The notes beneath the pieces were generated by a model. The model was given only the letters and a program-made list of their open reading frames with translations, was not told where the DNA came from and searched no databases. From the NCBI GenBank assembly GCA_949318235.1, contig OX439137.1, positions 14,211,291-14,275,290 of the forward strand: DNA of 64,000 bases, written 5' to 3'. Numbering within the stretch: the first letter of the stretch is position 1; every line of letters begins with the position of its first letter. A program made the translations under genes and the position numbers. This DNA is from Ecdyonurus torrentis (Eukaryota; Arthropoda; Insecta; Ephemeroptera; Heptageniidae). Of this stretch, positions 1 through 64,000 are shown one piece after another.

Positions 1-54
1 AAATTGTGATAAGGTCATTTTATAATGATTACATAATTGTTATTTTTGTTTCAG

Positions 55-413
55 ATGAGATAGCTTGCAGTGTACTAGAAGTTCTCAAGTAATCTAGCCA
101 CATAAGAAACTTCTATCATTTTTGCATTGTTGAGAAGTCACGATTGTCATTTAAATGAATGTTATGTTTGTGAAGTTTTCAACAATATAGAAATCATTTG
201 GTCAGAGTACATGGTATCTACAGACTTAAGGATAGCTCTTCAAAGGCCACGACACAGAATCTTGTATTTTTTAAAGAATTTTCTCCAAAGATGCTACATA
301 TTTTTTGCTACAAGCTAAAAGGAAAGCATACTATCACACTAGTCAAGCTAACTTACTGCTGCAAACTAAATCAATTGTGAAATTTCAACTTGGTGATCTC
401 TACGTGAATAAAA
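55..413 (+). other. Possible exon edge and 5' leader of the repeat/zinc-finger gene
   Basis: A pyrimidine stretch ending in TTTCAG at 54 looks like a 3' splice acceptor, so an exon may begin at 55. The sequence after it has early stops in all forward frames, so it is probably 5' UTR or the tail of a gene lying off the window. Bases about 160-215 resemble intron sequence near 11880-11945 of the next zinc-finger gene, so part of this stretch could itself be intronic. Confidence 0.4.
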
Positions 414-3400
414 ATGTCGCTGCCTGCTGACAGTAACATAGAAACCAATGATTCCACCATGATTTCTTCTAGTAACATAAACATAGGTGGTAATATAGGA
501 GGAAAAATAAGTGGTAAATTGGGAGGCAAATGGGGAGGTGAAACAGGTGATAACATTGGAGGTAAATGGGGAGGTGGAATGAGCAATGAATGGGAAAGTG
601 AAACAGGAGGTAAAATAAGTGGCAAATGGGGAGGTAAAACAGGTGGTAAATGCGCAGGTAAAATGAGTGGTAAGTGGGGAGGTAAAACTAGTAGTAAAAT
701 AAGTAGCAAATGGGGAAGTAAAAAACAAGGTGAATGGGAAAATGATACCAGTGGTAAATTGAGTGGTAATTGGGAAGGTGGAGCAAGTGGTGAATGTGAA
801 GGTGAAATAAGTGGTAAATGGGGAACTGAAATGAGTGGTAAATGGGCTGGTGAAGCAAGTGGTAAAAGAGGAGGTAAATGGGAAAGTGATGCAAGTGGGA
901 AAATAGGAGGAAAATGGGAAAGTGGTAAAATAGGAGGGGCATGGGAAAGTGATGCAAGTGGGAAATGGGGAGGAAAAACAAGTGGTAAAATGGGAGGGAA
1001 ATGGGAAAGTGATGCAAGTGGGAAATGGGGAGGAAAAACAAGTGGTAAAATGGGAGGGAAATGGGAAAGTGATGCAAGTGGGAAATGGGGAGGGAAAACA
1101 AGTGGTAAAATGGGAGGAGATTGGGGAGGTGAAGCAAGTGATGAATGGGAAGGTGAAACAAGTGGTGAATTGGGAGATGAAATAAGTGGTGAATGGGAAG
1201 GTGACATAATCCGGAAAATGGGAGGTAAATGGGAATGTGATGCAAGTGGGAAAACAATTGGTAAAATGGGAGGGCAATGGGAAAGTGGTGCAAGTGGGAA
1301 AATGGGAGGAGATTGGGGAGGTGAAACAAGTGATGCAAGTTGTATAATGGGTGGAAAATTAGGAGTTGAAACAAGTGGTAAAATGGGAGGAAAATGGGTA
1401 AGTAATGCAAGTGGTAAAATCGGTGGAAAATTAGGAGTTGAAGCAAGTGGCAAAATGAGAGGGAAATGGGCAGGTGAAACATGTGGTGAAAGAGGGAAAT
1501 GGGAAAGTGTTGCAAGTGGGAATACAAGTGGTAAAATGGGAGGACAATGGGAAAGTGGTGCAAGTGGGAAAATGGGAGGGAAATGGGAAAGTAATGCAAG
1601 TGGGAAATGGGGAGGAAAAACAAGTGGAAAAATGGGAGGAGATTGGGGAGGTGAAGCAAGTGATGAATGGGAAGGTGAAACAAGTGGTGAATTTGGAGAT
1701 GAAATAAGTGGTGAATGGGAAGGTGATATAAGCCGGAAAATGGGAGGTAAATGGGAATGTGATGCAAGTGGGAAAACAATTGGTAAAATGGGAGGGCAAT
1801 GGGAAAGTGGTGCAAGTGGGAAAATGGGAGGAGATTGGGGAGGTGAAACAAGTGGTATAATGGGTGGTAAATTAGGAGTTGAAACAAGTGGTAAAACGGG
1901 AGGAAAATGGGTAAGTAATGCAAGTGGGAAAATCAGTGGAAAATTAGGAGTTGAAGCAAGTGGAAAAATGGGAGGGAAATGGGAAGGGCATACAAGTGGT
2001 AAAATGGGAGGGAAGTGGGAAAGTGATGCAAGTGGGAAAATGGGAGGAGATTGGGGAGGTGAAACAAGTGATGCAAGTGGTATGATGGGTGGGAATTTAG
2101 GAGTTGTAACAAGAGGTAAAATGGGAGGGAAATGGGAAAGTAATGCAAGTGGTAAAATCATTGGAAAATTAGGAGTTGAAGCAAGTGGTAAAATGGGAGG
2201 GAAATGGGAAAGTAATGGAAGTGGTAAAATGGGAGGAGATTGGGGAGGTGAAACAAGTGGTATAATGGGTGGTAAATTAGGAGTTGAAACAAGTGGTAAA
2301 ATGGGAGGAAAATGGGTAAGTAATGCAAGTGGGAAAATCAGTGGAAAATTAGGAGTTGAAGCAAGTGGAAAAATGGGAGGGAAATGGGAAGGGCATACAA
2401 GTGGTAAAATGGGAGGGAAGTGGGAAAATGATGCAAGTGGTAAAATGGGAGGAGATTGGGGAGGTGAAACAAGTGATGCAAGTGGTATGATGGGTGGGAA
2501 TTTAGGAGTTGTAACAAGAGGTAAAATGGGAGGGAAATGGGAAAGTAATGCAAGTGGTAAAATCATTGGAAAATTAGGAGTTGAAGCAAGTGGTAAAATG
2601 CGAGGGAAATGGGAAAGTAATGAAAGTGGTACAATGGGAGGTGATTGGGGAGGTGAAACAAGTGATGCAAGTGTTATAATGGGTGGGAAATTAGGAGTTG
2701 AAACAAGAGGTAAAATGGGAGGGAAATGGGAAAGTAATGCAAGTGGTAAAATCGGTGGAAAATTAGGAGTTGAAGCAAGTGGTAAAATGGGAGGGAAATG
2801 GGAAAGTGATGCAAGTGGTAAAATGGGAGGTGATTGGGGAAGTGATGCAAGTGTTATAATGGGTGGGAAATTAGGAGTTGAAACAAGAGGTAAAATGGGA
2901 GGGAAATGGGAAAGTGATGCGAGTGGTAAAATGGGAGGAGATTGGGGAGGTGAAACAAGTGATGCAAGTGGTATAATGGGTGGGGAATTAGGAGTTGAAA
3001 CAAGAGGTAAAATGGGAGGAAAGTGGGGAAGTAATGCAAGTGGGAAATTAGGAGTTGAAACAAGTGGTAAAATGGGAGGAAAATGGGGAAATAATGCGAG
3101 TGGCAAATTGGGAGGAGATTGGGGAGGTGAAACCAGTGATGTAAGTGGTATAATGGGTGGGGAATTAGGAGTTGAAACAAGAGGTAAAATGGGAGGAAAG
3201 TGGGGAAGTAATGCAAGTGGGAAATTAGGAGTTGAAACAAGTGGTAAAATGGGAGGAAAATGGGGAAGTAATGCGAGTGGCAAATTGGGAGGAGATTGGG
3301 GAGGTGAAACCAGTGATGTAAGTGGTATAATGGGTGGGAAATTAGAAGTTGAAACAAGAGGTAAAATGGGTGGAAATTGGGGAATTAATGCGAGTGGCAA

Positions 3401-6400
3401 ATTGGGAGGAGATTGGGGAAGTGAAACAAGTCATGCAAGTGGTATAATGGTTGGGAAATTAGGAGTTCAAACAAGTGGTAAAATGGGAGGGAAATGGGAA
3501 AGTGGTGCAAGTGGCAAAATGGGTGGAGATTGGGGAGGTGAAACAAGTGATGCAAGTGGTATAATGGGTGGGGAATTAGGAGTTGAAACAAGTGGTAAAA
3601 TGGGAGGAAAATGGGGAAGTAATGCGAGTGGCAAATTGGGAGGAGATTGGGGAGGTGAAACCAGTGATGTAAGTGGTATAATGGGTGGGAAATTAGGAGT
3701 TGAAACAAGAGGTAAAATGGGTGGAAATTGGGGAAGTAATGCGAGTGGCAAATTGGGAGGAGATTGGGGAGGTGAAACCAGTGATGCAAGTGGTATAATG
3801 AATGGGAAATTAGGAGTTGAAACAAGAGGTAAAATGGGTGGAAAGTGGGGAAGTAATGCAAGTGGGAAATTAGGAGTTGAAACAAGTGGTAAAATGGGAG
3901 GAAAATGGGGAAGTAATGCAAGTGTAGGAGGTAAATGGAGAAGCAGTGCAAGTGGTAAAATGGGAGGAAAATGGGGAAGTAATGTAAGTGGTAAAATCGG
4001 TGGGACATTAAGAGTTGTAAAAAGTGGAAAAATTGGAGGGAAATGGGATAGTGATGCAAGTGGTAAAATGGGAGGAGATTGGGGAGGTGAAACAAGTTAT
4101 GCAAGTGGTATAATGGGTGGGAAATTAGGTGTTGAAACAAGTGGTAAAATGGGAGGAGATTGGGGAGGTGAAACAAGTGATGCAAGTGGTATAATGGGTG
4201 GGAAATTAGGAGTTGAAACAAGTGCTAAAATGGGAGGGCAATGGGGAAGTAATGCAAGTGGTATAATGGGTGGGAAATTAGGTGTTGAAACAAGTGGTAA
4301 AATGGGAGGAGATTGGGGAGGTGAAACAAGTTATGCAAGTGGTATAATGGGTGGGAAATTAGGAGTTGAAACAAGTGGTAAAATGGGAGGGCAATGGGGA
4401 AGTAATGCGAGTGGTAAAATCAGTGGAAAGTTAGGAGTGGAAATAAGTGGTAAAAAGGACGGGAAATGGGGAAGTGGTACAAGTGGTAAAATAGATGAAA
4501 AATTAGGAGTTGAAACAAGTGGTAAAATGGGAGGGAAATGGGGAAGTGATGCAAGTGTAGGAGGTAAATGGAGAAGCAGTGCAAGTGGTAAAATGAGAGG
4601 GAAATGGGGAATGCCTGGTAAGAAAATGCCTGAAGATGATTTTGAAATATCAGTAGAACTTGAGAAACTAATACAAGAGGCTGAAAAACTGTCAGCAGCA
4701 GGCGTAGGTGGTAAAATTGATGCACAAACTTTCCATGATAGTGTTAATATGATAGATGAAACACCATTCAATTTAAATTGTCCATCGGAGAAAGAAAAAT
4801 CTGAAGAATTAGATAATTTAATAAAGGAAGTTGAAAATTTACCATTAGATAAGGAGATTGTTTCTTCTCTAACAACTAGTTTATCAGAAATTTGTGAGTT
4901 GGAAGCCAATAAAGATACAGTTTCTGGAAAAGTTATACCAAATAAATCAAAAAGTGTCGTGGAAGTAGGTAAGCCAGGTGTTGATAATGTCAGAGCAGAA
5001 GCTTCTTATGAATTAAGGATTGAATCTACAGTTGCATTTCATATTGGTAAAGGATATCTATATTTACTTGATAAACTTGAGAGTTCTGAAGTTGTGGATG
5101 TGAATACTTCAATTGAGAAAAAAACAACAGTCAAAGCTGATGATCTAAAGTCACCTAGTACGTCTTGTGCAGGCCAAGAAAAAGAGCAGCCTCAAGTAAG
5201 CTTTATTTTATGGGAAGGTTTACTTGAATTGCAAAAAAATAATAATAATAATAATAATTTCATGTTTTAGTTACTGTTCTTTCTCAAGTGGTAATTTAAA
5301 GTCAAACTATTAACTTTGATTTTAAAGGAATAAAAGTATAGAGAAAAACTGTAAGGGCCTTATACAGTCCAGTAAAAAATCTTGCTAGCACAGATATAAT
5401 AATAGCTTTTGGTATAAGACTTCATTAAATATAGAGCATACTAAACTTCATGCCTTCATCTGTCCATACTGACAGAAAAATCACTAGTAATTTGTATTAT
5501 CATGATACAATTAATCACTAGGTCAAGAGGAAGTGCTATTGACTTACCTTGAAAGGGATGTGTAGTGTCATGATGTGTATGTATTAAATTTTGTCTTACT
5601 TTGTGTTTCAGATTAAGAAACCTCGTCCACAAGGAAGTGTAAAAAAAGTGGTTCCAAGATTTGATACTACAGTTGTACATCACTTCAAATGCAGCAACTG
5701 CTCTCACAGCTACCCAGAACAAAGACAATTAGACTTTCACTTACTTATGATACATGGAATTAAAAAGTATCAGTGTTATAAATGCAAATACGAAACTAGT
5801 AGTAAAAAATGGCTGGAAACTCATGTTTCACAAGAACATCTTAAACGACAGGTTTTTAGATGTAGCATATGTAAGGAACAAGTACCAAACTTAAGATACT
5901 TAGAGTCACATTTAAAACAAACTCATCATATTAAAAAAGTACATAAATGTCTGATCTGTTGTCAAATATTCAAAACTCTATCAGCTTTAGTTAATCATGA
6001 GAATTTTATCCACAAAGCAAGAGGATATGCTCCTAAAGCAGATCCTAAATTCATTACTTTTCCTTGTAACAAGTGTAAAAAAGTATTTACCCGAGAAGGA
6101 AATCTTGTTGAGCACTTGAGAAGTCATAAAAGAAGAGTTAAACTGAAATGTGAATTTGTTGAATGTAAACAATTACGATTCTATTCAAAATTAAGTTACA
6201 TCAAACATATAAAAGAAATTCATAAATCTAAAGCTTGTCGTAATTGCTTAAAAGCATTAAAATCAAATGCACAATTTGTCTATCATTTAAGTGTAGACTC
6301 AGAATGTTTCCAGTATTATGAAACTATTTCAAATCCTGGTGCAAAGAAAAAGAAAGATAATAATATCAATGATGATGAAGCTGAATATAATGATTTATTA

Positions 6401-6886
6401 AAAAATATGCCATTCATTCCGAATTTAAGTGAATTAGAACAGACAGTTGAACAAATAGAATATGATAATGAATTCTTAAAAAGTATAGGAGAAGATGCTG
6501 ATGTAAATGCACCTGTTATTACTACTACTGCCCCTCTTAAGATTGAAGAATTAAAATGTAATGATTGTAATATTAAATTCAGAGAAGAATTAACGTTTGG
6601 TAAACATATGACGTTAGTTCATAATAACTTAGAATGTTATAGGTGTTCAAGAAAATTTAGTTCTAAAGAAAAAATCTTAGAACATATTAATGTACATTAT
6701 TTGGATATTAAATATGACTACAGATGTAAGAAATGTTCCAAGTGTTTTAGATATAGATCAAATTTGACCTTACATGAAACAAAAGATGATTGTACTACGC
6801 CAAAAGTAATACCTATGGATTTACCTCCAATTACTGGAGTACATAAGGGGCATATGTTTCATGGTCCTCCTTCTTTATGTCTTTGA
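414..6886 (+). CDS. Giant Gly/Lys/Trp repeat protein fused to ten C2H2 zinc fingers
   Basis: Two coding exons are predicted, 414-5195 and 5612-6886, giving 2018 residues. Exon 1 starts at an ATG with an in-frame stop at 405 and ends at a good donor (CAA then GTAAGC). The exon 2 acceptor is TTTCAG, and both sides are phase 0. Residues 1-25 are unique. About 26-1398 are tandem 12-residue units of the type SGKMGGKWESNA. Residues 1399-1594 are unique and acidic. Exon 2 has about ten C2H2 or C2HC fingers (for example CNKCKKVF...HLRSH); two end in Cys instead of His. An acidic spacer separates fingers 7 and 8. A nuclear nucleic-acid-binding protein is the natural inference; the role of the repeats is unknown. 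The repeat ORF could be inflated by collapsed or expanded repeat assembly, but the unique flanks stay in frame. AATAAA-type signals lie near 7522 and 7612. Confidence 0.75.
487..4609 (+). repeat. Coding minisatellite, 36-bp unit
   Basis: About 4.1 kb of degenerate 36-bp units encode 12 residues each, mostly S-G-K-M-G-G-K/D-W-x-x-x-A/T, with some 15-residue variants that add S-D-A/V. Variants are arranged in higher-order blocks (KWESNA, DWGGET, KLGVET), as expected from unequal exchange. The array has almost no proline and many matched Lys and Asp/Glu residues. No unit contains a stop in the sense frame, and long stretches are also open on the opposite strand. Confidence 0.9.
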
Positions 6887-6907
6887 TTTATATTAGGCTA
6901 TATTATG

Positions 6908-6938
<31 letters not shown>

Positions 6939-8363
6939 CATTTGCTGCACGTATTTTTATTAATACTTAATATTAATACAAATTTGCTTTTTTGGTAAAT
7001 GGATTTTATAAAGCAGCTGTATATTTTAGTATTTTAAAATCTCTAGTCCTAATTTTTATTGTTATAGAAATGTATAAAGTATGATCTCTGATGAATTTAA
7101 ATATAACTTATAACAAGAATAATCTAATCACAAGTTGTGGTCAATTTAATTTTAATTAGTGGGTTTACCAGTTTTAATTGTAGGTATTTATATTTATTAC
7201 AATGTATGTACAATATATTATAAGTTAAAATATTGTATTTTTCCTCTCACATTATAATATATGTATTTTTTTTTTTCTCTCTTGCTATGTATTACTTTCT
7301 AGTCATTTTTAATGTTAAGAGAGTGTCGTTTTTATAATTGTAATTTATTCTTTATGAATAGTACTAACTGTTGTATATTAATTTTGTAAGCTGCAAATTA
7401 CAGTACAGGCATTGCATTCAAAATATTGTATGTGAAAGTTTTTTTTTTTTTTTTGAGGGGGGGGGGGAGTCAACTAATTTTGCATAGATTTTACACCATT
7501 GCAAAAAAAAAATTTAAAAGAAAATAAAAACTGCATTGTTAACATTCCATTTTGCCATGCTAAAAGCCTATATAAAAAATAATATGGACCAAAACATATA
7601 AATAAGATACTCAATAAATAGTAGATTTAATAATTCATAAAATGATCTTTAATAAAAAAAAATGTAAATTGTAATATTAATTATTTTTATTTTTAATTAA
7701 TAAATTACTGAAGTAAAATTGCAATGGTCTCAATATTTTTATATAATAAATAACAGGGATATAAAAAATACTTTATTTGATCAAAATTATGTGTCTTCAA
7801 GTGAAGATATCCTTTATAATTTATATATAATCAAATGAAATATATAAATCTCAACTTTTAATAATATGTATAATATAATGTATGGCTTCATAGGGAAATC
7901 ATTATGGAATAAAACCTATAAGCATTTTAAATGCTTGGTAATGTATATTATAAACATATCATCCGTAACTATATATAATATATAAAAAAAATACAAAATA
8001 AACTGCATGCTAATGTAGGTGTTTTAAAATTGATTCTAGTCAATATTTGAGTATTAATTGTATCGTAATATAATGCAGATTCCACATTTTATGGTATAGT
8101 GGACTTATCTGTCAGTATTATTTTTTTTATTCAGTAACGCATGTGTAGTAAACAAAAGTTTAATTTACTGAAACTATTGATTTACTTATATTGTACATCA
8201 TGCCTTTTGTTAATTAAAAGTCCTATATATATATAGGCTATACAAAGTATTGAATGATGCAAACTAATATATTCTTTACGACTAATTAAGCCTGTATCAA
8301 ATTGTATCATATATATATAGTAGACTACAGTAAATAAATGTGTGATCCGTGGTGTGACTATTA
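6887..8363. other. 3' UTR and AT-rich intergenic sequence
   Basis: A T tract of about 30 bases (6909-6938) follows the stop codon closely. A T tract plus a G run lies at about 7440-7468. Several AATAAA sequences occur between 7522 and 7620. I see no coding potential or inverted-repeat element here. Confidence 0.6.
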
Positions 8364-8365
8364 TA

Positions 8366-8893
8366 TTGTTGGGTTAGAGCACAAACCGTGTATCTACAAA
8401 AGGAGCAAGGGTCAATTGTTATACAAGAAGATTGTTTTTTTTTTTTTTTTTTTTTTTGCTTGCCATATTGTGTTATTGTGCTATATACACCAATCCCAGT
8501 CCCAGTCAAGACATTGTCTTATCGACAGGTAAGGACTTTCCAATTAATGGAAAAGCACACACAGGCCGGCTACGGCCTAAGTACACAGCCCGGCATTCAC
8601 ATGACAACCTAGAGAAACCGTGGAAACATCTACGCAGGCTGGTCGGTGCAATCACATCAATCATGCACCTCCCCAATACTGTGCGTTGTCATGGAATGCA
8701 TGTAAACATACATCGTGCAACGTGTTGTGCTCTCACACTTCACGTACGCACCCAGCAGTGGCTCGAACCTATACTCGGTGAGGAGTACAGAGTTGCGAGT
8801 CAGCTGCCTTCACCACTCGGCCATACCAGCTCGGTATAAGAGTTTCAACTTAGCTGCTTTTGTAGATATACGGTTTGTGCTATAACCCAACAA
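8366..8893. mobile_element. TA-flanked inverted-repeat element (MITE)
   Basis: The ends are near-perfect inverted repeats of about 35 bp (left TTGTTGGGTTAGAGC, matched by the complement at the right end). Both ends are flanked by TA at 8364 and 8894, the target duplication expected of Tc1/mariner-like elements. No transposase is present. Much of the inside is a nested SINE. Confidence 0.75.
8434..8838 (-). mobile_element. tRNA-derived SINE, nested in the MITE
   Basis: Read on the minus strand, the head (about 8838-8750) resembles a Ser/Leu-type tRNA, with an A box TGGCCGAGTGG and a B box GGTTCGAGCC, the two internal RNA polymerase III promoter elements. The body continues for about 300 bp and ends in a poly(A) tract, seen as a T tract at about 8436-8457. 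A similar tail (ACAATTACGCAATATAGC then A) occurs at about 11175-11215. I cannot assign the SINE family. Confidence 0.7.
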
Positions 8894-9017
8894 TACATGT
8901 ATTGCGTATTTAGTATTAAATGTGAATATATGTGTTTGCTTTTTTTATGAGATGTTATGTACCATGTACCCAATGCTGTATGTATCATATTCCAAGTTAG
9001 GATCAATTATACATATG

Positions 9018-9141
9018 TACAGCTCTGGACAAAAGTTCCCGAAGAAAGCAGCGGCGGCCGCTGCGTTTTCTCATAAAGATAACATAGTGTAGTTGCGGGT
9101 TGCCTATGCAAATCGTTCGGGAACTTTTGGCCAGAGCTGTA
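9018..9141. mobile_element. Short palindromic MITE
   Basis: A 124-bp fold-back element has ends TACAGCTCTGGACAAAAG and its complement. Its termini resemble those of 10088-10383. The TA at each end fits a Tc1/mariner-type target. It carries no gene. Confidence 0.75.
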
Positions 9142-10087
9142 CGTGTAATGTAAAAGCACATTTATTTTGTTTCATTTGTGAATGGTTTTTTTTTTCCACA
9201 CATTTTTGACTAATTGAGTGTACTATCTATAAATAATAAAAGTATAGCAAAATGTCTATTTTTGTTACAATTTCATTCCAATATTCATTATGTCCTTTCC
9301 TTTTAAAAGTTCATTATTATAATCACATGTCTACCATCCTATCGCATTGTATATGGGCATATAGCAAAAGCATGCAAGAAAGAAAATATATTATGTAGAT
9401 GAGTTTCAATACCATTTTTCAATGCTGAAGCTGGAGTGGAGCCTGAAGCAAATTAAAAGGACACAAAGGAATTCAGAGTTCAGACTTCCAGCTTCCAGCA
9501 CTTGGACACTTTGTTTTTTAAAAAAAATGCGCCAAAATTATTTGAACAGATGAAAAACGTGAAAAATAAACATGGCGTCTTAAGTGTTCAAAATTTGTAA
9601 ACGTTGTGTAAATTTACACCTAAATTTGTAATAAATGCAGTCTCTGTCTCTATAATACGAATTATTAGGTTACATTTTGTATACAGCAGTAAGTTATTAT
9701 TATATTTGCTTATTAATCATGTTGGTTAAATCATAATTTCTGTGTTATATTTAAATTTCCTTGAGGATGGATTAGTTATGTTTTATGTTGCTCTGCCCCA
9801 CTCTGCCAATACCTATCCTATAGCCTATAGCTATTATGGTATTATCATTTACTATGTTGTTATGTATGTATAATGTTGGTGTGGTGAGTTTCATATGTGG
9901 TTACGGATACGGTATGATATGCACTGCATATTAGATGATACGTACAAACATATGTATACGGTATACGATACGTACTCTGCCCAATTGCAATTTAATATGT
10001 ATATAGCGCAATAACATATGTAGCGCAAGTTGACTGCTAAATATATGCATACATAAGTATAGTCATCACATCACGGTCATGTGTATG
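9142..10087. other. Intergenic sequence
   Basis: AT-rich sequence with no supported gene. There is a loose inverted similarity (GAAGCTGGAG / CTTCCAGCTTCCAG) at about 9425-9500, which I do not interpret. Confidence 0.5.
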
Positions 10088-10383
10088 TACACCTCTCGAC
10101 AAAAGTTTCCAAACAATTTGTATGAACTGAAATAAAGGAACAAACTGTTTTGTGGCCTACTTTTAAAGCGATTTTTTCACTCACTTCCATTTTGTCTTTG
10201 TACGTATATGTGAAGTATGCGTATGTAGCAACGGAAGTGATGTTAGTGATATGCTTAAAACCGCTCTTAAAACAGTTCTTTTTTTAGTCAATATAGGCAA
10301 ACCGCAACCACACCATATGATCTTATGAGAAAACTCGGCTGTCACCGCGCTGCCTTGTTTGGGAACTTTTATCCAGAGGTATA
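10088..10383. mobile_element. MITE related to 9018-9141, with an inner palindrome
   Basis: The ends TACACCTCTCGACAAAAG and AACTTTTATCCAGAGGTATA are inverted copies and resemble the ends of the 9018 element. The inside (about 10132-10300) resembles the palindromes at 26301 and 56765 (AATAAAGGAACAA, then an AAAACAGTTCTT-like return). Confidence 0.65.
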
Positions 10384-10813
10384 CATATGTCTGCATACTT
10401 GGTCCTTCAAACATTTGTGATTGCTATTTATACATATAGCATACTCATATAAGACCCCTGGTGCTGCTAAGCTTTTTTGTCAGCTTCGAGAGTGGTTTGC
10501 TAACCTCAAAACTTTTCCCTTTCAATGCTGCTCAACACACTTTATCCTCAAGTTGTTTTAACATTCTGTATTCTTGATTTTTGCATAACCAAGTGCATAA
10601 AAAGGTTAATTTTTTTAAATGGTAAGAATTTTGTTTTTGCACTTAGTTATGCAAAAATCAATTAAATGTAAAAACACCTTCAAGTCATGCAGCCGCTGAT
10701 CTTTTCAGACAGACCAAGGCCATTTATTTATTTATTTATTTATGTGCAGTATCTATCATTTATGCACAGTTGATTGAGGATGCAATGCATGGGTCTAAGT
10801 TATACTCCGTACA

Positions 10814-10953
10814 GTCAACCGGGGTGAAACTGAAAGCCAATCACAGACCCGCTTTCAAAGTGATCGGTGTCTAGTGAGATAGGTAAAAGTGAAAGCTTGC
10901 ATATGATTGGAGTTTCAATTTCACCCCGCGCTTTCAATTTCACCCCAGTTGAC
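10814..10953. mobile_element. 140-bp fold-back element
   Basis: The terminal inverted repeats are GTCAACCGGGGTGAAAC and its near-complement ending at 10953. The motif GGGGTGAAA recurs inside. There is no coding content. Confidence 0.65.
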
Positions 10954-11174
10954 AACAGTAACAGTAATGTTGCTGCTGAAAAATGTGCCCAATCCAGAAT
11001 CATTTCAACTGCACTTTAACCATTCAGTGGATTTTATAGAGTACGGAACATTAGCAAATTCATACTTTAATTTTATTTTAATTCAATATCATGTATGTGA
11101 TCTAACCTATGGATGCAGTACACATGTTTTATATACGTTATTGAAGGTTAAGAATGCTTGTGTAAGTAGGTTTA

Positions 11175-11330
11175 AAGTTTTTTTTTTTTTTTTTTTTTTT
11201 TGCTATATTGCGTAATTGTCTGAAAGAAGCTCCGTGGAAAAAAGGTCCTTAGATAAAAGGACCTGCCTTCGGCACAGGTATAGCATGTTGGCGAACTGCT
11301 CGCTGGTAGGACCTTTTTTCCAAGGACCTT
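11175..11330. repeat. SINE-like tail and adjoining inverted repeat
   Basis: A T tract at about 11175-11200 followed by GCTATATTGCGTAATTGT matches the 3' end of the SINE at 8434 (minus orientation). Directly after it, GGAAAAAAGGTCCTT (about 11236) and its complement (about 11308-11321) form an inverted repeat. Confidence 0.5.
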
Positions 11331-11398
11331 CCTTCTGTATACCTATTGCTTATTGCAAAATTTACAGTAAGCTCTATACATAACTTTCAATTTCCTAG

Positions 11399-13920
<2,522 letters not shown>

Positions 13921-14287
13921 TATTAAGGTTTTGAAATTTTGCCCAGCCCCCAAAAAAAAAAAAAAAAAAATAGTGTAGCAAATTATAGTTCCAATATAAA
14001 AAGTTCTTGTTTATTTTTAATTTCATACAAAATATAAATGGGAAAAATATTCGAAAGAAAAAATATAATTGCTTTTTTAACAATGCTTTAAAAAAATGCT
14101 TTTACATTTTTTTTCCAAGTTTTATTGGGTTTTGGGTTTTATTGTTTGTTTTAAAAAAACGAAAAATAAAACCCACAAAAAAGTGGGGTTTAGTGGGGGA
14201 AAAAAAACTATCCGTGGCTTTTTTTTTATTTTTTTAACTGGCTATTATTGTATCGATTTTTAACCCATGTATTGATTTTTGTTGCAG

Positions 14288-14812
14288 GCCTCTTCACATC
14301 ATACAACATCATCATATCAAACTCAACATCATGAGAATAAAACCCCAGCTCGTGAGTGTGTTCAGTGTTCAGAATGCCTTCTATATTTCTCATCCAAAAA
14401 TATACTAGTTAAACATTTAAAAAATGGACCTAAATGTTTATCCAATTTTAAAAACGATAATGTGGATAGATTAACTAGATTATTTCAATGTAAATATTGT
14501 GATGCAAGTTTTTCTTACAGAATAAGATTAAAAAATCATGAAAAATTCTTTCATTTTGATGAAAAACATAAAATTTGTTTAATGTGTTCAGGTAAAAAAT
14601 TTATATCACTAGATATGCTAAAAGAGCATTTACAAAACTTACATTCATTTAACAGACAACATGTTTGTTTTATTTGTATGAAAAGTTTCAAATTGAGAAA
14701 ATATTTAAGACATCATTTAAATCATGTTCATGGTAGTATCTTGCCATTTTTAGAAAAAGCAAAGCAAGAACACTATCTTTCTGCAGATACGGTGTCAAAC
14801 TCACAATTGTAA
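14288..14812 (+). CDS. Second zinc-finger exon of the 11.4-kb locus
   Basis: An open exon follows a clear acceptor (TTTTTGTTGCAG, ending 14287) and runs in phase 0 to a stop at 14810-14812, encoding 174 residues. It has four zinc-finger units: a C2HC unit (CSECLLYF...CL), FQCKYCDASF...H, a unit with CLMCSGKKF...H, and CFICMKSF...HLNHVH. Its own start is missing, so it must be spliced from upstream. The phase matches the donor at 11633, so it could replace the exon at 12967 as an alternative C-terminus. A separate gene with unseen 5' exons is also possible. An AATAAA lies near 14997. Confidence 0.65.
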   Translation, partial: ASSHHTTSSYQTQHHENKTPARECVQCSECLLYFSSKNILVKHLKNGPKCLSNFKNDNVDRLTRLFQCKYCDASFSYRIRLKNHEKFFHFDEKHKICLMCSGKKFISLDMLKEHLQNLHSFNRQHVCFICMKSFKLRKYLRHHLNHVHGSILPFLEKAKQEHYLSADTVSNSQL

Positions 14813-15418
14813 CCCTTGAATTAACTTAGGGATCATTTGAAAAAATACATCAATTTCGTGAAAATGAAAGATTGCCATGTGTATGATTGCCTGGCAGTTG
14901 GATAATCATTTTTTCAAAAAAAACAAAAAAAAAAAAAAATGCTTCTGAGATTATAAAATTTAACTGAATGGTTGTTAGCAAAATATGATTTTTAAGAAAT
15001 AAACTTAATTTTGGCATTTTAACTTTTTGTATGAAAAATAGAATTTTAAAATTTGTCAGTCTTTCTATATTTACAATTCCATGTTTCTGTATTTACCATG
15101 TATTATTGTATGCATTCATATAGCAAAACTATAGCTCATAAAATTGTATAATATATAATGTTGTATCACAATAACTGTTTCATCAAACTACTTTTTAAGG
15201 AAAATATTATATTTATGATGTTTATTATTATTATTGTGAAGGTATATGACATATTTTAATAAAATTAAAACAACAATAAAGGAGCTCTAGTAAAAAATAC
15301 AATGTTAAATATCAATAACATCATTTCTCTGCTAGAAGGTAATTGGTAATTGAAATAGTATTCTAATTATTTGACCCTGTGTTGCTTTTTTTTATATAGG
15401 TATATACCTATATATATT
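14813..15418. other. 3' UTR and intergenic sequence
   Basis: AT-rich sequence with AATAAA motifs near 14997 and 15260-15275. No gene is supported. A short TA-rich stretch with TAGGTATATACC lies just before the hammerhead element. Confidence 0.5.
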
Positions 15419-15499
15419 GGGGTATAGTGTCAATGTAAAATACGATATACCTAACATCTCGCGTTCTCACAAACCGGGTTTGCGCGCGCGATTGTTCAA

Positions 15500-15575
15500 C
15501 CAATCAGCGCGAGCAGCTGCGGGGGCATCGCGTATAAAAACGCGGCTGCCACTTGCTTCCTCAGCTCAGTCAGTT
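15500..15575 (+). promoter_or_regulatory. Pol II-type promoter within the hammerhead element
   Basis: CCAAT lies at 15500-15504 and TATAAAAA at 15533-15540. Initiator-like TCAG/TCAGT sequences lie at 15561-15575, about 30 bp after the TATA box, as expected for arthropod core promoters. The local GC content is far above the surroundings. Transcription would run into the ribozyme about 60 nt downstream. The call rests on motifs and spacing only. Confidence 0.6.
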
Positions 15576-15623
15576 AGCAGATGTGGTGTGAGCCATCTCT
15601 AGCTGTACAGAGCTCTCTGCCGA

Positions 15624-15668
15624 GCCTTACTGATGAGTCCTAGGTAAAGGACGAAACCGGTCTAAGGC
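15624..15668 (+). ncRNA. Hammerhead ribozyme
   Basis: All core elements are present in order. Stem I is GCCUUA (15624-15629) with UAAGGC (15663-15668). The core CUGAUGA is at 15630-15636. Stem II is GUCC/GGAC with an 8-nt loop. The core GAA is at 15653-15655. Stem III is ACC/GGU (15656-15661) with no loop. C at 15662 is the cleavage nucleotide, so cleavage falls between 15662 and 15663. Outside stem I, CUCU (15615-15618) can pair with AGAG (15671-15674), leaving an asymmetric internal loop of the sort used for loop-loop contacts with stem II. The self-complementary stem III ACCGGU suggests activity as a dimer, as known for short-stem-III hammerheads of mobile elements. Confidence 0.9.
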
Positions 15669-15685
15669 CAAGAGTAAGTCTGATA

Positions 15686-15796
15686 CAGGGGGGGCTCACT
15701 AGCAGCTGTGACGTCACGCGTTCCGGAAAATGCAATGTTAACCTTATGGGCAAAACGATTCACGTGACGTCACAACAGCCTTATGAGCTCCCCCTG
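15686..15796. mobile_element. Nested fold-back element with 9-bp target duplication
   Basis: The element begins CAGGGGGGGCTCA and ends TGAGCTCCCCCTG. It is flanked on both sides by the same 9 bases, AGTCTGATA (15677-15685 and 15797-15805). TGACGTCA occurs in each arm (15709 and 15765). It inserted into the hammerhead element 18 bases after the ribozyme. The 9-bp duplication is longer than the 8 bp of hAT elements. Confidence 0.8.
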
Positions 15797-16088
15797 AGTC
15801 TGATACTGTTTTATAATGTTGTGCCTTTGATGTAGTGTGAGAACGTGAGATGTTAGGTATATCGTATTTTACATTGACACTATACCCCTCATCCCTTTTA
15901 ACGTCTATTTTTATTTAGCGCAAGCTATAATGATTTGCATCCCTAGTCCCAATTTACTATTTAAATTAGAGAATTTTCGCGTTTTATTAATTTTCAATTC
16001 AACGTGCTCTAATCTCTACCAACTATTTTCTAATTATTTTTTTAACGTAATTAATACCAACCGCGATGTTTTTTTCCTATATATTATA

Positions 16089-16089
<1 letters not shown>

Positions 16090-16166
<77 letters not shown>

Positions 16167-16179
16167 TGTATATAGGCCT

Positions 16180-16230
<51 letters not shown>
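16090..16230. repeat. TA microsatellite
   Basis: Two long TA arrays are separated by GCATGTATATAGGCCTATACA. The motif TATAGGCCTATA also heads the TA array at 16741-16826. Confidence 0.9.
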
Positions 16231-16231
<1 letters not shown>

Positions 16232-16450
16232 CCGTGGCCGCGCTCAAAGGGCGTACTTGCATTTCAAGGTCGTCTTACAAAAGGCGTACTTGCATTTTTG
16301 TCCAGTACAACAAAGGGCCTACTTGCACTTGGTTTTACATGTTAAGCTTATGGTGGATGTGCGCGCAGCATCGAAATTAGCCAAATGCACGTACGCCCTT
16401 TGCGTGAAAATAGCCAAATGCAAGTACGCCCTTTGGGCACAGCCACGACG
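16231..16450. repeat. Element with five copies of a 19-bp motif
   Basis: The motif AAAGGGCGTACTTGCATTT, with small changes, occurs three times forward (16246, 16279, 16312) and twice reversed (16383, 16416). The outer copies make the unit roughly palindromic. There is no gene. Repeated inverted subterminal motifs of this kind are known transposase-binding sites in some DNA transposons; that role here is inference. Confidence 0.7.
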
Positions 16451-16740
16451 ACATATATATTAAGTGCAGTAATTTGTGTTGAAACTCATGTTGTGTGCAC
16501 TCAATATGATAGAAATCAATTTGTAGAGACATTGCAGATTGTAACTGTAAAATATTTTTATGCATGTTATATATGGATGGTAATGGTGCAAGTAATTGAG
16601 TAGGTTGCAGGCAGATGAAGTACTTGTAATTGAAAAGCACTAGAAGTTTTTTTTTTTTTTTTTTTTTTTTGCAAGAAATGGTGTAGTATTTATGTTTTCT
16701 TAAGAATAACGGTCATAAAATATGCATGTAATTTTCAATA

Positions 16741-16750
16741 TATATATAGG

Positions 16751-16826
<76 letters not shown>
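16741..16826. repeat. TA microsatellite
   Basis: A TA array preceded by TATATAGGCCTATATA. Confidence 0.9.
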
Positions 16827-16829
<3 letters not shown>

Positions 16830-17189
16830 CCTAATCAATTTGATTTGGTATATATTGATTCCTTTGTGTATTGCAAGAGTTTAAAAAAATACCTTTTGAC
16901 GTTTATAATTGGCAGAAAGATTATTTTACTTTGAACATTATTATTTGTTGATGTTTTTTCTCAATATTAAGTTTGAATTTTATTTTTAATCAAATATACA
17001 TAGTGGTTATTTATATATTTTTTTATCCAGATATTTTGGAATCAGTGTTGTACAGTTCATGTACGTGCAATGTAATACATATATACGCATTATTTATATA
17101 AACGCAGTATCTAATATTTTACTCAAATAATCTGCTACCTTTATTTATTACAGAGTTAAAGTTATAATATTAATTAATTGACAGCTTTT

Positions 17190-17314
17190 GTTATCGTAAT
17201 GACATTGTCAATCAAAGAAGAGAAAATTACTTGAGCATATCACGGAGTACAGTGTATGTAATCTTTGATGTGCTCAAGTGATTTTTTTTTATTGATAATG
17301 TCATTACAATATCG
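17190..17314. mobile_element. Fold-back element
   Basis: The arms ATCGTAATGACATTGTCAAT and ATTGATAATGTCATTACAAT are inverted copies. Inside, ACTTGAGCATATCA is matched by its reverse TGATGTGCTCAAGT. About 125 bp and non-coding. Confidence 0.65.
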
Positions 17315-17805
17315 ATTATATACATGCATACACATATGCATATCATGATGCTATAGTCCCGTTCGGGGTAAGCCAACAACACAGATGATTTTAGCCTGAA
17401 CTAGGTGAACTATAGTCACTATACAGTAGACTTCCTCTCAACTTTCTATCCTGAAGTGTACTGTAGGTGTCTCTTACTTCCTTCAGACTCGTACCTTGTT
17501 TTCATACATTTTTATAACTATAACTCTGTGACAGGTGAGACCTAGACCTCTCCTTAGAACTTCTACTAAATATATAAGGCCTTTGCTGGTATTTCTATCC
17601 TTTTCTTTATAATCAAAGAAACCTTGACTTTGTAAACTATTTTATTTGCTTTTGCCGCGCTTTTCCATTTTCACAACTTCCGCATTTCGTTCTTCAACTT
17701 TATTTTCTCTACATTTTGGGTTACGCCCATTTGTGTACATTATGCCAATTGTTTGTTATTGTATTTTTTTTCGGCTAATATTTAACATTCCCTGTAAAAC
17801 TACGA

Positions 17806-17884
17806 GTAAGTGTTGATGTAATTAAATCTTTAATATTATAGCTATTAATTTTATGAGTTATATCAAGAATTTATTTCATTTCAG
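17806..17884 (+). other. Predicted 5' UTR intron of the ZAD gene
   Basis: The donor is GAG then GTAAGT-like sequence (GT at 17806). The acceptor is TTTCATTTCAG ending at 17884. Removal leaves a short leader before the ATG at 18020. Confidence 0.45.
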
Positions 17885-18019
17885 CTTGACTACTGCTTGT
17901 TCTACGATAGGACAATGGTAACCATTGGCGTTCAAGCAAGTGAATCTCCTGTCGAATATCCTGTGTGCTGCAGTTAATGTTGACTGAAATATATATATTT
18001 TTTTTTTAATTAATAAGAA

Positions 18020-19336
18020 ATGGCAGCTGCTAATGTAAATTTGCCTTACAGCTGTAGGCTTTGTTGTAGTGAAAGAGCTACATTAAGGAACATTTTTGAC
18101 CCACAGTGTGCAGCTAATCAAATACCTGCCAAAATTTCATATTGTGTCTCTGTTCAAGTTAAGGAAAATGAAGTTTTCCTATCTAAATTAGTGTGTGATG
18201 AATGTCTTAATAAATTAGAATTATTTTATAAATTTAAAGTTAGTTGTGTATCCATAAATAATAAATTAATGATACAACGTAAACAATGGGAGTCTTCAAA
18301 ACAAAATATTGCGCCTGTTTCAAATTCAGTGAATATCAAAGAGGAGCTAAGGGAAGAACATGAAAGTATTGTTCCTTCAGAGATGGTGTTTTGCCAGCTG
18401 AAAGTAGAGGAAGAAGAAGAGGAGGAACAAGACATAAATGAAGACAGTTTTGTTTCTACTAATTCTAATGGTGATTCAAATTCAGATAAAATTCCCCAAC
18501 TAGCACCACCACGAAAGAAGAAGAAGTTAAATACTAGAAAACATGATTGTGATTCATGTGATAGAAAATTTAGATCCCCAGCAGAACTACGTGAACACAT
18601 AAAAATAAGACACTCGGAGTCAATAGAAAATCCATTTGTTTGTAATATTTGTAATAGATCATTTTTATTTGAAAGACGTTTGCGTCTTCATACAAAAACA
18701 ATACATGAAAAAGTTTGTAATTTTATTTGTGATTTTTGTGGTAAAGGTTATGTACAAAAATATCGTCTGACTCATCATATGTTAAACAGTCATACTAGAG
18801 AACAAAACTTTCAGTGTACTATTTGTAAAATGAAATTTGTAAATAAGTTAACATTAAAATCTCATATTACAAATAAGCACGAAGAACCACAATTTCAATG
18901 TGAACTTTGTGATAGAAAATTTGCCACTAAAAAAGCTCTTAATTTTCATCAAGTTACTCATATAAATATAGATCAACGTGAAAAATTTGATTGTAATATA
19001 TGTAACAGTACATTTTTAAGTAAAAAAAGATTTAAAATGCATCTTAAATCTCATACAGGAGAGGTAGTTTTCAAATGTCATTTATGTGATAAAAGATTTA
19101 CAACAAAAGCAAGTTTAAATAGTCATTTAATTATTCATTCTGGAGTTAAGAATTTTGTTTGTGATGTTTGTGGCAAAGCATTTGCAGAAAGAAAAAATTT
19201 GATGGTTCACAATCGTATTCATACTGGAGAAAAACCATATCAATGTAAATTTTGTCTTAAAGAATTCAATCAGAAATCATCATATAATACACATGTTAGG
19301 AAGAATTCTTGTAGAATGAAGAGGAATAATTCATGA
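18020..19336 (+). CDS. ZAD domain plus nine C2H2 zinc fingers, transcription factor
   Basis: A single open exon encodes 438 residues. A ZAD lies at about residues 10-85, with its four zinc ligands visible (C12, C15, C59, C62). Residues 130-141 are a Glu run. PPRKKKKLN at about 162-170 is a likely nuclear signal. Nine C2H2 units follow from residue 176 to about 430, including TGEKPYQC-type linkers late in the array; the last ends in Cys instead of His. ZAD proteins are a large insect family of DNA-binding factors that dimerise through the ZAD. The combination is diagnostic of the family but not of an individual orthologue, so no gene name is given. A 5' UTR intron probably lies just upstream. 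Confidence 0.9.
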   Translation: MAAANVNLPYSCRLCCSERATLRNIFDPQCAANQIPAKISYCVSVQVKENEVFLSKLVCDECLNKLELFYKFKVSCVSINNKLMIQRKQWESSKQNIAPVSNSVNIKEELREEHESIVPSEMVFCQLKVEEEEEEEQDINEDSFVSTNSNGDSNSDKIPQLAPPRKKKKLNTRKHDCDSCDRKFRSPAELREHIKIRHSESIENPFVCNICNRSFLFERRLRLHTKTIHEKVCNFICDFCGKGYVQKYRLTHHMLNSHTREQNFQCTICKMKFVNKLTLKSHITNKHEEPQFQCELCDRKFATKKALNFHQVTHINIDQREKFDCNICNSTFLSKKRFKMHLKSHTGEVVFKCHLCDKRFTTKASLNSHLIIHSGVKNFVCDVCGKAFAERKNLMVHNRIHTGEKPYQCKFCLKEFNQKSSYNTHVRKNSCRMKRNNS

Positions 19337-19463
19337 ATCATTCCAACTAAATATTTTAAAATTAAATAATGTTAAAAATCAGTAATTGTGAAAAGCAAGG
19401 GAACTATAACCAAATAGAAAATTGTGCAAAATTAAGGAAAATCGACCATTGCTGTTAGATTAA

Positions 19464-19846
19464 AGCCCTTGTCAAGTTACTTTTTTTATCATTTAGAATA
19501 CTAGTTATATTATAATTACCACACCTTATTATCCATGAATCAGACACCACCACTTTGATTTTGTATTTATTTTCATTTTGACTGTTATATCACGTATCTG
19601 ACGTCACAATGTACCGCTGCCAATCACAGTCACCGCTCTGGTCACGTGATAAATTTAAGCCCCTCCCTCAAGTTCTGAACCCCTATCATGGCCCCATCAG
19701 TACATTGTGACGTTAGATGAGTGAAATAACTGCCAAAATGAAAATAAATACAAAATCAACATGTTGGTGTCTAATTCATGGATAATAAGGTATGGTAATT
19801 ATCAATCTAGTATTCTAAATGATAAAAAAGTAAATTAACAAGGGCT
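19464..19846. mobile_element. TTAA-flanked fold-back element A
   Basis: Termini are AGCCCTTGTCAAG and its complement, directly bordered by TTAA on both sides. The arms are about 170 bp and nearly identical. TGACGTCA is at 19599, with a decayed partner in the right arm. It lies just past the ZAD gene stop. Confidence 0.8.
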
Positions 19847-19976
19847 TTAATGATATAAACAAAAATGATAAGAGAAAACCTTACTATAGTGAAGAAAGTC
19901 CCATAGCTCAATGAAAATCTTGCTATCACAGAAAATTGTGGAAGTCAATTTCTATAGTTGAAAAAGTAATGCTTAA

Positions 19977-20348
19977 AGTGATACACAACCCTAAAAATAA
20001 GTATTTTTTGTTCTATTCTCAAGTAATTCAATAGAAATTATTCGTTTATTTGACTTTTCCAGCCCGCGGAATAAGCAAGCCCCGCGAGGGTAAAGAGGAA
20101 ATCTCTGACGTCAGAGATTTCCTTTACTGTGTGAGTAAAAAATCTGTACACCTTCTCAGGTAAGCTTACCAGGTACAGCAGGGGGTACACATTTTTTACA
20201 CTCATAGTAGAGGGGCGTGTACTCTATATCGTTACCCTCGCGGGGCTCGCTTATCCCGCGGACTAGAAAAGTCAAATAAACGACTGATTACTATTGAATT
20301 GTTTTAGGAAAGAACAAAAAATACTTATTTTTAGGGTTGTGTGTCGCT
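19977..20348. mobile_element. TTAA-flanked fold-back element B
   Basis: Termini are AGTGATACACAACCC and GGGTTGTGTGTCGCT, bordered by TTAA (19973-19976 and 20349-20352). Long arms include the GC-rich sequence CCCGCGAGGGTAA. TGACGTCA is at 20106. Confidence 0.8.
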
Positions 20349-20352
20349 TTAA

Positions 20353-20680
20353 CCCAGATGTATGAAACATATGATTCATGATATGCATGTTAAGTTCCAT
20401 TGGACATGGCAAGTAACAATATCTTCCATGCCTGCTGCAAGAGATGCACTAGTAATTCAAGCAACTTTGTTTTTTCTTCTTCTTCTTCCTGCAACTGCTT
20501 TAATACTTAAGCACCTTTTCAATACTTAATTTGAGTGTAAATCATTTTTATGTTGTTCAAAATTTATAAACTTACATTTTGAAATAACTAACCATGAAGC
20601 TTCAAAATTGTTCTTAGTGGATCAATTGAAGACAAAAATTACATTGACATATAAACTTCTTTCTGTGTGATTAAAGTGAA

Positions 20681-20722
<42 letters not shown>

Positions 20723-22374
20723 CAAACAGAAACCTTACCTTAGTAAAGAGGATATCGTGCTAACAGAGACTATGAACACATAAGTAATTTTCAGCACACC
20801 AATCAAAGATTAATGGTGTATGTATCTTGCTTTTGAATAAAAAGGGTTATTTAATTTACGTGTGCGGTTGTTTTTGACTATTCCTCTTCTCATGTTGAAT
20901 CTCTTTTTAAATATGAAAGTTTATGAAAACTTAACATTACAAATAAATACTAATTAAGGATAAATCAACTTTGTGATATACTTGATAAATAAAAGGATTG
21001 TAGGCCTATAGAAATACAGTTTGGAAAATTTGGGGAAGGCAGGTGAGTATTACATTAGCTGACCGAAATCCTTTGCAAGACAACGTAATAATGTAATGAA
21101 ACAGGTTTCCATGGCTGAGGTGCTGCAAAATTTCTGGTCCTGTTCTATATACACCTTATACATACATGCAAAATTTTAGCATTTAGAAATAATTATAAAT
21201 TAAGTTTCTGAGTTATTAACTGTTGGAAGTCATTTGCAACTGATAGATATGTAATTTTGTTGAAAAAAAAAATGGTTTTTATAATTCAAATTTAATATAT
21301 TGCAACATTGCATGTTGATAGGTTATTGAATATATCAGATACACGTCTATCTGACTTATAATATATTTAAATATTTTACTATCACCAAATAGATGTTGTG
21401 AGTGCTTATGCTCTCATCTAGTAGCTAGGCGCCCTGGCTAGGCCATCCATCATCTCAAGCATTACTTAAAAATTGCAACAACAACAACAAAAAAGAAAAG
21501 AAAGTTTTGTGTTTCTTTCCTGCAAAGCACTTGTGCCAAGATAAAATAAATATAGTTTTGTGTTTTAGTAGCTTTTAAAAGTACAGCAAAAACAATAATA
21601 ATAAACCTTTTAATATTTTTTTATTATTATTTATTATGCATGCAAGGCAGGATCAGCCTGGCCAGGTCTGCTAGTCCGCGATTGCCGACCCCCCCCCCCC
21701 CCCCCCCCCCCGGGCGCGGGCCTTTGCCGTGCCCAAACCACACCAATTAAAAAAAAAAAAAAAAAAAAAAGCAAAAAAAAAGAAGAAGAAGAAGAGAAAA
21801 AAAACCAAAGAAAAAGAAATAAATTAAAAGGACAATTTAAGACTGATAAACTGGTAAATTTTCTTTTTCTTTAAAAAGACGACAAGAAATTATATACATT
21901 CAATCTTAAAATTCTATCCGCTTTTAATTTTAAAAAAAATTTGCTCCCCTAGCAAACTCTAGTGGTCAATTAGCTCATTTAAAAACATTATAATAATATA
22001 ATAATTATATTTGTAGAGTGCATTTTTCCCACTTTGCCCCTATCAAATATGAATGGTAAAATAAAATATTTCTGCCTAAAACGTAAAATAACCTATGAGC
22101 TGCTAATGCAATTTCTCCCACTTTTTGCCCTGATCAAAGCTGAATGATGATTATCACAATTGAGTGTGCTACACATTTTATTTAGTGTAGATAAAGATAA
22201 ACACATTACACATTGGTCCTTTTGTACAGATAAGGTACGTGTTAAACCAGACATTTTCAGCACCTCATCTCTTATAGCCATGGACAACTGTCTTTTTTTT
22301 TTTTAAATAGATTTCCTCTTGCATATATGTACGTCAGCTCACCTTCCTTCCCTTGTTTTTGTTTAAACAAGTCC
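20353..22374. other. Intergenic sequence
   Basis: No gene is supported. A TA array lies at about 20685-20716. A GC-rich patch at about 21640-21745, with a run of about 22 C and followed by about 20 A then AG-rich sequence, could be a decayed retroposed element with an A tail; I cannot classify it. Confidence 0.5.
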
Positions 22375-22378
22375 TTAA

Positions 22379-22687
22379 AGGCGTAAAACACTTTGAACAA
22401 AAAAGTAGCGTAATATCCTAACAAACCTGAAAATCAACGTTGATTTGGCCAGTCATTGATTTCTAATTTATTTTCCATTCACAAAATGCCGCTGCCGGTC
22501 ACTGACGTCACAGCTCGCCCGGTTTACTTGCACGAGTTGCACGTGGGAGGACCAGGCGAGCTGTGACGGCAGTGGCATTTTGTGAATGGAAAATAAATTA
22601 GAAATCAATGACTCCAGCCAAATCAACGTTGATTTTCAGGGTTGTTAGGATATTACGCAACTTTTTTGTTCAAGGTGTTCTACGCCT
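22379..22687. mobile_element. TTAA-flanked fold-back element C
   Basis: Termini are AGGCGTAAAACACTTTG and its near-complement, bordered by TTAA. TGACGTCA is at 22503, with a decayed TGACGGCA in the other arm. The same family as 49399-49667. Confidence 0.85.
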
Positions 22688-23190
22688 TTAATTATAAGGT
22701 ATCGGACAATTTTTCCCTAATTTATAAATAATGTTGAAATTTTTCAGTCAGAAAGAAGTCTATAAAAATATTTGATATAAAAACAGGAAAATTGGGGAAT
22801 GGGAGATAGTAATGAGCTTTCACTGACCGACACAAAGGTAAAGAAAAATTTCTAACCCAGACCAAAATTGATTTATTAGCATTTGTACTAGTTGCTCATA
22901 GTACACAACAATTCGAACATACATACCATGGAGTTATTATACCTTTCAGCTTTCCGCTAACCCTTTCAGCTTTGGTTAGAAATTTTTCTATACCATGGGA
23001 TCTTGGCGTACCTGTCAGTTCATTCTCGTTACTATCTCTCATTCCTCAATTTTTTCTCATCAAAGTGTTTTTCTATTAAATCTTTTTAATTATAAATCAT
23101 TGCATAGTTGATTTTTCTTTCATATCTGTATTATTATAATCTAACAAATAAAATGAGCATAAAAAAAAAAACAGATTAGGAGGAAATACA
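22688..23190. other. Intergenic sequence
   Basis: AT-rich. A short imperfect inverted repeat (CTAACCC... and GGTTAGAAATTTTTCT) lies at about 22850-22995. No gene is supported. Confidence 0.4.
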
Positions 23191-24077
23191 CTTTATTATT
23201 ATTTTTTTAACTATTCACAATGTTTGTAATAGATAAAATCATTTTCAAATACATATATTTTCAACATGTTACTGTGTCAATACAGAGGAGGGGGGGGGGT
23301 TAATTAAATTTACTTGATTACAAATTACTACAGTATTTGGTAAAATTTTCCTGCTTTAAAGTCAAAATAAAAATGTATTGCAAAGTCAGTTTTCATTTGC
23401 AAAACAGAGATTTTACATAAAATATATAGGCTATATATTAAAAAAAAATGCATTAACAAAATAGTTAATTGTCGTTTTAACTTCCTTACTCTACTTGCAA
23501 GTCACTTAAAATGATTTTAATCATACATAATGCCCTTCAGCATGTGTTAAAAATTTCTACAAACTATCTGGTTACAGTATATCTATAAACTAAGTATAAG
23601 AATTCTTTGTGGATTTACAGATACATTGAAATTAACATCACACAAAAATATTTAATAAAAGAACTAAATCATCAAAAATGATATTATTCTTACAATTTAA
23701 CACACATTGAAAATTAATCAATACTAAGCATGATTATTTAATTGAAAACTAAGAGTCTTCTACTCATTTCAAAACTGTTATAACTTCATAGTAAATTAAC
23801 TCTAGTCGTACCCTCTGATGTTGATAAAATTTTTGGGAAACAAAAATGCTACTTTCGTTCAACTTATTTTTTAATCATTGAAACTGGTAGCTTAACAATA
23901 TTAAAGAGTAGAAAGACCCTTGTTCACTTTATTACATACAAATATTGCTAGTGAAGCTAGTCGCGGAATGGTTTCCATTAAAATTAATATTCAGATGAAA
24001 TGTGTTACGATGCAATAATGTAGAGGATGTAAACGTTGATCTGACGATGTTATGATGGGCTCTCTCAGCCTTGTAAT
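23191..24077 (-). other. Probable 3' UTR exon of SRSF7
   Basis: On the minus strand an acceptor (GTTTTAG) ends at 24078, matching the donor after the SRSF7 stop codon. The exon would run to a poly(A) signal AATAAA at about 23192-23197. The region is AT-rich without ORFs. Confidence 0.5.
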
Positions 24078-24170
24078 CTAAAACAAAGTCATAAAAAAAC
24101 ATGATGTAAGTAATAATCAGTATAGTAATGAATGAGGGCTTGAAGTTTACAAGTTGTATTTTTATGATAA

Positions 24171-24303
24171 ATTTGTGGATAAGATGCGGGAAACCTACAC
24201 ATCAAAAGACTGGAGGTACTAAAAGTCATCCTGTATTTGATATTGGCTACCAGGGGGATAATTGATCACTATATGATACAACTTTCCGTTAAGTAGCCCA
24301 CAG
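24171..24303 (-). ncRNA. H/ACA box snoRNA, copy 1, in the 3' UTR intron of SRSF7
   Basis: On the minus strand there are two hairpins, an H box ATATCA (form ANANNA) between them, and an ACA box three bases from the 3' end. The 5' hairpin base is GGCTAC/GTAGCC. The 3' hairpin base GGATGA/TTATCC abuts the ACA. The 3' pocket reads TTCCCGC on the right and TAGT on the left, complementary (one G-U) to the 28S rRNA segment GCGGGAG-UA-ACUA. It is the most diverged of three copies. Confidence 0.7.
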
Positions 24304-24502
24304 AGCATAAATTATGTTAATATTATATTATAAATTATGTGCTAATATTAATGGTATTTAAAACTTACTATATTCATGTATATTCAACAGCACAAGTTAA
24401 AGGCAACAGATATTAATATATATTTTAAGTACATTTTTAACCAAATAAAAGTGGATGCATTATTCCAGAACTTTTCAAAAGAAACTCACCAGCAGATTCA
24501 GG

Positions 24503-25830
24503 TTAACGGCTCCTAGACTTTGATCGTGAGCGAGAGCGACTCTTAGAGACGCGGCCTGCGTCTCCACGGGGTGAACGGCGTTGTGAACGAGAGCGAGAAC
24601 GAGACTTGGAGCGAGAGTCTGACCTGGAACGGCTGCGACGATCACGACTTCTTGATCTTGAGCGAGAATCTCTGTAATGAATGACAATTACATTAACATT
24701 TAAGCACATTTAGCGCCATACCTACTAAATTTCTTGCAAACTGGTGCCCTCCCTATAACCATAGCAGAGCAAAAGATAGCAGCAATATTTGAACTACCTA
24801 TTACTGCATATACCTCAAAAAGTTTACCTGTTCTTATAATACCGTAAATCCAACAAAAATAGGCCGGTTCATGAGCAAAAGGTGGGTTAACATAGAAGCA
24901 CATAAAAAGAATAAATTGAACGCAACACATATTTATGGAAAAGGTACTACAAAGACCCTTTCCTCTCAACTTCACATTTTCGTCTTGATGAATGATTTGA
25001 ACTTATATCCCCTACCCTGATACTCCAATAAACTTGAGCAATTTTCAGCTATGCACTCATTATGGTATCTTGCATTAACAAATAGATCCCTTACCTGGCC
25101 CAGAAAAAAAATAATAATTTGTTTTGCAAGACGAGCAGTTTGTCATAATTTAAAAAGGGGAAGAAAAACTTCATTGGTATGGTACAAAAATAACCCCACT
25201 TCTATTTATTTTGCCCTACTAAAATTTTAAACACCAAATTTATTTTGTATAAAAAAATAACCTGATGTTTATAAGTATTTGGCGTGCACACTAGTGAAGC
25301 CGACGTAGTTTCGTACAGACGCTTTGAGACTATGTGACGTCGCAGAGAAGCTGCGTAGAAAACTGCGCCGACTGAGTGTCAACATGAGAGAGGCGAAACT
25401 TAAGTCGACAATGACGTATGAAGGCACGAAGTGTCGAGTCACTCTGACGCGAAGCAAGGTGGGTCGTATCGTGAACATTGAGAAGGGAGTGCTCGGGGTT
25501 TTTACATTTTCCTGTCTTTCTGTCTGTCAAGCTACTACGAAGTGTACAGGCAAAAGGAAGCAGGCTCAGGCGTGTTTTTATACCAATTTTTGTTTTTTTA
25601 ACGAACGAACGCTCAGCCGTACTGCCTATAGGAAATGTAATAGAAAATTCAATATTACTATCACTTGAATTGTCTATTGAAAAATGCTTTGTATGTACAT
25701 ATCATATTTACTTTGTAAATAAATAAAGTAAACATTGCATGAATCTTTAATTTGTTATAAACATTGCCAATTAATTAAGTAATAGAACTCCCAAATAAAA
25801 AATAAATATAGGTCGTTAATTTAGTAAGTA

Positions 25831-25875
<45 letters not shown>

Positions 25876-28800
25876 CATCTAAGAAGGTTTGTCTCTGTAA
25901 CTAACAACTCTTCAAAAACACTCACATAACTACAATATTTGTTGATTTAGAAAGTTTCTAATTTTTAAGAAGGAACTCTTAATGTTGCAATTAAAAATTC
26001 TAATTCTGCGCTAGAGAACTCAAAGAGGACTCAAATTTCTATCTCTTGGTACATATGTGGTTGACTGGCGGGAGACCTGCATGTCAAAAGACTTGAGGTA
26101 CTAATAGTCTTCCTGTATTTGATGTTGGCTACCAGGGGGACCATCTATCACTAGACAACAGAACTGTCCGTTGGGTAGCCTAAATAACAGCTCTGCATTC
26201 ATTTCAGAAATACACTACTTCATTTCCTTAAATACAAGACTTACCAAATGGGAGTGGAAAAATAAACAAACTCAGATACCAACAATAAATACCAACCCAA
26301 TTGACTAATAAAGGAACAACTGTTATGAGGCTGACTATAAGCAATTTCAGTCACATCCGCTTCCGTTTCTTCTTACTAAGCATGCGCAGCAGGTCGAAAC
26401 GGAAGCGGATGTGATCAAAATCACTTATAGTCAGCCTCAAAACAGTTGTTCCTTTATTAGTCAATAAATAGATACCAACCCTGGCCAAAATAAGATCAGC
26501 GATTTTTACAAACAGATGCACCCCTTTTTCTGATTTTATTTTCTCCAGATAAACATCAAAATTTTACAGGTGATCAACATAATATTGAAGTTTATGCGTT
26601 ACATTTTATTCCTGTAACTTGATTAGAATCTAAGAAAAGGGGATGCATCCGGTTGTATCTCTTTAAATGGTAATGGTTGCAGCCTTTTTTTTTTTTTTTT
26701 TTTTTTTTTTATTCATTTATGGAGGAATGAAGCAGCTATAACTCAATTATTCGTCGACACTAAAAATTTTAATGTAGCTTACAGAGCCTCAAAGCTGCTG
26801 CTTTTGAGAATTTTAACAATTTGCTAATTTGTTATCCAATTGACATCAAATTTAGGGAAACAAACGCTACCATACATTGAAATTTTCAGAACCAAGAATT
26901 TTTTTAAATTCTAGTTATAGTTGCTCCATTCTCCCATTAGATAGCACGTTAAATCAAGAAAGGAGCAAGACATCTGCTAGCGCTGTTAGTATTATTGGGT
27001 TCCTAAGTTTGTTTATTTTATCAGTGAGCCAAATTTTGCAAGTCATCTATTGTAAGAATTTAATGTATAAAATCCTTCTATTGAATTATTTTACAATTTA
27101 TATCCTGAAAGACAAGAATACAGAATTTAAGTGCCTGCCTTTGTTTCATAATAAATTACAATCAATCTTATTTTAAAATTTAAATGTATCATCATAATTT
27201 CTTGAAATTTAAGAGTTCTCTCCCACCCTGTATATTTAAGAATGGGAAGTTCTATTTTTAATTAATTGTATCATTATTATTGAGCTTTAAATGTTTTGAG
27301 CAAGCATCTTATCCAAGATAACTTAGGAGCATATAAATCAGAATACCCAAAGGACGATATGTTGTACAAAACAGAAGATTTTCTTTTTATCAATTCTCAT
27401 GATAAAAACCAATTGCAATAAGGTAAATTTTCCTCCAGTAAAAACTTTACCTTATTTGCAAGAAAGTGTTCAAGTGCACAAAAGTTGTGAATATTTTAGC
27501 CACTTTATATATTTTAAGAATTTTAGATCTTTTTCTTTTTATGGGACCCTTCAGTATATAAAAATACTTGTTCCAGTTCAGGACATCGCTATATTTTTTA
27601 TTGATGAAAGGTTCGTCATTAAAGAGAGAAGACAATTGATTAGTGACATACCTGCCACCGCGCCTGCTACTACCGCCAGCACGACGACTGTAACGAGAGC
27701 AGTCTCTAGCATAATGGCCACGTTCACCACATTCATAACAGCGATCTTCTGGATGGAATGCTCTGCCACCACCTCTACGACCTGGGGGTCCTCGAGAACG
27801 GTTCTTGCTCATCCCAGTGGACATCTCAACTCGAGCACGTCTACCACAGATGGTCCTGAAACATATTCAAACATGTGGTAAATACATAATCTTTTCATAC
27901 TCTCACTGAAGTATGAAATACTGAACATGGATTGATTCAAGAAGAAATCAACACAGATGTCAGTTTGTAGATGACAGGCGGGAGACCTTCATGTCACAAG
28001 ACTTGAGGTACTACAGGTCATCCTGTATTTGATGTTGGCTACCAGGGGGACCATCTATCACTAGACGACAGAACTGTCCGTTGGGTAGCCTATTTAAATA
28101 TACCAGAAGGAAATGAAAAACTTGCACAACAATGGAGTAAATACCAACATTTCAATGCATTCTTTGCCACTCATCACACTCGCTCTATATCTTGGCCTGT
28201 GTAATCTATATGGCAAGATGTATTGCAAGATTTAAATTTCATTTCTGTACAATTTACTCACAAAATCTACATTATAAAAAGCAATATATAACTTTATAAT
28301 GTGTAGGGGAGAGTGGGGTCATACGGGTCACTTGCAAAACACATTTTGTGAATTTTAAACTGTTTGAATTGTGGTAGGATGTTCAAATTTTTACCATTTT
28401 ATGTCATAAGCAGGACGTGTTTGTTAAAGTGTTTGTTGAACAATTGAGCCTCATCATTTGGGGAAAAAACAAGAAGAAATTTTTGAAGCCAAAAAAGTAA
28501 GTTTTCTTTTTTTTACATTTTTGCTAATAAAATAAAAAATGTTTCCCCATTCCAAATTTTTTGTGAGAACATGTCTTAATATGTTACTTACATTATACCA
28601 TAAAATTTATTTCATTGGTTTATCTACAATTTTTGATGTTCATGTAAAAAGTGTACAGCCTACCATGGGGCGATGTGGGTCATTTTTACGGGGTCATGTG
28701 GGTCAGCTTCATTGTACTAGTTATGATCACTTTTAACCAATTGTAAGTTAATATTTAATTTCTTTGATTTAGAAAATGGTGAGAGCATACAGAAGAAAAG

Positions 28801-30657
28801 GTAAAAGTTTGGATGAAGAAGCTATTTTGCAGGCCATCATTGATATGAAAGCTGCGGAAACTTCAAAGTAAGACCAACTTCCAAGCACTATAACATTCCC
28901 AAGAAGATTAAGCAATTTCTTGTAATTGTACTGAGACAGAAAAAGCAAAATAAATAGATTTTCTTTTGCCAATTACTGAGAAAAGTGTCACAGTTACAGG
29001 ATCAGATGTAGTTCCAATTTTAAATGATCCAGAGATTACAAAATCTGCTGAACGTCCATACACAGAATTCCTCACATTCAAAAATAATTTGTCTACCTAC
29101 ATATTTTCAGAGTGCTAGACCTTTTAGAATAAGTAGTGCACCCCCTTAAAACATTAATAATCTTAATACTCTAAAATTTATATAAAAAAAAAAGCTAAAT
29201 CTTGTATAAAAATTTATTCGCTTGGTGACAAATTATTTTTTACTAGGACTAATTTGCTTATTTAAACTTTAAAATTGTAATAAATTATGAAATAATAAGT
29301 GTACCCTTTGAAATAAAATAAAACAAAACTCCTAATTATGTATCTAGTGCCTTTTATTGGAGTGACCCACATGACCCCAAAAATAAACCACATGACCCCA
29401 TGGTTTTGCAAATTATGAGTGAAAACATCTTTTTGTAGTTTAAAAAATTAAGAGACTAAGAGTTGGAATAGATCGTCCAAACTTTTGGAGTTTGTGTAGG
29501 AATAGATGAACTAAATTACCACACTTTTTTATAACATCATACATCACAAATTAAAAAATACAAAAAATAAAATGTGCAAAGTGACCTGTATGACCCCACT
29601 CTCCTATTAACATAAACTGTGCAAGCATATCAATGCTGTTGCGGCTAAAACACGCTAGCGGGTTTGCTTACTTTCACGCATCAACGTTGATATCCATCAT
29701 GCATTTATCATGATAGCCATAGAAACACGCATCTACATTTATGTCGACAGCACATAAAAACACTTCTACATAGAAAAAACAGGTGTTAGAGAGTAGGTGT
29801 TAGTGCGTGAAGTGAAAGAAACCCTGCTAAAAGTAGAGGCATGGTTTAGCCACAACAGCATCGATATATTCATAACTATCATGATCTGCATTAAAGTGCA
29901 TTAACATTAAAATAATAAAAGTTCCCATTGCAGAGCCTAGTTACACGGATGGGGGGGGGGGGGGATGATGTTATAAGTTATTAGATAAGTCATGATAATA
30001 GTGATAAACATGATAATGCACCTTCGAGAAAAATCTGTTGTGAAAACTACATATGCATAAAATATAACAATACACTTAAGTAAATAAAGGCAATTAATAA
30101 ATGGCAATGAAGTAAGCTAAACGTACCATAATAATTAAAAACTAATGGGTTTACATACAACAACCAAGTTTGTATGGTTATTACATAATAACCTTGAAAA
30201 GTTTCTGAGCTCCATCATTTTATACATTTGGCATCCATTTTGATTTCATTTTAAATGCGTCTTACTCGGTCTTTCTTAGATAAAGATAATGACGCCGACA
30301 AAAAAGTACTCGGAAAGATTAAATATTTTTTTTAAAAATATCTAAAAATTTGACACTCTTAAATAATTACCTTCCATCTAGACCTCGGACGGCGTCTTCT
30401 GCATCTCTAGCTTCTTCAAATTCAACAAAAGCAAAACCAGGAGGATTCCTTGCAACCCAAACGTTGCGAAGTGGTCCATAATATGAGAAAGCTTCCTCAA
30501 GCTCTTGCTTCGAAGCATTTGAGCCTATAATTAATAAATATCGTTATAAATGCATTTAAACGAACGTACAAGTTTTTAAAACAACATGTTTCTTACCTAA
30601 ATCTCCGACATATAATTTGCAATCTGATGCGCCTGACTCCCTGCCATAGCGCGACAT
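24503..30657 (-). CDS. SRSF7: SR splicing factor with RRM, zinc knuckle and RS tail (SRSF7/x16-like)
   Basis: Four coding exons on the minus strand (30657-30597, 30524-30371, 27855-27652, 24671-24503) join in phase to 195 residues. The RRM fills about residues 9-80, with RNP2 CKLYVGDL and RNP1 [13 protein letters not shown] zinc knuckle, [14 protein letters not shown], follows at about residues 106-119. The C-terminal third is Arg-Ser dipeptides. This order is specific to 9G8/SRSF7 and fly x16, nuclear factors that bind pre-mRNA, promote exon use and aid mRNA export. The last coding exon has a donor 13 bases after the stop, so a 3' UTR intron follows. A 5' UTR intron lies upstream (acceptor TTGCAG next to 30661, donor near 30768). 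Three H/ACA snoRNAs sit in its introns, making it a snoRNA host gene. Confidence 0.9.
26053..26183 (-). ncRNA. H/ACA box snoRNA, copy 2, in SRSF7 intron 3
   Basis: Same fold as copies 1 and 3. The 5' hairpin is closed by GGCTACC/GGTAGCC, the H box is ACATCA, and the ACA box is three bases from the end. The 3' stem next to the ACA is GG-AA-GACT paired with AGTC-AA-CC, which differs in sequence from the other copies but keeps pairing. The pocket arms CTCCCGCC and TAGT are complementary to 28S rRNA GGCGGGAG-UA-ACUA. Confidence 0.8.
26301..26464. mobile_element. 164-bp near-perfect palindromic element
   Basis: The arms begin TTGACTAATAAAGGAACAA and return at 26464. The centre contains CACATCCGCTTCCGTTTC and its complement around GCATGCGC. 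It lies in an SRSF7 intron. The same family as 56765-56890, and related to the inside of 10088-10383. Confidence 0.8.
27963..28093 (-). ncRNA. H/ACA box snoRNA, copy 3, in SRSF7 intron 2
   Basis: The 5' hairpin is closed by GGCTACC/GGTAGCC with the upper stem GGAC/GTCC. The H box is ACATCA. The 3' hairpin base is GATGAC/GTCATC, followed by T and then ACA and three bases. There are 16 nt between the upper stem (AGGT) and the ACA, as in the other two copies. Pocket arms CTCCCGCC and GTAGT match 28S rRNA GGCGGGAG-UA-ACUAU (one G-U). Confidence 0.8.
28306..29604 (+). mobile_element. Degraded pogo-like DNA transposon
   Basis: The 1.3-kb element has terminal inverted repeats beginning GGGGAGAGTGGGGTCA and returning TGACCCCACTCTCC. 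Flanking TA at 28304 and 29605 fits a Tc1/mariner/pogo target. A remnant at 28774-28869 encodes [19 protein letters not shown]... for 31 residues before a stop, resembling the N-terminal DNA-binding start of pogo/Tigger transposases. The rest has no long ORF. It lies in SRSF7 intron 2. Confidence 0.7.
29628..29876. mobile_element. Inverted-repeat MITE in SRSF7 intron 2
   Basis: The ends ATATCAATGCTGTTG and CAACAGCATCGATAT are inverted, with further inverted similarity inside (CGGGTTTGCTTACTTTCACGC and its reverse at about 29800-29825). No coding content. Confidence 0.7.
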
Positions 30658-30659
30658 TG

Positions 30660-30960
30660 TGCTGCAATAAAATTCAATTATTACACGAATGAACATAAAT
30701 TGCTCAGAAAAAAAAGGATAAATACAATTATAATAAATTATTAATTGCCTCTCATAACACTTACTCTTGTTTAGACGTTTTTAAATCGTTGAATTCTATA
30801 ATCTCAAATTTTCTGCCTCGTGCACCGCAAAATGGACTCTTTTAATAACCGGAAACGGAAATAACGACCGGCATGGGGCGCGGACGGAACGCGGAACGCG
30901 CGGATCGCTATTCGTTGCGCTTTTGTCAGAGCGGCAAAACTTTTGATAGTTTATAAGTTA
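30660..30960 (-). promoter_or_regulatory. SRSF7 5' UTR and probable promoter
   Basis: The minus-strand leader includes a short intron (acceptor TTGCAG before 30661, donor AGA then GTAAGT near 30768). The stretch at 30830-30950 is a local CpG- and GC-rich island (CGGAACGCG repeated) in otherwise AT-rich sequence, as expected of a housekeeping promoter. Confidence 0.5.
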
Positions 30961-31069
30961 TAACATTTTTTTTTTATCAATAAAGGCATTGCGGATTGAT
31001 TCACAGTAATTACTTTGGGATTGATTACTAGATTTACTAGGGATTATATACTGTTTCATATATAATATA

Positions 31070-31071
31070 AA

Positions 31072-31132
<61 letters not shown>
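31070..31132. repeat. CA then TA microsatellite
   Basis: About 40 bp of CA repeats run into TA repeats. Confidence 0.9.
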
Positions 31133-31133
<1 letters not shown>

Positions 31134-31269
31134 GTCATTTTTACGAATTTTGGTATGGTTCCAAAATGGTTCCGGAACCGTTCCGAACCATTATGCAATT
31201 AACCGTCCAGACCAAAATGGAACAATCACTCACTCTCTTTTGTTCGGGCAATCGGACACTCAGGAGTGT

Positions 31270-31370
31270 TGTTCGTAAACCCTGTTTTCTTGCACCAAAA
31301 AATGCGCATTCTATTTGATTAACCATAGGCGATCGTCATTTTTGGTGCAGAGAACAGGGTTTACGAACAG
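31270..31370. mobile_element. Small inverted repeat
   Basis: GTTCGTAAACCCTGTTTTCT and its complement at 31337-31370 form arms of about 34 bp around a 30-bp spacer. No target duplication seen. Confidence 0.55.
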
Positions 31371-31948
31371 CATGGTATCTGTTTTGATGCCATTGTGGGA
31401 GTAATGCATATTGATATTACATTGCTCAGCTCTTTTCATTGGAAAATAAGTTACTTTTTAGGTTATTACTACTTATTATTATTTTTCTGGCACCTAAGTT
31501 CAACCTTTTTGATTTATTTTAATTATTTTCATGTTAATTAAAATTATTTGAAAATTGAAAATTGATAAATTTGGAATTGTGAAATATGCCACGTGCGATG
31601 AATCTATGCGTCTAAATGGGCTTATCAATCTTAACATTTAAAATTGATTAAAGCTAGCATCACGATTTGGGACAAAAAATATTTAGCTTATCATGTACGC
31701 AGACCAAAGTATTATGTTACAAAGTATATCTGATAAAGATAATATGTGAAGCGTGTTTGTGTTAAAAGTTTTGTACTTTTATAGCGCAGTAAGTTTGAGC
31801 TTATGCATTTTTTTTTCCTCCGCCCTGAATTTTATATAGTAATGTATAAATACTACTAATAATTTCAATGTCAATGATGTTTTGTAATTTCTTTCAATTG
31901 TATTTTATATATTTGTGTGTGTGTATGTGTGTGTATATATAGTATATA

Positions 31949-32028
<80 letters not shown>

Positions 32029-32074
32029 ACACAAATATATATATATTATATATTATATTATATTAAGATTTGTT
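31371..32074. other. Intergenic sequence
   Basis: AT-rich, with a long TA array at about 31955-32018 preceded by a GTGTGT stretch. No gene is supported before the candidate exon at 32075. Confidence 0.5.
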
Positions 32075-32155
32075 ATGCATGGTTCTCAACACAAGATTTG
32101 CATATACTTGGAATATCATACGAGTGTGGTACTTCATGTAAATGCAAATTATGTG
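32075..32155 (+). CDS. Candidate first coding exon of the RhoGAP15B-like gene
   Basis: An ATG opens 27 codons that end exactly at a good donor (GTG then GTAAGC). Its phase 0 matches the acceptor before 32490, whose first codon, AAT, is in frame with the ATG at 32493. The peptide has no recognised domain. It may instead be 5' UTR, with translation starting at 32493. Confidence 0.3.
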
Positions 32156-32316
32156 GTAAGCAATGTGATCAATATCATTTGATGAATTGTTCTATATAAT
32201 CGATCTATTAGTCGCTATAACGGCATATGCACACGAATAATGTATTTAATTTAATAATATTATGCAAAATTTCATTATATGTTGTACACCAAGTGTTTAT
32301 TGAATAAAATTAAATC

Positions 32317-32324
<8 letters not shown>

Positions 32325-32397
<73 letters not shown>
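32325..32397. repeat. TA microsatellite
   Basis: About 70 bp of TA in the intron before the main first exon. Confidence 0.9.
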
Positions 32398-32400
<3 letters not shown>

Positions 32401-32492
32401 ACAATGAGTATTATATAATCTATATATTATATGCTAAAATAAAAAATAGAAACTTGCATGTACAGTACTTTATTTTTAATTTTTTCTAGAAT

Positions 32493-35400
32493 ATGAAGAA
32501 AATTATAGAAAACAAAACAAAGTCATTACCACCGGAACATACTTCACAACTACGAGACAAAATAACACTTCAACACCATGAAACCAAACAAAGAAATGCA
32601 AATTCTTTAATCATGGTAGATGACAATCAATGTGTTTTACCTTTACCACCAAGTAGAGTGCTAAGTATACAAGATGATAACATTGACTACATTTCAAGAG
32701 ATTATGTAGATATGACTGTAACACAAAAAGGTAACAATCTTCCACTAGTTCCTGCAGTATCCAACTTGCAAAATTCATCGTGTGTTGACGTTGTACAGAA
32801 CAATGACACCAAGGAAAAAAAATTAACGAGTGATAAATCTTTTCCATCAGGATATGTAGATATGAGTGGTAATAAAACTACTCAAAGTGTGGTTGATATG
32901 ACAAAAATTAAAACAGAAATTGATGATGTTCCTCCACCTTTACCAATTAAAACTAAAATTGGTTTGAATTTACGATTAAATATTAAAGAAAATATGACTA
33001 AATGTCAAACTGAAAATTCTAATAACATAGAAAATAAAATTACTGTTGAAATTCCTAATATTTATGAAGCTGTAGATTCAAGAAAATCGGTATTGGAACC
33101 AATATTAGAACCAGAAATGATGACATCAGAACTCAAACCGAACGCATATAGAGAAGATGTATCAAAATTTAAATCTGCCTTAATAGAACCTCAAGAAACA
33201 GAATATTTATTACGTTTCATAAATCGAGAAGGAAGTACAAAAAAGAAAACCTTATCATTAAAAAAAGTATTAGGAATACAAAAAGTAAACAAAGAAAATT
33301 TATTTATTCTAGAGATGTTTAATAATCAATTACGTGACTCCGATACTCTGATTTTGAAAGTTATAAAATATGCTGGGATGTTAGTTATAAGTCCAACTAC
33401 AAAAGACAATGATGAAACTAGGGTGGTAATCGCCGATGGCTATATTACCTGGAATGCACAAAAATTAGAAAAGAACATTAGGGTTGAGAACATTATCAGC
33501 ATTGAAGCAGTTGATGCAAAAAGGTATGGCAGTTTTCTCTTTTTATTTACAGGCTATAAACTATATCTCATGATTATTTAAATTAATTAAATATATATTA
33601 TTTAATTGTTAGCTGAAAGGTGAACGGGTAATAAATAGGGCAATTTGTACATATTATACACGTGTGTTTGACCGAGCTATGATAATATTAATAACTCTAT
33701 AAATTTTTGCAGATATTAAAAATACTAGGCTTCGCTTTAATAATTTTTTAATTCGTCTTTTGTTGTTGTTGTTGTTGTTGTTGTTACAGTAATGAGGCTG
33801 CAATGTTTGAGATAATATGGTGGGAGAAAGAAAGTGGAACACGTGTGCAGAAATTTGCGGCACGTACTATTGAAGAACGTGACAAATGGATGCAGAACAT
33901 TTACGATTCTGTCACGTGCATATTTACGAATGAATTGACGCATCGGTTCACACGTGCAGGCTGGCTTCACGTGAAGGTATATTATTACACATCGTCCAAA
34001 TTTGCATGAAATAATAATTAATTGTATGCTGCTATAGAATCTTAAAACTTTAACTTAAACTCATATTATGTTTACATTTTACAAAATGTAAACGACACAG
34101 TATATAGAAAAATAATTGAAAATAAATGTTATGTGATTTCATTTAGAATTAGAATTTATTTTATTTTGTACTATTGTATAGGGCGTGTGCGCTTGACATC
34201 ATACTCAATGCTTTTCGATGCTCTTCTTGAGCAATGAATAACATTGCTTATAGCATAGGACAAACGTAGTTTTTAGCTATTTTCTTTGGAAAATTAGCTA
34301 TTTTTTTGTTATTATTATTTTTATTGAATACTTGAAAAACTAATTCAACCTGTTATAACAGCATCAATGCTCTCAAAAATATTGCAAAATATTTTTAAAC
34401 TGGCAAAATGAATAATTTTCCAATAGTGGCCCACGTTATTTAGCACTCAATTATGGCGTCGACTTTAACATGAATGAAAACACCCTATTGCATGTTATCT
34501 ATAGGAAGGCACAGTTGGGACATGGAGCGCTTGTCGTATGTTGTTGCGAGATCGAGAGCTTTTTTATTGTGTGAACCCGGGAAAAATTTATGTATCTGAC
34601 CTCCGCATGGTGAGGAGCATCACTGAGTGCAGAATTCCAGGTATAAAAAAAAATGTATAATTAAACTTTAGATAGACAATAAAAATTCTTGGCTTGTATA
34701 TTATAAAGCCAAACACAATTATATCAACAATGTTAAAAACATGTGTTTGCGTGCAGGATTTGACGCTAACGGTGAACAGGAGACGGTGATTTTACTTGAG
34801 CTTGGCAGTCGCGTATTCTTTCTTAGAGCATTGAACGAGCAAGATTTGAACTGCTGGAGTACTTGTATTAAATCTGCTGCCCTTAAAAATGGTCCTCAGT
34901 TAGATCAGCAACAATTAACACGTGACTTCGTGCCAATCCTTGTTGAGAAATGTATCAACTTTGTCGCAACACATGGTATTTATTGTCCATTAACAATTTT
35001 CGATCAATTATAATACTTTGTACGTGTGTGCGTGTGTGCTAGATTATACAATGAATGAAATATAAAATAGTGAAAAAGGGGACCACAAAATTTGAATAAG
35101 ATTTTTACATATCTCTTCCAGGGAGTTGCTCTGAAGGCATTTATCGGCGCTTAGAGAGCGGTGCAGTCACACAGGACATTATCTCTGAATTTAAAAGCAA
35201 TGCCTGGGATGTACAGCTCTCTATAAAAAGTTATTCTGAGCATGTGGTCGCTGCAGCATTGAAACTGTACTTTTCTGAGCTACCTGAACCTTTAATTCCT
35301 ACACACCTTGCTTCTGACTTCAGATCTATTGCCAGTAAGAAATATAATATAATATTTGTTAATTATATTTATATATATATATAATTTAATGAATATTTTG

Positions 35401-37958
35401 GTACTGCAAATATATTATACATACTAAAAATAAAAAAATAAAAAATTTACATTCAATATTTTTTGTTGGGCAGTGGAAGCAGATGATATCGATACAAAGG
35501 TGTCTCGATACCGCATTCTATTACATAAGCTACCTCAGGTGTTCCTCAACACGTCACAGCGTCTTTTCAGGCATTTACACTTGTTGCACTTACAGAGTGA
35601 CAAAAATATGATGGATGCAAGCAACCTGGCTTATGTTTGGAGCTCGATTTTAATTAGACAAAACGTAAATAATATACTATAGTTATTTATTTATAACTTA
35701 AATTATTGGCACATCTTTATAAAAAGAAAATATTTAAAGTTATAAATATTTATCAGAGCTATAATGCATTAAAATATAAAAATAAGAATAATAAATCTGA
35801 AACATTTACAAAAAAAAAATAATACATCTTGTATTTTTTTTAATGTATTTCAAATGAGTAAAAATATACTAATCCAATGAGTCAACTGTTTGTTATAAAT
35901 ATTATAAAGAATAATTCTTGATTTCTTGGTTAATTTTGAATATTAATTAAGATACTATTTAACTAAAATAACTAACAATTGATACAGTTTAATAAATAAT
36001 TTATCCAATATCCAATCATTATTTTTATTTATTGCTTTTTTCAAAAGTATTTATTCTTGCGGCTTATGTAAGTATCCTGTCATACAGACCACCAGTTGCA
36101 CACTTGTGTCAAACAAATTGCATAACTTCAACTGTTGCAGGCGTAATGCCCTTGCTTTTCCCCTTTGGCTGACTTTGTTATAAAGTTGTATTACTTAAAC
36201 CCAAACATTTATGTAATGTGTTTTTTTGCAATAAAGCCTATTTTGAATTTAATTGAATTGAACATGATTAAAAATGCAAAAAAAAAAAAATGTATTATTA
36301 TTATTTAAATTTTGTGTTTTACAATAAACCCTATTTTGAGTTGAATAATATTTTATTTTGCAGTTGGAAGTATCATTGCACAGTTACCAACGTGTGATTG
36401 AAGATTTAATCGCAATGTTCCCGCATATATTTGACGTCTCTGAAGGGGATTTACAACGTGAACTTCAGATCCAGGACAAAATAGAAATGTTCCAAGACGA
36501 GAGAAGAGTACCCAGCCCCAGCTCACCAACTAGTGACCTATTGTTGGTATGGGTTAGTATGGGAGGCTACTACTCACCAAAACAAGAGAAAGTATTCGTA
36601 AGTTGAATTAAAAGTATCTCATTCCATATTATAAATTAGACAAACTTTTACTAGTAAAATTATATATTATAAGATGTGTAATTATGTAATTTTAACACAA
36701 ATTATTCAAGATTGGACCTGATACGACGGCAGGTGAAGTGGTACGGCAATTGGGAATGAGTGAGGATTATATGTTGCAAGAATACATTTTAGGTGGTGCG
36801 CTTGCTCGACCCTTACTCATGAATGTTAAAGTGAACGAAATCTTACTGCGCTGGAGTGAATGGGATCTTGAATATAGAAAAGACAATAAACTTGTATTGG
36901 CACCATGTTTATTTTACAAAGACATCATGCAAATGGTAAATTGTAAATAATAACAATAATAAACTGACTATCATGTACGTTAATGAAAGAGTAGTTCAAT
37001 TTTAACGGTCATGGTTCTGTTATGCAAATGGAACAAAGTTGTATATTATTGACGAATCATCACACATCGAGAGATCGAGAAAGAGAATTTTTCAACCATT
37101 AATTTTGGCAAATGTGTAATAAACTGCTGCATCATGTAATTTAAAAATAACAATAAAAAATTGTATATAATTAATTGATTGTGTGTTTACATGAAATATG
37201 TAAGAAAACTCCTCGACAACACGTAACTGGAGAGCTGAAATTTGGAGACACGAGTAAAAAAGACTTCAAGACGTACACTTTTGAGATTAATCACGGCATA
37301 TTATCTTGCTACAAAGACGCAAAGGTAAAATTTACATTAAGTATCAACATACATACTGTATAAATATAAATGAATAATGTAATATAAATTTCATCAGTAT
37401 ACTGCATGAACGATAAAAAAAGTCTACAATGCTAATGAGTACAGTAAAAATTAAAGAATTAAATTAATTTTATTGTGCATGAAAATTTTTGACATTATAT
37501 AAAGTGATTAATTTTTTTTAACTTTTAAGATTTTTTTATAGCTTTGTAGTGTATGAAAATCACTCTAATTTTTGATGTCATTTCAAAGTCAAATGGTGAC
37601 AATAGTTAATCTATGATAAAATTGTTAGGAATCGCTTTCATCTGTTTATCATCTAAGTAAGTGAGATAAAAGAATGTAAATTTTAAATTTTAATGGATGG
37701 TCATTATTTAAGCTTTATATAATATTTAAAAAAAAAAAAAAAATCTAAATTCAACATTTTGCATAGTGACTCCCCAATTTTGCAAATTTGGATACTTCTT
37801 ATATTATTAAGTAATAATTAACACTGTGTAATGAAAATAAAATGTCTGAGCAAATTTTAGTTAATTCACCGCAGTAAATCATATTTATATACTTGTAGAT
37901 TTTTTTTAACTCATTTTATATACAATATAAATAAAGAAATGCATTTATATATATAGAT

Positions 37959-38041
<83 letters not shown>

Positions 38042-39190
38042 TGTGTGTGTGTGTGTGTTTTGCAGAACAACAACAAATTAAAAGAATGGAAAATTGAAGA
38101 CATAGTTTGGTATTTAGGATTTGAACCAAATCGTAATCCAAATACAAAGTAAGCTAAAATAAACTTTTTATTTTTTGTTCATTATAAAAAAAATAATATT
38201 TAAAATTTAACTACGTATATATATATATATGATAAAAATTTCATTTTTGTCTTACCTTCTGTAAAACAACTGGGCTTTCACTCGCTGCTTAATTTGATGA
38301 TAAAAATAACACACAACACCAAAACTTGTCACTATATAAATTAATAAAATACTCAATTCACAGTTTTTAAAAATCTATATACATAGCTATGTTATATTCA
38401 CACACAATTGTGTGTGAATATAACATAGCTATGTATATAGATTTTTAAAAACTGTGAATTGAGTATTTTATTAATTTATATAGTGACAAGTTTTGGTGTT
38501 GTGTGTTATTTTTATCATCAAATTAAGCAGCGAGTGAAAGCCCAGTTGTTTTACAGAAGGTAAGACAAAAATGAAATTTTTATCATCATGTCACCTCGCT
38601 CGATATTCAAATTTTCAAACATATATATATATATATATATATTCATTCTACCATGGTAAATAAATAAATTATAATATTTTATTAAAGGTGGACCATCACT
38701 TTCATTGAAAAAGATACAGTCCGTAGTAAAAGGTAATATCAGAGTATATAATTAAATACAATTTTTCAATTTGTATTTTTTTTAGCTTATAACCATTGAT
38801 CGAAATAAATTTACAATAATAAAATATACTTCTATATATTAATGATGGAATTATTAGTATATATTCCTACTAAATTCATTCAAATATATATTTTTAAATA
38901 TAATTAATTTTTTATATTATATTCCATATAAAATTAAATAACAGTATACTTATATTTTAGTGGAAAATTCATAATATAATTATAATTTTTTCTGACTTGA
39001 TAATGTTTATCAATTATTATTATTAATATATTATGCTACATATATTTTGTGCAGATTGAAAGAGCGAGCATACTTTGGATTTACTTTAGGTGGTACCAGC
39101 AAAGAAACATTGATACAATGGAGCTACGCATTTCTGCATACAGTTTACATAAAGCAGATCTCAGATGCAATTTCCAAGAAATCAAAATAA
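32493..39190 (+). CDS. RhoGAP15B: RhoGAP15B/ARAP-like protein: PH-PH-RhoGAP-RA-PH
   Basis: Twelve exons join in phase to 939 residues: 32490-33523, 33790-33976, 34505-34640, 34757-34975, 35122-35334, 35474-35664, 36364-36597, 36711-36935, 37205-37324, 38066-38148, 38688-38732, 39055-39190. Residues 1-235 are disordered, with two YVDM motifs and class II SH3-type prolines (PLPPSR, PPLPIK). PH modules lie at about 250-395 and 398-495. The RhoGAP domain is about 508-682; its arginine finger lies in EGIYRR (about R533), and LKLYFSELPEPL plus NMMDASNLAYVW are conserved. An RA fold lies at about 717-797, and a third PH at about 813-925. The order matches ARAP proteins without the ArfGAP domain, as in fly RhoGAP15B. 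Expected role: inactivating Rho GTPases at phosphoinositide membranes. Poly(A) signal at 39305. Confidence 0.88.
34181..34485. mobile_element. TA-flanked MITE in RhoGAP15B intron 2
   Basis: The termini GGGCGTGTGCGC and AACACCC are flanked by TA. The body shares AATGAATAACATTKCT and AGCATAGGACAAACGT with the element at 61553-61777. Confidence 0.65.
36040..36265 (+). mobile_element. Possible LINE 3'-end fragment
   Basis: GC-richer sequence ends in GCAATAAAGCCTATTTTGAA followed by a TTGAATTTAATTGAATTGAA-type tail. A second ACAATAAACCCTATTTTGAG occurs at about 36320. Such endings are typical of non-LTR retrotransposon 3' ends, but no reverse transcriptase is present. It lies in an intron. Confidence 0.35.
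37950..38060. repeat. TA then GT microsatellite beside a splice site
   Basis: About 85 bp of TA and about 20 bp of GT end directly at TTTTGCAG, the acceptor of exon 10 (38066). Confidence 0.9.
38231..38584. repeat. Perfect 354-bp palindrome in RhoGAP15B intron 10
   Basis: Two 177-bp arms are exactly complementary, with no spacer. The centre is CACACAATTGTGTG at 38407/38408. The arms start GATAAAAATTTCATTTTTG. No TTAA or other target duplication is evident. It has no similarity that I can see to the TTAA family. It could be a very young fold-back element or a sequencing/assembly fold-back artefact. Confidence 0.9.
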
Positions 39191-39708
39191 AACTATTTTT
39201 GCTTTATACATCTTCATTAAAAATTAAACGTTTATTTTATGTTTGTGATCCATTCATTGTTATTTGAAAATCAGTTGACAGTTTTTGCATAAAACCTATT
39301 AGCCAATAAAGTATAATGTATATCATTTGGAATAATGAAAATATAACTATTGCATCAGACACCTAGAAAATTGAAGCACTGATTTCCAGTTATAATTACT
39401 TTTCTAATGGAAAAATAAATTGCTCACTTAATATGCATCAATAAAAACTAATTATAACTTTTTATCTATGACGACACATTGCTGTTGACATTTTCATTTC
39501 TGTAAATTTATAGCGTGTTAGTTTTTCTTTAAAGTAAAAAATTAATACGTTTCTTATTTTTAATAAAATTTATGTATACTGTATGTATATATTACTTAAA
39601 AATTTTTATTTTTTTTATAAATATGTCTGTTCAAAATAAAAATGGTGTATTAAAATGTTTCTGTTTTATATTATGTTATTGTTATAGTTGTTAAATATAA
39701 AAACTTAA
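39191..39708. other. 3' UTR and intergenic sequence
   Basis: The AATAAA at 39305 is the likely poly(A) signal of the RhoGAP15B-like gene. Nothing further seen. Confidence 0.6.
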
Positions 39709-40044
39709 AGTAATAGACCAGAGAAAAACATTTTAGCATTTATATCACAAAACACTTTATGGGATTTACATAAATACCATTAATTTGTCTCAAAACCCAA
39801 CAGTAGCCCCGTAGCAGTGATTAGAAAATTCGATCTATGCAACCCGCACAACATTTTCATACTAATTTTTGCATGTTTCTGACGTCATAAACATGAATTT
39901 TCACGCAAATTGCTACTTTACAGTTTTTTCACGCTCTCTCGTGGGGCTACATTAACATTTAGGTAAAAGTTGTTATCAGTTTTAAAAATCCCATTTCATG
40001 TTTATTCATTAAAAAGCACATGTTGTTTTATGTGGTCTATGGCT
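39709..40044. mobile_element. TTAA-flanked element D
   Basis: Termini are AGTAATAGACCA and TGGTCTATGGCT, bordered by TTAA on both sides. TGACGTCA is at 39880. An inverted, diverged copy lies at 45327-45657. Confidence 0.8.
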
Positions 40045-41360
40045 TTAAATATCACCATTAATATTATCTTTCAACAAATTTTGATTGTCAATAAAAAAAA
40101 TGTAGAACTGCATGTAATATAAAATTATTTATGCAATGTACCGTTATATGGCTATAGTAATTAAGTTACATAAAAATAATTATTTAAAACGCATGCAGAA
40201 ATTAGAAAAGCTTCCATCAATCTGGAATACACAAAATATTTTTATTAATATTATGTATTATTTATTTTTCATTGAACTTTATAATTAAAATGTTCCTATT
40301 TACATATAACTAGTATTTTATTACAAGACCATCCAAGAGTAATAAACGAAAAATTAAATTAGTTTCATTTCTAAGCAAATGCTATATAAATTATTTCAAA
40401 TGTCCGTCATCATTGACATTTCAAATTTTTATATGACAAGTTAATGTATAAGATAACAATAAAATAAAAATTAAAAAATAATAATGATAAAAAATATAAA
40501 TATATATAAAATATTGTCTTCTTCAACACTTCATAAATAAATGCAGCAGTTGCGTAAATTGAAGAGACACAAAAAAAAAATTGTGTTTTTAAGATAAGAA
40601 AAATCCTTTTAAAAACAGACATTTCAAAGGTCTAATTTTATATTAATTGTTTGTTAAATATCTTATCTGTATAAAGTTTTAGCATATTTTAAAATTATAG
40701 CAAAATTCTAGCATGATAAGAAAGGATTTCTGACAAGGCTATGCGTAAATAATGTTTGAAATTAATATAGGTAATCTAGAAATCAAACTATATTATCTCA
40801 TTATCTCTCTTTTTTTCCTCCAATCTGTTTAGTTTAAACCATATATTTAGAATAAAAAATTGAAACTATTTTAACTTTTATGGTGCTTGTTCTTTAAACT
40901 GGTGAGTTTTCATTTAAATATTTATTTTAATTTGAGAATTTTAAAAATTACTGCCCAAAATTATAGATATATTTTATACTATTTAAATCCAGCGCATGCT
41001 TTTCTCATAAGAATAACATTGCAAATGAATCGCGAGATTTTGAATGGTAAAATATATTATTGCGGTCCTGTGTACTCGCTTCAAAATTTTATTAAATTGG
41101 ATTAATTTTTTATGTATTAGCTATTTCTATATAATAGGTTGTATACATTTTACATGTATTAATTTACTTTAAAGTATATTAGTAATGTAAATGTAACACA
41201 TAATATGGGTTATTTTTGTTGATTTATTCTATTTTTTATTGTTTTGAAAAATGATAAAAACACAGTCTTTAGCTAACTGGAATCTATAACAAAAACAAAA
41301 GCAAAATATAAAAATGTTTTTATTTACATTGCATTAATTTTGCGTAGTTAATTCAACGGG
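40045..41360. other. Intergenic sequence between the two paralogues
   Basis: AT-rich, no gene supported. It should hold the promoter of the second paralogue, but I see no clear core element. Confidence 0.4.
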
Positions 41361-44300
41361 ATGGAAGACGTTGTCCCAGACGAGGGTTCTCGATGGTTTA
41401 CTGAAACTACAGTTCCAAGTCAGGATTCTTTACCTGACTTAAACAATGCTTCGGCAATTGATACTCAAAATATAAAGCAATATTCCAGTATTGAAGATCT
41501 ATCTGACAATGGAAACATAGAAAATATGAATGCAAACACCAATGTTTTTGCATTTGAAAAGGAACAAATATCAAAAGATTCTGTAAATTCTTCATTTATT
41601 GAAAATATCGCTGCATACCATGATACAAAAGTCAAGGTATACGATGTTATAGAGAAAGAAATTGAAAGTCATTATGATACTCTACCAAAAAGGGATAAAA
41701 TATCTTACTTACCTGATTTGATCTCGAATAGAAATGAAAAAAGTGTAAAAAATGACGTTAATGATAAATTTGATGATAAACCGTTTACAGTTTATAAATC
41801 AACATTATCGGATGCATTAGTTAATACAAGAAACAATCAAACTAGAAATTCAGATGTTAATATCTCATCAAGTTCAGTAAGTTCTGAAAGTAGTAGCTTT
41901 GAATTTCCAAGAGTATTCGTTGATGAACGTGGTGGGTTAAAAAAAAATCATAATGAGAAAATGGTAAAATATTACTCAGAAAATAGAGACAGCATTGAAG
42001 ATTACAGTTACTTTGATATTAATAATGAAAATATATCAAGTAATAATTTAACACCAAGATCATCACCAGTAAATTCTGTAATTCATAATAATGATCAAAA
42101 AGATTCAGATAGTCACAATAATGATCAAAAAGATTCAGGGATTCAAAATAATGATCAAAAAGATTCAGAAATACTTTCAGAATCAATATTTTTAACAATA
42201 AATTCAAAAGAAAACAGTAATCATATAAACCAAACTCACGTAAATAATGCTGATGGCTTTCTTCTCCCAAATTTTGAAAGTGAAACTCAAAGTAATGACG
42301 ATAATAAAATACAATCTAGTGATTCAAATAAAAATGATTCAATTCAAGAAGACGTTATATACGCAACTGCAGAAATTCATGCCCCAAAAATTGCACTACT
42401 TGTATCAAATATTAAAAATTCATTAGTCACTGAAAAACAAAAAAAAATAGCAAATAAAAATAAAAGATCATCTTTTTTGCTGTTGAAAAAAGGACTGCCC
42501 GATTCAAAAAATAGTTTTGAATTTAATAAAATTAATGACAGAAATATTGATTCTTTAAGTTCATCGTCCGATGAAGAAATATTTACTGAATTCAATTCAA
42601 AAGCTGATTTTGAACATTTTAAAGCTGACTCATCTTCTGAAGAAAGTGAAAATGAAATAAAACCTGATGAAATTACACTTAACAAGCTACAACCAGTGCT
42701 TGAAAATGATGATGATTCACCACCACCCTTACCCCCTAGAGGATATTTGATACCAAAAAGTAATTTTCAAAGACAAGAACTTGATATATCATATATGAGA
42801 TTAAAAACAAATGAGCAATATAAATACGAAACCTCAAGAAATACATATTATACATCATTTGCATCATTATTTCAAGCAAAAACTTATGAAAGAATTCAAA
42901 CTACAGAGGAGAGATTACGATTGATACGTAAAGTATTGTTCTGTCAGTCATATATAGATGATGATGAGAATAACCTACTGCAGCATATGACTACTCTGAA
43001 ACCTACATTTGCTAGAAATGTAGATGTTACCATACATCATTCGGAGTCTGTTTGTAAGATCATCGAGAATATAGAATTAGAAATATTCCTAACCTTGGAA
43101 GTAGGATATTTAAAATATGGAATAAATGGACAAGAACTCGAAGTTGATAATATAATCAATATTTCTGCTGAAAAAATTAGGTATTACTTTTTTTTTTAAA
43201 CTTAAATTTATGTACTTAAGTTCTCCTCTCTTTGTGTGTTTCAAAATATTAAAATAAAATTAGTATAAATATGCCACAGGAATTATTTAAATTAAATATT
43301 ACTAAATGAAATTTATAAAGGAAACATAAATTAGATTTATTTTCAAATTTTCAAATATATGTTATAAAAAAAATCCAATAAATAATATTATTTTATTATA
43401 ATATAGTATTTTATGAGATCAGGAGCGATGGAGGATGCATAGCATAGGTAATATTATATATTATATCTCAATTAATAATAATGCGCGGATTGAAAATTTG
43501 AAGCATGACAAAGTAAAAAAATGCATTGAAACTTTTTGACATGACCATTTAGTGTTATATATTATATAAGAAAAAAATATATAAAAAGGGAAATGAAATC
43601 CATTATTTAATTTTGTTTTCTCATCGGCTATACTTTACTAATTAAAAATAACATGTTTTATTTTATATAATTTCGATAGGCGTGACTCAAAATGGAGTCA
43701 TGCATTCGAGGTTACATGGTGTGACTTGAACGCAATGAACGTGTTACGGATAGCAACACGTGGTGAGCTCGAGCGTGACACGTGGCTACAGAGAATCTTG
43801 GAGTGCGCCACGACAGTTTTCCCCCGGTCACTGACAAATAATTTCTCGCGGGCAGGCTGGCTTAGTATGAAGGTAATTTCATGTTACTTTTTGTTGTTTC
43901 TATTTTGTTCACTCTCTCTCTCTCTCTCACTCACTCACTCACTCACTCACTCACTCACTCACTCACTCACTCACTCACTCACTCACTCACTCACTCACTC
44001 ACTCACTCACTCACTCACTCACTCACTCACTCACTCACTCACTCACTCACTCACTCACTCACTCACTCACTCACTCACTCACTCACTCACTCACTCACTC
44101 ACTCACTCACTCACTCACTCACTCACTCACTCACTCACTCACTCACTCACTCACTCACTCACTCACTCACTCACTCACTCACTCACTCACTCACTCACTC
44201 ACTCACTCACTCACTCACTCACTCACTCACTCACTCACTCACTCACTCACTCACTCACTCACTCACTCACTCACTCACTCACTCACTCACTCACTCACTC

Positions 44301-47300
44301 ACTCACTCACTCACTCACTCACTCACTCACTCACTCACTCACTCACTCACTCACTCACTCACTCACTCACTCACTCACTCACTCACTCACTCACTCACTC
44401 ACTCACTCACTCACTCACTCACTCACTCACTCACTCACTCACTCACTCACTCACTCACTCACTCACTCACTCACTCACTCACTCACTCACTCACTCATTT
44501 ATCTAACAGGAAGATGAATGTGACGCATGGACCGCGTGCTGGATGCTAGTTAACGACGTTAGTGTTCACTACAGCGTTCGACCAGATGAAATAGTTGAGA
44601 TGAAGTTGGAGTCTGTTCGTTACGTCGGTAAGTTAAGTGCGAGAATGAAAAAAAATTAATGTTGAAGTAAATTAGTTACTTAAGTTTCTGAAAAATTAAC
44701 ACACTACTCGACGTCTTATTTTTATTAAGTCTTCAAAAATTACTGTAAAAGTTGCTAAATGCATTAAAATTATGCAGATACGGAAACATAAATATAATCA
44801 ATTTGCATGAAGCCTCTTTTTTCGTATGTAAGTAAGTATAATTAAAAAAAATCCTTCTTTTTTTGGCAGTGCTTCAAAGAATGAATAACGATATCAAGGA
44901 CTATTTACACATTACCATTGATTTTACGGACAGAATTCTGTATTTACAAGGCATCTCTGCAGAAGACACCAAACAATGGGAACAATGCTTGCGTATGAGT
45001 TCTAAAATTGATGTTAAAAATGCCTCAGAGGTGCCCGAGGGAACCGTATATGAAGAAATACTAGAGCTGGAGAATATAAGACCCCCAGCAGTTCCGTTCC
45101 GACCCCATGGAACTAAGCCAGAGGGTGAATACAGGGACTGTTATGATAACGTTGATGATAATGATAGCATTACCAAGTTAGAGAATAAAATTGAAATTTC
45201 AAACAATCGTGATAATTCAAATAACATGTTCATTACGGTTCATGTGGGCATGTTTCCGTCTCCAGTTGTTACCCAAGTTGCTGTGAGTATTTAATTTCAA
45301 TATTTATTTATTGGTTATTTATTTAAAGCTATATACTGTAGTACATACACCACATAAAATGTGCTGTTTAAAAAGATTAAACACAAAATGAGACCTCCAA
45401 AACTGATGTCAATTTTATCAGAATGTAAATGTGGCCCCACAAGAGAGCGTGAAAATACTGTATACTATATTTGCGTGACTATATTTCGATTTCTGGTGTC
45501 AAAAACGCAAAAATTAGTATAAAAAGGTTGTACGGGTTGCATAAATCAAAATGTTCTGATCACTGCTAAGTGCTTCAGACAAAAACTAAAGTTATTTAAG
45601 TTAGTCCCATCAAATGATTTGTAAAATTGTGCTTATGTTTTCTTCTGATCTATTCCTTTAATATTCATACCTTTAATAGCCTATATCATCATATAACCAC
45701 AGCTTAAACCAATAATTAATTATTAATATTACTTTTGATATGTTTAGATTGGTCCCGACACCAAGGCGGGTGAGGTGCAGAAAATTTTTGGAAACACTGA
45801 TAATCTCAGACTGCAGGAATACGTATTGAATGGTACTCTGAAGCGGCCATTGCTTGCTGGAGAGAAAATCCTGTCAGGATTACTAAGATGGGGGCAGTGG
45901 GATGAAAGAGACGCCAGGAAAAATCAACTCGTGTTGTCAGAGTGTTCTTTCTATCTAAGAGCTAGAAATTTGGTAACTTTGTTTCCTTAAAGTCTAATTC
46001 CGTATAGTAAAAGAGTCATATAATAAATTTATTTTAAGGGTTGTATATTCAGATGGCTTGTATCTCAAAATTAAAAAGAAAACTTTGAAACTTTATGCTG
46101 ATATTGGAAAGTGAATATAGTAACAGCTACCTAGTATGATAAAATTTTCAGAATCCTTGACCATCATATAAGAGAGAAAATAATTATTGAAATTAACATG
46201 GGCTCTTATGGGACCAACACTTCAAAAAATAATAATTTAAAATCTAGCAATTTTTTTTACATTTTTTATTTTTGAAGATACCATATATCCTAATGTATCA
46301 CAATATGCAAAATTTCAGATTTTTCTTTCTTTTCAATTTTTTAGTCAAATCCCGCAGTATACCTGATTTCCCGCCTTAAAGCACTTAGCAATTTTTTATA
46401 TAAATAAAATTCTTTATAATTCATGTATGCGTATTTTAAGTTACTGGTTTATCATAATTATACATGTTGAATATAATCGTGTGTATTTTTTTTTTCTTTT
46501 TTTAATTAAACGACCTGTAGTTATGTGTTATGAAAACAAAAATAGACATGTAAATTTGAAATTAATTTTTAACTTGTAGTTTGTTATTATAAAACATTAT
46601 TTTTATTTTTTCAGGGCAAGAAAAAGAATTACACAGCATGCGGGGAGGTCAGATTTGCCGACACAACTAATAAATCTAGATTCAAATCTTATTGGATGGA
46701 ATACAGCCTCTCTAAACTGAGACTCTATAGACATCAAATGGTGCGTATTATTTAAACTTTAGTTTCAACTTTCATAGAATTTGTTTGTTTGTTTTTTCTT
46801 TTTTGCAAGTTAATTTTAATCAGGATAATTATTCCATAATATAATTATTCAGTCTTATAACTAGTGAAGTTATTCAGTATTATATAAAACGTGTGTTACT
46901 TTTACTTATTTGTTCATTGTTCATTGTTTGTTTTGTTTTTTTGTTTTTTATTTTTTTTTTAATATTTTTATATATTTATTAATATGTTTGTTTGTTTATT
47001 TATTTTATTTATATATTTACAGTCCAGTGAAATATTATCAGAATGGAATGTCAACGAGTTACTGTGGTTTGTCGGACATGAGGCGAATCGCAATCCAAAT
47101 ACACCGTAAGTCTATAAGTTCTTAATGGAGCTTATTGTTTTAGTGCGCGGGGGAATGCGTGGAAGGGTCCCCTAATTTAGCATTAAGCTTATGAGAAAAC
47201 AAAAACTTTTTTTTTTCCCGGCTCTTGAGAAAACTACTCTACCAATTCCGGATTCTATGGAGACATTTAAATGAGGAATACTAGAAATTCTTTTATGTGT

Positions 47301-48008
47301 TTTCAACCATAGAATTTTTTAAAAATTTTTTTAAACGATCTGATAACCTCTATTACAATTATTAATTAAAATCATCTCAATATATTGTTGTTTTATATTT
47401 TGAAACGTTAACAGAAGTACGCACAACACAAAGTTACTAGTTTTAACTTATCTTATTGATCATTTTATTATTATTGTATAATATAGTTACCACATATTTA
47501 TATACCTTGAATTGCAAGTGGTTTTAGTATACCCTTAAGTAATTAAATCATGGATAATTCTATTCTCCTATGAGATGAGCTTTATACGTTAGTTTTGTGT
47601 AGTTTTTCATTGTGTCATTTCATTGATAAAAAATATTTAATTCTTATATAGGTGGTCCATTACTTTTATACAAAAAGAAAACAAAACAAAGAGGTACGTA
47701 TTTATGATAAGGATATATTATATTTTCGTTTCGTTTATAAGACGAAATATTACTTTTTAAATATAATTAATGTTATTGTGGTGTTATATATGTTTATACG
47801 TTATATGGTCAGAGTATTTCATCCCTAATTTTGATGTCTTTTGGTTGGACTGATTAATAAAATTATAATATTTATTGCGTCATTTTAAAACTGCAAGGGT
47901 AATTTTTTTCTTGCAATGTTTCTTTAAAATCATAGCAGAACCGATACAATAAAGAAAGTATACATTTTTCAAGTAAAAAATTAGTAAATTGATAAATGTG
48001 CTTTTCTT

Positions 48009-48092
<84 letters not shown>

Positions 48093-48241
48093 CACTCTCG
48101 ATGTTCTTTTTGTAAAATATTGATATGTATATTGCGTTTTCTAGGAGTCAGAAAGTGCCTTACTTTGGCTATACAATGGGTGGAACTGACAATGAGGAAT
48201 TCATGTTATGGTGCGCAGCATTCATGACAGCAACTGAATAA
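41361..48241 (+). CDS. RhoGAP15B/ARAP-like paralogue lacking the RhoGAP domain
   Basis: Nine exons join in phase to 1038 residues: 41361-43180, 43680-43872, 44510-44627, 44870-45282, 45748-45972, 46615-46740, 47023-47105, 47652-47693, 48145-48241. Residues 1-490 are disordered and rich in Asn, Ser and Asp, with three NNDQKDS repeats near residues 236-265 and a class II SH3-type motif (PPLPPR, about residue 458). A PH-like region lies at about 500-660. A second PH (RAGWLSMK... to about 755) is followed by an acidic linker with YEEILEL and RPPAVPFRP. An RA fold lies at about 830-905 and a third PH at about 924-1035. The RA and PH exons match the upstream gene in size (225 and 83 nt) and phase. 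Three exons encoding RhoGAP there have no counterpart here. A scaffold or lipid/GTPase-binding adaptor without GAP activity is inferred. Poly(A) signal near 48510. Confidence 0.85.
43911..44497. repeat. CT/CTCA microsatellite filling an intron
   Basis: About 570 bp of uninterrupted CTCA units, preceded by about 18 bp of CT, fill most of the 637-bp intron 2. The array ends 12 bp before the acceptor and stands in place of a normal pyrimidine tract. Confidence 0.95.
45327..45657. mobile_element. TTAA-flanked element E, inverted copy of D, in an intron
   Basis: Bordered by TTAA at 45323 and 45658. The internal sequence GTGGCCCCACAAGAGAGCGTG is the complement of GC-rich sequence in 39709-40044. 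It lies in intron 4 of the second paralogue. Confidence 0.75.
46180..46390. repeat. Diverged repeat related to 63489-63831
   Basis: AATTATTGAAATTAACATGG followed by GCTCTTATGGGA matches a segment of the 63.5-kb element; AATATGCAAAATTTCA is also shared in kind. Ends are not clear. It lies in an intron. Confidence 0.45.
48009..48088. repeat. CT microsatellite
   Basis: About 78 bp of CT, about 55 bp before the last exon of the second paralogue. Confidence 0.95.
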
Positions 48242-48428
48242 TGTCTGGAGCAGCAAATTCATTTTTGTAAAATTCTATATACTTTTAATGTGGTTTGAAT
48301 TTAATCATTTTATATTTTTATACATTACTTATAAGTATGTAGTTTATAGGTTTAATTATGATTTTACTTTGAGGAAACATATGGTATATAAATGAGTACA
48401 ACGTTGTAAACATTTATTAGCTTAATGA

Positions 48429-48468
<40 letters not shown>

Positions 48469-49073
48469 ACTGTCCTTTTTTGATTTATTGGTAGAGCAAT
48501 GTTTATAACAATAAAAAATGACCTGTTCTATTTATGAAAATGTGGTTTTTATTGCCAATTTTCCAATTTATCTACGTTTTCAAATAGCTGTTCTTATGAA
48601 AATATTAATTTATTGAAATTTGTTTTTAATACATTCACAAAGTTGTAGAGCAAAATGGTATTCGATCATATTTTATAATAATATAAAATTAATACTAAAT
48701 GGCAATAGTTCCCATAATAGCAACTATAAACTGAATATTTGATATAACATTAATTTGCCTTTAGTACGGATATTACCTTTAAATATTAGCTCTATACGCC
48801 TTTACTAATCAATATCTAGAAGTATACTATCTAGTACCATCAAGGTTTTAATAATTTTCACGAGTAATTACATTAATTAATTTCATTACACGTCACACGA
48901 TACATTTTAACATTTAAATTTAGCGCGAGTTTTTAGTGGTAAAATATACCATTACAATTTTATGTACTGGGTACAGTACATACAGCATATTATAGCATTA
49001 ATAAATATATAGAGAGTATAGGTTTAACATTTTGTTTCTTTGGATCTCGTTATTATTTAATCTACCATGCACC
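48242..49073. other. Convergent 3' ends
   Basis: The paralogue (+) and the Ly6 gene (-) end toward each other here. A TA array lies at 48431-48465 and AATAAA near 48510. No other gene seen. Confidence 0.6.
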
Positions 49074-51608
<2,535 letters not shown>

Positions 51609-53168
51609 AGTGTTGTAAATGAGAAACTGAATTACTATGTATCAGATGTGAAGTGTGAGGCAAGTATTATTAATTTTTATCTATCAATGATAATACACAA
51701 CTCCAAAACTTCATGATAGCATTTTTGGCATAGGCGAGTTGCATATATGATATGTTGCGCACTCCCACCATGTTTAAATAAATAAACATATTATCTGGAT
51801 AATTTATTATTATCTGGACATATTATCTGGACAGTTTTGGATCATATAAGCCGATCCCTTTAGGAGTCAACTTTATGCTCACTATTTTCACCTTGTTCCT
51901 TTGGCTGGAGCTTGTTCACGTCGTTAATACTTTTTGAGTACGAATGTGTGATTTATAATTATTAATTTTTTGAGATATTGGAGTGGGTAATTCAAAATTT
52001 CTAAAATTAACATTGTAAGCTCTATACCATGCCAAAACTACAGTAAAATTAATACTTAGCCTTGTCAGTGACGTGCCCTGATTACGTAAAGTTGCCTATT
52101 GAAGTTGCACTTCAAAATGTATTATTCCAAGAGTTTAAAAACCACCAAGTTGAAAATTATGCAACTACTTTTTTTTTTTTTTTTTTTTATGCGAGATTTT
52201 AATTTTAGTTTTAATGTTATAATAATGGATATAGGAATTAAAATATGAAATAAAACCATTCATTAAAAAGTTTATTGTATACTTTATTGTATCAAGATTA
52301 GACTCCTTTAATACCGCAATTTATAAATCAAATTCAGAGGGCAAAATTTAATTATCGTGATTATTTTTGGTCTAATCCAGATAATAATCAATACATTTTT
52401 ATCTTTCATTGTAATAATCTCTTTCAAAATATACACAATATTTAAATGTAATAATAAGCTTGGTAAAAACAAGCAATTTAAAAAAAAATGACCAACAAAA
52501 AGATAATAATTTTATATAATATTTTTATTTTTCTGTACTTGGATACTTTATGAAATACCAAAATAATAAACGTATATAGATATCATGTAAAATTTTATAT
52601 TAAATATAAAATTAAATCTTAACAGTATAATAGTCTAGTAATTACAATGTGTCTTTTTATTATTATTTTAAATAAATAATCTCAATAAATGATCAGATCG
52701 AATGACAAACAAAATATAAGGTCAGAATCAAAAGAATTACATAATTTAGTGATTAAAATATTTTTAACCATGAAATTAAATTCTTATTTATATTGAGTGT
52801 TATAATAAAGTTATAAAGCATCAAAATACGTATTTTTACAATGCATTTTTTTGTTAATAATAAAAAACTGATTTTTTATTATCGTATTATTGATATTATC
52901 GATCTGATCAATATTATATAATTTGTATGTAGTCATTTATAATTTTGTTCATAAATGTGTTCAAAAGTTATTTAAAAAAAAGGCTACAATGTAACAATAA
53001 AAATGTACTTCAATTTTAGAATAAACTTTGTTATTTAGCTTTAATTATAGACAAAGTGGTCTTTTATTTGTGGAACTTCCTCAAGTAAATGAATTGATTT
53101 TTTTTTTATATATTTTTGAACATTAGATCAATCTTGGATACTGAAAAAAAAACTTTGGGTAAGTAAAA

Positions 53169-53251
<83 letters not shown>

Positions 53252-54437
53252 AAGTGATGAGCACTGTATCTATAATTTATTTTTTTACAAATGCATAATG
53301 TAACTCGTAAAAATTAAACAATAAATGACAAGTTTATGAGATAACATGTATTTTGTGACACATTGCATGCAATTGAAGGTAGTTTTACATAGTATTGAAA
53401 TTTTAATAAAAAAAAAAATAATAAAAACAAAGCGATAAAATTAAGATCGTGAAAAAAATACGAAATACCATCACATTTTAATATATAAAACTACCTTAAA
53501 AACAGAAAATAATATATTTTTCTGCTTATTTTTTTTTTATACTGTGGGTAAAAACTAAGAGAAACTAGTATTATTATCTTACAAAAAATTAGCACGCTAA
53601 TAATATTAATAATAATAAACATAATTTTATAGATTGAAATTAAAAAAAATTATGTTTTTGTAATTATTATTATAAACCTACATTATAATTATGTAACAAA
53701 ATTCATGAACATATAACCTACCAAAAAAAAATAAAAAAATTTTAAACTTTACTCTTCTTATAATTTATATTATTTATAGTGGTTATAACTTTTTATTGTG
53801 ATCTATCTACTCTTTTAAAATTACTAACTAATTATAATTTCATTTCTCACAGACACAGAAATACAAACTAATACTTTGGCTCAATCAGGTTTTTTTCTTC
53901 TTCTTCCTCTCTCTCTCTCTCTCACTCTCTCACTTTTTTTTCAAACATTTTTGAGCTCAATTTTATAATTTAGATTACTTATTAATCAATTCAATATAAT
54001 TGATTGACAGGGCCTTTGAAATCAACTTCAAATGATGTTCTATCAATTCATAATTTTTGAATCAATTATACATTAAAATGACATAAAATTTAAAAAGTTC
54101 TTTTAGGCTGCCTTTTGTTCTAATTTAAGTATAATATATATATTTACAATAATATAATTAATATTATATAATAATTATAAAGTAAATATTGTAAGAGTAA
54201 TAATTATAGTTATTCTTATTTTGATTGAGCAAAGCATTACAAAAAGACCAGAAATAAAAATACTAGAAGAGAATACAAATGACATTTAAAAAAAAATCAC
54301 ATGGTGATTTTCATTTTGAACTAAATATTTTTTTTAATTATTATAGTAAATTTTCAACATTTTTTAAGTCCGATACACTTTTTTTATTATATAAATTATG
54401 TCTTAAGAAAAATCAATTAAAAATTAATAATATTGCT

Positions 54438-54471
<34 letters not shown>

Positions 54472-56575
54472 GAAAGACATCAATTTTAAAATTACTGAAG
54501 AAAAAATAGAACCAAATGATTAAATTTACCTACTGCGTATAAAATTAAAATTTGCACTAAAATTTAATAAAATTCATAAATTGAAATTTTTTAAATGGCA
54601 CTAAACTTATTTTCTTTTGTGTGTGACGAAAAATCACTTTTAGACTTGTGTACAAGTAAACTAGTTTTTAAAATATCTGTGTTCCACTCTGTGAGTTTTA
54701 TTTATATGTTTTTAAATAGTATATAAAATAAAAATTAATAAATATTTACATAAATTATTAAAAATAATATTAGAAAATAACCTGCAATTATTTTTAATAA
54801 AAAAAAGGTACGAAATATTTAACTTAAGAAAAAAAAGCGTAGAAATTAAAATTTGTTACAAATTGTTAAATGTAATTATTATTGATGTCTCGAAAATATT
54901 GCAATTTTACTATGCATTTATTTTGAATTTATACATAATAATTACATTATTTTTCATTTGTTAACAAGTTTACTAAATTTCAATATATACATATTTTTAG
55001 GGAAATTTCTTAATTTGATAAGGTATTCTTATTTTTGTTTTTTAAATTTATAAGAAGTGAGTTTTTAAAACTGAAATTTAATGCAAAATTTTAACTTAAA
55101 ATAAAATTTTATATTTTATTGGATACCAGATCCCCATTTTTTTAAGCAATAACATTTAAATATACATTTTAAAATATATATTTTTTTATTTTATAAATAC
55201 CTTTATTATTATTTTTTTAATAAAATATCTCTATATAGCGTATAAAATATAGGAAAACTTTGCATTTTCTGTTTGTTTGACAGAAAATTTCTTACTATTT
55301 TAGATATAAAATCATATCTTTATCAGATAAGAAAATTGTATAAAAGATGGAAAAAAAATATTGTAAAAGTCTCTCACCCTCCAAAATTGTAAGTATTGTT
55401 ATACATGTCATCCTATTAAATTTAAACTTATACTGTAATGTCATATCTGCTTTTTTGTTTTGTTTTTTTACTTTTAGAAAATAATTGATAAAACATTTAC
55501 GTTGATTTATAGTGACAAATAGAGAGAAAAAAATACATATGACAAGAATAAAATCTTGAAACTTATAGAATTAATTTTCTTATATTGTTTTCACAGAACT
55601 TATATTAAATTATGCTATAGAGAAATATAGATTATTAATTTAATCAATCTTAATTAAATTAAATATACTTTCGAGTATTGATACATTTCTTTAATATTAA
55701 AGGATATCAAATATGCATAATAAATATAAGGTAAAACATAAATTTCTTTTACACTGTGTTTGAGTTATTCATATTATTAATACTATTTTCAGAATAGTTC
55801 CAAAAGCCTATAATACTACAATGAATAATTCTTTTTTTTTTATATGAGGCTGTATTCCCTCACGTATTTGCTGTATTTGCACGTAGTTTGCCCTATGAAA
55901 TTCCAGCTCTATTTTTTTTTATATATATTTAAAGAAAGTTTTCAATCCGAAAAATATAATTATACAACAAATAGGACAACACATTATAAATTATCTTAAA
56001 AAATATATATCTTATCAATAATGCAGGAGGGCATGTTATGTATTATGTGAGAGGTTTCTGAATGCCTATTCTATTTGCTTACTCAATTAAACTACTTAAT
56101 ACACAAAATTAATTGGTTGAAATGAATTGAGGAAAAACTGTAAAAACACTGGTTGTATATGTCAACAATACAACATATTATTCAACATTAAGATTTTTTG
56201 TTTTAACTGTAACAGTATATAATTCACCAAAGGATAATGATATAAATGGTACCACATGTTTTCAACTTCAACCCTTAATTATTATATGCAGAGGGGGAAA
56301 AAAGCTAGAAAAAAACAACCAAGTCCCTGTAGCGTATATAATATTATGCGCATCAGTTTATAAGATTTCTCATAATAGGAAATCGATTTACTGTCATGGT
56401 TACCCTTTTGTTTTCTTCTATCTTTCAATACTTATATTTAATAAGATATTATTTAATTAACCCTTTGTGTATACTTAAGTGGTAATATTGAGTAGAATTG
56501 AGTAGAACGTATAGATGAGGCGAAGTGATGACCCGCAGGTCACGTGAGGAGCACTCTGAGGTGCTGAAGTTTTGC
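51609..56575. other. 5-kb very AT-rich region
   Basis: No gene on either strand. It includes T tracts (52171-52188, about 54441-54470), a TA array (53172-53248) and a short CT stretch (about 53905-53930). The right part may be the 3' UTR of the SLC36 gene; I see no decisive poly(A) signal. Confidence 0.5.
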
Positions 56576-60985
<4,410 letters not shown>

Positions 60986-61552
60986 CTGTTGACACAAAAC
61001 AAAGAACACACAATAAATATCAATCACACAAATCTATCGTGATGTTACTCAGTCAAAATCAACAACACAACTAAAATAATTTACCTCATGATAAAGGTAT
61101 TTTACTAATGGAATTTTTTTTTCGGATCTATCATCACATAGAAAAAAAAATGTTTACTTGATTAATTAGTTGTTATTGTTATTTCTGATTTGACTATTTT
61201 TTTAACATAAAGTATTTTAACCTTGAAGTCACTCATAGAAAAAAAAAATCTTCCATAGCTTTTGTTAATAAATAAAGGTATTATACGTATTTTAAATATT
61301 ATGAAAAATAGATAAATAAATATTATTGTGAAACATTGCAACTGTATCTCATAATATCGTAAATTTCTACATTATTTAAATTCTTTATTTGGACTTTTCA
61401 TTGTTACATCAGCAAAAATATAAACATATCCTTGTCAATAGTTTTTTTATGCAAATAATACTATTAAATAATGAAGTTTTTAAAATGAAAATTCTCACTC
61501 AATATTACTTCTACAGCTTTTTTTAGAAGTCTGATATATTATGTTATATATA
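60986..61552. other. Upstream region of the SLC36 gene
   Basis: AT-rich. No convincing first exon or promoter found on the minus strand. Confidence 0.4.
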
Positions 61553-61646
61553 GGGTATATGCGCATGATGTCATACTGAATGCGCTTCGACGCCATACTG
61601 GAGGAATGAATAACATTTCTCAGCATAGGACAAACGTTGTATTACG

Positions 61647-61677
<31 letters not shown>

Positions 61678-61777
61678 AAATCAGGCAAAATGTGTCATTT
61701 TCTCATACCAGCCCTTGTTATTTAGTGCTCACATATGTGATATATATATATCTACTTATATATGAATGCAACTACCC
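61553..61777. mobile_element. TA-flanked MITE, relative of 34181-34485
   Basis: Begins GGGTATATGCGCATGATG and ends CTACCC, with TA at both borders. Shares AGCATAGGACAAACGTT with the 34-kb copy. Contains a T tract of about 30. Confidence 0.6.
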
Positions 61778-63488
61778 TATATCTCTTATATATTTTCCTG
61801 GATAAAATAAACACTGCGCCGGCTTTAATTTTGGCATTTTTCGTGTATTTTACAGTATAGTATTATTACAGGACTATAACAATGCGATTGCTGATTAAAT
61901 TAAAGTTAATTAATTAAGTATATAACATAAATATCACATTTGTATCGATAAATTTGCTCTTATAATTGGATATTATTATTGTACCAACACGACGCATCTT
62001 ATATTTAATTTTATTGCTGTAATAAATTTTATTTATCTATTGCTAATTTTAATTAAATATAATATATTATACGACACATCTAGATCCTAGTATACAGCAT
62101 TTGATATAGAAAATAATTATAGTTTATTTTACAGTAATTATTTAGTATTTACATTATTTATTTAGTGTTATGTAATCAAACTCAAAAGTCTCAATTGCAG
62201 TCATTTTTCAGTCAATACAACATCTGTCTCAAATACTAATATATCAAATTTGTACACTCATATAATATTATATAAATACACTTTCTCTGATAAAATTATA
62301 CTATCTAGTAACATATTGTATATCCGATCGTCGGTCCTCTTATCAATCCCTATATTTTCCGCTGTAACATTTGGTTTCCTCTTTCCAAACTTATAAGTAT
62401 AAGTTATAACAAATGGAAGTTTATAATAAGACTGTGCCATAAGGTTAATTATTATTGCAAATAATGATTTTGTCTTTTCCGGTATTTGCAATTTTTTTTT
62501 TTTTTTTTTTTTTTATTGATCATTAAACACATTTATTATTCTATTTTTAGAAAAGTTACAACAATTATAAATTCATATATAAAAGTACCATTTCACCGAT
62601 AAACATGCACGTGGTATTGATTGTATTAACCAATTTTCAGTAAAAACAAAATGATTTCCGCAATACTGAGTGAATAATTATTGCATATATCATAACAAAT
62701 ATGTTGTACTGCATAATTTATGCAATTTTAAAATAAAACAACCAACCTATGAAACGTGATATAAATATAGCATAAATTAAATACGTAAAATCTATTTTCA
62801 CGTTGACTGCGCATTTATCACTTATATCTTATATAGCATCTAAAATTATTGATATTAACAAAAAAACAGGGAAGGAACAAAAATTAAGAGGAACTAGATA
62901 AAATAAACAGTCAAAGACAGGAAAATGCTATGTGTATACTTTAATTTTGTAACTTTGAATAAAACAAATTAAAAAAATAAATAAAAAATAAAAGATAATA
63001 TTGTCTTGCAGAGTGTATTGCACTAAAACATTCTAGAACATTTTATAGAAATTTTACACGTGTTTATTATACAGCTTTTACTATCAATGTATAAGTATAC
63101 ATACTTATTATAAGTATATAATATTTTGCATATCATGCCTCATAATTCGATGAACCATTAATATGATACCCCCCGTATCTTCAATTTATAAAATCGCAAC
63201 TTAAGTGTATAAAAGTTATAATATATACAATCTTATTTAATATCAAATGAACACGTGCTGCTGGAAAATAATCTTCATGATAAAGCTTGAGGAGAGGATG
63301 CGTGTAATGTAATATGGTTGTTCATACGCGTGAAATTCCTTTGCATGTAATTTGAATATTGTAGAGAGATTATCAACTACGCAGTATTTCTATTTACAAA
63401 TGATAATGCTCTCTAGATAAATAATGTACGTACTTTAGCTTTTACTTTTTTGAATTATAATATTAAAAAAATTATACATTATTTTTAA
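61778..63488. other. AT-rich intergenic sequence
   Basis: No gene, RNA or inverted-repeat element that I can support; a T tract lies at about 62490-62513. Confidence 0.45.
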
Positions 63489-63831
63489 GGGAGTAGGATA
63501 CCGACCTTATCTTAAAAACTAGAACGTGTTTTGCGTTTGGTGTCATTCTGTAGCGAACGGTCAAACCTAACCGTGATAAAAATTTCAAGTTGTTTAACCG
63601 TCCCGAAAAAAAAGAAAAAGATTATTGAAATTAACATTGGGTCTTATGGACTTAAAATTTCAAAAAAATCATATAAAATTAATTTAATTAATGCAATTAA
63701 TAGTGACCCCCCCCCCCCCATTTTTATACATATTTGAAATTGTCTCAAGCTTAAGTATCATTGTGCAAAATTTCAATTTGTTTTTACGATAAAAGTTTGA
63801 GTCTAATGGCCGGTGTCAGTACCCTACTCCC
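63489..63831. mobile_element. Inverted-repeat element
   Basis: Ends GGGAGTAGGATACCG and CGGTGTCAGTACCCTACTCCC pair imperfectly. The inside contains TTATTGAAATTAACATTGGG, also found near 46190. A C run lies at about 63707-63719. Confidence 0.6.
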
Positions 63832-64000
63832 ATAAGTCATCTTATTATTCGTATATTGCATAAACTTCATTGTGATGATATATTTAAACATTTAAATTAT
63901 AAGTGTGTATTTTTCTCATAAAAATAATATTGCAAATTAAGTGTTAGTTGGTGAAGTATATACCATCACATTTATGAGTAATAGAAAAAGCAACTATTGT

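What the first reader, a model, noticed from the sequence alone, without database searches (positions are those of the whole stretch)
15624..15668. Complete hammerhead ribozyme with a palindromic stem III
Every invariant position is present (CUGAUGA, GAA, A-U before the cleavage C) and all three stems pair. Stem III is only ACC/GGU with no loop, so a monomer should be poor and a dimer through ACCGGU likely. Outer pairing CUCU/AGAG gives an internal loop that could contact the stem II loop. This is a full self-cleaving RNA inside an insect mobile element.
Basis: partly seen in the sequence, partly recalled or inferred. Interest (0 to 1): 0.88.

Follow-up and report, generated by a model that had tools for sequence, protein, structure and literature searches.

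The report
Ribozyme in non-coding Penelope-type retroelement
The window holds a structurally complete self-cleaving-RNA motif that sits in a small non-coding jumping element, repeated many times in this insect-type genome, whose insertions look as if the machinery of Penelope-like retrotransposons made them.

Summary
15624-15668 has every core base of a type I hammerhead, with cleavage expected between 15662 and 15663. Rfam gives 30.0 bits (E 3.6e-4 in 10 kb), below the gathering score of 34. The genome has 1,110 exact copies of the core-plus-stem-II pattern, control 0. Other families keep the fold with changed stems; in two of them stem III is again a palindrome. Activity was not tested.

The carrier is a non-coding retroelement with a ~901-nt unit and a TATA/initiator-like promoter 61 nt before the ribozyme. 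Its insertions look Penelope-like: 18 of 29 loci have two copies head to head, none tail to tail. 3' ends fall at two sites ~32 nt apart; 18 of 19 head-to-head insertions use the distal site on exactly one arm. 11 of 29 flanking repeats are 13-16 bp.

The window copy is one small insertion, hit by a nested ~111-bp element. A decayed Penelope-type endonuclease frame exists in this genome. Ribozymes in Penelope elements are known; a non-coding ribozyme-bearing family with the Penelope insertion signature is the new part.

The parts
15403..15417 (.). left copy of a 15-bp target duplication TATACCTATATATAT
   Evidence: lies in AT microsatellite, so this single case is only suggestive
15419..15471 (-). 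short inverted arm of the element (unit positions 648-700), head to head with the main arm
15470..16088 (+). main arm of the element, unit positions 402-901, interrupted by the nested insert 15686-15796
15533..15539 (+). TATAAAA; 30 nt downstream is an initiator-like TCAGCTCAGTCAGTT, predicted start A15563
   Evidence: sequence; promoter function inferred
15563..15623 (+). predicted 61-nt leader before the ribozyme, part of the 123-nt block (unit 478-600) identical between the two subfamilies
15624..15668 (+). type I hammerhead ribozyme; cleavage expected between 15662 and 15663
15656..15661 (+). palindromic stem III ACCGGU
15615..15618 (+). 5' side of outer helix CUCU, pairs with AGAG 15671-15674, leaving an internal loop in stem I
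15671..15674 (+). 3' side of outer helix AGAG
15677..15685 (.). left 9-bp duplication AGTCTGATA of the nested insert
15686..15796 (.). nested ~111-bp MITE-like insert with inverted ends CAGGGGG...CCCCCTG; none of the other listed matches of the unit covers it
15797..15805 (.). right 9-bp duplication AGTCTGATA of the nested insert
16055..16088 (+). tail region: one 3' end site of the family lies just before the AACCGCGATG stretch (unit ~868), the other at the end of the region (unit ~901)
16085..16099 (.). right copy of the 15-bp target duplication

Best explanation
The ribozyme belongs to a non-coding retroelement of ~901-nt unit length. Its RNA starts at a TATA/initiator promoter 61 nt upstream of a dimer-type hammerhead (inferred). 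The element is copied in trans by the protein of a Penelope-like element (inferred). Reverse transcription starts inside the transcript at one of two sites about 32 nt apart and is primed from both strands of a staggered cut. Two 5'-truncated cDNAs are then joined head to head between target duplications, often of 13-16 bp (the structures are shown, the process is inferred). The hammerhead probably cuts multimeric transcripts into units by pairing two palindromic stems III (inferred). The window copy is one small such insertion, later hit by a ~111-bp MITE-like element.
For: Head-to-head arms in 18 of 29 loci, tail-to-tail in 0. Of 19 head-to-head insertions with both outer ends in view, 18 have the distal 3' end on exactly one arm: 14 pair it with the proximal end (855-875), 4 with another end (the window copy among them); 1 has two proximal ends, 0 have two distal ends. 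Flanking repeats of 9 bp or more in 18 of 29 insertions against 5.9% of mismatched flank pairs. In the literature, Adineta Penelope elements have head-to-head inverted pLTRs and a 31-bp tail optionally present on one of them (PMC3846280, passages and Discussion read). The Anolis Penelope protein cuts and extends both strands and has two start sites bounding the 'tail' (PMC11167929, main text read). Between the two subfamilies the longest unchanged run is 123 nt and ends at the ribozyme's last base; 2 differing columns in 156 nt against 123 in 745 (borders chosen after seeing the data). Three families keep stems I and II with standard pairs; stem I differs by 2, 4 and 4 double-sided changes in the three comparisons; each has a palindromic stem III. 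A Penelope-type endonuclease frame is in the genome.
Against: No intact Penelope protein was found. The only frame (L087) has lost its reverse transcriptase part, and its name rests on recalled motifs plus relatives with sub-threshold GIY-YIG scores; Pfam does not recognise the frame itself or its closest relatives, and the structure prediction failed (mean pLDDT 39.6). Its upstream hammerhead is of another family. The loci studied were mostly the best matches to the query, so older copies are under-sampled. None of 46 segment starts lies within 5 nt of the cleavage site or of the predicted start, so the insertions carry no trace of cleavage. In the Anolis system ribozyme mutants insert normally in vitro, and no RNA-seq reads begin or end at the cut (PMC11167929). 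In that paper the two strands did not differ in start site. The tail hairpin does not fold clearly better than shuffles in any of four sequences tested. Likeness between arms could come from gene conversion, and 2 of 16 loci do not show it. A fourth hammerhead set lacks a perfect palindrome in stem III.
Confidence: 0.72

Rival explanations
1. A metazoan retrozyme: ribozyme-cut units are circularised and the circle is copied for several laps by a borrowed reverse transcriptase, giving tandem identical units in both arms. (This concerns the template step and is compatible with the best explanation.)
For: In the young subfamily, units of one array are identical or nearly so: 0 mismatches in all 15 pairs of L063, in 1, 1 and 3 pairs of L066, L067 and L068, in 7 of 10 pairs of L064 (4 mismatches in the other 3, all with one central unit), and 1 in 827 in L065 (L063). 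Two whole units at the L033 locus are identical over 901 nt, while other loci differ by at least 0.63%. Segment starts are spread round the unit with none at the cleavage site, as expected of a circle.
Against: No RNA data. Transcripts of an already homogeneous array would give the same result, and the subfamily is young (between-array mean 0.48%, minimum 0). In older loci tandem units differ by up to 1.5% (6 in 389 at C20:9158355, 3 in 201 at C1:10232535), though less than between loci on average. The unit (901 nt) is over twice the 170-400 nt reported for animal retrozymes (PMC7229834).
Confidence: 0.35
2. The ribozyme is idle in mobility: uncut multimeric transcripts are the template and the motif serves only the 5' leader or is inherited from an autonomous Penelope element. 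(Also a statement about the template step.)
For: None of 46 segment starts is near the cut. In Anolis Penelope, ribozyme mutants insert normally in vitro and RNA-seq shows no ends at the cut (PMC11167929).
Against: The leader-ribozyme block holds the longest unchanged run between subfamilies and the fold is kept by paired changes between families, which points to selection on it.
Confidence: 0.4
3. A DNA transposon or MITE with 53-bp terminal inverted repeats that happens to carry a hammerhead.
For: In the window alone, 15419-15471 and 15836-15888 look like terminal inverted repeats.
Against: In the other copies the matching sequence runs on to unit position ~868 or 901, 5' ends vary from copy to copy, and the inverted arm is absent or of a different extent.
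Confidence: 0.03
4. LINE-mobilised SINE-like repeat or a satellite.
For: 5' truncation, fixed 3' ends and target duplications also fit LINE-type target-primed reverse transcription; tandem units fit a satellite.
Against: Head-to-head pairs in 18 of 29 loci, two 3' sites with the distal one used once per insertion and dispersed copies on many contigs are not usual for either (recalled).
Confidence: 0.1

Closest known systems
Small dimeric hammerheads of Penelope-like elements (Cervera and de la Pena 2014; Lunse, Weinberg and Breaker 2017; neither paper is held; known only through citations and passages in PMC7761336, PMC7229834 and PMC11167929)
   Same: Type I fold with minimal stem III, expected to act as a dimer; pLTR-like tandem context
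   Different: The carrier is non-coding; the frame from the ATG inside the core is closed after four codons
Metazoan non-LTR retrozymes (PMC7229834: first of six parts and passages read; PMC7761336: one section and passages read)
   Same: Non-coding tandem units with a type I hammerhead, low GC (39.6%), target duplications
   Different: Unit 901 nt against 170-400; minimal stem III; own promoter-like element; Penelope-type insertion anatomy, whereas the review says these retrozymes show no motif that reveals their helper
Penelope elements of Adineta vaga and Anolis (PMC3846280 passages and Discussion; PMC11167929 main text)
   Same: Inverted head-to-head pLTRs and an optional tail on one arm (Adineta, 31 bp); two start sites bounding a 30-40-bp tail and AT-rich targets (Anolis)
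   Different: Those encode RT and GIY-YIG endonuclease; this unit encodes nothing recognisable

Membership tests
Rfam RF00163 Hammerhead_1 | conserved catalytic core and three pairing stems | tested here: met
   sequence; all 45 model positions aligned; stem pairs checked
Rfam RF00163 Hammerhead_1 | score at or above the gathering threshold (34 bits) | tested here: not met
   30.0 bits; no hit at gathering level; so not filed as an RF00163 member by score, only as built like one
Rfam RF00163 Hammerhead_1 | self-cleavage | not testable with these tools
   needs in vitro transcription
Penelope-like element | ORF with telomerase-like RT and GIY-YIG endonuclease | tested here: not met
   longest frame of the unit 86 aa, stop to stop; so the element itself is not an autonomous PLE
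Penelope-like element | tandem or partial tandem units and head-to-head inverted arms | tested here: met
Penelope-like element | optional 30-40-bp tail on one arm | tested here: met
   distal end on exactly one arm in 18 of 19 head-to-head insertions with both ends in view
Penelope-like element | AT-rich target | tested here: inconclusive
   ten chosen duplications are 86.9% AT, but the 64-kb window as a whole is 69.4% AT and no test was made
Penelope-like element | autonomous helper in the same genome | tested here: inconclusive
   decayed C-terminal part in L087 and a trace in L029; the genome-wide search with it did not complete (eight tries)
Metazoan retrozyme | non-coding tandem units with type I hammerhead | tested here: met
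Metazoan retrozyme | unit of about 170-400 nt | tested here: not met
   901 nt
Metazoan retrozyme | circular RNA | not testable with these tools
   no RNA data here

The most novel reading that the evidence does not exclude
A missing link between animal retrozymes and Penelope elements: ribozyme-made circles of a non-coding unit are copied for several laps by a Penelope-type enzyme that primes from both target strands of one break, each strand using a different start site on the same RNA. This would answer which machinery moves ribozyme circles in animals and would show a fixed division of labour between the two start sites.
Probability: 0.3. Interest if true: 0.72.

Novelty: new variant of a known kind. 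Interest (0 to 1): 0.55.

Why it matters
The review literature says that animal retrozymes carry no motif that reveals their helper and names Penelope elements as likely candidates (PMC7761336, PMC7229834). A non-coding, ribozyme-bearing family with about a thousand copies of its core (1,073 of the 1,110 pattern hits have its first loop base; only the first 100 were listed) that shows the Penelope insertion signature turns that guess into something testable. The 'one distal, one proximal start' pattern is also a concrete constraint on how Penelope enzymes work.

Tried and rejected
Terminal inverted repeats in the window as a DNA transposon: rejected by the other copies. Free-energy folding as evidence: z -1.28, not used. 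Tail hairpin as a recognition element: four sequences folded, none clearly better than shuffles (z 0.08 to -1.02), not claimed. GIY-YIG by Pfam genome-wide: two hits, one SLX1-like (recalled likeness), one in a 1,496-aa frame of another kind; the later finding that Pfam misses the Penelope-type frame shows that this search was too weak. Structure prediction of the relative P0003: mean pLDDT 39.6, discarded. PDB sequence search with P0001: no match. Exact 33-base ribozyme pattern in viral contigs: 0 (that tool may leave out near records). The 3'-end counts of family 2 are not used, because the query ended at the distal site. The family 1 unit behind the L087 endonuclease frame was first read as its pLTR (note); L029 shows related downstream sequence continuing without it, so it is more likely a separate insertion. 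A fuzzy-motif script timed out. A counting script stopped on an error after ten loci and the window; the rest was run with a looser identity cut-off (84 instead of 88%).

Sampling: the 62 alignments include overlapping loci, so some copies count twice. In one search (L001-L030 only) matches under 85% identity were dropped before grouping. In one search one head-to-head pair per locus was chosen by hand for the 14 of 16; two of the 18 head-to-head loci (the window and C1:51170944) overlap too little to compare. In one search, 7 of 36 stretches were dropped because the insertion ran to an end of the fetched stretch, and L063 was split by the grouping. In some searches stretches were examined; 3 (L002, L014, L035) were left out of the 19 because an end was cut off. 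Not examined there: one-directional loci (L004, L006, L010, L013, L015, L017, L018, L020, L027-L029, L065, L066), loci covered by another stretch (L001, L008, L009, L024, L026, L031, L032, L034, L037), and loci fetched for other reasons (L038-L062, L069-L087). L063-L068 were picked from the first 100 listed places as arrays with several units. The 46 segment starts were copied by hand.

Full report
WHAT IS THERE. The segment 15624-15668 is a structurally complete type I hammerhead. Rfam's Hammerhead_1 model aligns over its whole length with 30.0 bits and E 3.6e-4 in a 10-kb search. That is under the curated cut-off of 34, and nothing in the window passes a cut-off. Free-energy folding alone is not persuasive. 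The case for a real ribozyme rests on recurrence and covariation.

RECURRENCE. The window lies in a 503-Mb genome with an arthropod-type zf-AD gene at 18020-19333 (that zf-AD is arthropod-typical is recalled). The pattern of core plus stem II (CTGATGAGTCC, 3-12 any, GGACGAAA) occurs 1,110 times; the reversed control occurs 0 times. 37 of these have loops that do not start with T; the places of the other 1,073 were seen only in a list of the first 100. A second pattern with other stem II sequences gives 268 hits against 46 in the control. Rfam's model finds 32 matches in the genome, 27 over the cut-off, with only 74 of 32,802 candidates scored.

COVARIATION. Family 1 (the window): stem I GCCUUA/UAAGGC, stem III ACCGGU. 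Family 2 (L048): GCCAUG/CAUGGC, ACAGCUGU. Family 3 (L036): GUUACA/UGUAAC, stem II GCCUU/AAGGC, stem III ACGU. All stem I and II pairs are standard in these three. Family 1 differs from families 2 and 3 by 2 and 4 double-sided changes in stem I, with no one-sided change. In each of the three, stem III is a perfect palindrome. A fourth set (L072-L076 and others) has stem I ACCAUG/CAUGGU, stem II GGCC/GGCC in most, and a stem III stretch such as ACAGCGUUGU that is not a perfect palindrome; in L071 (family 3 type) the stem III stretch reads ACAU. So the palindrome is common, not universal. Rfam calls family 3 type III at 30.7 bits, below that family's cut-off of 48.5. Cofolding slightly favours a double hammerhead joined through the palindrome.

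THE CARRIER. Copies show a unit of about 901 nt (reference: L033:7404-8304) with no frame above 86 aa. A TATAAAA (15533-15539) and an initiator-like sequence 30 nt on predict a start at 15563, 61 nt before the ribozyme (inferred). Two subfamilies, about 10% different in BLAST alignments, share a 123-nt identical run, unit 478-600, which ends at the last base of the ribozyme. Within unit 445-600 there are 2 differing columns in 156 nt, against 123 in 745 elsewhere (Fisher 3e-9; the borders were chosen after looking). In an older copy (L039) the same block is also less changed (11 in 156 against 203 in 745), though its ribozyme has lost core bases. 57 of 62 aligned copies have the 69-nt ribozyme region unchanged, with some loci counted twice and with best matches over-represented.

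HOW IT INSERTS. Among 29 loci, 18 have two copies head to head, none tail to tail, and 11 run one way. 3' ends fall near unit 868 and near 901. In 19 head-to-head insertions with both outer ends in view, exactly one arm ends at the distal site in 18: 14 with a proximal end on the other arm (L003, L005, L007, L011, L012, L022, L023, L025, L030, L033, L036, L063, L064, L067), and 4 with another end (window 700, L019 729, L021 771, L068 795). One (L016) has two proximal ends; none has two distal ends. Direct repeats of 9 bp or more flank 18 of 29 insertions, against 5.9% of mismatched flank pairs; 11 of the 29 are 13-16 bp. Those in AT repeats (window, L013, L022, L065) are weak evidence singly. 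L063, an array of three plus three units head to head, has a 14-bp repeat ATTTAAAATGGTAG at both ends (read from the flanks; the automatic scan missed it because it split the array).

COMPARISON. This matches what is described for Penelope elements. Adineta: inverted pLTR, head-to-head order, a 31-bp tail optional on one of the inverted pLTRs, 8-10-bp duplications (PMC3846280, passages, Discussion). Anolis: both strands cut and extended, two start sites bounding the tail, AT-rich targets, ribozyme cleavage not needed for insertion and dependent on the protein, and no reads at the cut (PMC11167929, main text). That paper saw no difference in start site between strands; the one-distal, one-proximal rule found here goes beyond it. 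It is not new as a description of tails, since the Adineta paper already places the tail on one arm.

TEMPLATE. In the young subfamily, units inside one insertion are nearly identical: 0 mismatches in all pairs of L063, L066, L067 and L068; 1 in 827 in L065; 0 in 7 of 10 pairs of L064 and 4 in the other 3. Between these arrays the mean is 0.48%, with a minimum of 0. In the older subfamily one pair of arms per locus was closer than the between-locus mean in 14 of 16 loci (sign test); two loci were not, and tandem units differ by up to 1.5%. This suggests one RNA species per insertion. It does not separate a circle from a homogeneous tandem transcript or from gene conversion. None of 46 segment starts is within 5 nt of the cut or of the predicted start: cut linear units are not visible as templates.

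HELPER. A 143-aa open piece in L087 (1838-2266) resembles the C-terminal part of Penelope endonucleases (motif recalled). Pfam does not name it. Homologues are two unnamed records, not named by Pfam either, and two more remote ones that bear a precomputed PF26215 label and sub-threshold GIY-YIG scores of 13.7 and 19.0 bits. In L087 the frame pieces lie downstream of a pLTR-like stretch with its own hammerhead at 126 and lack the RT part. Family 1 sequence follows about 160-215 nt after the end of protein homology. In L029 a trace of the same protein end lies about 650 nt before a family 1 copy, and sequence related to the L087 downstream stretch continues without family 1. So family 1 is probably not the pLTR of that element. 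A helper of the right kind has probably existed in this genome; a working one was not found, and the genome-wide search for one did not complete.

VERDICT. The ribozyme is complete in structure and conserved; its activity is untested. The element is best read as a non-coding Penelope-type retroelement, intermediate between animal retrozymes and Penelope elements. Searches of the held papers listed hammerheads in Penelope elements and animal retrozymes; in the titles and abstract starts listed I saw no non-coding family with this insertion signature. Two key papers (2014, 2017) were not held, so a prior description cannot be excluded.

Noticed in passing
window 15686-15796: Nested ~111-bp element with inverted ends of about 30 bp by eye (CAGGGGG...CCCCCTG) and a 9-bp duplication, hAT-like in look (recalled). 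Not covered by any other listed match of the unit. Its own copy number could not be searched.
   Followed up: partly
window 38229-38586: Perfect 179-nt inverted repeat with no spacer (358-bp palindrome): MITE-like hairpin, recent inversion-duplication or assembly artefact.
   Followed up: partly
window 408-5270: Open frame of 1,620 aa made largely of degenerate repeats, many with a 36-base period, rich in G, K, S and W.
   Followed up: no
window 19512-19802, 19973-20352, 22375-22691: Three inverted-repeat pairs with 75-124-nt arms at 88-95%, probably MITE-like.
   Followed up: no
L087 1-534 and 8768-9301 (C4:38400300-38409600): Tandem segmental duplication with a period of ~8.77 kb, 100% identical over the 534 nt seen, carrying the decayed Penelope-type frame; the pattern search lists a third hammerhead at the same spacing.
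   Followed up: partly
L062 (C10 around 48233988): A 1,496-aa open frame with a GIY-YIG match (28.7 bits) in an insect-type genome; nature unknown.
   Followed up: no
genome C1:43930177-43932432 and C4:22033787-22034484: Other hammerhead families also recur at regular spacing (730 nt, 673 nt), one of them in head-to-head order.
   Followed up: no
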